The position numbers and the translations under genes are program-made. From the NCBI GenBank assembly GCA_030710605.1, contig CP092865.1, positions 35,006,244 through 35,070,243 on the forward strand: DNA of 64,000 nucleotides. The letters run 5' to 3'. Under the pieces are notes generated by a model, which saw only the letters and a program-made list of their open reading frames with translations, was not told the origin of the DNA and ran no database searches. The number at the start of each line of letters is the position of its first letter. Positions within the stretch are counted from its first letter, which is position 1. Below are positions 1 through 64,000 of this stretch, piece by piece. The DNA comes from Cordylochernes scorpioides (Eukaryota; Arthropoda; Arachnida; Pseudoscorpiones; Chernetidae).

Positions 1-999
1 TATATTACATCTAGGTTTTTTATCTAAAAGTTTTATTACCAACAAGTGTTTTTATCTAAAAGTTTTATTATCACTAAGTTTATTATCTTAAAGATTATTT
101 ATCAAAAGAAAGATTTCTACCTATTAATTAAGCAAAAGTCAAAGTTATTGTTATCATTTATCTACATCACACATAACTCAATTTTTATATACACTTTCCT
201 TTTTTACCATTCCTAATAATTTGTACCATAAATTTAAAGTCATATCTATTTCATTTGTCTCTGTTTTTTTTCCTCACATAGTTTTAAACAAGTCTTTTAA
301 TATTAATGCCTGTATAATACACAAATTACTATGTAGTTATCCTCTTTTTTTTTTTTAGATAATTTGGAAAGGAAAAATATTACTAATTATATAATTTTTA
401 TTCAAAATGTAACTCCCAAACATTTGTTAAATTTGGATAACTGATTTTAATTATATTAATTACCAAATAATGAAACATGAACATTATTTCTATATATTGA
501 ATGTATTTAAGAGATTAGAGATCAACTTAATTCGAGATATTTTTAACACTTTCCTAAAAGTAACATTTCAAGTATAGGAGTAAATAAAAATACTTTCAAA
601 GTTTATATTCATGAAGAACTTATATATTTCTATATCAAAGTGAGAATGGCATCATATCCAGAACACAAACCTTAGCCAACAACATATTAGAAGACAGCAC
701 AGTGAAGTTTAGGAAATTAATGTATAGATCAGTGGAGAAAATAAAAAAAAACAAAAATTAAAATAATAAATAATATTTATTAGCGAACAAACAATACCAA
801 AAATTCCTTTCAGGTGAGAAACTAAAGGCATTGGTGAAAAGTTTAAATAAATAAATACTTTAAATAATAAAAAAAAGAGAAAACAAATCAGGAAAGAAAA
901 TTGCAATGCATATGAGATGAAATATTAAGGGAATAATTTAATTTAAAAGACCTCATTAAAAACTACATTTCTAGTTTTATATATATGTGGGTTCAACAC
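1..999. other. AT-rich stretch, no gene recognised
   Basis: I see only AT-rich sequence with short poly-A and poly-T runs. The one open frame in it (709-906, minus) is low-complexity and hydrophobic, and resembles no family I know. Confidence 0.6.
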
Positions 1000-1760
1000 A
1001 TCCTATCCAAGGTTCACAAACGTTAAAAACCATATAGAGCTGTCCGTGCATAATCACAGGTTCTTGTAGCAAGAGACCCACTCTAGAAAAGGTTTGCCTT
1101 TACCCTCATTTATAGTCATAGCAAAACCCAAAAAATATTTTGGCATCGATAGTGTGTCCAACTTTGCTCCATGTCAGTATTTGTGCTTCAAGGACATGTG
1201 CGCACATGCGCTGGATCATCATACCTGCGCCATTGCAAACACTCTGCTTAGGATTAAAAATACTCAGAAGCATGTCTATAGCACCAATCTTAAGATTTAA
1301 CTTGTGTGGAGGCATTCCTGTGGGAATGTCATTGAGAAATTCAGTAGGGTAGTAATTTTGCTTTACAAAGACCCTGATGCAGCAATACGAATATTATTTC
1401 CTGTCTCAGAATCCAAAATATAAAGTTGGACATAAAACGGGGCTCTGTTGTCATGAGGATGAAGGGGCCCGGTAAAAGGCAAAGAGCTATTGTGGCTCTG
1501 AATGTTGATCTGAAAGTACTTAGCCTCCACACTCTTTGAGGTCATTAATTCCCGCATTTCATATGGAAAGGAAGACAAGGCAGGAAGAGGAACTTTCCCT
1601 GGGTTGATGCAGGAGCCACCAACAGTTTCCCCAGGGACATGCAGGGCTGAGCAGTTAGGGCAAACTATATTCAGGCCCCAATAAAATTATCAGTGGGAAC
1701 AGGAGAAACAGGATTAGGGGTGTTGTTCCAGGGTCGAGTCATATAAGCCTTCCTAGCGGT
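1000..1760 (-). pseudogene. Helitron Rep/helicase remnant
   Basis: Reading right to left, about 1580-1700 encodes a Cys-containing segment (CPNCSALHVPGETVGG), followed at 1363-1580 by NIQSHNSS and VQLYILDSETGN. This order matches the N-terminal region of animal Helitron proteins. At 1106-1330 comes PPHKLNLKIGA, a cysteine/asparagine segment, and near 1050 GQLYMV, matching the C-terminal end of the Pif1-type helicase of the same proteins. The Rep HUH domain and the helicase Walker motifs, which should lie between them, are absent, so the copy has a large internal deletion at about 1320-1360. Frames are broken and it cannot be functional. A host Pif1 gene is less likely because the N-terminal part is Helitron-specific. 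The family match is from memory of conserved motifs. Confidence 0.7.
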
Positions 1761-1949
1761 TCAGAAAGTGAGTCTTTCACAGCCCTTTTGAGTCATGACA
1801 GAGCACTGAAAAAAAGGTAAAATAAGAACCAAGCAAAGCAAAACTATTAAATTGTGTAAAGGCCAGAACAGGCATAAAAAGAAATTCTAATCATTTGGAA
1901 AAAAATAATAGAAGACATAAAAATGGAGCGACAAACATATTATTTAATT

Positions 1950-2275
1950 CAACACATCTAGCTGTTATCAAAATGTAAAAAAAAATGTAAATGAAAAACT
2001 GTAACAAAGCTATACTTACAATTATAATAATCTCAATAATTGACTATACTGGCAAATACAACTTGCAACACTCTGGCTGTTATATAAATGTGAAAAATCT
2101 AAATTAAAAACTGTAACAAATCTATACTTACAATTGTGATAAAGTTTTCAACAATTGATAATAATGACATACATATCTCAACCAAACTAACAGTTATCTA
2201 AAAACAACCTAAATGAAAAATTGTAACAAACTATGCTAACAATTGAAATAAAATGAATTAACAATAGATCAGAAA
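1950..2275. repeat. Degenerate ~115-bp tandem repeat, about three copies
   Basis: The blocks TGTTAT..AAATG and AACTGTAACAAA..CTATACTTACAATT recur near 1960-2040, 2077-2150 and 2189-2260, giving a period of about 112-116 bp. Copies have diverged by substitutions and small indels. No coding or terminal repeat structure is visible. The rest of 1761-2810 is AT-rich without a recognisable gene. Confidence 0.6.
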
Positions 2276-2810
2276 TATGAAATATATATTATAAATTAAT
2301 TGAAATTTTTATTAAGACATTTTCAATTTTAATTCAGACATTTTTCATTTTAATTCAGACACTTGGACATTTTATGGAAATATATATATCTGCAAGCTGT
2401 GAGTCACAGCCCCAATATGGAAGGAGCTATGAAGCAAAGTATTTATTATTTTATATACATATTATTAATTTTGATGTTTATATATATGTATTTTATCTCT
2501 CTGCCTAAACTTCCCTCATTGCTTCTCTTGTATTTTATCAATTTCAGTTTTGTGCTTATGCCTTTAATAAATTGCTGCGTCATTCTGAAGTTTGTCTTTC
2601 TTAATTTTCTACATGACAACATTCTTGAAATTGAGTAACTAACACTTATCAGATAGTGTAACATAATCTTATCTGTTTTCTAGTCCTCAAGATAAATAAT
2701 GTTAAAACGCTCTCCAGCGAGTGGTCGTTGTTTTTGAATAGGGTTTCTAGGAAAACTATATGGATACTAATTGGATAGAGCTTAGTTTGATGAGAGAGAG
2801 AGATGAAGAG

Positions 2811-3099
2811 AGTCGGTGGAAGAATGGTTTAAAAAAGTTGGATTTCGACCGCTACAACCTGGGTTCGATTCCCGCATTCGGCACTTTTTTCTGATTAAAA
2901 AAAATGCTCCAATGGCCCCCGATTCTTGCAAAAGTGCAACCCCACCAGTGAGTGCAAGTAAACAAACGGGGCTATGGCATATTTGTAAGTGCAAAGTCGA
3001 ACTACTTTTCACATGTATAGACACAGTAAAAGCAGTCGCCAACTTCTATCCACCATTATCAGAGCCTGTACCACGTGTAATAGGGATAAGCAAAAAATA
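2811..3099 (+). mobile_element. tRNA-derived SINE, copy 1
   Basis: The 5' head (2811-2890) is tRNA-like and contains a pol III B box, GGTTCGATTCC, at about 2860. It is followed by a T run and a non-tRNA body of about 200 bp ending in a TAAGCAAAAAATA tail. The same head, body and tail recur in reverse orientation at 6809-7130, which defines the repeat boundaries. Short open frames over both copies are chance. The head shows an A-box-like TGGTTTAA block but is too degenerate to assign to one tRNA. It would be transcribed by RNA polymerase III and mobilised by a LINE; no partner is proven here. Confidence 0.85.
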
Positions 3100-3159
3100 T
3101 TTCATTGAAAATTAAGATGCCATGAATTAAACTCTGTTAGATGATTTGACAAATTCACT

Positions 3160-3500
3160 CTAGTGAATAATATACTATTGTCTTTTTCTTCTTTCTTATC
3201 TCCACACTGGGTGAAGTAGAATGCGTCTGCCTTTGTCATTAAGACTGGGAGCACTACTCTGTAGCATGCCGACTTAGCTCAAAAGAAATGGCCGCCTCTG
3301 ACATGAGGAACAGACGCCATGTGCAGCTACTCATAACATGGAGTACAAAGGCTTCTCATCCTGTATCCCGGGAACAGGAGCCCCTACAGGGTACTATCAG
3401 CCGGGCCAGCTGAACCCAGGTTTTTTAGTGAGCTTGTTACTTCTCCCCCTCCTCCTTTTTCATCCGGGCTTGGGGACTGGCAAGGACGGAGTTATATACT
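3160..3500. other. GC-richer block of unknown nature
   Basis: This block is clearly richer in G and C than its flanks and ends near GGCAAGGACGGAG. I find no continuous open frame, splice structure or terminal repeat. It may be the end of a retroelement or an old exon, but nothing here decides between them. From 3501 to 3900 the sequence is AT-rich with nothing recognisable. Confidence 0.3.
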
Positions 3501-3900
3501 ATTGTAATATATTTTAATTAATATGAATTGAGAGAGATATATCATTGGAACTTTTTTTTTTCAGAATATTTCATAAAGAAGTTTTAGTAAAAGAGAAAAT
3601 TGCATTAATGCCTGTTTAAAAAGAAAGGAAAACTAATAATTACTATATTGATCAAAATAAATGAATACAATCGGAAAAATGTGAAAAAAAAAAATTAGAA
3701 AAAATAAAGAAAAGGCCAAAAGATTGATTTAAAAACAAACTTTTAAAGAATTTTTGTATAGCGCTTTTTGCTTTTAGACTATAGAACCCTTTTGTGTGCA
3801 TGTCTCTCCTTTTCAAATAAAATAACATTTTGTTCTAAGTCATCTCATCGTTTACTTTAAGATGAACTAGCAGCCGCTTAAGTTACACTAAATCATCCAG

Positions 3901-4560
3901 GTGAAAGCAATCGTATGCAATGCCGAAAACAATATTTGCAATGCATTGAATATGTCTCAGTTACCTTTTGACCGCAATCATGGCCCTTTGAAAATCCCTG
4001 TTGCTATTCTGATGTGCCTGTGGAAGTCGTTTTTATTTGAGTCCTGGGCAACACTATGTTTTATACAAAAGATTCACTACCGTTGTTTAATAGGATGGCT
4101 GTCTGAGGTGTCGATTTTAAGTTTCACATGGGAGGTTGTACTGAATGATTTTTTCTCAAAATCAAAAACCTCCGAGTACTTTTCTAGACATTCTGTAATC
4201 ATTGACTTTTGTTCTTTATTAATCTCTCGTCTACCAGAAATAAAATTTGTTGGCGTCTATCCTCATTAATGTTTGATTGAATTTTCTCGTTTTCAGCTGT
4301 GTCAATACTGTAGATTCCGCTACTTCCAATTTTCCTCAAGTATCCTACAAACATACCAGCTGGGATTATTTGATTCTGAGAAGTCTCATTAGTTACCCAT
4401 ATCTCCCCTCTGCCGTGGTGGAGGTTAATTATGGATAATGATATGACCAATTCTTTTTTTTTTTAAGATGAGATCTTTGCTTCCTTCTATCATTAGATCT
4501 TTTCCACCTCGAATCTCTTCGTTAATAACCGTGATTTTCTTAATAGAGAGAGCTGGAGCA
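3901..4560 (-). pseudogene. Gypsy pol fragment (protease-RT linker)
   Basis: Read on the minus strand, 4560-4200 encodes SIKKITVINEE, HGRGEIWVTN and IIPAGM, then EKYSEVFDFEKKSF and HPIKQR just below 4200. The same blocks in the same order occur in the gypsy element at 15.6-17.1 kb ([38 protein letters not shown]). This is therefore a fragment of the region between protease and reverse transcriptase of a related element. An A10 run near 4455 and a shift near 4200 break the frame. No LTRs are present. Below about 4080 the similarity is lost. Confidence 0.75.
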
Positions 4561-4564
4561 AAAC

Positions 4565-5124
4565 AATCTTTTAACCCTACGGCTGGCCCTCAACGCCCTA
4601 CCACATTCTGACTATCCTGCCTCGAGACGTGCCATCTGTGCCGCCTGTGGGTCGAGCGACGGGTCGCTGACCCACAGATATTGGAGTTGCCGAGCTGTGC
4701 GACCCCAGCTCCGGGAGGTCTTCGTCTCTTGCTAAGTGCCCCTGGATCTGCAGACCTGGCTCTTCGGCGTCGGCCTCCGTCCTGAGGCAATGAAGTTAAC
4801 AAGTGTGGTGAAGGCTACCATCTACAATTACCATATTGGTCTTGAGGTGGGTAACGCCAGCCAACACCTCAACCTGCCTACTCTGTGGGAATGAACTCTT
4901 GAAGTCCATCGGTGGCGGAGTCTTTCCTGCGGTGGGCGCTACCAATTACGACTTGTATATATATTTATATATATGTATATTTATCAATTATTTTATATAT
5001 TTATACCTATTTATTCATATATTTATCCTTATATAATCTTATTTATTCATATTTATATTCATTCTGTATTTAATCTTTTATAATCTTACATGGACATTGT
5101 AATAAATCAGTTTCAATCTCAATA
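4565..5124 (+). mobile_element. 5'-truncated LINE, ORF2 C-terminus and 3' end
   Basis: The start encodes HSDYPASRRAICAACGSS followed by DGSLTHRYWSCRA, a C-x2-C..H..C zinc finger of the kind found at the C-terminus of I/R1-type LINE ORF2 proteins. A short GC-rich tail and a 3' UTR of about 250 bp follow. The 3' end reads AATAAATCAGTTTCAATCTC and stops exactly at a (TC)n tract (5125-5138). The LINE at 18016-19866 ends with almost the same 3' sequence and also abuts (TC)n. Truncation at the 5' side is normal for target-primed reverse transcription. Confidence 0.7.
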
Positions 5125-5138
5125 TCTCTCTCTCTCTC

Positions 5139-6364
5139 GAGGTGCGAGGATGCACAGGCGTCTGCTTCTGCCCCAACTCTAGAGGCTTGAAAAAATTAAA
5201 ACCGCTTCCGAAGAGAATAAGTAAATAATTAATTTTATGGGGGATTTCCCACCCCCGAATCACCAACGGCATTGACTGAAAGCCAATTTCTATCTTTAAC
5301 TGCTGATGCAATTAGCACTTCTCCGGCGACGGAGAAATTTATAACCAACCATCAGCCTGGAACAGGCAAACCATCGACGAGCTGGGCTGATCTTGTCGAT
5401 GGGGAAAACCAACTCCCCATGGAGGAAGATAACAATGGCTTCAAAGTGGAGGCCAGAAGAAAGAGGCCGATGGACTCCAAGGCGGCAAGACGGAAAGCCA
5501 AGAGGGGCTGCGTCCAGGCAGCGGCCGCGAAGCCAACCCCCACCTAAGCCCAGCGCCCAGGTCCAAAGTGCAGGAATGTACGACGGCCCAGAAAAAGCAG
5601 GCGGCGTTTCGAGCCAGGTCGACGCCGGGGAAGGTAGACCAGTGTGTCTTACCTTGAATTCTGCCCAGACTCAGCTAGGCCCAGTATTTTTTGGCGCTGA
5701 ACGCGAAGCTGGGCCTGGGCTCCGTCTATCAGTTGAAGAAAATGAAGGGCACATCCTGGTCGGCCTCTCCAGCGTGCAGCTCGCCATCAAACTAATAGAA
5801 GAAGGTCTGGATATCGAGGGCGGCACCCTGCGGGACTTTCCCCTGAGAAAAAGGACCGAGCGCGTCATGCTGGGCAATGTCCTCGTCTTTGTGGAGGATA
5901 CTTATATCATCACAGCACTTCGGCCCTACGGCCAGGTGACTTCAATCGTCCAGAAGATGATAGAGATGGGCGACTCCTGCTGGGCTGATACCCGTTGGGA
6001 AGCTTTAATCATTCTACGAGACGGAGTGAAGCTCTCCCAGATGCCTGTCCGGCTGGATGCCAAGTCCAAGAGGGTTTTCACCCACGTATACGGGACATAT
6101 GGCATCAAAGGCTCCCTATGCTACAAGTAAGGGCACAAGCGTACCAACTGTCCACGGAAGACCAGCCTGCAGGAAAAAAAGCTGCAGCTCCCTGTGGATG
6201 CTCACTTCCATCAGGTTTTTGCGACCGCGTCACCCAATACCAAACCATTGACTACGCCTACTCGGACCACCGTCCTGATCCAAGTGGGAGACCCAGCTCC
6301 TACAAGACTCCCCTGGGGACCCACGTGAGGACGCCCCACGGCGCGACGGGCATGATTGGTGTGT
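5139..6364 (+). pseudogene. LINE ORF1 (gag-like, zinc knuckle), broken
   Basis: The copy begins with GAGGTGCG directly after the (TC)n tract, as the copy at 18-20 kb begins with GAGCGGCG after its own (TC)n. The coding part runs from about 5270 to 6130, with a frame change near 5540. It encodes an N-terminal polar region, an RRM-like segment (FPLRKRTERVMLGNV..DTYIITALRPYGQV) and the start of a zinc knuckle (CYK-stop-GHKRTNC) cut by TAA at 6128-6130. The role is RNA binding in the LINE RNP. The element ends abruptly near 6364 against a Helitron terminus, so ORF2 is missing. The family resembles the X-element-type gag proteins of arthropod LINEs. Confidence 0.7.
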
Positions 6365-6365
6365 G

Positions 6366-6462
6366 AAGGAGATGGAGCGGGACGTTTCATAAGAGTTTCA
6401 GCGTAGGGGCGAGAAATGCTTTCGGGAAAAACCCGGGGGTTGCTCGGGTCATTTGGCTAATA
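6366..6462 (+). mobile_element. Helitron-like 3' terminus
   Basis: The tail has a GC-rich hairpin (CCCGGGGGTTGCTCGGG, about 6438-6454), eight further bases and CTAA followed by T. This is the Helitron 3' signature: a hairpin about ten bases before CTRR, inserted between A and T. The segment GGAGCGGGACGTTTCA upstream is shared with the second terminus of the same family at 33583-33704. I cannot place a convincing 5' TC end for this copy. Confidence 0.6.
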
Positions 6463-8215
6463 ATTATATAACAACAGCTATAATTATCTGTAACAATAAT
6501 GACTACCTTATCTATATCATTGACTCTATTGGCAAGAAAATCAATTTTATCCGCGCGAAACAAAATAAACTTATATATATAATCCACAACAATTATTACC
6601 TTATTCCCACAAAGATTTTTATCTGCAACAATGAAATATTATCCACAACAACATATTATATCCGCAGCAGTGAAAATTATTCTACAACAATTAGATTTTA
6701 TTCACAGTAATGAAATTTGTCCACAACAATAGCTATCTTATCCAAAAATATATATACTTTAAGAACAGCAATGAAACTTTATCGACAGCAAAGCGACTAC
6801 TTTATACAAAAATGTTTTTTTTTTTTTTGCTTATCCCTAGTACACGTGGTACAGGCCATTATAATCATGGTGGGTAGTTAGCGACTGCTTTTTACTGTAA
6901 GCGCACCACATGTCTATACATGTGAAAGCAGTTCGACTTTGCACTTACAAATGTGCCAGAGCCCCGTTTGGTTACTTGCACTCGCTGGTGGGGTTGGACT
7001 TTTGCAAGAATCGGGGGGCCATTGGAGCATTTTTTTTTTTTTTTTTAAACAGAAAAAAGTGTCCAATGCGGGTTCGAACCCGGGTCGTAGTGGTCGTAAA
7101 CCAAACGGTTTAACCAGCCTTCCACCGACTTTTATACAGCCCAATGATTATCATATTCACAACACAATGGATATTTTTAGGCAACAATGAAACTTCATCA
7201 GCTTAAATGACTCATTTATCTGTAACAATAATAACTCTTGCTCAACCCACAACAATAAGAAATTCATTCACAATAATGACTATTTTTTATTCGCAGCAAT
7301 GAAATTAAACCACATAAATAGCCATATTGTCTACTACAATTTCTATTTTTTCGCTAAAATAAAACTTATGTCATACCAATAACTACTTTATCCGCAACAA
7401 TGTATTTTAAAGCGCAAATGTATTTTTCGACAACAATGAAACCTTATCTACAGTAATGGCTTTTTTCTATCCACAACTTATCCACAATCACTGGTTTATC
7501 TTTAATAATGACTACGTTATTCACTGCATTGACTACTTAATCCGCAACAATGGGATTTAAATCAAATTAATGACTATTTATCCACAACAATGACTATTAT
7601 TGCACGACAATGTCTACTTCATCCGCAAAAATGGAATTTAAATCAAATTAATGACTATTAATTCACAACAATGACTATTAATGCACGACAATGTCTACTT
7701 CATCCGCAACAATGAGATTTAACTAAAATTAATCACCATTTATCCACAACAATGAATATTAATGCACGACAATGTCTACGTCATCCGCAACAATGAGATT
7801 TAACTAAAATTAATCACCATTTATCCACAACAATGACTATTAATGCACAAAAATGTCTACTTCATCCGCAACAATTTGGTTTAACTCAAATTAATGACTT
7901 CACAAATCACCCTTTCATACCTCATCCCAAAAGTTTGAAATAATCGTTATTTCTCCTTGAAATAAATTTTGATTTTTCTTTGAAAAGAAACATAGGCGGG
8001 ATAGTTTTCAAATGTTGTTTTCAAATTAATGACTATTTATCCACGACAATGACTATTAATGCCCGAAAATGTCCACTTCATTCGCAACAATAAGATTTAA
8101 CTCAAATTAATGAATATTTATCCACAACAATGACTACTTCAGCCGGAAAAAACGGAGCTTAATCCAAAACAAAGATTACTTTATTCGCAAAAATGACCTT
8201 TTTTCTGCTAAAAAA
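6463..8215. repeat. ACAACAATG satellite, block 1
   Basis: The stretch is built from ~20-bp modules, each starting ATG and ending near CAACA or CGACA. In the better preserved part (7550-8150) four modules make a higher unit of about 81 bp with the order ATGTCTACTTCATCCGCAACA, ATG(G/A)GATTTAACT.., ATGACTATTTATCCACAACA, ATGACTATTAATGCACGACA. Copies differ by substitutions and missing modules, so this is an old array. Related blocks follow at 12872-13810, 20228-20518 and 24216-26245, so the intervening mobile elements invaded one array. No coding capacity. A SINE interrupts it at 6809-7130. Confidence 0.85.
6809..7130 (-). mobile_element. tRNA-derived SINE, copy 2
   Basis: This is the reverse complement of the SINE at 2811-3099 with the same order: tRNA-like head with B box GGTTCGAAC (about 7070-7080), T-run spacer, body and tail. 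It is flanked by a matching TTTATACA at 6801-6808 and 7131-7138, a likely target-site duplication from LINE-assisted insertion into the satellite. The tail is an A-rich run (T12 on the plus strand) plus a TAAGCAA-like motif. The head is better preserved than in copy 1. Confidence 0.85.
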
Positions 8216-8511
8216 TGTTGTCGAATCTATATAAGGCGTGGATTATTATTAAATAATACGATAAATTAAATGCACAAAAGATTATATTTATTAACTTACA
8301 AAACAATGGGAGAGATATTTAACACATATCTTATATTATATATGTTTAAATTTAAAGAAATATAATAAACAAAACAAACAGTTCTATATAAAAAGGCTTC
8401 AAGACAAATCTAATCACAACAACCAACTCTGGTCAAAAATTAATAATTATATAAATATTTCCAATTTATATAATCTAAATATCTATATATATTTTTAATT
8501 ATAGTCCATCA
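8216..8511 (-). repeat. Copia element 3' LTR
   Basis: This is the left direct repeat, lying 3' in the coding direction. It has TG and CA ends and is preceded on the coding strand by the polypurine tract AAAGGGGGG at about 8513-8522. Confidence 0.92.
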
Positions 8512-8532
8512 AACCCCCCTTTAATTAAAAAT

Positions 8533-9943
8533 TCAGTCCTGTGTAAAGTCCATGTCCATTCCCAGCATCTTGGTCTGGTTCTTTAGGCGGGGACCGGAGA
8601 GGTTCTTGGTTAACAGGTCAGCCTCCTGTTGTTCTGTCCTCACAAAGATTGGTTGAGTTGTTTTCTTCACATATTCATCTTTAATAAAATGGTATTTTCT
8701 ACTAAAGTGTCGCGTTCGGGTATTCTGCTTTTGGTTCTTTATCCAGTCTATAAGTGATTTGCTATCAGTCTTAATTGGTGTGGGCTCTTTAATCAGCTGC
8801 TTCATATTGAGTTCTTCCAATAGGCTGGTGTAGAACTTGATGTCACAAACTCCGTCACAAAATGACAGCAGTTCTGCCTCCATTGTAGACAAAGCAACAA
8901 TCTTCTGTTTTCCACTCTTCCAATTCATCAAATTGTCTCCAATCTTTATGATGTGTCCTCCAAAGGATTTGGCATCTGCGGTGTTGTTCCAGCTAGCATC
9001 TGTAAATGCAGTTAAGTGTCCCATCTGTGATGTTAATTTCAGACACACATTTCTAGTTCCTTTGACATATCTTAGAACTTTCTTCAGTGCTTTCCAGTGT
9101 ATTTCATAAGGCTCCTTGCAGTATTGTGAAAGGTTGCCTATAGCATAGGCTAAATCTGGTCTTGTACCTGTAGACAGATACATCAATGAGCCAATAGCTT
9201 CCTGATATATTTGTGGAGAAAATTTCTTGCTATCCTTGAAATCATCAAGGTTTTCTCCAACTGTTCCGGGTACAAATGAAGCGTTGCAATCACTCATCTT
9301 GAATTTGTCTAATATCTTATCGATGTAGATGTATTGAGACAATGTGATATCTTCATCTTTAACTAGAATCTCGATTCCTAGAAAAGTATTAGAAGTCACT
9401 TTCCTTACGGTAAGGAATTTTGAGATTTGAGTTTGAAAATCATCAATCAATTGTTCTGAGGAAGCAATAACAATAATGTCATCCACATATATTCCTATGC
9501 ATAAATATGCATCCCTTTCTTCCTTGAAATATACACATGGATCACTTATTAATCTTTTCAAATTGATATTTTTCAGGATTTCATCAAATTTTTGATTCCA
9601 GCATCGACCTGTTTGTGGAAGTCCATATATGCTTTTATTTACCAAAAGTACTTTGTCCTTCTCAGTAAATCCTGGTGGCATTTCCATGTAAATTGGTCTT
9701 TCCAGAGTTCCGTTTAAGTAAGCTGTTTTGATGTCGAAGATTCTTATCTTGTATTTGTTAATAGTGGCCAATGACAAGAGTGTTCTAAATGTGCCCATTT
9801 TCATTACAGGACTAAAGCTTTCATCGTAGTCAAGTCCTTGCTTTTGATTGTAGCCAGCAGCAACAAGTCTTGCTTTATAGGTTGGTTCTACATTATCTGG
9901 TGTGTCCTTTATGGAGTATACCCAGTTACTCTTAATTATTTTT
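8533..9943 (-). CDS. Copia pol: reverse transcriptase and RNase H
   Basis: This is the 3' part of the copia polyprotein. It reads SNWVYSIKDTPDNVEPTYKA at the start, then FDIKTAYLNG (RT), the catalytic YVDD box in GIYVDDIIVIASS at about 9470-9500, and RNase H with FTDASW near 9000 and STMEAEL near 8880. The product copies element RNA into DNA inside the virus-like particle and removes the RNA. The frame is +1 relative to the upstream Gag-integrase frame. Removing one A from the A5 run at 9939-9943 joins the two frames into one polyprotein of about 1,310 codons. The break could be a real mutation or a homopolymer read error. No other stop is visible. Confidence 0.9.
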
Positions 9944-12493
9944 CTGATATTTTGGTCTATCCACTATTTCCCAAACATTATGTACTCTCATGGAGCTTAG
10001 TTCATCAAGCATGGCTTGATACCAAAGATCTTTGTCGTTTGAATTAAGGGTTTCTTCATAATTATTTGGTATTTCCTCCTCATGTGCTTGATATACAATG
10101 TGGTCATTATACTTGATTGGCATTTTTCTTTCTCTAACTGGTCTTCTATTATCTGGTGGTGTTTTTTCTGGTAATGAACCTGTTTCTTCTCCTTGATTAA
10201 TCATTAGGTTTTCTTCATTAGGGTAGTCTGAATTATCTCCTTCAAAATGTTGTGGTGCAAATGTCATTTCTGGAGAATCAGTGATTTCAAAATCTAATGG
10301 TAGGTAGTCCAAATTGTCTGTCCAAGGTTCTATACATCCATGTGATTCTTCTATACCCTTTTTGGATTCATCAAACTTTACATCTCTTGTCTCATGTAGT
10401 CGACACTGATTTGCATCATATATCCTATATGCCTTCCTTTCTCTTGAGTATCCAATGAAAATTCCTTTTGCTGCCTTGGGTTGTAACTTATGTCTTTGGT
10501 TGGCATTAACTTTATAAAAGGCTAAGCATCCAAATACTTTTAAGTGTTTTACAGTTGGTTTCTGGCCATTCCAAAGTTCCATTGGTGTTTCTTGCTTTTG
10601 AGTCTTGTTAGGAGTAATATTGTGAAGATATTCGGCTGTTGAAATTGCTTCTGCCCAAAATTGGATGGGCAAGCCTCCATCAGATAAGAGGGTTCTGGCT
10701 TTATCGAGCAATGTTCTGTTCGCTCTTTCTGCGATGCCATTACTTCTTGGTGAGTAATTACAAGTTTTCTCATGTTTTATTCCTTTAGTTTTAAAATATT
10801 CTTCTAATGATCTGTTGATAAATTCAAATCCATTATCTGTTCTAATTCTTTTGACCTTTTTATCTAACTCATTTTCCATGCTATTGATCAGATCTTTCAA
10901 TTTGTTAGATGCTTCATCCTTGAAACTCAAAAAGTTCACAAAATATTTTCTAGAATATTGATCAACCGCAACCATCATATATTTGTTTCCACTTAAGGAT
11001 TCTTCTTTCATGGGGCCACATAGATCAACATGTAGGCATTCTAAAGTACCCTTTGCAGTTTCATCATAAGTTGCCTGAAAAGGTGTGCGAGGCATTTTCC
11101 CTGTTATGCATGCTTGGCATATTCCGACTTCGCCTCTCAAGTCAGGGAGTCCTCGGACCATGCCATCCCTTTTCATTCTTGACATGTAATCATCATTAAT
11201 ATGTCCCAATCTTTTATGCCATAAAATCCTAGAGTCCTTATCAATTTTAAAGCATTTTTCTTTTGAGTCATCCTGTCTAAGTTCATGGATTAAGCTGATG
11301 GTAAACATGTCTTCCTCAAATTCACCCTTACAGATTAATTGTCCATCTGGTGCATAAATGAAAGCACCCTCTTGGTTCAAGGTGACACTATTTCCTCTTT
11401 TCACCAGGCTCGGTACAGACATCAAATTGCCATTTAGTTGGGGAACAAATAGCACATCTTCTAATTTGACATTATTATGTTGTCCATCATCCAATTCAGT
11501 TACTGCTTTGATATCTCCCCTTGATATGGAGTTGATACTTCTACCAGTTTCAGCAAGATTAACTTGTCGTACCTCATCTTTCTCATTAATCATCCATGAG
11601 TTATCACATGACATGTGTGAGGTGCACGCTGAATCAAGTTGCCATTCATTTACCATTTTTCTTTGTTCAATTCCAGCTGTTAAAGCAAATTCTTGTTTGT
11701 CTTTATTAGGGATATGTTCTTTAGTAATATTTGCTTTCTCTTCATGATTCTTAGTAAAACGCTTGGTTGGAAACTGTTTGGTTTTTTGATGGTCAACTTT
11801 GTTTCTATTTTTGAACCAACAGTCCTTTTGAAAATGTCCTGTTTTTCCACAACAAAAACATGTTTTAACTTTGTTCTGGTTACTGGAGGTTTTATATACT
11901 TTGACATGTTCCTGTCTTCTTTCTGTATTTCTTTTTTCAAAGTCCAATAAATTTTGACGCATGCCATTAAAGTCCATATTTCTATTAGCGAGGATTGATG
12001 TAATCACATTGTTATATTTATCCGGTAATCCCTCGAGAATGTATCTAATTATTTCTTTATCTGTTATTGCTTTTCCCATTTCAATTAATTGTCTTGAAAT
12101 CCCTTGATATCTGGTCAAGTAATCTTCAATGCTTTCATCATATTTCTTTTTTAGTCGAGTTAATTCAAGCATAAGATTCATAGATTTATTTTCAGCTTCT
12201 CCTTCATATCTGAGTTTTATAGCATTCCATAATTCTTGTGCATTTTTAATACCTTTGTAGGCGATAGCCTGATCAGATGACAAACTAAGAATAATTATTC
12301 CAAGAGCTTGTTTATTTTTCTTAGTCCATTCATTAAAAGCGTCGCCATTTTTATCATCTTTTGTAGGCTTAGGATTATTAATAACATCATCAAAAATATC
12401 CCTTGAATCTAACAAGGCTTCTATTTTCATGCTCCAAATCGCATAATTACTATTTGTGAGCAAATCGATTTTTGGTGAAGCTAAAAAATCCAT
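9932..12493 (-). CDS. Copia Gag-protease-integrase
   Basis: The ORF starts at ATG 12493 (MDFLASPKIDLLTNSNYAIW), just inside the 5' LTR and primer site, and is open for 853 codons. Domains in order: UBN2/copia Gag (residues about 1-200), zinc knuckle CFCCGKTGHFQKDC (about 212-225), aspartic protease LDSACTSHM (about 285), integrase zinc finger HKRLGHI..CQAC (about 425-475), integrase core with DLCGPM, RTDNGFEF and SPRSNGIAERANRTLL (about 490-600), then the acidic linker to RT. The protease triad reads D-S-A rather than the commoner D-S-G. The TAA stop at 9932-9934 follows a single-base change in an A run, so the natural product would continue into RT. Confidence 0.93.
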   Translation of the reverse strand: MDFLASPKIDLLTNSNYAIWSMKIEALLDSRDIFDDVINNPKPTKDDKNGDAFNEWTKKNKQALGIIILSLSSDQAIAYKGIKNAQELWNAIKLRYEGEAENKSMNLMLELTRLKKKYDESIEDYLTRYQGISRQLIEMGKAITDKEIIRYILEGLPDKYNNVITSILANRNMDFNGMRQNLLDFEKRNTERRQEHVKVYKTSSNQNKVKTCFCCGKTGHFQKDCWFKNRNKVDHQKTKQFPTKRFTKNHEEKANITKEHIPNKDKQEFALTAGIEQRKMVNEWQLDSACTSHMSCDNSWMINEKDEVRQVNLAETGRSINSISRGDIKAVTELDDGQHNNVKLEDVLFVPQLNGNLMSVPSLVKRGNSVTLNQEGAFIYAPDGQLICKGEFEEDMFTISLIHELRQDDSKEKCFKIDKDSRILWHKRLGHINDDYMSRMKRDGMVRGLPDLRGEVGICQACITGKMPRTPFQATYDETAKGTLECLHVDLCGPMKEESLSGNKYMMVAVDQYSRKYFVNFLSFKDEASNKLKDLINSMENELDKKVKRIRTDNGFEFINRSLEEYFKTKGIKHEKTCNYSPRSNGIAERANRTLLDKARTLLSDGGLPIQFWAEAISTAEYLHNITPNKTQKQETPMELWNGQKPTVKHLKVFGCLAFYKVNANQRHKLQPKAAKGIFIGYSRERKAYRIYDANQCRLHETRDVKFDESKKGIEESHGCIEPWTDNLDYLPLDFEITDSPEMTFAPQHFEGDNSDYPNEENLMINQGEETGSLPEKTPPDNRRPVRERKMPIKYNDHIVYQAHEEEIPNNYEETLNSNDKDLWYQAMLDELSSMRVHNVWEIVDRPKYQKNN

Positions 12494-12569
12494 TTCTATT
12501 TATTTAGTTTTATATATTTCTAAATATTTTATTTACGTTTTATTTAATAACCACACTCTGCTACCATAT

Positions 12570-12865
12570 TGTTGTCGAATCTATATAAGGCGTGGATTAT
12601 TATTAAATAATACGATAAATTAAATGCACAAAAGATTATATTTATTAACTTACAAAACAATGGGAGAGATATTTAACACATATCTTATTTTATATATGTT
12701 TAAATTTAAAGAAATATAATAAACAAAACAAACAGTTCTATATAAAAAGGCTTCAAGACAAATCTAATCACAACAACCAACTCTGGTCAAAAATTAATAA
12801 TTATATAAATATTTCCAATTTATATAATCTAAATATCTATATATATTTTTAATTATAGTCCATCA
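12570..12865 (-). repeat. Copia element 5' LTR
   Basis: This is the right direct repeat, lying 5' in the coding direction. The initiator-tRNA-Met primer site TGGTAGCAGAG lies at about 12556-12567, just inside it. Confidence 0.92.
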
Positions 12866-12871
12866 AAAAAT

Positions 12872-13810
12872 ATATATATTTACACAAAAATGAGTATTTC
12901 AACCTCAACAATGAATATTTCATCTACAATAATGATAATTTATCCACAAAAATTAATGTTTATTCGTAAAAATGAAACTCATACTATACCAATAACTATT
13001 TTATCCCCAACAATGTATTTTTGAGCGCAAATATATTTTTCGACAACAATGAAACTTTATTTACAGTAATGGCTTTTTCTATCCACAATTTCACAAAATC
13101 ATTAATTTTTATTTAATAATGACTAGATTATTCAACGAATTGACTACTTTACCCGCAACAATTAAAATACATTCACAAAAATAAAACTTTATCCAAAAAC
13201 AATAAGTATTTCAGTTTTACACCAGTTTTTTTGGTTGCTGAGGTACAGCTTGCACCACGCTGATGAGGGCCAACAACCCCAAACGCTTACGTGGTTAGCT
13301 TTTCTTGATTAAGCTAGAATGGGTATTTGGCCAATTCTGGAATAATTGAAAATCAACGAGAAAAGTTGATATTTATTCAGATAGATGGCGCAAGCTATCA
13401 GCAAATTTCAGTTGCACGATAAGGAGATGCCTTTTTCTTTTTTATAATTTTTGTACCTCATCTCAGTACAATATCATATATATTTGTACTATTTTTTCAA
13501 TAAGTATTTCATTAACAAAAATGAAATTACCCACAACAATGACTATTATTGCACGACAATGTCTACTTCATCCGCAACAATGGGATTTAAATCCAATTAA
13601 TGACTATTTATCCACAACAATGAATATTAATGCACGACAATGACTCTTAATGCAGGACAATGCCTACTTTATCCGCAACAATGAGATTTAACTCAAATTA
13701 ATGACTATTTATCTACAACAATTACTATTATTGCACGGCAATGTCTACTTTATCCTCAAAAAGGACACTTGAACGGCGGGGAAGACTCCCCGGCTGAAAA
13801 TTTAAATTTG
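12872..13810. repeat. ACAACAATG satellite, block 2
   Basis: The block has the same 20-bp modules as the other satellite blocks. From 12890 to about 13760 the order of variants (AGCGCAAATRTATTTTTCGA, TATCCACAA.., hammerhead segment, CTACTTTATCC) matches 25140-26000 module for module, and 7355-7560 matches part of it. The array therefore has a kilobase-scale higher-order unit in addition to the ~81-bp one. Confidence 0.8.
13238..13297 (+). ncRNA. Hammerhead ribozyme-like sequence, copy 1
   Basis: The core CTGATGA is at 13260-13266, followed by stem II GGGC-CAACA-ACCC and CAAAC where GAAAC is expected. Stem I is formed by ACCACG (13254-13259) and CGTGGT (13290-13295). Stem III is very short (ACGCTTA), leaving A as the residue before the cleavage point. 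This is the type I layout with tiny stem III known from Penelope-like elements and animal retrozymes. G12 is changed to C and one stem II pair is lost, so this copy is probably inactive. Confidence 0.7.
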
Positions 13811-13817
13811 TAAATAT

Positions 13818-14050
13818 TGTCGCGGAGATAAATAAAGCAAGGGAAAGTTTGGGAATAATTAATTTATTATAAGGGGTATTTATAGAGAGAGAGAGAGTAC
13901 AACTTACCCCAAGTTAAAGATAATCCTAATGTCAGCCACCGTCCCGTTTTCCTTATTTACAGATCAGCATTCGAAAACCCCTCACACCTGTGGTCCCCCG
14001 GGGTCCAGGGATGATTGACAGGTGTCCCATCTGGATGGAGCTTCTTGACA
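13818..14050 (-). repeat. Gypsy 3' LTR
   Basis: The left LTR is 233 bp with TG and CA ends and contains a (GA)n tract near 13880-13897. The same tract in the other LTR is where the LINE inserted. Confidence 0.9.
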
Positions 14051-14059
14051 TTACCCCCT

Positions 14060-14760
14060 CTTTAAAGAAAACAGCGACCCGCTGATTAGCTTGTTTCAGC
14101 CCTTGTTCTGGAAGGAAATCTATCACGGCTGGTGTTCCCTAGCAGAATGGAATGTTGTTCTTCAGGATCCAGGTAGGGCTTCATCCGAATGACATTTCCG
14201 TGATCGGGGAGAAGGGTCCACGGGTTCTACTTCATACGTAACTTCTGAAAGATTCTTGGTCACCTTGTAGGGACCGAAGTATCTCTTTAGTAGCTTTTCT
14301 GAGACTCCTACTTTTCGGATCGGAGTAAAAACCCACACAAGATCATCCTTCTGGTAATAAACTTCTGGTCGTAAAGTCTACGGTCTTTCGCCTGTGATTG
14401 TAGAAGGCGTGATCGGGAGAGTTGACGCGCTTCCTCAGCTCTGGTCACAAGTTCTCCAACGTAGTGGTCAGAGATCTCATCTGGTAGGTAAGGTAGTACG
14501 GCATCAGTGTATGTCTCGGCCTCGCGGGCGTGGACAAAAAAGAACGGAGTGTAGCCAGTTGCCTCCTGTTTAGCAGTGTTGTAAGCAAAAGTTACGTAGG
14601 GTAAAACTAGGTCCCAGTCCTTCTGCTCAACACCTGTGTACATGGACAACATATCTCCGAGAGTTTTGATGAACCTTTCAGTCAGGCCGTTGGTCTGGGG
14701 ATGGTAGGCCGTTGTAAATCTGTGCACAATTCCGCACAGAGCATTGATCTATTTTATTAC
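14060..14760 (-). pseudogene. Gypsy integrase core and C-terminal region
   Basis: The segment encodes HRFTTAYHPQTNGLTERFIK and YVTFAYNTAKQEATGYTPFF, the D-D-E integrase core of Ty3/gypsy elements. A further segment in other frames (VWVFTPIRKVG, YFGPYKV, YEVEPV) corresponds to the integrase C-terminal domain. It is broken by a frameshift near 14310. The protein would insert element cDNA into the genome. Confidence 0.85.
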
Positions 14761-15586
14761 TTGAGAAATGAAATTTCTTCCGCGATCTGTTATCATTTCT
14801 CTAGGAGCTTCATGCTTCAAGATAACCTTTCCACCTTGTATTTGTAGAAGAACAGCTCCAATACCATGTCCTCTTGCATTCGTGTGTAGATGGGTATCAG
14901 CGGATTCATCAAAGTGTCCCAAGACAGGCTCTGAAATTAGAGCTGTTTTAAGGACTTCAAACGCTTTCTCTTGAGCTGCATCCCAATAGAATTGTTTTTC
15001 AGTCTTCATTAGGTCATGCAAAGATCTAGCTTTGTCGGCAAAGTTTTCAATAAATCTTCGGTAATAGGAACATAATCCAAGAAACCTCCTCAGTTCAGAG
15101 ATATTCTTTGGCCTCGGAAATTTAGAGACGGCTTCAACTTTAGCTGGATCTGGATGAATTCCATTGGCGTCAACAAGGTGTCGTAAAATCTTTATCCTCC
15201 TTGATACAAAAAGACACTTTTTTTGTTTCAAGCTTAGTCCAGCTTACTGGATGCACCTTAATACAAGTTGTAGACGTCATAGATGTTCCTCAAAGGTAGG
15301 TGCATAAACTATGATGTCGTCCAGATAGCAAAGACTACATGTTCCATTTAAGACTGCCCAGAACACTATCTATCATCCTTTCAAACGTTGCTGGAGCGTT
15401 GCATAGACCGAAAGGCATTACTCGGAATTCATACAATCCATCTGGAGAGATGAAGGCAGTTTTCTCCCTGTCTTTTTCGTCCATTTCAATCTGCCAATAC
15501 CCGGACCGAAGATCCTTCGTGGAGAAGTAACTAGAGCCGGCTAAACTGTCCAAGGCATCGTCAATGCGTTTACAGCGGGTAAACAT
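14749..15586 (-). pseudogene. Gypsy reverse transcriptase to partial RNase H
   Basis: The frames carry FSTKDLRSGYWQIEMDEKD, FGLCNAPATFERMID, CYLDDIIVYAPTFEEHL (catalytic YLDD, near 15310), GIHPDPAKVEAV, ELRRFLGLCSYYRRFI and a truncated RNase H start (THLHTNARGHGIGAVL). The last residues (REMITDRGRNFISQVIK) already belong to the integrase core, which places the internal deletion near 14830. At least three frame changes (about 15240, 15330, 15590) are visible. Confidence 0.85.
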
Positions 15587-17126
15587 ATTTTTTTTTTGTT
15601 ATCTTATTTAATCGACGATAATCTACGCAGAATCTCCAGGTCCCATCTTTCTTTCGAACAAGAATAACTGGAGATGACCAAGGACTTTCAGAGGGCTTCA
15701 CGATGTGATTTTCAATCATCTTGTTCACTTCATCTTGAATTAGTCGTCGTTCACTTGGTGCTACTCTATAGGGCCGCTGTTTGATAGGAGAGTGGTCTCC
15801 TGTGTTTATCTTGTGCTTCACAGTACTGGTGGGCTTAATAGGAGTTCCCCCAAAGTCAAATATGTCAATAAACTCGTCAAGGCATGAAACAAGCTGTAAC
15901 CTTTGAATTTCAGACAGCCCTGGATCTAAAGTAAGGTTTATTTTCTGTGACCATTCACGTGACTTTAGCTGCGTTTCTTGTAACTTATCGCTGGATTCAA
16001 TAAGACTGCAGATAATCCCATTCTCATAACTTTCCATGGTGCACATATTTATTCCCGATGGAATCAGTTGCGGCCAAGACGCTCCATTCGCAACCCAAAT
16101 ACTACCTCGGCCGTGTCGAAATGTAACCAATGAGTTTGGTATAAGAACTTCTTTTCTTAATAATAAGTCCTTAGAAGTTGAGACTAAAACATTTCTAACA
16201 CCACATATTTCTTCGTTTATCACACTGATCTTCTTTATTGATTTAGGCGGGATGACAAAGTCGTCGGAAGCAAACAATCTCTGGGATTCCTCCTCTCGAG
16301 ATTCCAGGACAGAGGTTTCCCAGAGATGGAGTTCATTTCTGCTACAATCAATGACAGCTTCGGTGGCCTTGGAGAAGTCCCATCCGAATATGATGTCCTG
16401 GCTGCATTCCACCATAGCAACGAATTCAAGGGATATCTTCAGACCATTAACTTCTATGTTCAGGACACATTTTCCTAGGGTCTCTATTAAATTTTTGTTT
16501 GCGGCTTTAAGAATGGGATCTGGTTCTTTGAAGAGAGGTGTCTTTAGTTTGCGTCGAAATTTGTCTGAAATAACAGAAAAGTCTGCTCCTGAATCCACCA
16601 ATGCTTTATTTTTGCGTCCATTTATTTCGACCACAACAACATTTTCTTTTAATTTAGCGGCGATATACCCTGGAGGATTTTCCTCAATGGCGACCTCACC
16701 CCCGTTAGAAGCCGCTCCACTTAGTTTTTCACATTCTGAGGCTTGGGAAAACGACTGAAATGACGGGCTGGCGACCTTGCGCGGCTTGTAGGTGGGGAAG
16801 AGCTCCGGTAGAAGTACGTTTAAGAAGTACATAGTAGTTGTCGGCGTCATATCTCGGGGGTCGACTCGAAAATCCAAAATTTCTTCCATCTCCGCCATTC
16901 TTTGACCTGGCTTCAGCGAAGACCTGCCGTCGTTCCCTACAATAACGGACGACATGTCCGGGTCGTCCTCAGTGGAAGCAGATTGGTTTGTCGTCGTAGG
17001 TTCTCCAATGTTCCGTCTTCCTGGGTTGGGTTGGTCGGTCGATATTATAGGGCGTGCGTGGTTGTTGTTGTACCACGTTGATTTGTGCTCTGGTAGGTTG
17101 GAGAACACGGCTAACTCTTCCCTCAC
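15570..17126 (-). pseudogene. Gypsy protease and RT N-terminus
   Basis: The frame is open for 518 codons. It contains the aspartic protease site [14 protein letters not shown] (about residue 175), the linker blocks shared with the fragment at 3.9-4.6 kb, and the RT entry [20 protein letters not shown] and VDYRRLNKI. It ends at an A10 run near 15590, where the frame shifts. Its start overlaps the gag end in a different frame, consistent with ribosomal frameshifting in gypsy elements. Confidence 0.85.
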
Positions 17127-17836
17127 TGTCTGTTCCAGGGCGTTACCTCTCGGAGAGGATTGCCCACTTCAGGTGGTGAGAAGACCTTTTGTATCTCTTC
17201 TCTAACGATGCGCCGAATTAAGCCGGCCAAGTCGTCTGAGTCGTCAACACATGAAATGGGCATTACGTTTGACAACTTGGCGAATTTCGTACGGCCGATC
17301 CTGCGCTGCTTGACGGTTGTCAGATGATGGTAAAACTTCAGGATCTCATCTACTGTCTGTATGTCTTTTGCCACCAATACCTGGTATGTGTCCTCCGAAA
17401 TTCCCTTTATAATGTGAGCAACTATCTCACCTTCCATGCGAGGGTTCACCTGGTGGCAGAGACTAAGAATCTCCTGGATATATGACTCGCTGTATTCCTC
17501 CGCCTTCTGTGCTCTTGACTTCAGACCCTCCTCGGCGCGTCGAGCAGAATCCTCCTGCAGTCCGAACACACCGCGGAATGCGTCTTCAAAGCTTTTCCAC
17601 GAGTTGAGTGATTCTTCGTTATTATCAAACCACCTTCCAGCAGTTCCGTTCAAGTAAAAGACGACGTTGGCAAGCTTCATTGGGTCGTCCCATCTGTTGT
17701 ACTTCGACAATCTCTCGTACTCCTTCAACCACTGTCCAGGGTTTATATTTCCATCTCCAGAAAAGGTAGATGGATCTCGTTGGCGCTGACAAGGGAGGTA
17801 GGATCCGCTAACAGTAGGTCTGTGGTCGTCTTCCAT
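17123..17836 (-). CDS. Gypsy Gag
   Basis: I take ATG 17836 ([11 protein letters not shown]) as the start; the frame is open further upstream but runs into the LTR. The protein has the retrotransposon gag fold signature [18 protein letters not shown], then [11 protein letters not shown] and [13 protein letters not shown], and ends in a charged tail. It forms the particle shell and binds element RNA. The gag at 46.3-47.1 kb is a clear relative (same spacing, NNEESIQTWKEF), so the two elements belong to one lineage. The zinc knuckle usual in such proteins is not seen before the stop and may have been in the frameshifted extension. Confidence 0.8.
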
Positions 17837-18015
17837 TTTTATTTGTTGTGGCAAAAGTTCAATAATTAATTCACGTCCCTGTAGACGTCGACTTCTTCGA
17901 AGTTCCGTCACGTTACCCAGCGTCTCCGCCAAAATATGTCGCGGAGATAAATAAAGCAAGGGCAAATTTGGGAATAATTAATTTATTATAAGGGGTATTT
18001 ATAGGGAGAGAGAGA

Positions 18016-19866
18016 TTGAGATTGAAACTACTTTATTAATCGTTCATATAATATTATATATTGGCAATTTTAAAGTTACAGAAAAAAAAATATATGTATA
18101 TTTACATCAGACATGATCCTTCTCTGAAGGGACGTCTGAATAATGTCAAATGTTCAAGGCCGCCCTGAGTTCGGAAAGTCCCGTGATTATAAAAGGGTTT
18201 TTGTCCCCAACGTGCTCAATTGCATCGCCGAGGAAATCGTACAGAATTTTCCTATTTCCATAGGAGAGTTCATCGGGGAGTGTTTCTCTGTCAGAGCGGT
18301 GTAGAACTGCGGCCACTATTTCATCATCATCAACCTCTTCATAGAGAGGGGCCAGAATAGAGTCAGCGTTTAGCTCTATGACAATTTCTCTACCTGATCC
18401 CTCTCCTGAAGGGCCAGAGAGGGAGATAGGATTTGGGCCACGGGGGTAGTAGACTGGGGTACAGTCATGGTTTGGTTCTCCTTTGCAGGAGCCGCTGATG
18501 ACTCAGTATTGGTTAGGAAGGGCTCTGGTCGCGACGGCAACTGGCTGGTGCTCGGCGCCGGAGCAGGAAGCTCGGGTGTTGGATTCTCGTAGGGACGGAC
18601 AGGGAAGTTCGCCACGGACGCAGGCGCGGCAATGCTGGAGGATGTTGAGGGGGTCTGCTTGAAGGGTGCAGACAGTTCCGCAGGTGGTGTTGAGAGGGCG
18701 GATTTGTTAAAGGGGGTGGACTGGGAGGGTGGAGGTGTCAACACCGGTCCACTTCGGGTGCACTGGGGGCAGGTGGCTCGCCGATGTTCCTGGCGGTGAC
18801 ATCTACTACACCTAACACCGTAGGTGATGTAGGTGGGTGTAGACTCCCCTTTGGAGATGATCACCAGCTTGTCAGGGAGCTAGTGGAGTTTGCGTCCTTC
18901 ATTCTGAAGGAAGAAGGCCTCCCTGTTACCGGTGGTCCAGGTGTAGCCGTTACAGGACACCACTTCATAGGCCAGGGAGACAACCCGGAAGTAAGGTCGC
19001 AGGGCTTCAATGATGTCTTTCTCCCTCACTGCTATCGGCAGGTTCCCGAGGATGATCTTCTCCGCCTTCCTTCTGTATGGGAATGCTCTGAGGAAGGTGT
19101 TGTTGATGGTGAGTCCATTCTCCACCAGGCGCTCCGCCTTCTCAATGCTGTCCAGTCCGACCATAACTTGGCCGGACATCTTCATCAGCTGGTAGACGGA
19201 TCTCTTCCCCAGAAACTCCTCCAAGGCCTTCATATAGTGCACGGGATGGAAGTCCGCGCACCATTCGACATAGCAGCATTGGTCGAACGTTGCTGCTGAT
19301 GATCTGGCTTTGTTCAGCGCCTGCTGTTGCCTGGTGTTCCCGACGAAGGTCACGGACTCCTTTGTTGTTCTACGAAGCTGTCCAGATGGCTTTGGAGAGC
19401 TAGCGTCCGGCCTCACAATCTGGGCCCGCTGACTTTTAGGGTTAAGCCGTTTCCTTTTTTTCCCGTGTAAAGATTGGAAAGGTTCGGCGTCATTTTGCTT
19501 TTCCGCGGCCTCAACTTGCTCCGCCCATTTTGCTCTTTTTTCCGCGGCCGGATTTACATTTCCGCCGTTTTTCACGAACGAATTTGTGTCGCTCACATCT
19601 GAATTCGAACGATTCTTCGTCGAATCTTTTATCGTCGTTAATCAACTTGCATATCAGCCACCTCGATGGGAATCATACCATCGTGTAGATCTTTGTCCTG
19701 GCTCTCCGCCAATACCGCATATGGGTTGGAAAGTTCCATCATATTTTTTTTATTTCGAAAAAGAATTAAAAACATTCTTTTTAGGCTTAAGAAAAGAACG
19801 CCAAAGAACACGCCACGCCGGCGGGGTAAGCGGGAGCGCGCGCGAGCACGTGCGTCCGCGCCGCTC
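18016..19866 (-). mobile_element. ORF1-only LINE in a (GA)n tract of the gypsy LTR
   Basis: The element interrupts the (GA)n tract of the gypsy right LTR, with GA repeats on both sides. On the minus strand it starts GAGCGGCGCGG and ends ATAAAGTAGTTTCAATCTC. It contains a GC-rich 5' UTR, one ORF1, and directly after it a short 3' UTR. There is no trace of endonuclease or reverse transcriptase. The 3' end matches the LINE at 4565-5124, so it likely used that family's enzyme in trans, as HAL1 elements do in mammals. Confidence 0.75.
18150..19596 (-). pseudogene. LINE ORF1 (RRM and zinc-knuckle RNA-binding protein)
   Basis: The N-terminal part is basic (KKRKRLNPKSQRAQIVRPD). A central block YVEWCADFHPVHYMKALEEF is followed by an RRM-like segment FPYRRKAEKIILGNLPIAV and DIIEALRPYFRVV, and then by a CCHC knuckle CSRCHRQEHRRATCPQC (about 18795-18810). 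A Pro/Ser-rich linker and an acidic C-terminus (APLYEEVDDDEIVAA..) end at about 18150. Frame changes near 18870 and 18390 break an otherwise continuous protein. It is a homologue of the ORF1 at 5.1-6.4 kb and would coat LINE RNA. Confidence 0.75.
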
Positions 19867-20086
19867 GAGAGAGAGAGATAGAGAGAGAGAGTACAACTTA
19901 CCCCAAGTTAAAGATAATCCTAATGAGCGGCGTCAGCCACCGTCCCATTTTTCTTATTTACAGATCAGCTTCCGAGAACTTCTCACACCTGTGGTCCCCC
20001 CCGGGGTCCAGGGATGATTGAAAGGTGTCCCATCTGGATGGAGCTTCTTGACAATATTAGAATTCTTCTTTAAATTGCTATATAAT

Positions 20087-20165
20087 AAGGCGAAAAAGCC
20101 TTGCAGCGAAAGCTTTAGACTTTAGAACCTGATGTCCTAGGTTCGAACACGCTTTGCACTATCTT
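20087..20165 (+). repeat. Possible tRNA-like SINE remnant
   Basis: The stretch contains a B-box-like GGTTCGAACAC and is followed by a T-rich end, but no credible cloverleaf can be drawn. It could be the head of a decayed SINE. Weak call. The remaining bases from 20054 to 20227 show nothing else. Confidence 0.3.
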
Positions 20166-20227
20166 TTTATTTTCTCTAATTACATTGATTGAAAAAACTT
20201 AAGGAAGTTTTACCTTATAGCATATAT

Positions 20228-20518
20228 ATATCGGGTCTACTTCATCCGCAACAATGGGATTTAACTCAAATTAATGACTATTATCCACAACAATGACTAT
20301 TATTGCACGACAATGTCTACTTCATCCGCAACAATGGGATTTGAATTAATTAATGACTATTATCCATAACAATGACAATTAATGCACGACAATGTCTACT
20401 TCATCCGCAACAATGGGATTTAACTCAAATTAATGACTATTATCCATAACAATGACTATTAATGCACGACAATGTCTACTTCATCCGCAACAATGGGATT
20501 TGAATAAATTAATGACAA
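20228..20518. repeat. ACAACAATG satellite, block 3
   Basis: There are about three and a half of the ~81-bp units with the order described for block 1. They are better conserved among themselves than in block 1. Confidence 0.85.
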
Positions 20519-21606
20519 TTCGATAAAATAATCCCCTGAATTAATATTAAAATAAAAACATAAAGCCTCCAGGGAAAAGTTTCTTTTAAAAATATTTTTA
20601 TAAAAAAATATATATATCTCGAGCTTTCGGGCATGTAAGCACTTCTACGGGAGAAAATGCTTTACATGATTAATACGCCAATAAAATATGATTTAAAATT
20701 GAATAAAGTCCATTTATTGTTTACATTTGTTTTAAGGCATAATCAAACTTTAAAACGGAAGAAACTCAGAATATTATAAGAAATCTAAAGACTTGTCAAT
20801 ATCCTTTATCATTTATTCTAAGACATTTCTATAGCCCCTCTGAAATTCGGATTTCCCCAATTTATAAATCTATTAGCGCTATTCCCTATTCACCAGTATC
20901 TGTTTCTATAGCCCGTCATCTGAAGAAATTTGGAATCAAAACCTTTTCAGAAACTCACCTAATTATAATTCGTTACTAAGAAACCCCATAACAAAGAACA
21001 ATACCATTGATTATCCTTCCAATATTAAGAATGCCATATACTCCATAGAATGCAACGAATGCAAAACCAAATATGTCGGCGAAACTGGCAGACATTTAAA
21101 TATAAGAGTATCAGAACATAACGAAATATTGATAATCAAGACAGTAGATCTTTAGTATACCAACATATAAGAGAAACAGGCCATTCCTTCTCCCTATCAG
21201 AACCAAAGACCCAATACTCCAACATCCCCAATGGACTACAGAGACTTATAATAGAATCCATCATATCCAGAAAGCACAATAGCATCAACAGAAGAATATA
21301 TATTCCGGAAGTTTATAACATTATATTCCCTGAGCCCCCACCCCATAATCCCCAAGTGAAGCACGCGCAACAGAAGCCCGCGTTGATTATGCCTTAAAAC
21401 AAATGTAAACAATGAATGGACTTTATTTAAATTTAAATCATATTTTATTGGCGTATTAATCATGTAAATCATTTTCTCCCGTAGCAGGGCTTCTTTCCCG
21501 AAAGCTCGAGATATTTTTTAAATAAAAAATATTTTTAAAAGAATATTTTCCCTGGAGGCTTTATGTTTTTATTTTAATATTAATTAAATATATTATTTTA
21601 TCGAAT
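20519..21606 (+). mobile_element. Truncated Penelope-like element with inverted termini
   Basis: The arms 20519-20735 and 21385-21605 are inverted copies of the same terminal sequence (CCCTGGAGGCTTTATG, CCCGAAAGCTCGAGATA, TTAAGGCATAATCAA). Between them lies only the 3' part of the coding region: the RT end and the GIY-YIG endonuclease (CKTKYVGETGRH) with a frameshift near 21120. Penelope elements often carry inverted or direct terminal copies produced during integration. Sequence identity with the copy at 21.7-24.2 kb is high in the shared part. Confidence 0.85.
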
Positions 21607-21699
21607 TGTGAACTCAAGTTAAGTCATAAATTTATCGCCATATCAAATCAATTTTTATTTAAACCAGATTCACAAAAAATCATTGCAACTAGCGAAGTG

Positions 21700-24213
21700 G
21701 AGATGTCATCTGGGTTTCAATCGTTTCTGTGAAGAGGTGAACTTTGTCCCCCCATCCTTAAGAATAAAATATCCTGTCAAAAACCTTTTCTGAGCTAAAT
21801 TAATAAAGGAAACTCAATATAGGTTGTTGAGGACCAGAACACAGGGCTGTTATTCCAATATTCGATTGTTATCGAAAACAATCAAAGAACTCTTATGCAT
21901 CACTTCCCGTATTGTACCAGAAAAACAAATGTACGAACTAATAGTCCGAACCACGTCTGAAATCACGAAAGTAAGAACAGAAGTAGAGAGAAGGCAGAGT
22001 AAAAAACTGGAATATTGGGCACTGAAATTAAATAATCCAAATCTAAATAGAAACAATAACCTCAATAAAATAGTCAACCTGTCAAAAACTACCATGACCC
22101 AAGAAGAATTAGCTTTATTATCCAAGGGTATGGAATTCAGGAATATGCAAAAATCGGATCCCATCAGAATAGTAAGTGGAGTCGAAGCAGCCATATCAAA
22201 ACTTAACCAACAATAAAAGAATATTATTAGACATCATGTAACTAATCTTCTAAGTGAACCAGTAACCCTTCCCCCAAGCAACCCTCATGAGAACCGACTG
22301 ATTAAAGACTTAAGAAACAAAAAAGAAATAATCATCACCCAATCAGATAAAGGCGGTCAAACAGTTATTCTGGACGAAACTGATTACCATAGTAAAATGC
22401 TGAACATCCTTGAAGATCAAACTACCTTCAAACACATTTCCAAAGAAGAAAAAACCCGATCATACTCTTCTTTCAAAAAAGAACTCAGAAAAATGCATAA
22501 AGAACGTAATATTTCGAATGAAGAATTGAAAGACCTCTTGTCTAATATACAAACAGATGCCTTAATATATATGGCCTATATATGGCCTTCCTAAAATACA
22601 TAAACCAAATGTCCCCTTAAGATCCATAGTGGCTTTCTACCATTCCCAAACAGCACCTCTCTCCAAGTTCATCTCAACTTTTCTCAAACCCATAATCAAG
22701 CAGCAAAACTCCCCGTTCTCCATTTCCAACACCACCACCTTCATAGATGAACTATTCAAGTACCAACCCCAAGCAACCAAGATCATGATCTCATTCGACG
22801 TAGAATCCCTTTACCCAAGTCTCCCACACCAGCTGATACTAAGCAGCACCGAAGAATTCTTGAGAGAAAATCAGGTTGATCAGATCATAGTCAGGAAAAT
22901 AACTAAACTTAGAGCCCTATGCCTCGAAAAAAATATTCTGAATACGATTCCAAAACTTACGAACAGATTAAAGGTTCTCCCATGGGGAGCTCTCTCGCAA
23001 CCTAAGTAGACGAAATAGTCATGCGTCGCATAGACAGTTGGATAACTCCCTATTCCCGTCAGATATAGTTTTATGGCGTTGTTATATTGACGACATATTC
23101 TGTATATGCCCCGAAAATCAAACCAATAACATTCTAGAAAGACTCAACAGTTACCCTCCTAACCTAAATTTCACATTTGAAAAAGAAACAAACAATAGCC
23201 TGCCTTTTCTAGATATAAAAATTATTCGCATACAGAATCAATTCCAAACAACTGTTTATTATAAGCCATCCTTCAACCCCGACTATATCCGTTTTTCCTC
23301 CTACTGCCCACTCAGCCATAAAATCAGTACTGTAAAGACCATAACTAAACGTATCCATAGCCATTGCTCACTTCAAACCTTTAAAACGGAAGAAACTCAG
23401 AATATTATAAGAAATCTAAAGACTTGTCAATATCCTTTATCATTTATTCTAAGACATTTCTATAGCCCTTCTGAAATTCGGAATTCCCCAATTTATAAAT
23501 CTATTAGCAGTATTCCCTATTCACCAGTATCTGTTTCTATAGCCCATCATCTGAAGAAATTTGGAATCAAAACCTTTTTCAGAAACTCACCTAATTATAA
23601 TTCGTTACTAAGAAACCCCATTACAAAGAACAATATCATTGATTATCCTTCCAATATTAAGAATGCCATATACTCCATAGAATGCAACAAATGCAAAACC
23701 AAATATGTTGGTGAAACTGGCAGACATTCAAATCTAAGAGTATCAGAACATAAACGAAATATCGATAATCAAGACAGTATATCTTTAGTATACCAACATA
23801 TAAGAGAAACAGGCCATTCCTTCTCCCTATCAGAACCAAAGAACCATTACTCCAACATCCCCAATAGACTACAGAGACTTATAATAGAATCCATCATATC
23901 CAGAAAGAACAATAGCATTAACAGAAGAATAGATATTCCGGAATTTTATAACATTATATTCCCTGAGCCCATCCCATAACCCCCAAGTGAAGCACTCGCA
24001 ACAGAAGCCCGCGTTGATTATGCCTTAAAACAAATGTAAACAATGAATGGACTTTATTTAATTTTAAATAATAAAATTTATTGGCGTATCAATCATGTGA
24101 AGAATTTTCTCCCGTAGAAAGGCTTACTTGCTTGAAAGCTTGAGATATTTTGTAAATAAAAAATATTTTAAAAATAAACTTTCCCTGGAGGCTTTATGTT
24201 TTTATTTTCAAAT
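21700..24213 (+). mobile_element. Penelope-like retroelement, nearly full length
   Basis: The element ends with the same terminal sequence as its neighbour (GGAGGCTTTATGTTTTTATT at 24191-24210). Coding blocks cover the whole PLE protein in order, with four or five frame breaks. The 5' boundary is uncertain, and 21607-21823 may be 5' UTR or satellite. It lies in the satellite array, which resumes at 24216. Confidence 0.85.
21824..23979 (+). pseudogene. Penelope polyprotein: RT and GIY-YIG endonuclease
   Basis: The N-terminal region has the PLE motif LSKGMEF (about 22117), followed by IIITQSDKGGQTVILDE (about 22330) and GLPKIHKP (about 22590). The RT core has ISFDVESLYPSLP (about 22792), KGSPMGSSL (about 22970) and YIDDIFCI (about 23085). 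The C-terminus has NAIYSIECNKCKTKYVGETG, a GIY-YIG endonuclease with an upstream CxxC, ending at 23979. The enzyme nicks the target and primes reverse transcription from it. Stops or frame changes at about 22216, 22590 and 22925-23040 disable this copy. Length and order agree with the family. Confidence 0.88.
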
Positions 24214-24505
24214 TAATGACTATTTATCCACATCAATGAATATTAATGCACGGCAATATCTACTTCATCCGCAACAATGAGATTTACCTCAAATTAATGA
24301 TTATTTATCCACAACAATGACTATTATTGCACGACAATGTCTACTTCTTCCACAACAATGGGATTTAAATTCAATTAATGACTATTCATCCACATCAATG
24401 GCTATTAATGCACGACCATGTCTACCTCATTCGCAACAATGAGAGTTAACTCAAATTAATGACTATTTGTCCATAAGAATGGCTATTAATACACGACAAT
24501 GTCTA

Positions 24506-24820
24506 TGTGGCGACCACACTTTGCTTCAGCGAGCGCGAACTGGGACAAAGCTTTACTTCACATACGGGCAGTAGTGTGGCACCTCACTACGCCTCGGCAA
24601 GCGCGAGCTGGGAGAACACCTCACTACGCATTCACGGGCGGCATCTGGAACTCTTGCCACGCGCGTCGTTCAACAACAAGGCTTGCTTCTAGCGGCCTTA
24701 CTTCTTTCCTCTCTATATATTTCGGGGATTTAAATAAATAAATTTATTTTAAAAAAATAATTATAATCTTATCAGAGGCCTTTCCACAAGCCACACCACC
24801 ACGCACGCAACCATCCCACA
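24506..24820. mobile_element. Probable solo LTR in the satellite
   Basis: A 315-bp GC-rich insert runs from TGTGGCGACCAC to CATCCCACA in otherwise regular satellite. It contains AAATAAATAAATTTATTT, which could serve as a polyadenylation signal. The flanks are GTCTA and TCTTC, which do not give a clean duplication. The LTR call rests on the ends and on the GC contrast. Short open frames across it are not conserved in type. Confidence 0.45.
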
Positions 24821-25555
24821 TCTTCATCCGCAACAATGGGGTTTAAATCAAATTAATGACTATTTTTATACATCAATGACTATTTATGCACGACAATGTC
24901 TACTTAATCCGCAACAATGAGATATAACTAAAATTAATGACTATTTATCCACAACAATTACTATTAATACACGACAATGTCTATTTCATCTGCAACAATG
25001 GGATTTAACTCAAATTAATGACTATTTATTCACAACAATGACTCCTTCAGCGGGAAAAACGAAGCTTAATCCAAAACAGAGATTACTTTATTCGCAACAA
25101 TGGCCTTTTTATCTGCCAAAAAAATATCTTGTACACAAAAATGAGTATTTTAACCTCAACAATGAAAATTTTATATAAAACAATGAATATTTTATATAAA
25201 ACAATGAATATTTTATATAAAACAATGAATATTTATCCACAAAAATTACTATATATACGCAAAAATAAAACTCATACCATACCAATAACTATTTTTTCCG
25301 CAACAATGTATTTTTAAGCGCAAATGTATTTTTCGACAACAACGAAACCTTATCTACGGTAATTGATTTTTCTATCCACAACATACACACAATCACTGGT
25401 TTATCTTTAATAATGACTACGTTATTCACTGCCTTGACTACTTCATCCGCAACAATTAGAATAAATTCACAAAAATCAAACTTTATAAAAAAACAATGTC
25501 TACTTTACACAAAACAATAAGTATTTCAGTTTTCAACCAGTTTTTTTTTGTCGCT

Positions 25556-25612
25556 GAGGTGCAGCTTGCACCACTCTGATGAGGGCCAACAGCCCGAAAC
25601 GCGAACGTGTTA
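25556..25612 (+). ncRNA. Hammerhead ribozyme-like sequence, copy 2
   Basis: The core is intact: CTGATGA (25576-25582), stem II GGGC-CAACA-GCCC (25583-25595), GAAAC (25596-25600). Upstream GGTGCAGCTTGCACC can pair with itself or form the outer part of stem I. The cleavage-side strand CGTGTT pairs imperfectly with CCACT, and stem III (ACGCGAA) has lost its A-U closing pair. The core is the best preserved of the four copies, but cleavage is uncertain. Confidence 0.75.
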
Positions 25613-26394
25613 GCTTTTCTTGATTAAGAAAGAATGGGTATTTGGCCAATTCCGGAATAATTGAAAATCAACGAGAATTGTTGATATTTATTCAGATAGA
25701 TGGCGCAAGCTTTCAGCAACTTTCAGTTGCATGTTAAGGAGATGCCATTTTCTTTTTTTTTAAATATAATTTTTGCATCTTATTCCAGTACAATATCACA
25801 TTTGTACTATTTTTTCAATAAGCATTTCATTAACAAAAATGAAATTACCCACAAAATGACTATTAATGCACGACAATGTCTACTTTATCCGCAACAATGA
25901 GATTTAACTAAAATTAATGACTATTTATCCAAAAGAATGACTATTAATGCACGACAATGTCTACTTCATTAGCAACACTGGAATTTAACTCAATGACTAT
26001 TTATCTACAACAATGACTACTTCAGCCGCAAAAACGGAGCTTAATCCAAAACAAAGTTTACTTTATTCGCAACAATGACCTTTTATCTGTCCCAAAGAAA
26101 TCTTATACACAAAAATGAGTATTTCAACTACAACAATGAGTATTTTATCCACAACAATGAATATTTGTCTACAACAATTAATACCATAAAATGTTGATTT
26201 ATCAGCAAAAATGAAATGCAATCCACATTAATGACTGCTGATTTATAACACGTCCATATATTTGTGGTGGGGTTTTTAAAGGTTATGAAAGGCAAAATGG
26301 TTCACAATCTAGGTCCGATCTGAACTTGCCAGAATGACAAACTTATGATCACATATAACTTGGCTCGTTAGCTGATATATTCAATACTTAAGAA

Positions 26395-26640
26395 AAAGGC
26401 CTCTCCTGATAGTTTAACAAAAAGTTTCTGATGGCTTGCGCTATCTGTCGGGACAGCCCGCGTACGAAGTTAGCTTTTCTTAATTAATCAGAAAGGGTAT
26501 TTGGTCAACGATTAGGTGATATATTCCGACAGATAGCGCAAACTATTAGCAACTTTCAGTTTCATGATTAGGATATTCCTTTCTCTTAATTTATCTACCT
26601 GATTCTAGTACAATTTCACCTTTTTACTATTTTCACATTA
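26395..26640. repeat. Partial hammerhead-flank repeat
   Basis: The segment shares GTTAGCTTTTCTT, GGGTATTTGG and GATAGCGCAAACTATTAGCA with the sequence downstream of the hammerheads at 13.3 and 25.6 kb. Only the 3' half of the ribozyme remains (GGGACAGCCCGCGTACG, about 26449-26465). The bases from 26246 to 26394 carry no clear feature. Confidence 0.55.
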
Positions 26641-26900
26641 TTCAATACTGTTTCTATCAAAGAGAGGCTGGGGACTAATTACCTCTAAAAATAATAATCC
26701 CTTATATACAAGGTGTGTCCAATAAATAATGAGACCGGTCAAAAACAGGGAAAAAATGAAATAATTTTTTTTTTAAAGTCTATTAAAAAAATAGAAAGCT
26801 TCAGCTACACTGCGGTACATCACATCACGTGATTGCGCGCGTAGTCGATAAATTGTAAGCTTGTAAAAAGAACGCCTTGCATAACAACTTCTAATTTGTA

Positions 26901-27125
26901 ATGGATAGAAAATTCGAACAACGAATTTGTATTAAATTTTGCTACAAAATTGGGAAATCGGCTTCAGAAACTTTAGATTTGTTGAAATTGGCATTTGGAA
27001 ATGAAAATGTAAATAAGCCCACCACATTTAGATGGTTTCCACGATTTAAAAATGGAATGGAATCGGTGAAAGATGAGAAGCGTGTTGGACGTCCAATTCT
27101 GCACAGGAACTCTGAAAAATGAGCC
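26901..27125 (+). pseudogene. Mariner transposase, N-terminal part
   Basis: It starts with ATG (MDRKFEQRICIKFCYKIGKS) and carries the first helix-turn-helix (TLDLLKLAFGNENVNKPTTF) and the linker GRPILHRNSEK. TGA follows at the LINE insertion site. This part binds the inverted repeats. Confidence 0.85.
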
Positions 27126-29098
27126 AAATTTCAAATTTTATAAAAGAAAATCAACAACAACAACAACAAAAGCTTTATAAAGACCCTTTAGTCTTATACA
27201 GATTCTCCAAGCAGAAATATAGGATACATGCAGGGAAAACAATGATAGAACTTAATGGTAACATAAAATTTATGTACAGAGAAAATGATATAAAGACAAT
27301 CAAGCTAATAGATTAATCTGGGCAAATTGGAGGCAAAGAAAGTTACTATACATGGATTTACCACGTCGTGTTAGGTCTTGTGAAGTTATTTGGTAGCAGC
27401 TCTGAAACTTCTTAGTTGAAACTCTTCCTAGTCATCTTCCCCGCCCTTGGCATTGCCGGTTGGACTTCACTTGTAAGCTTTTCGACCTGTGAGTCAATTG
27501 TGGAGTCTTCCACTAGTAAATTCGTTGAATCCCTCAAGCTGCCCTTGTAAGATGTAGCCTTGTCAGCTGTTCAGGAATACTTGCCAACAGAACGAAACTT
27601 CGTATTATCTTTTGTCTTTATATTGTTTAGACCATTAAATTTTGGGACAAGTGGTAGATGGTCCAAATAAGGCATGCATTCAATAGTAAGATCAACAATC
27701 AGCTGAAGTACTGCAGGCGAAACAATAGAAAGATCTATAACTGAGGATCCTTGAGTTGAAGAATAAAAGTTTCCATATTTATCACTGATAGATCTGCCAT
27801 CTATTATCGTGAGTGAACTCTCATCGAGGAAATAATAATTCTACAGAGATATTTCAGGAGAATATTCTATGAGGATTGTTCCTTAGTGATGTAACATTTT
27901 ATTTTGATAATTAGAATGTTAATGCTGAGCTACAAGTGCAGATTGGCGACTTTTATTCGTTTTTAGAAATGAGCAATCATGTGATAGTTCTTGTCTAGGT
28001 TGTCGCAAAAATTCTTCCTGAGAAAGATATTTTAACTGTGAAAAATTAGGTTGGACAGTGGTACGAATGCTATCCTAAGTTTGCTATAATGCATCCCCGT
28101 TGGAGCTGACAACGCGGCCATTTAAAACAGAGTAGCTTATGCCATGGACAATTAGCCTGTTATCTCTTTGTTTGGAAACAGTTCCCTTACTCATGAGTTC
28201 CTTTCGCTTGCTAATTAGCAATATCCTTTGATCTCTAATAGTTGGAGGGTAATCTTTATTTACGAATATTTTTTTGTCCCTGAGTCTGAAAGCGTTCCGA
28301 AAAAGCAGAAGACTTTGCTTGAAATCAGGCACCTCAATAAGCAGCGGCGAATTAGATTTTTCTGTCAATCTTCGGCACTGTTCTATCCTAAGATCTTCAG
28401 AAATTTGCATCGTGTTTGAAATTAGATCTTGGATCAAACCTCGAGATTCTTCAGGGGTTTCACCTTCTGCTCCTTCAATTCCATAAATAATCAAGTTCCT
28501 TTACCTCTTCCTCATCTCTTCAAGCTCCAAATGTCTCTCGAGATCAGATATTCTATTTGTATTAAGCGAGACAGCTTTAGAAGTGGCTTCCAATGATGAC
28601 TCGAAGTGTTGTAGGCGCTGATTTATTTTGTCCAATCCTTGTTCTACCGAATCAAGTCTAGTCTCCATTTTTTTACCAAAGTCATCTATCTTAGTTGAAA
28701 GTGCTAAAATTAGATCATGCAAATCTTTATATTTGCCCACATCTAATGTTGTTTGTCTTGTCTGTTTGGGGCCAGGATTTGATTCAATACCTGACATTAT
28801 CAGCAGCATTAAAATAATACATCGACGAGTTCCCTTTCCAGCATGAGTAAAAGAGATAGCCTTGAAATTATTTTCATAATAAACAAAAGTTTTAGCGCGA
28901 AAATTTACATATCTAGTGATCACAGCAGCTTCTCTAGCAAAAAAAGAAGATATTAATTATAGAAATAAATAAAATCAGCTTCATGATCTTCGTAGAGAAT
29001 ATATAAACTATAGGCCAACGGCAGGATACTCACAAGAAGGCGTAACCCAAGTAGAAGCACAAAAAAGCAAATTATAAGTTTAAAATATTTACTTATCG
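27126..29098 (-). mobile_element. 2A-bearing LINE, internally deleted
   Basis: The insert sits between TGAGCC copies (27120-27125 and 29099-29104) inside the mariner. On the minus strand it has a 5' UTR, ORF1, a short ORF2 remnant and a (GTT)n tail (about 27155-27170). The ORF2 remnant at about 27620-27860 reads GSSVIDLSIVSPA and LDHLPLVPK, the last motif of an APE-type endonuclease. No RT is present. It is related to the LINE at 35-44 kb. Confidence 0.8.
28084..28923 (-). pseudogene. LINE ORF1 with N-terminal 2A-like motif
   Basis: The N-terminal part has a hydrophobic segment (CIILMLLIM) followed at once by SGIESNPGP, close to the 2A consensus D-x-E-x-NPGP but with G instead of D. Then comes a predicted coiled coil (SVEQGLDKINQRLQHFESSL, about 28540-28680) and, after one frame break at about 28497, an RRM/CTD-like region with IIYGIEG, RIEQCRRLTEK, IFVNKDYPP and DNRLIVHGISY. 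The layout is that of LINE ORF1 RNA chaperones. The motif could separate the hydrophobic leader during translation or act as part of a signal sequence. Confidence 0.75.
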
Positions 29099-29103
29099 TG
29101 AGC

Positions 29104-29965
29104 CGAAGAATTTCGCGACCGGTCAACTTGGCCACCTAGCGGAGAATCCGATAAAAGAAAATCCACGAATAGGGTTACGAGACATTGTAAAAGAAACAGG
29201 GATATCAAAATCATTAGTTGGATCGATAATTAAAGAAGACTTGCAGTTAAAGAAGACACCTTCAAAATTTGTCCCTAAAATGCTCACAATCCAACAAAAG
29301 GAGAATCGTGTTGAAGTTGTCAAAAAATGCTTGAAATGGTGGAAGAAAACCCTGATTGGAAGGAAAAAGTAATAACTGGAGACGAGACATGGGTTTACGG
29401 GTATGACCCGGAAACAAAACGCCAACCCATGGAGTGGAAAGGAAAAAATGAACCAAGAACGAAGAAATCCCGACTTTGCAAGTCAAAAAACAAAGTCTTA
29501 TTGGTCACGTTCTTTGACATAAAGGGAATTGTGCATTATGAATATCTAGAGGAAGGTCAAACAATCAATAAGGAGTCTTATTTAAACATTATGAGACGTG
29601 TACGTGAATCAATTTGTCTGAAAAGAAGTGAAATGTGGAGTTCCAAAAATTGGATTATCCATCATGATAATGCACCACCACACACCGCTACATCTGTACT
29701 GACTTATTAGGCTAAACACGGCATCCAAATACTTCAACAACCTCCCTATTTCCCAGACCTAGCTCCAAATGATTTTTTTTCTCTTTCCAAAACTCAAAAT
29801 GGCTTTAAAAGGAAGGAGATTTACACTAGAGAGTCCATCATAGCAGATTCGAAAAAGGTCTTGAAGAACATCCCGAAAGATGCCTTTTCTAAATGTTTCA
29901 AATCATGGGAGAAGATATGGAAATTATGTATAGATGCGGGAGGGGACTATTTTGAAAAATACTAA
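29104..29965 (+). pseudogene. Mariner transposase, C-terminal catalytic part
   Basis: The frame resumes with FATGQLGHLAENPIKENPRI, the second helix-turn-helix. The catalytic residues are in TGDETWVYGYDPETK (first D, about 29380), IHHDNAPPHTA (second D, about 29660) and YFPDLAPNDFF (third D, about 29750), a D,D34D layout of true mariners. Breaks occur near 29320, at TAG 29708 and near 29780. It ends FEKY-stop. Confidence 0.87.
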
Positions 29966-30036
29966 TAAAATATTTTTTAATCATTCTATTTTTTCTTTAT
30001 TTTTGACCAGTCTCATTATTTATTGGACACACCTTG

Positions 30037-31360
30037 TTTAATAGAATTTTTGAGTGAAAATTTTCAAATCCAGGGAGGTGTCTTTCAAAAATTCAATTTA
30101 ATTAACTGGAGTTATTGAAGAAGTTCTCGAGTTAATTAAAAAATATATTTTTACACACAAGACACACTTCACCCTGGATGGATTTTTTTTTCGTTTGAAC
30201 TAATTATTTCTTTTAATTTACGGAAATCTACAAAATTCTTTCAACTTTTTTTAAAATCTTTAGTTATAAGGGTGATTGGGTTTAGCATAATTTTAACTGG
30301 GGTAGTTTCAATTTAGCTTCAAATTTGTTGATAGAAAAATATTGTGATATATATCACACACAATTATATCTTAGATAATAAAAAGGCATATATTGGATTG
30401 AATAAGAGATTTATTTGACAATATTTCCGTTGGCTGAACGCCAACCTTTATATCAAGGCCTTATAATATAACTTTGACAAAGGTTAGCGTTCAGCCAACT
30501 GAAATATTGGCAAATAAATCTCTTATTCAATTCAATATTTTATTTTTATTATCTAATGATTTAAATATGGATTGCTCTATTTTCAAAACAATTATATATA
30601 TTTAGAAAGTTTGAGGAAATATTGAAATTTAAACAAGACTAAGAGAAAGATAGGTATTTGACATACATGAGTATTATTATCAAAAATGTATACATAAAAT
30701 AAATTAATTTGACCATATCTAAACCTTTTTTGGAGTCTCGAGGTTATAAGTAGAGAGTGTGTTGTATGAAAGAGACAAGTATATTAACGACAATGCCCGC
30801 CTAGAAGTATCATGCGGTGATGTTGCTAGCTTGTAGCCACTCTGTTGGAAGATACTCCCCGTAGTTCCACGAGCGATAAATGGTGCACATTACGTGACAA
30901 GGAAGCATCGTTTTGAGAGACCAAACGTTACAATATTTTTTAAAATATAGAATTGCTTAATATTGTAAATGATAATTTGGATTCTATAAAATAAAAAATT
31001 GTAGGACATGTAGGATAAAATTAAGTGCTGTTATAAGCATTTTTAATTTTATAAATTGATGCTATAAAAAGTGTTGCACTCAAAATTTACCCATGAGTGA
31101 TAAATACTAGTAGATGCAGCGTGGATACGAGCAGATTGCAAATTGATAAATTATGTTATGTGAGTTAAGTGCACCTTTCTTGCAATGTAGTTTCTCTGCT
31201 AAATACTTACTTCTTTCTCATCTTGTGAATTTATTAGCCAGAACTCGACGTGGAGCGAATTCAATGGCGTGAAACGAGAGAACTGAAGACAGAGTGTGTT
31301 TTGCTTCAACCATCGAGATGAAATATATCGATGTTATAAATGGTTTAGTGCCACAAATAT
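30037..31360. other. AT-rich stretch without a recognised gene
   Basis: There is no open frame of note and nothing homologous to the other elements. The single structured item is the inverted repeat at 30383-30537, listed separately. This side lies downstream of the phosphatase poly(A) signal. Confidence 0.6.
30383..30537. repeat. Inverted repeat with ~60-bp arms
   Basis: The left arm (ATTGGATTGAATAAGAGATT.., with GTTGGCTGAACGCCAACCTT) pairs with the right arm (AAGGTTAGCGTTCAGCCAAC.. ending CTTATTCAATTCAATAT). The loop is about 30 bp. Arms carry a few mismatches. It could be a small foldback or MITE; no clear flanking duplication. Confidence 0.8.
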
Positions 31361-31394
31361 GTACACAAATAGAGAGCAGCCATTTTGGGATAGC

Positions 31395-31400
31395 TTTATT
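31395..31400 (-). promoter_or_regulatory. Poly(A) signal of the phosphatase gene
   Basis: AATAAA on the minus strand lies about 136 bp beyond the stop codon at 31536. It is the first canonical signal downstream. Confidence 0.55.
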
Positions 31401-31535
31401 ATATCATATATGATTCCAATGAGATCGATATATTTTGTACAAAAATGACAAGTAGCATTATTATTGAAAAATACCAAATAAAATTCAAATCGTCTACGTA
31501 AAACAAAATGTCGTGGCTTGTTATGTACAGTTGTC

Positions 31536-31610
31536 CTAGGCCATGACAGTGGTGGCTCCGTCCTTAATGGTCCAGGCCAGAAGGCAGTGGTAGATGAGCA
31601 TATACTCGGG
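31536..31610 (-). CDS. Protein tyrosine phosphatase, last coding exon
   Basis: The exon encodes PEYMLIYHCLLAWTIKDGAT and ends TVMA-TAG. It begins directly after a splice acceptor (TGTGTGTAG) in phase 0, as the preceding exon (32301-32433) requires. Joined, the two give QRGSLVHSL|PEYMLIYHCLL, which has the same spacing as the last helix of PTP domains (QRPxMVQTxEQYxFxYxxLL). A solo gypsy LTR lies upstream of the acceptor, leaving 17 bp (31611-31627) of intron next to the exon, four of which are its ATAT duplication. The exon is GC-richer than its surroundings, like its partners. Confidence 0.8.
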   Translation of the reverse strand, partial: PEYMLIYHCLLAWTIKDGATTVMA

Positions 31611-31627
31611 CTACACACATCAATATT

Positions 31628-31914
31628 GTAGCGGAGATAAATAAAGCAAGGGCAAATTTGGGAATAATTAATTTATTATAAAGAATATTTACCTTTTATT
31701 TCTCCAATAAAATTATATAGAAGAGGTATTTATAAGGAGAGAGAGTCAGATAATATAACAATTTATCTCAAGGTAAAAATAATAATAACACGAGTGTTCA
31801 GCCACCGAGGCGTCTTTATTTGCCGATAAGATTCTGAGAACCCCTCACACCTGTGGTCGTCCCCCCGGAGCCCAGTGATGATTGACAGGTGTCCCATTGT
31901 AGAACTACTTGACT
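31628..31914. mobile_element. Solo gypsy LTR
   Basis: The sequence begins TGTAGCGGAGATAAATAAAG and ends near CTACTTGACT, matching both ends of the gypsy LTR at 13.8-20.1 kb, with a 287-bp body containing CTCACACCTGTGGTC and GATTGACAGGTGTCCCA in the same places. ATAT flanks it at 31624-31627 and 31915-31918. It lies inside the last intron of the phosphatase gene. Confidence 0.9.
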
Positions 31915-32089
31915 ATATAATAATGACAAAAATGATATCTTAATCAAACAAATAAACGTGGTTCATGACCACTGTCATTCTATGAAATAAATGTCGAATA
32001 AACGTAGATATTTTTGAATTTCTATATCTCGGGCAAAAACATTTTCTTGATGGATCAAGAAGTCTCTAAAACTGCCTTATTGGGTCTTT

Positions 32090-32150
32090 GAGGTACAGTC
32101 TGCGCCAAACTGATAAAGGACAACAACAGCGTTAAACGTGTACATAGATG
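32090..32150 (+). ncRNA. Decayed hammerhead-like sequence, copy 3
   Basis: GAGGTACAGTCTGCGCC is followed by CTGATAAAGGACAACAACAG and TTAAACGTGTACATAG. The order matches the other copies, but the core and stem II are damaged (CTGATAA, GTTAAAC). Stem III (ACGTGTA) is intact. It is inactive, but useful for the family consensus. Confidence 0.6.
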
Positions 32151-32300
32151 ACTCTTTTTATCCATTAATTTTTTTTTAGACATTATGCAGGAGAGAAAAC
32201 AATCAATTTAAAAATATATATATTCCGAGAGATGGCTAACAGCAACGTTTAGTTGTATGATCAGATAATACAATACAAACAGATGGTGAGATGTACAGAC

Positions 32301-32433
32301 CAGGGAATGTACGAGGCTTCCCCGCTGGAGCCGCAGCTGGTTTACGCACTGGTACACCGCGGCCACAGCCTCCCGCTCCAGCTGGCGGGTCTGCCACTCC
32401 ACAGCCAGGAAGACGCCGGTCCGTCCGCCGCCG
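32301..32433 (-). CDS. Protein tyrosine phosphatase, penultimate coding exon
   Basis: The exon is bounded by TGTACAG (acceptor, 32434) and CTG|GTCTGT (donor at 32300-32299). It starts with one base that completes a Ser codon with the AG at the end of the exon at 44528-44682. It encodes GGGRTGVFLAVEWQTRQLER and AVYQCVNQLRLQRGSLVHSL. GRTGVF followed about 20 residues on by VYQCVNxLRxQR is the classic PTP region after the catalytic P-loop. Joined with the exon before, the P-loop reads HC-S-GGG-R-TG, four residues between Cys and Arg instead of five. The cause may be a second (D2-type) domain, a lost GGC codon in the GGC repeat, or a different splice. Confidence 0.83.
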
Positions 32434-32859
32434 CTGTACACACAGCCAGTCAGTCTCAGACCTCCCTGTCACAGATAGCTTCCCCTTCTGCAGATCGATT
32501 TGAAAGTCCTTAAAATTCGTCGGGATGGACAGTGCCAAGAGTGGATGCTCTCATTTTGTGTGTGCTGGATTAGATAGCTGTGAAAGGACTAAATATCTTT
32601 TCGCGGCAACACTATTCAACAATATTTAATTATATATTTTATATTAGTTTATTTATTTACCCCCTTTTATAGATGTAAGCACAAAACAATTTTCAGAGCA
32701 CCAATTTATTATTATCATTATTATTATATCATCATCATGAGCTAAAACCTTCATTAAAATATACAAGTATCAGAGTCATAATCAACAATCAATCAATAAT
32801 TCTGTCACCGTTTGCTTTTATGAATAGAATAAATACCCAAATATGGCCGTTTCATATAA

Positions 32860-32932
32860 GCATCAGTGTGGTTCAGTGGTAGAATGCTTGCCTGACACGC
32901 GGGCGGGCCGGGTTCGATTCCCGGCCGATGCA
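32860..32932 (+). tRNA. tRNA-Gly-like sequence with GAC anticodon, probable pseudogene
   Basis: The body matches metazoan tRNA-Gly(GCC) almost throughout: GGTTCAGTGGTAGAATGCTT, GCGGGCGGGCCGGG, GGTTCGATTCCCGGCC and GATGC-A, followed by T10, a pol III terminator. The anticodon loop reads CTGACAC, giving GAC (Val) where Gly has GCC. Two extra bases sit between acceptor stem and D arm (GCATCAGTGTGG), and the 6-67 pair is lost. These changes suggest a pseudogene or a SINE-related copy, but the intact A/B boxes and terminator could allow transcription. Confidence 0.65.
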
Positions 32933-33309
32933 TTTTTTTTTTACAATTTTTAAAACTCATTTATATTATTATTATTAAAATAACAAGTATCAGAGTCATC
33001 AATTCTGTCATCGTTTGCTTTTGTGAATGGAATGCTTTTACATAATATACGTAAAATACGTAACTAATATGACTGAAATTTTAGAAGTATGTATAGTAGA
33101 ATCTGGAAAAACTTATATTGAATATTTCAGGTCTCTATCCCGAATATTCTTCGAGTTATTTGCAAATTTGAGTTTCAAATTTGCTCTTTCGCTCGCAAGC
33201 AGCGCCTCTAGCGGTAAAGATGGGAGGTAATATCAGCTGACCTAATGTACATGTGAAACGTGTTTTAACAGGACATAAAAAAAATATGGAAAATATATTT
33301 TTCGCATTT

Positions 33310-33704
33310 TTAGCCAAGAAAAATTGAAATTGACAGGTTCTGGGCAAAAATAGTTGGGTTTTTTTTTGTCAGAAAATGATTATGACAGTATTGCTGTATC
33401 ATATTTGATTATCAGATACAAAATTATATTCGGGATAATATTCCAAAAAGCAAAGACCACGGGTGAAGCCAGTTCATTTTTAGTATGCAGGAACAAAATT
33501 CTAACAGAAAAACATTCATTCGAGCAGAAGACACAAAGCCAGATCATCTCTTTATAAAAATATCGCTTCTCAGACACAAAGTTTGGAGCGGGACGTTTCA
33601 CAAGAATGACATCCACGGCGCCAATTTATAATTGTAACGAATATTATTTAAATAAAAGCATTTAATCGGGTAAAACCTGGGCGTTGCCCGGGTCATTCGG
33701 CTAG
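33310..33704 (+). mobile_element. Helitron-like terminus and adjoining repeated module
   Basis: The 3' end has hairpin CCTGGGCGTTGCCCGGG (33675-33691), TCATTCGG and CTAG followed by T, the Helitron signature. GGAGCGGGACGTTTCA (33584) is shared with the terminus at 6366-6462. If TCTCTTTATAAAAATATCGC at 33547 is the 5' end, the element is a 158-bp non-autonomous copy inserted between A and T. The ~240 bp before it (33310-33546) recur at 45069-45305 in reverse, up to and including TCGCTTCTCA. Confidence 0.6.
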
Positions 33705-35030
33705 TATATATATATATGCACAAACCTGAATTTAAAAAGTCCTTAATAAAAATAAAAAGGTTTATTCGATGAATTTATATACATTAATATCTTTGATTAA
33801 AATGTGTTATAAAAATAACAATAAAAAACAATACTCAGCTTCGAACTTAGGTTGTGGAGAAAAGCCTATCGTTATGTCACGTTTGAATATAAATAAAATC
33901 AATTATAAAGTTATTTCAGGCCTTATATTTTACGTAAAAGGCGTTTTTAGAATTTTTTTTTTCAAAAAAATTTTCAATCCTTATTAATTTTATATTAAAA
34001 TATTTTGAAGTATATTTTAACACCTTTTTTTTTTGGAAAAATTTATCAATAATTACCCGAGTAAAGGTTTGTCTAACGAATTTCTCGATAAAGTGAACAT
34101 TTTTTCCCGGTCCCTTGAAAAATACTCGATAAGTTGAATAAAATCAATATTAATTGGTTCCCTCGGTAATTGGAAGTTAAAGGAATAGTATCTTGCCTTG
34201 GAATTGTATCATTATTCTTGTCTCAAATAAATTGCCGTGTCATCCTGAATTTTGTCTTTCCTAATTTACTACATTACAAAATCATCGTATCATCATGATA
34301 ATATTTAGAGAAGATTGTTGAATTATAACAGATAAATTAGAATATTTATCTTGATTATTTTAAAGCGAAAAGTTATTTCAAAAATTTTATTTGCTAGAAA
34401 CCTTCCCAGTACTATACTAAATAACTTCCCAAAGTTTCATGGCGTTCCAATGAGTGGTTTGGTCAGGCATAAAGGACAAACAGACCACACACACACACAC
34501 ACATACATTCATTTATATATATATAGAAATGTGATTTCAACAAACGCCCCCCCCCCCCCCCCCGGGGGGTGGAAAATAATTCTAAAATGTCATGGGTAGC
34601 GCTGGTTCGAGTTAAATTGGCGCGTAGATGAACAAATTTGTAATTAAAATTACGATGCAAAGTTTTTTATAAAAATAATCAATCTATAACGTTTCCCAGG
34701 GTCAGAAGGTGTGACATGTAAAATATGGTGATATTTAATCCAGTAGTTTTGGAGTATATCGATAGACAGACAGACGGATAAATTTTGATTATATAACATA
34801 GAGTTAGCGCCTCAACAACGCCTTATTATAAGATCCCACATCATCGATGTAAACCTTAATTTGTCCAACTGTTTTCCAGAAAATTCACGACATTATTTTA
34901 CTAGCAGCATCACGTGGTTCGGTATTATATACTGAGGAAACCTCTCATGAAATATCGACCTATCTCAATCGAGACATTTTTTAAAATTCAGAGATAACTT
35001 AAATAACCCCCAACCTCCAATAGGAGATTA
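33705..35030. other. Intron stretch without a recognised gene
   Basis: The stretch is AT-rich with an (AT)n tract at the start, a (CA)n run at 34484-34502 and a C17G6 run at 34546-34568. Nothing coding is visible. It lies within the inferred 12-kb phosphatase intron. Confidence 0.55.
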
Positions 35031-35318
35031 TATCTGGTGGAGAGTATGTTTGTATGCAAGGAGTATTTACATGATTCGCCGCTAGGAGGCCAAATTGGAT
35101 GGACGCACGGTCGCCTCGCTCTGCAGCTAAGTATCAATTTTTAATTCTAATTCTATTTTGATAACTTTTTCCTATCTTATCTTACTTACCGTAAGCAGCA
35201 ATTCATATCTAATTGCAATTGTTATTGTGATTGCCAAAAGATTTGGCTGAGAAATTTAAAATCAAAATTCTTCGAAAGGAAATTTGCATACTTTCTAACC
35301 GTTTTTATTGTTATTTCT

Positions 35319-36217
35319 ATGGTAACATGCAAAAATGAAAATGAGTTTACCCAGATTAAATACACTGAATTTATAAACAAAATTTACATTAAGTATCCTT
35401 GCGTACATGTCCGTTATCCCATGGCACTGCTTAAGCACTCCTATGCCTACCTAATAAAAGTAATTGCCGTTCTTGTGGTTATTGGTGGCGTCGAACTCAA
35501 CCCTGGACCTCCAACTAAGAAATAAACAACCCTACTTTCAACACAATCGCCCAGGCAGAAAGAGTCAGGTGATGAAGACTTAAAAACCCTTATTAAACAA
35601 ATGGATTTAGATTTAAAAGACTTGGGTGAAATACTTAAATTCCAGATTACAAAGTATTGAACAAAAGATGGTGGATTGGGACCAGAGACTCGGTGCCGTT
35701 TAGACGTCCTTAAAAAAAATGAATGGAAGCGGTTACCGCAACGATGCTAGGGTACTGAGATTTGGGAACATGTCGAATCAATGGAGAGAAAGCTCAGGGA
35801 AAACAACCTCGTAATATACGGATTAAATGGAACTGAAAATGAAAACGCTGATGAGACTCTGACAAAAGTCACTAAAATAATAAAGGAAAATTGCTAATTA
35901 CAGAGGAATTGGAGATAACACGCTGCCACCGTCTCTCAAGAAGACCTAGTGCCTTTGTCATAGTCGAAATACCGAAGCAAACGATTAGAACAAAAATATT
36001 CAGGAACTCAGGCAGACTCAGGGATGATAGGATTTTCATAAGCAAGGACTATAGCCCTAAAATCCGAAATCAAAAGCGCATCTTGAATGCCAAAAGGAAA
36101 GAACTGTCAGAGAGGGGTACTAAAGCGAAACTGAGGGATGATAGGCTGCTTGTAAACGGTGTCAGTTACCAGATAAAAAACGGCCAGGTAGTTGATGCCA
36201 CCGTAATATCCATATAG
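35319..36217 (+). pseudogene. LINE ORF1 with 2A-like motif GGVELNPGP
   Basis: The N-terminal part has a hydrophobic segment (LIKVIAVLVVIGG) directly before VELNPGP (about 35484-35510), then a stop at 35523. Further on, across shifts, comes ESMERKLRENNLVIYGLNG, and from 35891 EITRCHRLSRRPSAFVIVEI, IFISKDYSPKIRN and DDRLLVNGVSYQIKNGQVVD. The last blocks match those of the ORF1 at 28.1-28.9 kb, so both are one clade with the same architecture: hydrophobic leader, 2A-like motif, coiled coil, RRM/CTD. Confidence 0.75.
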
Positions 36218-36232
36218 CAAACTCCTGAAAAT

Positions 36233-37568
36233 TTGAATATCGGGCTGCACGCAAATAGAACTGGTAACTATATATGTAGATCTTTATCTAAAAATGTTTC
36301 CAAACAGTTTCCTGCTAGGAATGCGACAATTAGATTACTACACTGGAATATTAACGGATACCAGAGAATTATATCGCTATTTTCACTCATAGACTACTTT
36401 AAAAAATTCGAAATGTTTGCAATTACTGAAACATGGCTTATAGAAGAAACCAAAATTTTGACAGAGGATTACCATATTATACAACTCCCAGCAATTAAGA
36501 CAGAAATAAAGGGAAGAGCTTCCGGAGGAATTATAGTAGGGCTTAGGAAAAATTTACAATTAACAATTAAAAAAACAGAGGTAGGTTCCTGTTAGATAAC
36601 AATGATTATAAATAAATTAATCGATGGGTCTGATGTGAATACGTGTCTGCTTTTTACATACCTACCCCCCAATGCATCACATGAACAAAATGTAACTAAA
36701 TTGATAAATCAGATTGCATACCAAATAAAAGAGTGCAACGAAGTCGTGATTGCTGGTGACATAAATATAAGAACAGGAAACAGGGGCAGTCTGCACAACC
36801 CATTACAATTGGAAACAACCCTAAATAAGCACAGACATTCCAAGGACCAAATAATTTCTCCATTATCAGAAAGACGCATTGCCTTCAATGATTCAAACTC
36901 AATAACAATAGCAAATGGAATAACAAAAGGAGACACAGAAGGTTCATTTACCTTTGTGTCAGATAGAGGTTCATCAGCCTCCGACTACTTTATGTTCAAA
37001 CAAAGCCTAATAGAGAACTTATCTGATATGTGGATAGAAGAACTCCCCTATTCTGACCATCTACCAATAATCTTAGAACTAAATACAGATCATAAACAGA
37101 AGTAATCAACACAAAAAAAAACGTGACACCATTTAGAAAAAAACGACTGGTCTCAAAATGAAGAACTACTAAAACGAAATCTGAATGCACTAGAAGAAAT
37201 ATATGACATCGCTACAGATATTGATACAATGACTGCAAATTTCACGGAGAAAAATTTCAAGGCAATGGAACTATCAATTATTATCAAAATAGTAAACAAA
37301 TACAACACAATATCTAAGCCCTGGTACGATAGGGAATGCTATCAAATGAAAAACACAACTAAATCAAGTTTAAAGAAATAAACTAATTCAGCCGAAGAAC
37401 AGGACCGGAAAAAATACATAGAAGATAGGAAGAAATACTTAAAATTGCTAAAAACAAAAAGAGATAATTTAATGAAGACAAAATAAAAAATACTAGAGAT
37501 CCGAAATCTTTCTGGAGCGCTCTATCTATTCTCAGAAAAAAAGTAACCCCTTCAGCTGATATAGATAT
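36233..37568 (+). pseudogene. LINE ORF2, endonuclease part
   Basis: Endonuclease motifs are LLHWNINGY (about 36335), ITETW (36423), VVIAGDINIRTGN (36745), SASDYFMF (36972) and YSDHLPI (37048), the usual order in APE-type LINE endonucleases that nick the target. A TAG at 36593-36595 and a TAA at 37103-37105 interrupt it. The region from 37106 to the gypsy insertion is the linker to RT, with frame breaks. Confidence 0.85.
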
Positions 37569-37797
37569 TGCAATGTTTCCACAGATAAGACTTGAAAATA
37601 GAATATATTTTTTAATGACAAGAAACAAAGTTTAAACACACACACACACACACACACACAATTCCATATTAGAAAACTAATCAACTGCTAAAACAAACAA
37701 ACACTACATATATGCATATATACACAATTATCATCATCAACTCTGTGACAACAAATAAATAAAAACAAATATTAAATTAATTCGCCAATACATCACA
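37569..37797 (-). repeat. Nested gypsy 3' LTR
   Basis: This is the left LTR, 229 bp, TG..CA ends, containing (CA)n at about 37635-37661. Confidence 0.92.
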
Positions 37798-37808
37798 CCA
37801 TCTTCCTC

Positions 37809-39032
37809 CTACAAGCCTTGATATCGCACAGGAGGTCTCCGATCCCTTGGAGGGTTTCTTCTTGGCAGTGGCCTCTCCTCTGTCCGGGCTACCTTGTCTG
37901 AGGAACACGCAGATTCCCTTGGGCTGCTTCCAATCTCCACACCTTGGTCCCCGGACACTGGATCCTGCGGCAATCCAGCTGTTTCCGACGAAAACGATTC
38001 TCTGTCCCTCCGGCTGTTCATACTCTCAGGAGCCATCCATATTGGGTCATCTTCCTCCTCTCTTTTCTCTCTGGCCTCATCTCCCTCTTCACCACTAGTC
38101 CATCTTCTCCTTATCTGATCTCGGTGGTAGGTCTTCACCTGTCCATTTATCAAAACTGTATAGACTCTGCTCCCCTTTCTGCCCACTATTCTTCCTGGAA
38201 TCCATCCGACACCTCTAAAATTCTTACACCACACCTTATCGTCCACCTCGAACTCCTCTTGGCCTCTTCCTCGATCATACCTCATCTGCCTGGCCTGTCG
38301 TTCCCTCACCCTATTGTCCAGGCTCTGGTGTATCAATGTCAGTCTGGTCCGCAGAGACCGACCCATAAACAGCTCTGATGGGGTCTTCCCAGTTGTCTCA
38401 TGCGCCGTGCATCGATACGTGAGGAGAATTCTTGACAGTGTATCTTGAATGGTATCTTCAAACTTCCTTTTATTTTTTTCCAAGGCCATCTTTATCAATT
38501 GAACCGCTTTTTCCGCTAAACCATTACTCTGTGGATGGTATGCTGTAATCAGAGTTTGTCTGACTCCATTTCTCTCGAAAAAACTCTTCATCTCTACCCC
38601 TGTAAACTGTGGGCCATTATCCGACACCACTTCCTCTGGTAACCCATACGCTGAAAACAATCTTCTTAACTGCTCAATCGTCTTTCTTGCGGTTATCTCT
38701 CTCATCGGGATCGCCTCGACTCATTTTGAGTGGCTATCCACCACAATTAACAAATTCACTCCATCTTTAAATGCAAAATCCATATGGATCCGTTGCCAGG
38801 GCCTGGTTGCCCACACCCACGGTCTCCAGTTTACTTTACTTTGGCCTGTCTGAGTTTGCTGGCAATTTTTACACCCATTTACCATGCATTCAATCTGGCT
38901 GTCAAGATTCGGCCACCAAAAATGCGACCTAGCAACCGCCTTCATTTTGCCCATCCCCGAATGGGTCTCGTGTAGACAACTCAACATATTTTTCCTAAGA
39001 GAAGACGGGATGATCACTCGCATTCCCCACAC
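37809..39032 (-). pseudogene. Gypsy integrase
   Basis: The zinc-binding part reads HETHSGMGKMKAVARSHFWW and CKNCQQTQTGQSKV (H-H-C-C). The core has HMDFAFKDGVNLLIVVDSHS, then VSDNGPQFTG (second D) and YHPQSNGLAEKAVQLIKMAL (E). The C-terminal part (YDRGRGQEEFEVDDKVW, GRIVGRKGSRVYTVLINGQV) is the GPY/F-like domain. A TGA at 38718-38720 replaces the Trp expected after DSHSK, and the frame overlaps the RT end. It would insert cDNA at the target. Confidence 0.9.
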
Positions 39033-40482
39033 ACAATAAGCATTCCCCGTCCATAGTTAACTCCAACTTTCTTTGAAAGTAGGGTCTGAGGTATTCCCCA
39101 ACTCTTTCAGGCCAGCCTTGCTGCGTATAGCGCTTCACCACTGACAATACTTCATCTTTTTTAGTTTCCACACCTATTTCTGCTGCTGTAACCGGCAAAT
39201 CTTCCACGTATGATAATATGAACGTTTGATTCAACACCGGTGTTTCGTCACTCTCTACTGGCAACCGTGAGAGAAGGTCTGCGTTTCCATGATCTTGAGT
39301 TCTTCGGAATTTAATTTCATATGTATAAGCCGCCAAAGTCAGTCCCCATCTCTGCAATCTTGAAGTAGACAAAGTGGGAATCCCTGCTCTCGGCCCCAAA
39401 ATAGACACCAGGGGTTTATGATCTGTAATTAGGGTAAATTGTCTTCCATAGATAAACTGGTGGAACTTAGTCACACCATATATTATTGCTAGAGCTTCTC
39501 TTTCTATTTGTGAATAATTACGTTCGGCCCCGGAAAGTGTTCGTGAGGCAAACATGATTGGTTTCTCTTGGCCCTCGATAACATGGGACAGCACCGCCCC
39601 CACTCCAATCTGAGATGCGTCCGTGGCCAAAGATAAAGGTAACGTGGCATCATATGGCACCAACACTTTCTCGGAGGTAATTCTCCTTTTACACTCCGAG
39701 ATCGCCTCCTCACACTCCCCTGTCCACTTCCAATAACTATTCTTTTTCAGCAGCTTGTGAAGTGGCTCCAACAGCTCTGGCAAATTCGGAATAAACTTTC
39801 CATAATAGTTCACTAATCCCAGAAAAGATCTCAATTCCGAGACATTTGTCGGGCTTTTGGCTTTCTGTAGCCCTTGTATCTTGTCCTCTAAAGGCCGAAT
39901 ACCATCTTCTTTGATGAGATGTCCCAAATACTGTATTTCTCTTCGCAGAAATTCACATTTTTCCCTTTTTAATTTTATGTTGTGCTTCTGCAACCGAATA
40001 AAAATAGTTTTTAATACTGCCATATGTTCCTCCACTGACGCCGTGGATACGAGTACATCGTCAATGTAACAAATAACCCCATTAATTCCCGCCAATATTC
40101 TATCCACAACTGACTGAAAAAAACTAGGGGCATTTGCCAATCCAAAAGGCATTCTTTTAAACCTAAAAAGCCCCTTATGCGTATTAATAGTCAGGAGTGG
40201 CTGGGTGCTAGGGTTTACCTCTAATTGAAGGTATGCATTGCTCAGATCTAGTTTAGAAAAATACTTCCCTCTAGCCAATACGGAAAACAGGTCCTGCTGA
40301 GTAGGCAGCGGATAGGCCGCAGTATCCAAAAATCTATTTAAAGTCACTTTGAAATCACAGCAAATCCTAAACTCTTTATTCTTCTTGGGCACAACCACCA
40401 CTGGAGTTGCCCACTTGCTGCTGGGTACTTGATACAAGTAGTCCTTCTCCACCATTCTTTCTAGTACCTCGTCCACCGCCGT
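38995..40482 (-). pseudogene. Gypsy reverse transcriptase and RNase H
   Basis: Motifs: KWATPVVVVPKKNKEFRICC, KLDLSNAYLQL, PFGLANAPSFFQ, CYIDDVLVS (YIDD, about 40060), FLGLVNYYGKFIPNL, then RNase H with LATDASQIGVGAVL and ITDHKPL, and the cap TSRLQRWGLTLAAYTYEI. Open for 493 codons. The stop TGA at 40481-40483 separates it from gag-protease in the same frame (PAPFAI-stop-TAVDEVL). Confidence 0.92.
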
Positions 40483-41783
40483 TCAAATTGCAAAGGGAGC
40501 TGGTCGGGCCTTATGAAATATGGGGTTTACATCCTGAATATTCACTGCAAACGTGAATCCCTTTATCGGATCTGTTGTCTCCCCAAACACAACCTGGTGT
40601 TCACTCAATAATTCCGCCAATGTGTCCTCCAAAGGCATCTGATTCACAAAATAATTTCCAATTTTCAAAACATTGATCCACTCTCTCCCCAACAAGGCCT
40701 TCCTTTCTCCTCTCACCACGACAGCTCTAAGCTTAGCGATCGTTCCCCGAAAATCGACCTTGACATCTATTTCACCCAGAATCGGTACCACAGTTCCGTC
40801 ATAGGTCTTAACAATTATTACCGCTTCTTTTACCTGCACGTCTGGGAGGTATCTCTTGAAATCCTTCTCCGATATTAAAGTCAGACAGCTACCCGTATCG
40901 ATTTCAAAGGTCATCAAGGTGTCCTCTACTCTCATCTTAATCACATAGGGAGGGTCATTCGTAGCATACTTGACTCTATAATCATACGTCCTCATGAAGA
41001 CCATTCTTTGAACGGATTCTTCCTCCTCCTGATCCTCGATTTGATTAATCTTTCTCTGGTTCAGAAACCGGCTAACCTGTCTTTCGCTTGTATGTTCCCC
41101 ACGGCTCCTGCAGATGGTTGCCAAGTGACCTCTTTTCCCGCATCTGAAACAGGTCGCCTCTCTAAATCTGAATAAGTCTTTATGCAACCTCCCGCAATGT
41201 ATGCACTTTCTCTTTTGCTCACTGACTTCTGCGCGTATTTTGTCCACGCTATCTGCAGGCTCATTGACATGGAATATTCTGGTATTTTTTTCTGCTGCCT
41301 CCATCGACAACGCAATTTCAACTACTCTTGCCAACGGCACATCTCCTTCAGACAAGATCCTCCTCTGGATTTTTGCATTTCTCAATCCGCAAACCAATTT
41401 GTCTCTTAAGGATTCCTTTAAAAATTCGCCAAATCTACACGTTGAGGCTAGCCGCTTGATTTCCACCAGATATTCTGAAACACTTTCCGTTTCCTTTTGT
41501 ATTCTTCCAAAAAACATAAATCTCTCTACGATTATAGATCGCCTTGGGGAAAAATATTCAACCAGTTTCTCTATCAATTCTTCATATTTATACTCTTTAG
41601 GCAACTTCGGGCTACATAAATTTTTCAATGTATCATACGCCTTCCCGCCAATTAGCGTCAACAAATAGGCTTTTTTCTTTTCTTCACTTGCTTCTTCTAG
41701 AATTAGAAACTGCTCCAAACGCTCGATAAATGAGCAAAAATTTTCATTTATTCTTCAAATTCTTTAAAATGGTAATGAGCCAT
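40483..41783 (-). pseudogene. Gypsy Gag and protease
   Basis: The ATG is at 41783 (MAHYHFKEFEE), with a one-base shift at about 41754 joining it to NENFCSFIERLEQFLI. It contains the gag block KLVEYFSPRRSIIVERFMFF, a double zinc knuckle CIHCGRLHK and CFRCGKRGHLATIC (about 41110-41190), and protease FEIDTGSCLTLIS (about 40900). LGREWINVLK follows. Length and order match Ty3/gypsy. It forms the particle and matures the polyprotein. Confidence 0.88.
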
Positions 41784-41902
41784 CATGAAATAATTTTTCT
41801 TATGTAAATTTCCTAAACTTATTACTTCTTTAATATTAAACAAAATTATTTATATTACCCTATACCATCGCTTGGGTACTTACTCTTAAACCTCGTCGCC
41901 AA

Positions 41903-42129
41903 TGCAATGTTTCCACAGATAAGACTTGAAAATAGAATATATTTTTTAATGACAAGAAACAAAGTTAAAACACACACACACACACACACACAATTCCATA
42001 TTAGAAAACTAATCAACTGCTAAAACAAACAAACACGACATATATGCATATATACACAATTATCATCATCAACTCTGTGACAACAAATAAATAAAAACAA
42101 ATATTAAATTAATTCGCTAATACATCACA
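41903..42129 (-). repeat. Nested gypsy 5' LTR
   Basis: This is the right LTR, 227 bp, identical to its partner apart from the CA count and a few bases. Confidence 0.92.
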
Positions 42130-42134
42130 GATAT

Positions 42135-43990
42135 AAAAGACAGGTTTATCTTCTACAAGAAACTGCTAAATAAAGGCGACAATGAACCCTTCCATAAAGC
42201 AAACCTGATGATCAGGTGGGAAGATATAGAATTAGATAAAGAAATAATGCTTGATGAGATCAAAGACGAAATTAAAACTTTAGGGGATGGAAAAGCAGCA
42301 GGACCGGATAATATTCCCAAAGAACTTTTAAAGAAATTACCAATACCTATTCTAGAAAAACTAAGAACTATATTCAACAAGATAATGATAACAAAGAAAT
42401 ATCCAGAGATTTGAACGAATTCAATTATACATCCTATTTTCAAAAACGGAGACAGAAATAAGCCATCTGACTACAGAGGAATTGCACTATGCAGCAAAAT
42501 GTCCAAATTATTTACCTCAATTCTGAGAAACAGATTCAACAATTGGATTGAGAAAAAAATATTATATAGGAGAAAATCGGGAAGGATTCCGAAAAAAACC
42601 GCTCATGTCTAGACCATATTTTTACTCTGAATACCCTTATCCAACTATCTTTAAGAAAGAAACGAGGTAAACTATACGTTTTCTTTGTTGATTTGACCAA
42701 GGCATTTGACACAGTTCCTCACGAAATACTATGGACAAAATTACAAAAAATGGGAATCAGCCCAAGGTTTATATCAATAATAAAAGGTTATTTAAAGGCA
42801 GCAAAAATCTCAGTTAGATGGAAAGGTGAATATTCAAACAACGTAAAAAATTGATTCCGGAGTTTTACAAGGAGAGACACTGTCACCTCTACTATTTATA
42901 ACTTATGTATCTGATCTAATTGAATATTATAATCATTCTTCACTTAAATGATTCTATCTTCCAGACTTCGGCTTCCTTCATCTTCTCATGAATGCAGATG
43001 ACATAGCAATAATAGGAGAATCAAAAATAAATTTGCAAAGCAAAATCAATTTACTTAGAACTTATCTGAAAGAAAATGAATTAGTTTTAAATGAAAAAAA
43101 GTCAAAAATAATAGTGTTCAGAAATGGTGGAAGACCAGCAAGAAATGAAAACTGGTTCTGGGGAGGCACTCCGTTGACTGTCACCCCTAGAATAACATAT
43201 CTGGGATTCCCCTATACAAACACACACAATACCAGACAAGATGCGCTAGTTTTCAAAGCAAAGGCATATACCGCACTAAACTCAACCATTGGTTTTCTAA
43301 AAAGAGAAAAATCTATTCGATAGAAGTTGCATTCAAACTATTTGAATCTTCGATAAAATCAGTTATTTTTTACGCGGCCCCAGTGTGGGCCTGCGATAAT
43401 GGGGAAATTATAGAGCAACTTCAAACTTCATTTATAAAAAAACTTCTTTGATTTACCTAGATTTATCCCGGGGAACATACCAAGATTGGAAACTGGAAGA
43501 ATCTCACTTACTACTACCGCCACAAAATTAACATTGAAATACTACAGAAAATACTGGAAATAGACGATAACAGACTACCAAAATTATGCTGGAACAGACT
43601 GAAAGAAGTACATCAAATGTCAAAAAACTCTATAGGATTATACAAAACCGTTAATGATATAATCAACTGTTGTTTGTCATGGCTGAACCTCCCACCGAAC
43701 TATGATACAATCAAAAAAGAACTTCCTAAGATTATGAAAACAAAAATAGAACAGCTTATTCAACAAGACTTCGCTAGGCTCGACAATTCGAATTTTCTTT
43801 CAAACTATAAACTTCTCTGTAATTCATTTATGTCAGAACGATACTTGTCAAGGAATCTGTCATCGAAGATAATAGCCTTCATTGCACGGACTAGAATTAC
43901 CTCAACTCTAGATAGAGAAAATTATTCTCATAATCAAAAAGGAACACATTCACTGCAGGATTTGTGGAAATATGATATCTGACGAAATCT
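42135..43990 (+). pseudogene. LINE ORF2, reverse transcriptase part
   Basis: It continues the ORF2 begun at 36233. RT motifs are LGDGKAAGPDNIPKELL (about 42282), FVDLTKAFDTVPHEILW (about 42685), a GVLQGETLSPLLF-like block (about 42858) and MNADDIAIIGE, an ADD catalytic box (42988). Then come KKSKIIVFRNGG and ITYLGFPYTN. After 43320 further blocks continue to a C-terminal Cys/His-like end near 43985. At least six frame breaks. Confidence 0.85.
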
Positions 43991-44527
43991 CCCACTATAT
44001 AATAGAATGCAAATATTTAGGTGAAGAAAGAGAAAAAACTCTTAAAAACACTTTCTGGAGATCTAGAAACCCACTGAAGACGCTGAGAACTATTTCAGAA
44101 GAGAAAAATATAGCAATAGAACTATATAATTTCTACAGATCAATTGTAAATAGATTCATACACAAAATAGGTAGTGAGGAAAGTTCTAGAACAGATGTGC
44201 AAATAAATCCCTTTTCAAAAAAAAAAAGGCTCACGTGCACATGGGGAAAGGGAGGAAAAATTACTGTATTTTTTTTTGTTGTTGTATGGCGAATCCATAC
44301 AGGGCAATGGGCCCTAATAAAAGCCTTTTTGTTTTTTGAGTATTTACATTGTATTATTATTCTTATTAATTTATATAATAATCATATATATAGTGTAATT
44401 TTCGTTTATAATATTGTATTTTGCGTTTTTCATTAGTTTTATGAATTGACATCACCGGAAAAGGTATTAAAACATTTAGTTTTTCAAATAAAGTTTTCCC
44501 AGAATAGTGGTAAGAGAGTTAGCCTAC

Positions 44528-44682
44528 CTGCAGTGTACCACGATGGGCGCCTCGCTGTCCCCCTGCGCCTGTCGGGCCGCCTGCATCGTGTTCAACAGAG
44601 GGGTGGGGTCCACCTCGGGGGCGTTGACATCCGGCCACACTGCCTCCAGCAGGAGGTGCTCCACGCGGTGGGTCTCTCCGGA
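44528..44682 (-). CDS. Protein tyrosine phosphatase exon with WPD loop and catalytic Cys
   Basis: The exon encodes SGETHRVEHLLLEAVWPDVN, then APEVDPTPLLNTMQAARQAQ and GDSEAPIVVHC plus AG. WPD is the general-acid loop and PIVVHC carries the catalytic cysteine. It ends at CACTGCAG|GTAGGC (donor 44527-44526) in phase 2, which fits the single leading base of the exon at 32433. The acceptor is taken as GTGCAG before 44682; a TGA lies in frame just upstream, so the exon cannot extend far. The intron would be 12.1 kb. Earlier exons must lie above 44.7 kb or outside the window; I found none. The gene dephosphorylates phosphotyrosine, and membrane attachment cannot be judged. Confidence 0.8.
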
Positions 44683-44689
44683 CTGCACC

Positions 44690-45020
44690 ATATTTCTCGG
44701 TCATTCATACGTATTGTGGCATCTGACTCGTGGAAGCTTTAAAAAGAAGCTCCCAAACCTAAGTAGTTAGTACGTTTTGTTCCGTCAGCGAGAGTCCTTG
44801 GTACACATCGATCGCTAGGTAATCCTTCCCTGCCTGAATCCTCTTCTTTCCATTCCTTCTTTACGACAGCCGCTTCTTCTGTGGAATCTGTTTGCCTATT
44901 TCACCTTTGGTCAAGCTGTGTCGCTTCCCCACGACTGCTCGATAGCGGTGACATCGAGTCTCATTAAGCATCAGGTATCATTGGTCCGAGAGGTTCCAAG
45001 ATATCACATATACACTACTA
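44690..45020. other. Unassigned, moderately GC-rich block
   Basis: GC content stays higher up to about 44990, which would fit host sequence near exons, but no frame or splice pair convinces me. It lies between the phosphatase exon and the U2-like fragment. Confidence 0.3.
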
Positions 45021-45067
45021 TATATACTACTACGCTATGATCTTAGACAAAAAGTTGAGAAGCGATT
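45021..45067 (-). ncRNA. U2 snRNA-like 5' fragment
   Basis: On the minus strand the sequence starts ATCGCTTCTCAACTTTTTGT and goes on CTAAGATCATAGCGTAGTA. The U2 snRNA 5' end (ATCGCTTCTCGGCCTTTTGG, CTAAGATCAAGTGTAGTA) differs at few positions. The similarity stops after about 45 nt, so the branch-site region and the Sm site are missing. It is a pseudogene fragment fused to the module at 45069-45305. Confidence 0.65.
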
Positions 45068-45068
45068 T

Positions 45069-45305
45069 TTTATATATAGAGATGATCTGGCTTCGTGTCT
45101 TCTGCTCGAATGAATGTTTTGCTGTTATAATTTTGTTCCAGCTAATAAAAATGAACTGGCTTTATATCTGTTTTATGAAATTTTCCCAGAAATAAATTTG
45201 TGTCTGTTAATTAAACAGATACAGAAATATTTTCATCATCATTCTCTGACTAAAACAACTATTTTTGCCCAGAACATTGTCAATATCAATTTTTCTTGGC
45301 GTAAA
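45069..45305 (-). repeat. Module shared with 33310-33546
   Basis: Reverse complement of the stretch before the Helitron terminus at 33.5-33.7 kb. Shared blocks include CGAGCAGAAGACAC, AGCCAGATCATCTCT and AGCCAGTTCATTTTTA. In this copy the U2-like sequence follows where the other copy has the Helitron tail. Confidence 0.65.
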
Positions 45306-45414
45306 ATTTCCAGATTTTTCTCTATTTCCTGTTAAAATTTCAGCCAGGTTAGATGCATATTGAGGATTTAGCCGGCATACATACATACACTGACTTATAT
45401 ATATATATATATAT

Positions 45415-47411
45415 TGTAGCGTAGAAATCAAGCCTTGAAATATCCTAAGATGTAAAAGTATTTATTGATGACTTCACAGCGACGAGTCGACAATTATTAA
45501 CAGGTCAGCCCCCAAACTATTTACAGCTAGGGAATCTTAAGCAAGCAAGCAAAGAAATATTTTAACGATGATTTCACAAGTACAGAGTGATTTTTTTAAT
45601 AATCTGTTGAATATTGTCATTGAATAATATTAAATTAAATAATAAAATATTTCTTCGCCACATAGCCTCCTCCTATAAAGAGCATCGACCCGATGCTCAG
45701 CAGGAGACTTACGTCGTCAGTCTCAATACTTACATAGTACTAGGGCAAGGGATATTTTCAGGTGACTGCGGTGGATGTCTTCTTTCACTTGAGATAACTT
45801 CTTCCTGAGGGCTTACCAGGTCTACATTTACGTCAATGTAGTTTTTTTCTTATTTATACTGTGGTCGGCAAGGTAGGATTTCCTTACTTTGCGGCCTCAC
45901 CTCCAATATGGTCTATTATCTAATTTACATGGCGGGGCGACCAGCTAGATCTTCTAGCAGGTGAGAAATTTTGTCTGTTTCGACCGGAATATGGGGTAGG
46001 GCTTCGGTAGCGACTGAAATTTTTCCTCGATGATACATCGTTGGGTTCCTGAGATTCGGTTTGAGAGTTGTAGAATTCCATTGCGTCTTGCTTTCTTTGG
46101 AAATATTCATTTCTCCTTTCCTCATTGTGTCTCTTCCTGTCACGGCAATAGCGGACGACGTGACCTGGGCGTCCGCAGTAGAAACATATTGGCTTTCCCT
46201 CAGTTGTCCGCCAATCATTGGTGTCGCATCTTCTTCCTTGCTTTCGGTAATGAGGTTCAGGATGCGGTCGTATCGTTTGGGCCTCGTATCTAGTATTTGA
46301 TTACGACCTGGATGCTTGGGGGGGACTTATTGTAGGTTTTGATCTAGGTGCCAAGGTCTTTACAATCTCTTCCCTCACTAAATCTTCAATGACAGCGATT
46401 TTAGGCTCCTCTTGAGGAGAGTCCAATGCTTGCTGTATCTCTTCACGAACAATTTTTCGGATCAGCGATGACAGATCTTCTCCGTCATCCTGGTCACAGA
46501 GAGAGGCTACATTTGGTAGGCGCTCGTACTTGGTTGGGGTAACTCGCCTATAACGGAGCGCTTCAACACGGCGACATTCTGCAATGAATTGCTCGATGCT
46601 CTGTACATCCCTCGGTAGGAGAGCTTGATAAAGCTCCTCAGCTATCCCCTTCATGAGGTGGGAGATTTTATCTTCCTCGCTCATTTGAGGATCAGCATCT
46701 TTGCAAAAGTACAGGACATCCTGGATGTAAAATTCGGTACTTTCGCCTTTTAATTGTGCCCGTGTTTTAAGTTTCTTCTCCGCTTGCAATTTTGAATTTT
46801 CTTTTTTTCCGAACACATTCTCTAATTGAGATATGAATTCCTTCCAAGTCTGGATGCTTTCTTCGTTGTTCTCAAACCATTTGAGAGCAGTTCCAGACAG
46901 ATAAAAATAAACTCTAGTAAGACAAAGGGTTTCGTCCCAATGGTTGTACCTTCCCACACGTGCATACCCTTTTAACCATTTTTGGAGATATTCACCATCC
47001 TCCCTGGAGAAAATGGAAGGGTTCCTTGGCAGATGTTGAACAACGTAGTTGCTTACCTGGGTACCTGCTTCCGTCTTTCCATTCATAGAAGTTACTTCTG
47101 ATTCAACAGAATAAATTTTTATTTTATTTCTTAATGGGTATCGGTCCAGCTCCTCCACCAGTTGTAGCGTAGAAATAAAGCCTTGAAATATCCTAAGATG
47201 TAAAAGTATTTATTGATGACTTCACAGCGACGAGTCGACAATTATTAACAGGTCAGCCCCCAAACTATTTACAGCTAGGGAATTTTAAGCAAGCAAGCAA
47301 AGAAATATTTTAACGATGATTTCACAAGTACAGAGTGATATATTTTTATAATCTGTTGAATATTGTCATTGAATAATATTAAATTAAATAATAAAATATT
47401 TCTTCGCCACA
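45415..47411 (-). mobile_element. Gag-only LTR retrotransposon (TR-GAG-like)
   Basis: LTRs TGTAGCGTAGAAAT..CTTCGCCACA at 45415-45662 and 47163-47411 differ by few bases. The flanks read ATAT (45411-45414 and 47412-47415). The 1.5-kb interior encodes only gag; no protease, RT or integrase is present. The LTR start and the gag are related to the gypsy at 13.8-20.1 kb. Such elements depend on a full-length relative for movement. Confidence 0.85.
45925..47158 (-). pseudogene. Gag of the gag-only element
   Basis: From 47158 down, the frame encodes YPLRNKIKIYSVE, RNPSIFSREDGEYLQKWLKG, FYLSGTALKWFENNEESIQT and FISQLENVFGKK (retrotransposon gag), then LSSLIRKIVREEIQQALDSP. After a stop at 46301 a shifted frame carries the zinc knuckle [20 protein letters not shown] (about 46150-46195) and an Arg/Ser-rich tail. 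A start at an ATG near 47083 (MNGKTEAGTQ) is likely. The function is RNA packaging. Confidence 0.8.
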
Positions 47412-47419
47412 ATATATAT

Positions 47420-48858
47420 TGTTACATCATGATTAATGGCGTATTTCTTATATTATTTTTAATATATTTGAAATTTAAATTATATATTTATTTATTTTTA
47501 TATAAAATATTTTGGCCATCCATGCTGAAGGATGTCTCAGAATTCGTTAAGACGTGTCACCTTTGCCAAAGTAGGAAAGGCTCAAACCAATTACCTTCTG
47601 GACTACTACAGCCCATCCCCCCAGCCAACTTTCCTTTCGAAAGAATTGGAATTGACTTTGTTGGTCCACTACCATCTACGAAAAACAGGAAAAAATGGAT
47701 AATCGTGCTGACGGGCTACTACACTAGAAATGCAGAAACAAGAGCAGTCTCGGAAGCAACAGTGAAAGAAGTTTCTAAATTTCTAGTAGAGGATATTTTT
47801 CTAGTTATCTTATTAGTGACAGAGGCTCTCAATTTACCAGTAATTTAATGAAAGAGGTGATGAAAACGTGCAAGATTAAACATTGCTTCACAACGAGCTA
47901 TCATCCCCAGACTAATGGATTGACAGAGCGGTTAAATAGAACATTGATCAATATGCTCAGTATGTATGTGAACACTGATCAGAAAAATTGGGACGAAATA
48001 CTCCCATTCATCACTCACGCTTACAATACTACAATTCAGGAAACCACAGGATATTCTCCCTTTTTCCTGATGTTTGGAAGAGAACCCACGTCTCTTTTGG
48101 ACGACAGGAATATCTCGGTGGACATTGACAAAGATGATTATGATGAATACATAAAACATCACTTAGACAAAATAAACAGAACAAGAAAATTAGTTATTAA
48201 CAACACAATAAAGACTCAAGAAAGAATGAAAAAGAACTATGACAAGAAACACATGGAAAGAAGCTACGAACCAGGAGAATTAGTAGCAGTTTGGACACCA
48301 ATTAGGAAAATAGGAAAGTGTGAGAAACTACTGAGAAAATATTTTGGCCCATATAGAATATTAAAGAAGCTGTCTAACGTAAATTACTTAATTGAGCCAA
48401 AAGATAATCCTGGCCAAGACCCATTGATTGTCCATGTCTCAAGACTCAAACCCTATTTTGAGAGAATTGATGAGGTAACTCACGAGGACGTGACGACCTC
48501 TGGAGAGGGGGAATTGTTACATCATGATTAATGGCGTATTTCTTATATTATTTTTAATATATTTGAAATATAAATTATATATTTATTTATTTTTATATAA
48601 AATATTCTATGATATTTATTTAAAACACAGATTATTTAGATTGTCATCATTTGTTTTTAGGTACACGTGTGACTTCACTGCTCTCTTTGATGTGAGAAAA
48701 TAAATAAAGGATTCTGGAGGCTACTTAAAGAAGACTTATCTCGTTATTCCCTTTTATAAATTTGTAGGATGGTTGAAACACGCCCTGGTAAGATGCAAGA
48801 CCCAGCACAGGAGAGAATCCAGGCTGAAGAGTCTGCCAAGCCGCAACCTGGTGCAACA
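47420..48858 (+). mobile_element. Internally deleted gypsy: partial 5' LTR, integrase, 3' LTR
   Basis: The 3' LTR is 48515-48858 (TGTTACATCATG..GGTGCAACA), preceded by a polypurine tract CTGGAGAGGGGGAA. The left end (47420-47508) is the first ~90 bp of the same LTR, joined directly to integrase. The rest of the 5' LTR, gag, protease and RT are gone. The junction lies in AAAATATT, which also occurs in the LTR. ATAT flanks both outer ends. Confidence 0.85.
47510..48531 (+). pseudogene. Gypsy integrase
   Basis: Zinc finger remnant CHLCQSRKGSNQLP, core FERIGIDFVGPLPSTKNRKK (first D), a damaged second D segment around 47815-47848 where the frame breaks, then SYHPQTNGLTERLNRTLINM (E), AYNTTIQETTGYSPFFLMFG and the C-terminal KNYDKKHMERSYEPGELVAV, KYFGPYRILKKL. 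The C-terminal part (47848-48531) is one clean frame that runs into the 3' LTR, as usual. Confidence 0.88.
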
Positions 48859-48867
48859 ATATAAAAG

Positions 48868-48905
48868 AAATATAGATATACTGTGATCTCAGCCAAAAAA
48901 ATGTT
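48868..48905 (-). ncRNA. Short U2 snRNA-like fragment
   Basis: The minus strand reads TTTTTGGCTGAGATCACAGT and then ATATCT, similar to U2 positions 16-45. The stretch is short and AT-rich, so chance or a decayed pseudogene are both possible. The bases from 48906 to 49460 show nothing else. Confidence 0.35.
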
Positions 48906-49470
48906 ATTTTATATTAGAATTATAATTTCTAGGAAAACTATTCTGTTAATTAGAACGCCAGATGTCGCGACTTTCCCTTTATGGACCCATTATTGTTGTT
49001 CCCCGTTGGCCGGCTCAAATCTTTTTTTATATATGTAAATATGTAACGTTTTTGTTTTTTCTTCTTTGCGCCTTAAATCAGGTATTTCTTCCATAGTTAC
49101 GTCTATCAGCACAATTAAAGCAAATTGTGATTCAAATTGTTATTATTAATTATTATCACGGCTGCAATATCAATAACATAAAATGTTCATTTATCCTTAA
49201 ACAACCTAAGCAAATTCTACTACAATGTAAATTTATCATAACATATATATGTGAAAAAACTATGAAAAAATATATAGAAAAGGTCAGGTGTTGATATTAA
49301 AAATAAAAAAGGCATATCCTGACCAGGTTCACATGAGCATTTCCAGATGATAGAACTTTTGAATTATTCTGTAATTCTTCTTTTGATCTGACTTAAATAA
49401 AGTCCTAAATATCCTTTGTACCCACGGAAATTGTTCGTTTGTTAAGCAACAACGTAACAATATTCACCTA

Positions 49471-51825
49471 TCCCCCGATTTACACGGTACTTGTTTTACA
49501 CGTTTTCGCTTTTACATGGTTTTCCAAATAAGTTTTTTTTGTTGTTGTTTTTTTGCAATTTTTATCCCGGGAAAAAATACGGGAAATTTTGGAGGGAAAT
49601 GAAGGCAATTTACCAAATAGGTTTAATTAAAATAAAAAAAAATAAAACATTTTAATTTGAATAAAAATTATAATATAAAATATAAAAAAAAAGTTTTTAA
49701 ACTTCCCTCCAAAATTTCCCGCATTTTTTCCCTCTGAATTTTACTTTAATCACAGCCAAATTGACATAAATTTGAAAAAAAATTATAGGCTTATAATGAA
49801 GAAAGAAGTTAAAAGAAAAGTTATTTCTTTAGAAACTAAAATCGAAATTTTGGATCGCTTACGAAAGGGAGATAGAGTAGTAGATGTTGCAAAATCATAT
49901 AGCATGAACGAAGCTACAATAAGAACTATTAGAACAAATGAAAACACAATTAGAAAGAGTGTTGCAGCTGGCAATACAACGAGTATGGGCACAACAGCAT
50001 ACACCAGAAATATCGCAATGGAAAAAATGGAGCAAGCGTTAATGCTTTGGTAGAAGATCAAACACAAAAAAGAATACCCATTGATACGGGCGCTATAACA
50101 AATAAAGCATTACGAATTTACGAAAAAATTGTAGAGCAATTGCCATCTTCTTCTTCAACTGAAAAGAAGCCTTTTTTTTTTTGGCAAGTCATGGCTGGTT
50201 TGAAAGATATAAAATAAGACATTCTTCACTAAGCTTAAAATTAAAAGGTGAACTGGCTTCTGGCGACGTAGATGTAGCCCAAGAATATCCAGCAAATTTT
50301 GCTGAAATTATTAACGACAATTCATACACCACTGATCAGGTTTTCAATGCTGATGAGTCAGGGTTATTCTGGAAAAAAATGCCTGAAAGGACTTATGTCT
50401 CAAAATTTTATAAATCGGCTAGTGGTCATAAAGCAGCTAAAGATCGCATAACAATTCTTTTCTGTAGCAATGCTTCAGGAGATTATATTATGAAACCATT
50501 AGTGATTAACAAATCATAAATGCCCCGTGCCTTTAAAGGAGTAAACATCAATAATCTTCCCGTTTATTGGAGGGCTAATAAGAAAGCGTGGGTTACTGCT
50601 GCAATGTTTACTGAATGGTTTCATAAATGTTTTATCTCAGATGCCAAAAAATATTTAAGTTCAAAGGGATTGCCTTTTAAAGTGCTTTTGTTAATTGACA
50701 ATGCGCCGGGTCACCCACAAGATCTAGAATAGGAGAACGTTAGAGTACAATTTTTACCAAAAAATACAACTTCATTATTACAACCATTGGACCAAGGCAT
50801 AATTTCTACTTTTAAAGCTTTGTTCATAAAACGAGCCTTTACATATATTTTGGAACAAATGGAGAACAATGAATCTTTAACAGTTATTAGTGCTTGGAAA
50901 AATTTTACAATGTTAGACTGTGTGAATCATATCGCCTTATCATACACTGCGATTAAGCAAACAACGCTCAATAGCTGTTGGAAAAAAATTGTGGCCAAAT
51001 GTAGTCAAAAATGAACATTCCATTTCAACGTTAAATGAATATTCGCAGATAGTACAGATGGCGCATTCATTGGGCGGAGAAGGTTTTGATGATTTTACTG
51101 ATGGTGATATTGCAAAGTTAATGGCTGATAAAGAACTAAGTGAAGATGATTTAGTTAACTTAGTTTGCGAAAGTGAGTCTGACAAATCTGATGAAGAGGA
51201 ATTAGTACCAGTAACATTCACTGCTAAAGTCATCCGCGAAGGATTCGCATTGGGAAGAAAGCTGGGTAATCATTTTATGCAAAATCACACAAACGTTGAA
51301 AGGGCTTTACGATTCCAACGTGACATAAATCTCTGCTTGGCTCAATATGCAGAAGTTTACAAATATCTTACAAAAAATTCGAAGCAATTGTTAATGACCG
51401 ATTTTATTACCATCTCTCATAATGTAAATATTTCTGCTTCAAACATCGAATCGGCACAAATAACTTCAAGTGATGAAAGTGAATTCGAACCTTCGATTCC
51501 GAAAAAAAGAATGAGAGTAATTTCTGACAGTGATGAAGGATAATAAAACACCTTTGGGTTTATTTTTTGTTCTTCTGTTTATGTATGTATTGTAATTATA
51601 TAAAAAAACAGTGTTTCCGTAATATATTACATATTTTAACCTGTCAATGCATTTTATTTTTATTTCTGTGTACACCTAAAAATATTGAAAATAATCACAA
51701 CTGTTAAATGGCAAAATTATGCTTTTTCTTCAAGCTTTTCGATTTACACGGTTTCGACTTGCAATTTTTAAATTTTCGATTTACACGTTTTTCTCAGGAA
51801 CGTATCTACCGTGTAAATCGGGGGA
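49471..51825 (+). mobile_element. Tigger/pogo DNA transposon
   Basis: Perfect 19-bp inverted ends TCCCCCGATTTACACGGTA (49471-49489) and complement (51807-51825), with TA on both outer sides. Sub-terminal CGATTTACACG copies occur near 51738 and 51778. The transposase lies between, in several frames. Confidence 0.95.
49796..51543 (+). pseudogene. Tigger transposase (pogo/CENP-B-like, DDE_1)
   Basis: N-terminal psq-like HTH: KKEVKRKVISLETKIEILDR and DRVVDVAKSYSMNEATIRTI. CENP-B-type HTH near 50180 (ASHGWFERYKIRHSSLSLKL). The catalytic domain has VFNADESGLFWKKMP (first D, about 50347), LLLIDNAPGHP (second D, about 50690) and LLQPLDQGIISTFKALF (third D-containing block, about 50776). The acidic C-terminus ends at 51543 (ISDSDEG). 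Breaks: shifts at about 50050-50180 and 50990, TAA at 50517-50519, TAG at 50730-50732. It is dead but fairly recent. Confidence 0.9.
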
Positions 51826-51827
51826 TA

Positions 51828-52171
51828 GATGTATTAAGTTAGGTTGGAATGCCACTCAATCAAAATTAAATGACCCGATTAAGTAGATAAGTGAGGATAT
51901 TCCAATGTTTAATCAATCACTCAAATCGAGAGGACTGAGGGGAAGCCTCTCTTTTAATTACCTGTCATACATCTCACAATCTTTCAGACATGTCTGTCCT
52001 TCAAAGGTGCTGAGAAATGAAGCGAAAAAAAAAAGGTTCTTATATGGACAACTATTGTATAATACTATATAATCACATTAAAGAAACTAAACTGAAATAA
52101 AATAAACTAGACGTTTATCTAACTGTTTCGTAATATTTGGGCAACTCAATTTCTTGATGAATCAAGAAAAG
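51828..52171. other. Stretch without recognised gene
   Basis: AT-rich; only the hammerhead-flank repeat begins near 52140. Confidence 0.5.
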
Positions 52172-52231
52172 TCAACCACGAACGCACTTTGGGCTGTTGG
52201 CCCTCGTCAGCGTGGTGCAGACTGTACCTCT
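52172..52231 (-). ncRNA. Hammerhead-like sequence, copy 4
   Basis: Minus strand: GAGGTACAGTCTGCACCACG, CTGACGA (52210-52204), stem II GGGC-CAACA-GCCC, then AAAGTGCGTT and CGTGGTT. Stem I (ACCACG/CGTGGT) and stem II are perfect, and position 7 of the core tolerates C. The GAAA segment has lost its G, so activity is doubtful. The downstream GACTTTTCTTGATT matches the other copies. Confidence 0.7.
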
Positions 52232-52610
52232 ACGACCAAATTTTGGTCCCAGAGGCTTCCTGAAAAATCAAGAAATGGGTATTTATTTATTTATATATTC
52301 ACATATTACTAAATATAACTAAAAATGGTAAAAACGTATGGCTATTCTGATTAGTTACTGTTGGATCGGTGGTTCAATCAGATGCAGAATGGATTAAAAT
52401 ATATAAGTTTAATATATCACGGCATAGCAAGCAGCCAGAACAAAGGAAGACATAAACAGGAAGTGAAGGGAAAGGTGCAGCGCCTCTAGTGGTGATGGTT
52501 GGAAGCTCCTCAATGCCACGTCGTCCCGTGACGTAGGCGCGCTGGAAGCCACCGTGTATTCGAAGGAAGCACACAGTTCAGCATTTCCCCACTTGCGTCT
52601 TCAAATTCAT

Positions 52611-53900
52611 CTAGAAACATGCATCTCTGTGCATCAACTTCTTTAAAGTCTTTGTTTGGATATCGGCCATTATTTCCTTTGTGTTGACAAACTGGACAAC
52701 GATATAACCAGAGTTTATCTTATCTCTTGTGTAGTGGAACTGAATTGAGATGTGTTTGGAACGATTGTTATCAACGTTATTCTTAGAGAAGTCTATGGCT
52801 GATCGAATGTCGCAGTAGGTTGTGAGTGGTTTGGCAAAATGCGAGATAAATCCAAGATCAGACAGGGTTTGACCGAGCCAGATGGCCTCTTTAGCACTGT
52901 GACATAATGCTATATACTCCGATTCCATGGTAGACAACAAAACACATTGCTGCTTTTTAGATCGCCAATTGATGACATTCCCATCAATAACTGCAACCAT
53001 TCCGGAGTAGGATCTTCGATCATCTGTGTCACTCCCATAATCGGCGTTTGTGGACATTGCGACTTTATTGTTGTTTCCTTTGACATAGGAGAGTTCTAAG
53101 TCAATGGTACCTGATAGATATCTCAAAACATGTTTTGCAGCTTCCCAATGTTTCTCTCCTGGGTTTGCACAAAATTGGAAAAGTTTCGAAGTAGCAAAAG
53201 AGATATCTGGTCTAGTGCAATTGGACAAATGCAACAATGCACCAATAAGCTCTTTGTATGGTATATTAGACATTTGGTCTATTTCAGCTTGTGTATGGGG
53301 ACATTTTATTTTAGATAGTATGATAGCTGGGTCTAAAGGCGTACATACTTTGCGAACTTCGAACATATTATATCTTTCAAATAAAGTTTGTCTTTGATTG
53401 AGAGACAAACTCTCTTTGCCGTAATTTATCTCGACACCTAAAAAGAATGTAATGGGCCCAAGACTTTTAATTTGAAACTCTTGTATAATCTTATCCTCGA
53501 TTTCGTCAAGTGTATTCTGGTCAACAGCAAATGTCGCTAAGTCGTCTACATAAATTACTATGATTACCCTATCGTCAAGCACAAAAATGCAATTGCACGA
53601 TGAAATTTAGAAAAGCCCACTTTTTCAAGAAATTGACTCAGCGTGGTATTCCAACAAAAGGCTGCTTGTTTAAGCCCATAGATAGGTTTTAAAAGTCCAA
53701 GAACTTTATCTTTAGAATCCTGAAGCTTTACTCCTGGTGGCAAAGCCATGTACAATTCTTCATGAAGTTCCCCATATAAATATGCATTATTTATGTCTAA
53801 ATGCCTATTTACCCAGCCAGCTTTTTGGGTCAAAACTAAAAGCATTCGGATTATACCGAAATTGGCAACAGGGGCATATATTTGATTAAAGTCAATATCG
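52611..53900 (-). pseudogene. Copia 2 reverse transcriptase and RNase H
   Basis: Blocks HLDINNAYLYGELHEELYMA (about 53800), YGLKQAAFCW (about 53670), IIVIYVDDLATFAV (YVDD, about 53550), PYKELIGALLHLSNCTRPDI (about 53220), then RNase H SGMVAVIDGNVINWRSKKQ and LLSTMESEYIAL (about 52930), and SKHISIQFHYTRD. A frame change lies near 53575. Confidence 0.9.
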
Positions 53901-54464
53901 GGTGTCTGGCTGTAACCTTTAGCTACGAGCCTAGCTTTGAATTCACTAACCTTTCCTTTAGAATCTCCTTTTATTTAAAAAACCCAACGATTACCGATTA
54001 CTTTCTTATTTTCAGGTAAATTAGTGATAACCCATGTTTGTCTTTCTTCTAAACAATTTAACTCTTCTTGTATCGCATTTTTCCAAAGATCCGATTCGGG
54101 TGAGCAAACAGCTTCTTCAAAAGTTTGAGGTTCAGACACCTCGCATAAATTTAGTTCAACATTAGCAAGATTCAGTGTTTTTCTTTAAATTTCTCTCGCG
54201 ACTACGGAGGCTCAAAGTATTATCAGAACTACCCCACACTATATCTCTAACTTCTGAAGTCGACGGAACTTCTAGTTGACTGTCGTAACCTGGTTGAAGG
54301 TCAGGATCACGTGGCGGGAGAACTTTGCTCTGTTCCGGCAACCAAACGAAACTGTTTTTAGCCTTGCTACCCTCCGTTACGTCATCCTTAAGCTGGTTTA
54401 AACCGACTTTATTTTCGTCGAATCTAGCATGTTTAGTTATGAACACTTGTTTAGAATCATTATC

Positions 54465-55094
54465 TCAGAGTCTATAACCTTTGGATTGTGTTGAATATCC
54501 GACTAAGATACATCTTTTAGCTCGACGGTCGAATTTCTTTCGTTTTTGCTTTGGAATATGAGCATAACCTAGAGCTCCAAATATTTTAAAATGACGTACG
54601 CTCACTTTTCTTGAAAGCCAAATCTCCTCTGGAACTTTGTTATCAAGAGCGCTACAAAGGCGTCTATTTTTAATGTATGCGGCACAATTAACGTTTTCAG
54701 CCCAGAATTTTTGTGGCAAATCAGCGTTGTGCATTGACGCTCTAGCCATGTCAAGTAACGAACGATTTAATGGCTCCGAGACGCCATTTTGCTGAGGGCT
54801 GTAAGAATTGGTTAATTCGTGTTTTATTCCAAGGCACTCAAGTTTTTGTTTAAAGTTTTTATTACAATATTCTAACCCGTTATCTGTCCGCAAACGTTTA
54901 ATCTTATGACCTGTTTCTCTTTCGGCTCTAGCCCTAAAGATGTCAAAGTATTCAATAACTTGATCTTTATGCTTTAAGAAATAAACAATAACTCTGCGGG
55001 AGAAATCGTCTGTAAATGTTAGAGAATAGCGTGATCCAGCAAAATAATCAACTGGAAATGGTCCACACAGATCGCTATGTATTAACTCTAACAA
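54465..55094 (-). pseudogene. Copia 2 integrase core
   Basis: LIHSDLCGPFPVDYFAGSRY (first D), FTDDFSRRVIVYFL, RTDNGLEYCN (second D), SYSPQQNGVSEPLNRSLLDM (E), HFKIFGALGYAHIPKQKRKK. The zinc-binding N-terminus lies at 55100-55290 in other frames (HINADTLNKLAKN). A further fragment (54162-54446) is the linker to RT. Confidence 0.88.
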
Positions 55095-55330
55095 ATTTTA
55101 GTTTTTATTTTATATGGAGAGCTTTTATATGGCGACATTGTTGACTTTGTCATACAGCAATCATCGCATATTGACATTTCTACTTTGGAAATTTCAAGAC
55201 CATTAAAAACGCTATTTTTAGCTAACTTGTTTAAAGTGTCTGCATTGATATGCATAAAGTGTTTATGCTAAAGTTCTAGTGTAGGCGGACTTGAACTAGC
55301 TATCGTAAAGATAGAGGCTGCCTGGCCGGC

Positions 55331-55487
55331 ATTCATATTTCTTGAAATAAAAGACACTTCGGCCAGTGAATCTTTTTATTGTCTCTCATTTTCTTTATCC
55401 TTCTCTGTATACTCTCCACTAGAATTTCCATGTAATTTATATCTGATAAAAAGATTCACTGGCCGAAGTGTCTTTTATTTCAAGAAA
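55331..55487. repeat. Perfect ~40-bp inverted repeat inside copia 2
   Basis: TTCTTGAAATAAAAGACACT..GAATCTTTTT (55337-55375) is repeated in reverse at 55445-55485, about 70 bp apart. It lies where copia protease meets integrase and breaks the reading frame. Both arms being perfect suggests a recent event. Confidence 0.85.
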
Positions 55488-56333
55488 AATTGAACTAGCT
55501 AAGTGCGCATTTTGTAAGATAAGCTTACCTCTAACGATGTACAATCCGTTTAGGTTCCTTGCCACACATATCACTCTGTTGTCACTGAACACTTTTGCCT
55601 TGTGGTTACAATTCTTGATGTGCTTGCCTTTATCCTCTGTTTGCGACACAGAAAGCAAATTTCTTCTTGCTTGGGGCACAAAAGGCACGTCGTTCAAAGT
55701 GACATCTTGCGTTCCAGTATCCAGGTACATCTTCATGTGGGTATTTCCAACTCCCTCTACTTGTAGGTTGCCGCTCGCAGTCTGGATGGGCTCACACGTA
55801 GTAGGCTGGAAACTTGTAAACCATTGTCGGTACTTACAGACGTGATGTGTTGCGCCGCTGTCCAAGATTAATTCTTCTTCCGAAGAGATTGCATTGAAGA
55901 CCATGAGCATATTCTCCGACGGAGATATAAAAGAGTCTTTCTTCCTGCTGTAGCTTTTATCCGCCTTGTAGTCTCGGTTGATGGCGACCTGCAATCCTTG
56001 GCGATATGGCCGATTTTCGAACATCGGTAGCACTTGACTCTTTGTTTCCTGGAAGTCTTCCTAGTGTCGTCCTTTGAAAAATTGAGTGCTTCTCCGAGAC
56101 CTGAACTTGCTCCTTCTCGGGCAGATATTCTTTCATACTCTGTGAGTAGAGTATTTCTTACCTTGTTCGATGTGACATCAGAGTCCTCGACATTTCCGAA
56201 CGACATCACCAGGGAATTGAAGCTGTCAGGTAACCCTGATAGCATGCTGTATGCTATATCTTGATCGTCGACTTCCGCACCTGCCTCTTTTAAATGGTCA
56301 GTGCAAATTTTCAATCTATTCAAATAGTCTAAC
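55437..56333 (-). pseudogene. Copia 2 Gag C-terminus, zinc knuckle and protease
   Basis: From 56323: LKICTDHLKEAGAEVDDQDI, SMLSGLPDSFNSLVMSF (gag), RVKCYRCSKIGHIAKDCRSP (zinc knuckle, about 56020). After one shift: ELILDSGATHHVCKYRQWF (protease DSG, about 55870) and NDVPFVPQARRNLLSVSQ. It joins the gag N-terminus at 63163-63528 across the BEL insertion. Confidence 0.88.
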
Positions 56334-56820
56334 TGTTCAGGATTAGAGTTGTTCTCTTTTATTTTTATTTGTGTACATTGTGTAAATTCATTATTTGTTT
56401 TTGTATAAGATTATATTCGTTTTCTTTGTAGGCAAATATCAGACGCACCTAAATTGTAGGTATTATGTAAATTTACTGTCTCTTTTTTTTGTTTTGTGTA
56501 ATATATGAAATATATGTAAAATAGAATAGTATAAAAGGGAAAATTTTGGATGAATAAAGTGTGTGTGAAAGTGAGGCTGGTCTAGGGTGTCTTGCTTGAC
56601 CTCCTTTTCAAATTTAAATTGTCTCCACAGGGGAGACTGGTCCCTCGACATCTGAATCTAAGGGCGCCTAGGGCAGACAGCCTTTATTGCGCCAACAACT
56701 GGTCCCTCGACATCTGAATCTAAGGGCGCCTAGGGCAGATAGCCTTTATTGCGCCAACCACTGGTCCCTCGATATCTGAATCTAAGGGCGCCTAGGGCAG
56801 ACAGCCCTACTGCGCCAACA
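56334..56820 (+). repeat. BEL/Pao 5' LTR with three 62-bp repeats
   Basis: The LTR has a TATA box (TATAAAAG, about 56530) and a poly(A) signal (AATAAA, 56553-56558). Its last 185 bp are three tandem copies of a 62-bp unit (56636-56697, 56698-56759, 56760-56820), each starting CTGGTCCCTCGA and ending GCGCCAACA. Confidence 0.92.
56530..56537 (+). promoter_or_regulatory. TATA box in the BEL/Pao LTR
   Basis: TATAAAAG is conserved in both LTRs (second copy at about 62885-62895). The poly(A) signal follows about 20 bp on, so R begins between or just after them. Confidence 0.6.
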
Positions 56821-56822
56821 AG

Positions 56823-56840
56823 TGGTCCCTCGAGCCGGAT
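56823..56840 (+). promoter_or_regulatory. Primer binding site (tRNA-Tyr-like)
   Basis: TGGTCCCTCGAGCCGGAT begins two bases after the LTR, the usual spacing, and complements the 3' end of tRNA-Tyr including CCA. Confidence 0.65.
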
Positions 56841-56966
56841 CGAAGCGCTAAGGAGACGCAGTCAACGGATTTGGAGGGAACTCCTCGTATCAGGAGGAGT
56901 ATTAGAAAAAACCTCGGAATCGGGTCAGTAAGATATCCGGACGCAGAGCCTCAGACAACAATTCCC

Positions 56967-59900
56967 ATGGCCACAACAGAGCTGACTGGGGAGGGAATGG
57001 ACTCGACCAGGACAACGGATGATGTTCCAGACGGACCCAGCCTTGTGGAAACTTACGGGAAGTTGGAAAAGGATACTGGAGCAAAAGCTGGAACAGGTGG
57101 ACGGTCAGCTGCTTCGAGCCGATCAGATCGTTTAAGGAAACAAATGGAGCTTCAGATGGTGAAGCTGAGAATTGAAGAAGAGAAAGGGAAGCTTCGGGTC
57201 AACTCGCTGCAGCAGCGGGAATTGGAGCTGCGAAGGAGCCTGATAGAGGACGACTCCCAGTGCCTTAGCAGCGACGACGATGTCCCTGAAGACACCAAAG
57301 CCGAGAATGATGAGAAATACGTGGCGGAACGGGAGACAGGGCCGAAAGAAGAGCCATTGCTGTCGAAGACTTCCCCTGTATTTCGTCCCACAACGCAACC
57401 TGGTCGCTGCGCGAATGATCCAGAGCCTACTTCTGGTGCCAGCGAATTGGCAATGGCGTTGGTAGAGGCTTTCAAACAGCAGGGCCTAAACACGGAGAGA
57501 TTGATGGCGCGTCAGGGTTCGGGTGGACAGTTGCCTGTATTTTCCAAGAACCCCCTTGATTGGCCGGTGTTCATCCAGCACTATCGGCAATCAACCAAGG
57601 ACTGTGGGTATTCTCCAGCTCAGAACATGGCGAGGTTGGAGAGAGCGGTGCAGGGAGATGCAAGAAGGTCAGTGCGTGCTCTCATGATTGTCCCGGCCAA
57701 TTCTGAGGTGGTAATACAGGTTTTGGAACAGCGGTACGGACAGCCTGAGTACGTGGTACAGGCCTTGATTGAAATGGCCAAGAAGACCCCATCGCCGAAG
57801 GAGGGTCGATTGTCTGGGATCTTGGATTACGCCAACGCTATAAATAACCTGGTGACAACGGTGAAGGCGCTGGACACCCCGAGCCACCTGCAAAATCCTC
57901 AATTGAAGAAGGAGTTGGTAGACAAACTGCCAGATGCGCTGCGGTTGCAGTGGGGAGAATACGTGTTGATGCGAGGGGGTGCAGGAGAAGTCACATTGGA
58001 AGACCTTTCTGTGTGGATGAATATAAAAGCTGCAGCAGTCAGCATGGTGACCATCCCGGACTTCAAAAAAGGCCGTGAGAGGGATAATGGGCATCATAGC
58101 GTTATGACGGCGGTTGAGTCGGGTTCTCCCGGGAAATGCGCGGCGTGTAACGAGGCCGGTCATTGCATTCGGAATTGCCATCTATTTAGGTCAAGTGACA
58201 TCGATGACCGATGGAGGATGGTCAAGGAGAAGAAGTTGTGCATTTCCTGTTTGCGAAAGGGACATGGCATAAAAAACTGCCGCCAAAAGAAGGTGTGTGG
58301 TGCGGGTGGATGTGAGCGGAGCCATCATCCCCTTCTGCACAGTGAGAGGGAAAGACCAGCGGCAACCTCGTCGACCGACACCAGAACCCCAGCAGAAATA
58401 AGTGGACTGTTGAATGGAAGCTCGCGAACCGTCATACTGCGGGTTATTATGGTCCAACTGTATGGAAAGGATGGAAAGTCAAGGAAGGAGTGTGCGATTT
58501 TTGATGAATGCTCTTCCGTGACGATGATGGATGCGGATTTGGCGAATCAACTCGGACTACAGGGAAGGACTGACCCCCTGCGGCTCAAATGGACAGACGG
58601 GAGAATGCAGGAAGATTTCACTTCCCGACGTGTTTCTTGTGAGGTCGGCCCCGTAGAGGATAGGCATAGATTCAGCCTGAATAATGTACGAACTGTACAA
58701 AATCTCTGTCTTCCTGCTCAGCCATACAGATATAATGAGCTGTGCGAAAAGTGGAATCACCTAAACGCGGTAAAAATACCAGATATGGGTAATATAAAAC
58801 TGAGATTTCTAATCGGTCAACCCCACATTAGGCTGACGGCGGCGAGAGAAATCATAGAGGGAACTGGCGACTCTCCTATTTTGACAAAAACCCATCTAGG
58901 GTGGTTGGTACACGGTCCAACAGGCAATGTAAGCGGAAATGGGGAGATTTCTTTCTCTACCTTTGCGGTATCTGACGAGGACTTTCTTCATGATCTGGTG
59001 AAGGAAAATTTCAAAATTGAAAGCATTGGGGTTAGGGGGCTGTTACCTCGTTCAAAACAGGACCTTCTGGCGGAGCAGAAGATGAATGAACTCACTCGAC
59101 GAGTTGGAGACAGATGGGAAACTGGTTTGCTGTGGAAGGTGAACGAGGGGGATATGAGGCTACCTGATAACTACAGTGTTGCATTCAACTGTCTTATAGG
59201 AGTAGAAAGGCGACTAGAACGAGACCCCTTGCTGAAAGTGGAATATCAGGAGAAGATCGATCATTATTCGAGAATGGGCTTCGCTCGGATTCTAAGTAAG
59301 GAGGAGAGAAACGTGAAGACGGGAAGGCAGTGGCTCCAGCCGCATTTCCCCACCTTTCACCCCAACAAACTCGGAAAAATGAGAATAGTGTTTGATGCTT
59401 CAAGCAAATGTAATGGTCTCTCCCTAAACTCGTTCCTGCTGACTGGGCCTGACTTGTTGGTGTCGCTTCCCGGAGTGCTGCTTAAATTCAGAAGAAAAGC
59501 TATTGCTTTCACCGGGGACATAACTGAAATGTTCCATCAGGTGAAAATCAGACAGGATGATTGTGCTGCACCTGGTGGTTGGCTGCAGGTGGCTGCGCAG
59601 AACATGCGCACTTCCAGTCTCATCGTGGGTATTGACTTGGTGCCCATTCCTTCCATCCCCCAAGTGATGACCTTGGAGGCCGACATCACAACAGAGGAAT
59701 GCCGCAATCTCCTGTTCTCTACTCTTAATGGCTGGAAGGCTGACATCTTCCTCAATGACGGAGCCCCCAACTTGGGACAGAACTGGGTCCAGGGTGCCTA
59801 TGGCCAAGCGAAACTCACCCTCTTCGCCCTCAAACTGGCCACAGAGTTTCTAGTGAAGGGAGGCTGGTTCGTCACCAAAATCTTCCGCTCTAAGGAATAC

Positions 59901-60509
59901 AACTCCCTCAAGTTCGTGGCAGAGAAGATGTTCAAGCGGGTGATTGTGTCCAAGCCCAAGGCCTCCAGAAATGAGTCTGCAGAAATATTCTGGGTGTGCA
60001 AACACTATTTGGCCCCAGACAAGATTGACCCCAAGTTCCTGGACCCCCAGTATGTCTTCAGGGACGTGGTGCAGGAGGGATCCAAGAACAAAGTGAGCGA
60101 CCTGCTCAAGCCAGTCTTCAGGGAGAAGCCCAAGGCAGAGGGCTATGATGATCTCCTGGTCTACAAGAAGATGCCAATCTCTGAGTTCATCTACGGGGAC
60201 AACTACACTGAGATCCTCTACAATGCCTATGAGATCACTCTAGATGACGAGACCATTGCCAACCACCTCTCCACCACAGCAGAGATTGAGGAGAATCTTA
60301 AGGACATCAAAGTTCTGGGTCCGGCAGACATTAAGCGGCTGCTGAAGTGGAGGAGGGCACTGCGGGAGGAGCTGGTAAAGAAGGAGCCGGGCAGGGAGGC
60401 AGAGGAGAAGTTGGAAGAGGAAGATGTGGATGCCCTGCTGGCCAAAGAGCTGGAAGAGGTCACTGGAAACATGCGCAAGGAGAAGAAGCGCAAGCAGAAG
60501 AAGCTCTAG
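56967..60509 (+). CDS. Chimeric Gag-protease-RT-FTSJ3 protein, 1,180 codons
   Basis: The first ATG in frame is 56967 (MATTELTGEGMDSTR); the frame is open further back to about 56871. Domains: coiled coil (about residues 60-100), DUF1759-type Gag (FSKNPLDWPVFIQHY, about 190-340), two zinc knuckles (CAACNEAGHCIRNC and CISCLRKGHGIKNC, 390-445), aspartic protease FDECSSVTMMD (about 512; usual form DEGSS), then BEL RT up to FTGDITEMFHQVKIRQDD (865). At 59562 the sequence changes in frame to CAAPGGWLQVAAQNM, the SAM-binding motif of the FtsJ/SPB1 methyltransferase, and continues to 60509. The protein would be a Gag fusion with a methyltransferase domain. Confidence 0.9.
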   Translation: MATTELTGEGMDSTRTTDDVPDGPSLVETYGKLEKDTGAKAGTGGRSAASSRSDRLRKQMELQMVKLRIEEEKGKLRVNSLQQRELELRRSLIEDDSQCLSSDDDVPEDTKAENDEKYVAERETGPKEEPLLSKTSPVFRPTTQPGRCANDPEPTSGASELAMALVEAFKQQGLNTERLMARQGSGGQLPVFSKNPLDWPVFIQHYRQSTKDCGYSPAQNMARLERAVQGDARRSVRALMIVPANSEVVIQVLEQRYGQPEYVVQALIEMAKKTPSPKEGRLSGILDYANAINNLVTTVKALDTPSHLQNPQLKKELVDKLPDALRLQWGEYVLMRGGAGEVTLEDLSVWMNIKAAAVSMVTIPDFKKGRERDNGHHSVMTAVESGSPGKCAACNEAGHCIRNCHLFRSSDIDDRWRMVKEKKLCISCLRKGHGIKNCRQKKVCGAGGCERSHHPLLHSERERPAATSSTDTRTPAEISGLLNGSSRTVILRVIMVQLYGKDGKSRKECAIFDECSSVTMMDADLANQLGLQGRTDPLRLKWTDGRMQEDFTSRRVSCEVGPVEDRHRFSLNNVRTVQNLCLPAQPYRYNELCEKWNHLNAVKIPDMGNIKLRFLIGQPHIRLTAAREIIEGTGDSPILTKTHLGWLVHGPTGNVSGNGEISFSTFAVSDEDFLHDLVKENFKIESIGVRGLLPRSKQDLLAEQKMNELTRRVGDRWETGLLWKVNEGDMRLPDNYSVAFNCLIGVERRLERDPLLKVEYQEKIDHYSRMGFARILSKEERNVKTGRQWLQPHFPTFHPNKLGKMRIVFDASSKCNGLSLNSFLLTGPDLLVSLPGVLLKFRRKAIAFTGDITEMFHQVKIRQDDCAAPGGWLQVAAQNMRTSSLIVGIDLVPIPSIPQVMTLEADITTEECRNLLFSTLNGWKADIFLNDGAPNLGQNWVQGAYGQAKLTLFALKLATEFLVKGGWFVTKIFRSKEYNSLKFVAEKMFKRVIVSKPKASRNESAEIFWVCKHYLAPDKIDPKFLDPQYVFRDVVQEGSKNKVSDLLKPVFREKPKAEGYDDLLVYKKMPISEFIYGDNYTEILYNAYEITLDDETIANHLSTTAEIEENLKDIKVLGPADIKRLLKWRRALREELVKKEPGREAEEKLEEEDVDALLAKELEEVTGNMRKEKKRKQKKL

Positions 60510-61240
60510 AAGAGACAGACTCAGATGTTGAAGAGTGAGGCTGAGACCGACCTGCTGGCTGAAGACTATAACCTCTTCACTATCTCCAAGATCAAGACCA
60601 AGAAGGCCTTGGAGACGATTGGAGCTAACCAGGAGCCCCCAGAGCTGGAGCCAGAACCAGAGGAGGAAGAAGCTGAGCTGAACAAGAAGAAGCTCAAGTA
60701 CTACAGCCGGGATGAGCTGCCCGACTACCACACAGAGGGCGACGGAGCCCCCAAGTCTAGCTTAGAGAATGAGGACAGTGACGTGGTAGATGATGGAGAT
60801 GCTCTGGACTCAGCCAGTGGTGAGGAAGACAATGAGGAGATTTCAGAAGACGAAGGACTTCCAGATTCTGAAGAATGTTCAGCCGAGGAATCTGAAATGG
60901 ATGATGATGATGAAGAAGCAGATGATGATGAAGAGGCAGATGAGGAAGAGAACCCCCTGGTGATGAAGTTTAAGCAGAGCATGGACTCCAGGTGCAAGGA
61001 GTACTTTGACCAGCCCATGTTCAGGGAAGCTGACGAGGACTTCACTGAGTTGGAGATTGACCTGATGAACAAGGCTCTTCAGCAGAATGTCCAAGGTAAA
61101 GACAAGACCAAAAAGGAACGGAAGAAATCCACTGTTGAAGCTCCCAAGAAAAAAGGGAAAGCCGGAAAAATAAACTTGAAGAGGATGCAAGAGAAAGCTG
61201 CCAAGAGGACAGAGGCCAAATTGGACCTCAAAGCTGAAAA
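59562..61240 (+). pseudogene. FTSJ3: Captured FTSJ3/SPB1 rRNA methyltransferase cDNA
   Basis: Matches the 2'-O-ribose methyltransferase that modifies pre-rRNA in the nucleolus. Seen: SAM motif CAAPGGWLQ, IVGIDLVPIPSIP, catalytic LNDGAPNLG (D), GGWFVTKIFRS (K), SKPKASRNESAEIF (E), then VFRDVV, the DUF3381 region to KKRKQKKL, TAG at 60507-60509, and in the same frame 60525-61240 the acidic linker (DDDEEADDDEEADEEE) and part of the C-terminal region (MDSRCKEYFDQPMFREADED). Missing: about 50 N-terminal residues with the first Lys of the K-D-K-E tetrad, and the Spb1_C tail. No introns, one stop, no frameshift in 1.68 kb. GC-rich third positions differ from the BEL part. Capture is most likely by template switching onto host mRNA. 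Confidence 0.9.
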
Positions 61241-61450
61241 TGGATTTCGTCCCGAAATCGGGGGGAAATATGTTCAGGATTGGAGTTGTTCTCTTTTATT
61301 TTTATTTGTGTACATTGTGTAAATTCATTATTTGTTTTTGTATAAGATTATATTCGTTTTCTTTGTAGGCAAATATCAGACGCACCTAAATTGTAGGTAT
61401 TATGTAAATTTACTGTCTCTTTTTTTGTTTTGTGTAATATATGAAATATA

Positions 61451-62868
61451 CACTGCGTGACATTGAAAATGGAACACCAAGAAATAGTGGCCAGAAAATT
61501 ATGCAAATTTCAGGGTAGACGCGCCTAACCGAGTTATGCAAATGATGTAAAATGCGCAGCTCTTCTGCGCACAAGGAGTAAGATATAAGGGAAGGAATTT
61601 GCAGAAAGGACAGTATTCGTGTCGTTATTTATTCAAGGAAAATCATTGTAGAAATTTTGTTCTTGTGTCAAAAGACACGTGTAATAACAGAGAATGCCAG
61701 GTCATCGTAAACGAAGGCAGTTCAAGCAGACAGACGCTTTTACGAGGGGCATGGTGATCGGACTGAAAAGGGCAGGTTGGTCCATACGTCAAATCGCAGC
61801 TGATACACACCTTGGTGCGTCCACGGTGCACCGACTGTGGAGAAGATGGTTGGAGCAAGGAAATGTGGCAATTTATAGGAATGTCGGTGCAACCAGAGTG
61901 ACGTCAGCACGTGTGGATCGGCGTATCCTTCGATAAGCAGTGGCGGCCCTAAAAGCCACTTGTACCGCCATCCTGCAACACGTGCAAGACACCCTAGATC
62001 ATTCCATCCCGACCAGAACCATTTCCCGTCGATTGGTTGCTAATGGCTTGCACTCATGCCGTCCGCTAAGAAGACTGCCATTGACCCCACCGAATAGGCG
62101 CCAACGTTTGGAATGGTGCTGGGCTAGATCGACGTGGATGACGGAATGGCACAGGGTCGTGTTCTCAGATGAGTCGCGTTTCTGCTTGTCCAGTGATAGT
62201 CGCCGTGTACGCGTGTGGCGTCGACGTGGAGAAAGATCCAATCCGGCAGCAATTGTGGAACGCCCCACAGTGCGACAACGTGGAATCATGGTTTGGGGCG
62301 CAATCGCGTATGATTCCAGGTCACCTTTACTTCGTATTCAGGGCACTATGACGGCCCAACGATACGTTGATGATGTGCTGTGACCGGTGACACTCCCTTA
62401 CCTTCAGGGGGTACCCAATGCCCTTTATCAGTAGGATAACGCCCGACCGCACACTGCTCGCATTAGCCAACAAGCTCTGCAAGATGTACAGTGCTTCCCT
62501 GGCCACCGTACTCTCCTGATCTCTCACCAATCGAGCACGTCTGGGACATCATTGGACGCCGTTTGCATGCCTTGCCACAGCCGCGTTCAGAAGACGAACT
62601 GTGGCAAATGGTTGAGAGGGAATGGAGAGCCATCCCTCAGGACCCCATCCGTACTCTGATTGACTATCTACCTAGACGTGTTGCTGCGTGCATCGCCGAC
62701 CGCGGTGGTCCTACTTGCTACTAAGCCGACGCCGTTCTCGCTCTGTATTATGACTATCATTTTGAAATAAAGATCACTTATTGTTCGTCCCTGTCTCTCT
62801 CTGTCTGCCGAGTTTCATCACTTTCTGGCCACTATTTCTTGGTGTTCCATTTTCAATGTCACGCAGTG
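61451..62868 (+). mobile_element. Tc1-like DNA transposon
   Basis: Perfect 47-bp inverted ends starting CACTGCGTGACATTGAAAAT, flanked by TA (61449-61450, 62869-62870). Contains one transposase gene, 61694-62724. Confidence 0.96.
61694..62724 (+). pseudogene. Tc1-like transposase (DD34E)
   Basis: MPGHRKRRQFKQTDAFTRGM starts at ATG 61694. It has two helix-turn-helix regions (GWSIRQIAADTHLGASTVHR; TRTISRRLVANGLHSC), an arginine-rich linker, then the triad: VFSDESRF (D, about 62165), DNARPHTAR (D, about 62440) and PYSPDLSPIEHVWD (E, about 62505). Stops at 61934-61936 (TAA), 62381-62383 (TGA) and 62435 (TAG), plus a shift near 62490. Length (about 343 codons) is normal. It cuts and pastes the element at TA. 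Confidence 0.93.
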
Positions 62869-63162
62869 TATGTAAAATAGATTAGTATAAAAGGGAAAAT
62901 TTTGGATGAATAAAGTGTGTGTGAAAGTGAGGCTGGTCTAGGGTGTCTTGCTTGACCTCCTTTTCAAATTTAAATTGTCTCCACAGGGGAGACTGGTCCC
63001 TCGACATCTGAATCTAAGGGCGCCTAGGGCAGATAGCCTTTATTGCGCCAACAACTGGTCCCTCGATATCAGAATCTAAGGGCGCCTAGGGCAGACAGCG
63101 TTTATTGCGGCAACAACTGGTCCCTCGATATCTGAATCTAAGGGCGCCTAGGGCAGACAGCC

Positions 63163-63528
63163 CTACTGCGCCAACACTAACATTGACTCACCAGTTTGAC
63201 GCTTGATGTTCACACACTGCTTCTTTAACTGTAGTATCCTCGAACGAGATTTTGGCTCAAAAACCTGTTCCAGATTTTTCCACGCATCCTGTGGCGATGT
63301 ACAGTCGATGATGTGGATTTGGTGTTCTGTATTTATCGACAACGCGATAACAGCCATAACTCTATCCTTTTGAGCTTTTAGTTGAGCATCTTGGGTATCT
63401 TCATCTTTAATCATCTCATCCCACAAGCCCTTCTCAATTAGAAGCATCTTGATGTTGTACTTCCATGAGCGGTAATTTTGGCCGTTAAATTTTTCAACCG
63501 CCGTCGTTGTTGCACTAATGGCCGCCAT
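63163..63528 (-). pseudogene. Copia 2 Gag N-terminus
   Basis: ATG 63528 (MAAISATTTAVEKFNGQNYR), then KMLLIEKGLWDEMIKDEDTQ, VMAVIALSINTEHQIHIIDC, AWKNLEQVFEPKSRSRILQL: the UBN2/DUF4219 Gag of copia. It ends in the BEL LTR at 63176; the next residues are at 56333 downward. Confidence 0.9.
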
Positions 63529-63880
63529 TGTGACGCAGCAACCTTTCGACGAGGGCAAGCGGAGTAGCTTCGCTGAAGAAAATTTGCTCACGAGGATATG
63601 CAGAACTTGAACCACAGAGCTAGGGAACCACGCTCTGCTACCACTTGTTGGATCGGTGGTTCAAACAGATGCAGAATATATTGAAATATATAAGTTTTAA
63701 TATATCTCTCACGACATAACAAGCAGCCAGAACAAAGGAAGACATAAACAGGAAGTGAAGGGAAAGGTGCAGCGCCTCTAGTGGTGATGGTTGGAAGCTC
63801 CTTAATGCCACGTCGTCCCGTGACGTAGGCGCGCTGTAAGCCACTGTGTATTTGAAGGAAGCACACAGTTCAGCAGTTAC

Positions 63881-64000
63881 TAAGAAAAGAATAGTTACAA
63901 ACACCAGGTAGTTCTATTTTTGCATTAATGCTGCTTAGACTCTCTGGAACCAGAACTTCTGGTGTTTATTTACGAAATAGCTGTAATGTGCAGATAGGTC
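63881..64000. other. Right flank, nothing recognised
   Basis: 120 bp after the copia target duplication, without structure that I can name. Confidence 0.5.

Follow-up and report, generated by a model that had tools for sequence, protein, structure and literature searches.

The window, a 64,000-nucleotide stretch of Cordylochernes scorpioides contig CP092865.1, carries an LTR element in which gag-protease and the start of reverse transcriptase (RT) are fused to captured coding sequence of the host gene FTSJ3 (Table 1). Both LTRs, the polypurine tract and the CTAAC target duplication named in the first-pass annotation were all confirmed, and the primer-binding site is regarded as putative. The unit of the 62-bp tandem repeat covers the LTR end together with the primer-site-like motif. 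The Tc1-like element that splits the 3' LTR has 72-nt inverted ends, a TA duplication and a fragmented transposase with matches to HTH_Tnp_Tc3_2 and DDE_3. The long open reading frame matches DUF1759, which we take to be the gag region of BEL/Pao elements, as well as FtsJ and DUF3381, and its frame continues to 61322 with a sole in-frame stop at 60507-60509. A search of phage records gave no match, as expected.

Table 1. Features of the chimeric element and its flanks, in window positions.
Feature	Position	Strand	Remarks
Left target site duplication	56329..56333	.	CTAAC, 5 bp
5' LTR	56334..56820	+	TG...CA, 487 bp
Tandem repeat	56636..56833	+	62-bp unit, 3.2 copies
Putative primer-binding site	56823..56840	+	begins TGG, 2 nt past LTR; probable assignment from sequence
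ORF, gag-protease-RT start fused to FTSJ3	56871..60509	+	1212 aa
DUF1759	57540..57962	+	E 1.4e-11
FtsJ methyltransferase domain	59544..60008	+	profile positions 23-181 of 181, start absent
Captured FTSJ3 cDNA	59562..61218	+	first ~51 codons and Spb1_C region absent
5' switch point	59562..59569	+	TGTGCTGC, common to parental-type RT and FTSJ3 mRNA
DUF3381	60123..60503	+	Spb1/FTSJ3 middle domain
Remaining FTSJ3 part and C-terminal end of BEL pol	60525..61322	+	frame unchanged, enters 3' LTR
Internal jump 1	61155..61157 (approximate)	+	A-rich tract; host exon C7:33536037 to exon near C7:33541832
Internal jump 2	61180..61187	+	at AGAGGATG, to host exon C7:33543950; drops Spb1_C exons
3' switch point	61214..61218	+	GGCCA, back to end of BEL pol
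Polypurine tract	61260..61270	+	GGGGGGAAATA, adjoining 3' LTR, common to L045
3' LTR	61271..63176	+	split by Tc1-like element
Tc1-like DNA transposon	61451..62868	+	inside 3' LTR
Right target site duplication	63177..63181	.	CTAAC, 5 bp

Assignment of the backbone to BEL/Pao was examined by domain content, size and target duplication. Kinship of the gag-protease-RT part was evident from DUF1759 and from related proteins: of 155 protein matches to residues 520-895, 120 were listed, and PF05380, PF03564 or PF00078 was present in 118 of these. For BEL/Pao dimensions, PMC3118150 gives LTRs of 0.2-1.2 kb and elements of 4.2-10 kb; the window LTR (487 bp) falls within these ranges, as do 20 elements measuring 4761-6843 bp, where the upper value counts the Tc1-like insert. 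A 5-bp target duplication was present at all 20 loci with both ends. Profile searches of the chimera for the Pao peptidase (PF05380) and integrase found neither, whereas a parental-type copy elsewhere in the genome, L045, has matches to RVT_1, Peptidase_A17, Integrase_H2C2, rve and DUF5641 (H2C2 and rve under the Pfam cut-offs). Over 59245-59569, L045 and the window agree at 98.2% of positions; the LTR pieces of L045 share only 77-86% identity with the window LTRs, and it is thus a relative and not the direct parent. It was the one parental-type copy read, from the equivalent of 59245 onward, and its own reading frame is broken; 15 more places match the first 170-181 bases only. Comparison with L045 upheld the proposed loss of the rest of RT, the RNase H region and integrase, and added the Pao peptidase to what is missing. 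The chimera is therefore non-autonomous, derived from a BEL/Pao element but defective.

The donor gene was found on contig C7 as a multi-exon FTSJ3, apart from the window element, so the host locus is not the locus under study. All 10 of its 10 introns over the compared region (C7:33527951 to 33536051; window up to 61155) are absent from the captured cDNA, exactly at GT-AG, which identifies the donor as a spliced mRNA. The first-pass annotation had described about 1.68 kb of intronless FTSJ3 sequence in frame with the element; the absence of introns and the frame held, the length came down to about 1.65 kb, and two internal jumps were recognised. Its 5' junction (59562) was refined to a switch inside 59562-59569, and its 3' junction was moved from about 61240 to 61214-61218. 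What was captured is a fragment of the gene, truncated at both ends and internally shortened. Element and host have 8 nt in common at the 5' join and 5 nt at the 3' join, and microsimilarity is found at three of the four switch points (8, 8 and 5 nt, as raw match lengths), the fourth lying in an A-rich tract. Internal jump 1 is imperfect, leaving about two bases without explanation. Taken by itself, the 5' join could have arisen at the DNA level.

An insert without introns could also be read as a processed FTSJ3 copy made by a LINE and inserted into a BEL element. We consider this extremely improbable and rejected it as contradicted by the joins: the insert ends within coding exons and has no poly(A) tract, motifs are shared at both joins, and pol is not interrupted but replaced, from RT down to roughly its final 20 residues.

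These features are best explained (probability about 0.9) by a BEL/Pao element that captured spliced FTSJ3 mRNA through template switching during reverse transcription, the chimera then multiplying as a non-autonomous family. Switching at microsimilarities between LTR element RNA and packaged cellular mRNA is a described mechanism (PMC5408686, in the portion dealing with such chimeras). In the present case, FTSJ3 mRNA would have been co-packaged with element RNA in a virus-like particle, and minus-strand synthesis may have departed from the element RNA at GGCCA, close to where pol ends. The FTSJ3 mRNA would then have been copied with two skips, at AGAGGATG and next at the A-rich tract, before synthesis returned to the element RNA at TGTGCTGC within RT. 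The product retains complete LTRs, polypurine tract, gag-protease and the RT start. The remainder of pol is replaced, and the single reading frame of the product ends in the last residues of pol. As the chimera has no polymerase or integrase, these enzymes would have been supplied in trans by intact relatives; the chimera itself could still supply Gag-protease of its own, fused to the FTSJ3 fragment.

Capture that begins in DNA is the model for retroviral oncogenes. By an analogous route, a deletion would first have brought a damaged BEL provirus into place 5' of an exon of FTSJ3, and read-through transcripts would have been spliced and packaged, leaving reverse transcriptase to make the 3' join only. 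Such a history would account for a 5' join within a host exon, which a deletion could also yield, and for the spliced state of all sequence 3' of that join. We nevertheless regard it as unlikely, since the 5' join falls on an 8-nt match and two more jumps occur in the same cDNA, a pattern that fits repeated switching. In addition, pieces of the LTR, gag-protease-RT and L045 pol gave no match to pieces of the host locus at E 1e-3, though an allele of this kind could have been lost.

The distribution of the chimera was determined by searching the 2.62 Gb genome. Copy numbers are lower bounds, as the scoring covered 40 of 154 candidate places; by this approach at least 21 loci were found including the window. 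The junction, for which further copies had been proposed to be sought, recurs on many contigs, and the single chimeric element of the first-pass annotation proved to be one of a multi-copy family, its reading as a host gene capture by BEL/Pao being sustained. The identical 5-bp flanks of the 20 loci mark 15 distinct sites, as scored by a script allowed to shift the start by as many as 8 bases, and the end by as many as 4, in either direction to reach TG, CA and equal flanks; the claim that the chimera itself was reverse transcribed and integrated is thereby substantiated. L040, a partial stretch, is counted among the 21 loci and lies outside the 15 sites, and in L039 the closing CA is missing. 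At the 5' join, 19 of the 21 loci match exactly on the FTSJ3 side, and the 12 bases on the RT side show no more than one mismatch in 18 (L030 has two); L039, which has lost this join, and L040 are without it in the stretches compared. Internal jumps and 3' join are alike in all 16 of the 21 loci listed by motif search, save for lengths of A- and G-runs and single bases. Sharing of the same joins and jumps across loci indicates one capture event. Although some loci occur in duplicate, so that the assembly may be duplicated in parts, direct evidence for an assembly chimera is nil, and since the join is present in 19 loci whose flanks and target duplications are of 14 different kinds, this origin has a negligible probability. 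The 20 further loci rule out both chance and an error of assembly.

The relative timing of this spread was read from sequence divergence. Divergence from the host cDNA is 1.8-2.4% in 19 copies, which share 10 fixed differences from it, and LTR pairs within loci differ by 0.3-2.7% (80/5383 positions, 18 loci), which together point to amplification soon after capture. Copies at different sites are about 1.7-3.1% apart.

We then asked what state the cargo is in. No complete FtsJ fold is present: the profile is matched from position 23 of 181, and the host residues before CAAPGGW are absent. The first part of the fold presumably holds the first catalytic lysine. DUF3381 is present, and Spb1_C, whose exons were skipped, had no match in the cargo at E 0.001. 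Structure prediction for the 265 residues of window 59412-60206 gave a model with a mean pLDDT of 69.6, with an ordered core and residues 1-52 disordered; its alignment held the window piece and 38 of the 120 FTSJ3 proteins listed and no BEL sequences, so the disorder of the RT-derived start says little. Selection on the captured part, for which a dN/dS comparison had been suggested, was assessed by counts of silent and non-silent changes among copies, and no purifying selection was detected on the FTSJ3 part by these counts. Of its 163 private changes 47 are silent, as expected of neutral sequence, and 6 stops come in addition; of its 24 shared changes 9 are silent (p 0.13-0.23). The FTSJ3 part thus appears to drift much as neutral sequence would.

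The fusion might still have been kept as useful to the element or the host, through a packaged methyltransferase fragment or through copy-derived small RNAs that regulate host FTSJ3. A single frame runs over both joins in the window copy, save one stop, there are 15 integrations, and the changes that copies share in gag-protease include an excess of silent ones (25/52, p 0.0008-0.003). HIV-1 has been reported to recruit FTSJ3 (Ringeard 2019, as cited in PMC10616867, the passage on this recruitment), and in Plutella xylostella LTR-linked host-gene retrocopies yield silencing RNAs that act on Masc (PMC9674220, in the account of these retrocopies). If the cargo were useful, Gag-protease-FTSJ3 would be packaged or sent to pre-ribosomes, aiding RNA or particle, or small RNAs would tune host FTSJ3, and the burst shortly after capture would be no accident. 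We hold this to be improbable, however, because the private FTSJ3 changes, as counted above, are neutral-like, the gag-protease skew is uneven among three pieces (9/14, 5/15 and 11/23), the first ~51 residues and the start of the FtsJ profile are gone, and none of the 19 copies examined is open from end to end. Most likely, the FTSJ3 cargo rode along with the element rather than being needed.

LTR-mediated retroposition in metazoans was reportedly treated by Tan et al. in 2016. In acutely transforming retroviruses, Gag-Onc fusions keep Gag, carry spliced host coding sequence where pol had been, are defective and spread in trans; the layout of the chimera is similar, though it involves no infection and no oncogene but a retrotransposon and an rRNA methyltransferase fragment. 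As in the LTR-mediated retroposition outlined in PMC5408686, a chimeric LTR cDNA formed by switching at microsimilarities with a spliced mRNA was integrated with LTRs; compared to the cases set out in that part of the source, in the present case the donor gene and an element of parental type are known along with both joins and the two internal jumps, as is a family with 15 known sites. Among crocodilian ERVs, the sections of PMC4299795 on gene capture describe CrocERV29 with KIT-ligand and CrocERV31 with nectin3, likewise animal LTR elements with host mRNA in several insertions (six for nectin3 in alligator). Those are retroviruses with the cargo between pol and env or replacing env and with purifying selection reported, whereas the chimera is BEL/Pao, its cargo replaces most of pol behind gag-protease, and its FTSJ3 part looks neutral. 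Maize Bs1 is also an LTR element with truncated host gene fragments, but is a plant element with three different genes, by contrast to one gene and one event here (PMC13317346, as far as its description of Bs1 goes). Pxyfem of P. xylostella is a multicopy spliced host cDNA joined to an LTR element at a short shared motif; as portrayed in the Pxyfem part of PMC9674220, it forms tandem clusters on the W and makes silencing RNAs, while the chimera consists of dispersed elements with LTRs and is known from DNA alone. Template switching as a mechanism and comparable captures are thus already published; a literature search for host gene capture by BEL/Pao, or of FTSJ3 by an LTR element, found no case.

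A single genome holds the donor gene, the chimera with its 15 daughter integrations and an element closely related to the parental one, and the divergence of the copies from the donor and from each other is low enough that capture, switch points and spread can be traced at single-base resolution in a BEL/Pao family of an animal. A database protein named FTSJ3 for Cordylochernes scorpioides (P0001) is a copy of the chimera joined by a gene model to an esterase, and orthology sets may therefore hold the transposon instead of the gene.

The element at 56334-63176 of the window was found to be a single LTR element, and the LTR pair and flanking CTAAC duplication proposed by the first-pass annotation were confirmed by the positions listed in the table. 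The fusion described there was confirmed: the frame joins gag-protease-RT to FTSJ3. It is interrupted by a single stop codon at 60507-60509 and is otherwise continuous to 61322. When compared to solved structures, the FTSJ3 part of the ORF matched FTSJ3 chains (E 1.2e-86) and also SPB1 chains. The chimera is nested in a minus-strand copia-type element, with Pfam matches on either side (window positions up to 56328 and from 63182 onward).

Features of the chimera (window positions) and of the host FTSJ3 gene (contig C7)
Feature	Position	Length	Remarks
5' LTR	56334-56820
ORF	56871-60509	1212 aa	matches DUF1759, FtsJ, DUF3381
3' LTR	61271-63176		split by Tc1-like transposon
Tc1-like transposon, with TA duplication	61451-62868		inside 3' LTR; 72-nt inverted ends; transposase in pieces
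Target duplication CTAAC	on either side of 56334-63176
Host FTSJ3 exons	C7:33526260-33544894		start to C-terminal region, judged by alignment with Argiope protein

A multi-exon FTSJ3 elsewhere in the genome, which the first-pass annotation had suggested seeking, was present on contig C7. By comparison of the chimera to C7:33527951-33536051, 10 of 10 introns were found to be gone at exact GT-AG borders (8 by script, 2 by inspection); the donor was a spliced mRNA. A second, inverted FTSJ3 copy at C7:33.46 Mb was 99.1% identical over 5.96 kb; a frame disruption in the acidic tract of the first copy was absent from the second, which was read over 6.3 kb only. Inverted duplication over distances of about 60 to 120 kb is seen for the host gene (copies at C7:33.46 and 33.53 Mb) and for two chimera loci (L032/L033 and L035/L037), and is either real or an assembly effect.

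A parental-type copy, L045 on contig C24, was 98.2% identical to window 59245-59569, and matches to RT, Pao peptidase, integrase and DUF5641 follow beyond the equivalent of 59569. With a disrupted frame and LTR pieces that share just 77-86% identity with the window LTRs, this copy is regarded as a relative of the direct parent. At least 15 other genome places matched just the first 170-181 bases of a junction-spanning query at 97-99% identity, as would be expected of parental-type copies. At the 5' join (chimera, GATGATTGTGCTGCACCTGG; L045, GATGATTGTGCTGCCCAG; host, GACCTCTGTGCTGCACCTGG), L045 and the host gene have an 8-nt motif in common at window 59562-59569. At the 3' join (L045, AGATTGGCCAAATTGGACC; host, ACAGAGGCCATATTGGA), the chimera changes over within GGCCA at 61214-61218 instead of at about 61240 as first annotated. 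Two internal jumps were also detected: one from the exon at C7:33536037 to an exon near 33541832, in an A-rich tract with about two bases unexplained, and one from the latter exon to 33543950 at AGAGGATG, by which the Spb1_C exons were dropped.

In the genome (2.62 Gb, 24 contigs), scoring of 40 out of 154 candidate places for the 1.9-kb junction-spanning query gave at least 59 matches, and 20 fetched loci were compared together with the window. LTR, gag-protease, FTSJ3 and LTR pieces were in sequence in 18 of the 20 fetched loci; several loci had inner deletions or rearrangements (L022, L032, L033, L037 and L038 among them), the junction was lost in L039, and L040 was covered only as far as the fetched range reaches. 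Both ends were present in 20 loci (window included), all with identical 5-bp flanks and 19 with the termini TG and CA, L039 ending in AAAA. Judged by flank and duplication, these represent 15 distinct integrations, as five loci duplicate the site of another (L038 that of L022; L028 and L030 that of L026; L033 that of L032; L037 that of L035). Same-site pairs were 98.2-99.3% identical in left flanks and 96.3-98.8% in right flanks, with the exception of L022/L038 (right flanks only 84.5%), and are segmental or assembly duplicates. The search for further junction copies proposed at first pass was thus successful: at the 5' join, the FTSJ3 side was exact in 19 of 21 loci (either of two overlapping 14-base motifs), while in 18 of the 21 the 12 bases on the RT side showed no more than a single mismatch. 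The internal jumps and 3' join were alike, bar run lengths and single bases, in the 16 of 21 loci recovered by motif search; the exact search motif was absent from the remaining five. The whole chimera family descends from one capture event.

The LTR end includes a 62-bp tandem repeat (window 56636-56833), each unit of which extends across the LTR terminus into the primer-site-like sequence TGGTCCCTCGA. Counted by matches to the LTR end, the LTRs of L021-L038 have 1 to 5 units, and the number was unequal between LTRs within one copy (e.g., 1 and 3 in L024, 5 and 4 in L028), a pattern suggesting that the repeat grew as strands were transferred at the primer site.

LTR pairs were 0.3-2.7% divergent (80/5383 positions across 18 loci, counting segmental duplicates), with 9/475 differences for the window pair measured as two pieces. 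The FTSJ3 part of 19 copies differed from host cDNA by 1.8-2.4%, with 10 differences fixed, and copies at different sites differed from one another by about 1.7-3.1%. The tree of copies was shallow, its well-supported inner branches mostly uniting duplicates of one site, and spread of the chimera followed soon after capture.

Changes were counted excluding the five segmental duplicates and L040, with L039 counted for gag-protease only. In the dN/dS-type check proposed for the captured part, no purifying selection was detected: its private changes among 14 independent insertions (47 silent, 116 replacing, 6 stop) were as without selection, and its shared changes were 9 silent and 15 replacing (p 0.13-0.23). 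For gag-protease (three pieces, 15 rows), shared changes had a silent excess (25 silent, 27 replacing; p 0.0008-0.003) with a silent share uneven by piece (9/14, 5/15 and 11/23); private changes were neutral (75 silent, 171 replacing, 7 stop). This excess may result from Gag being needed in the moving lineage or from recombination with intact relatives.

The FTSJ3 cargo begins at CAAPGGW, about 51 residues being absent relative to the Argiope protein P0004, and its FtsJ profile match starts at position 23 of 181. The absent part presumably includes the first catalytic lysine of FTSJ3. A structure model of window 59412-60206 had an ordered methyltransferase core and a disordered RT-derived start, the latter modeled without a proper alignment. 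An end-to-end open frame was found in 0 of 19 copies. The cargo is unlikely to be an active methyltransferase; a Gag-fused FTSJ3 fragment is a possible product.

The best protein match to the window FTSJ3 part (95% identity) was P0001, a database protein of Cordylochernes scorpioides. Its residues 1-538 are 100% identical to chimera copy L037 and are followed by a PF00135 part named acetylcholinesterase; P0001 is thus a gene model in which a chimera copy has been joined with a neighbouring gene. It carries both names in the database, FTSJ3 and acetylcholinesterase (PF00135 esterase).

PMC5408686 describes the mechanism of such captures with a citation (reference 44) that is probably to Tan et al. 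2016, whose title appears in the reference list of PMC9674220. Other reports address host gene captures by crocodilian retroviruses (PMC4299795), the Bs1 element (PMC13317346), LTR-linked Masc retrocopies (PMC9674220) and BEL/Pao elements (PMC3118150). No report of this case was found in the available portions of open-licence literature on BEL/Pao gene capture, gene capture by retrotransposons in general, FTSJ3 with retrotransposons, and the genome of this species; open-licence literature likewise yielded nothing on Bel-Pao template switching, pseudoscorpion gene capture or rRNA methyltransferase with an LTR retrotransposon. The capture of a host gene by a BEL/Pao element, as proposed at first pass, is real, young and multi-copy, and its origin is well supported. 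This kind of capture is already known, and the present example is unusually complete.
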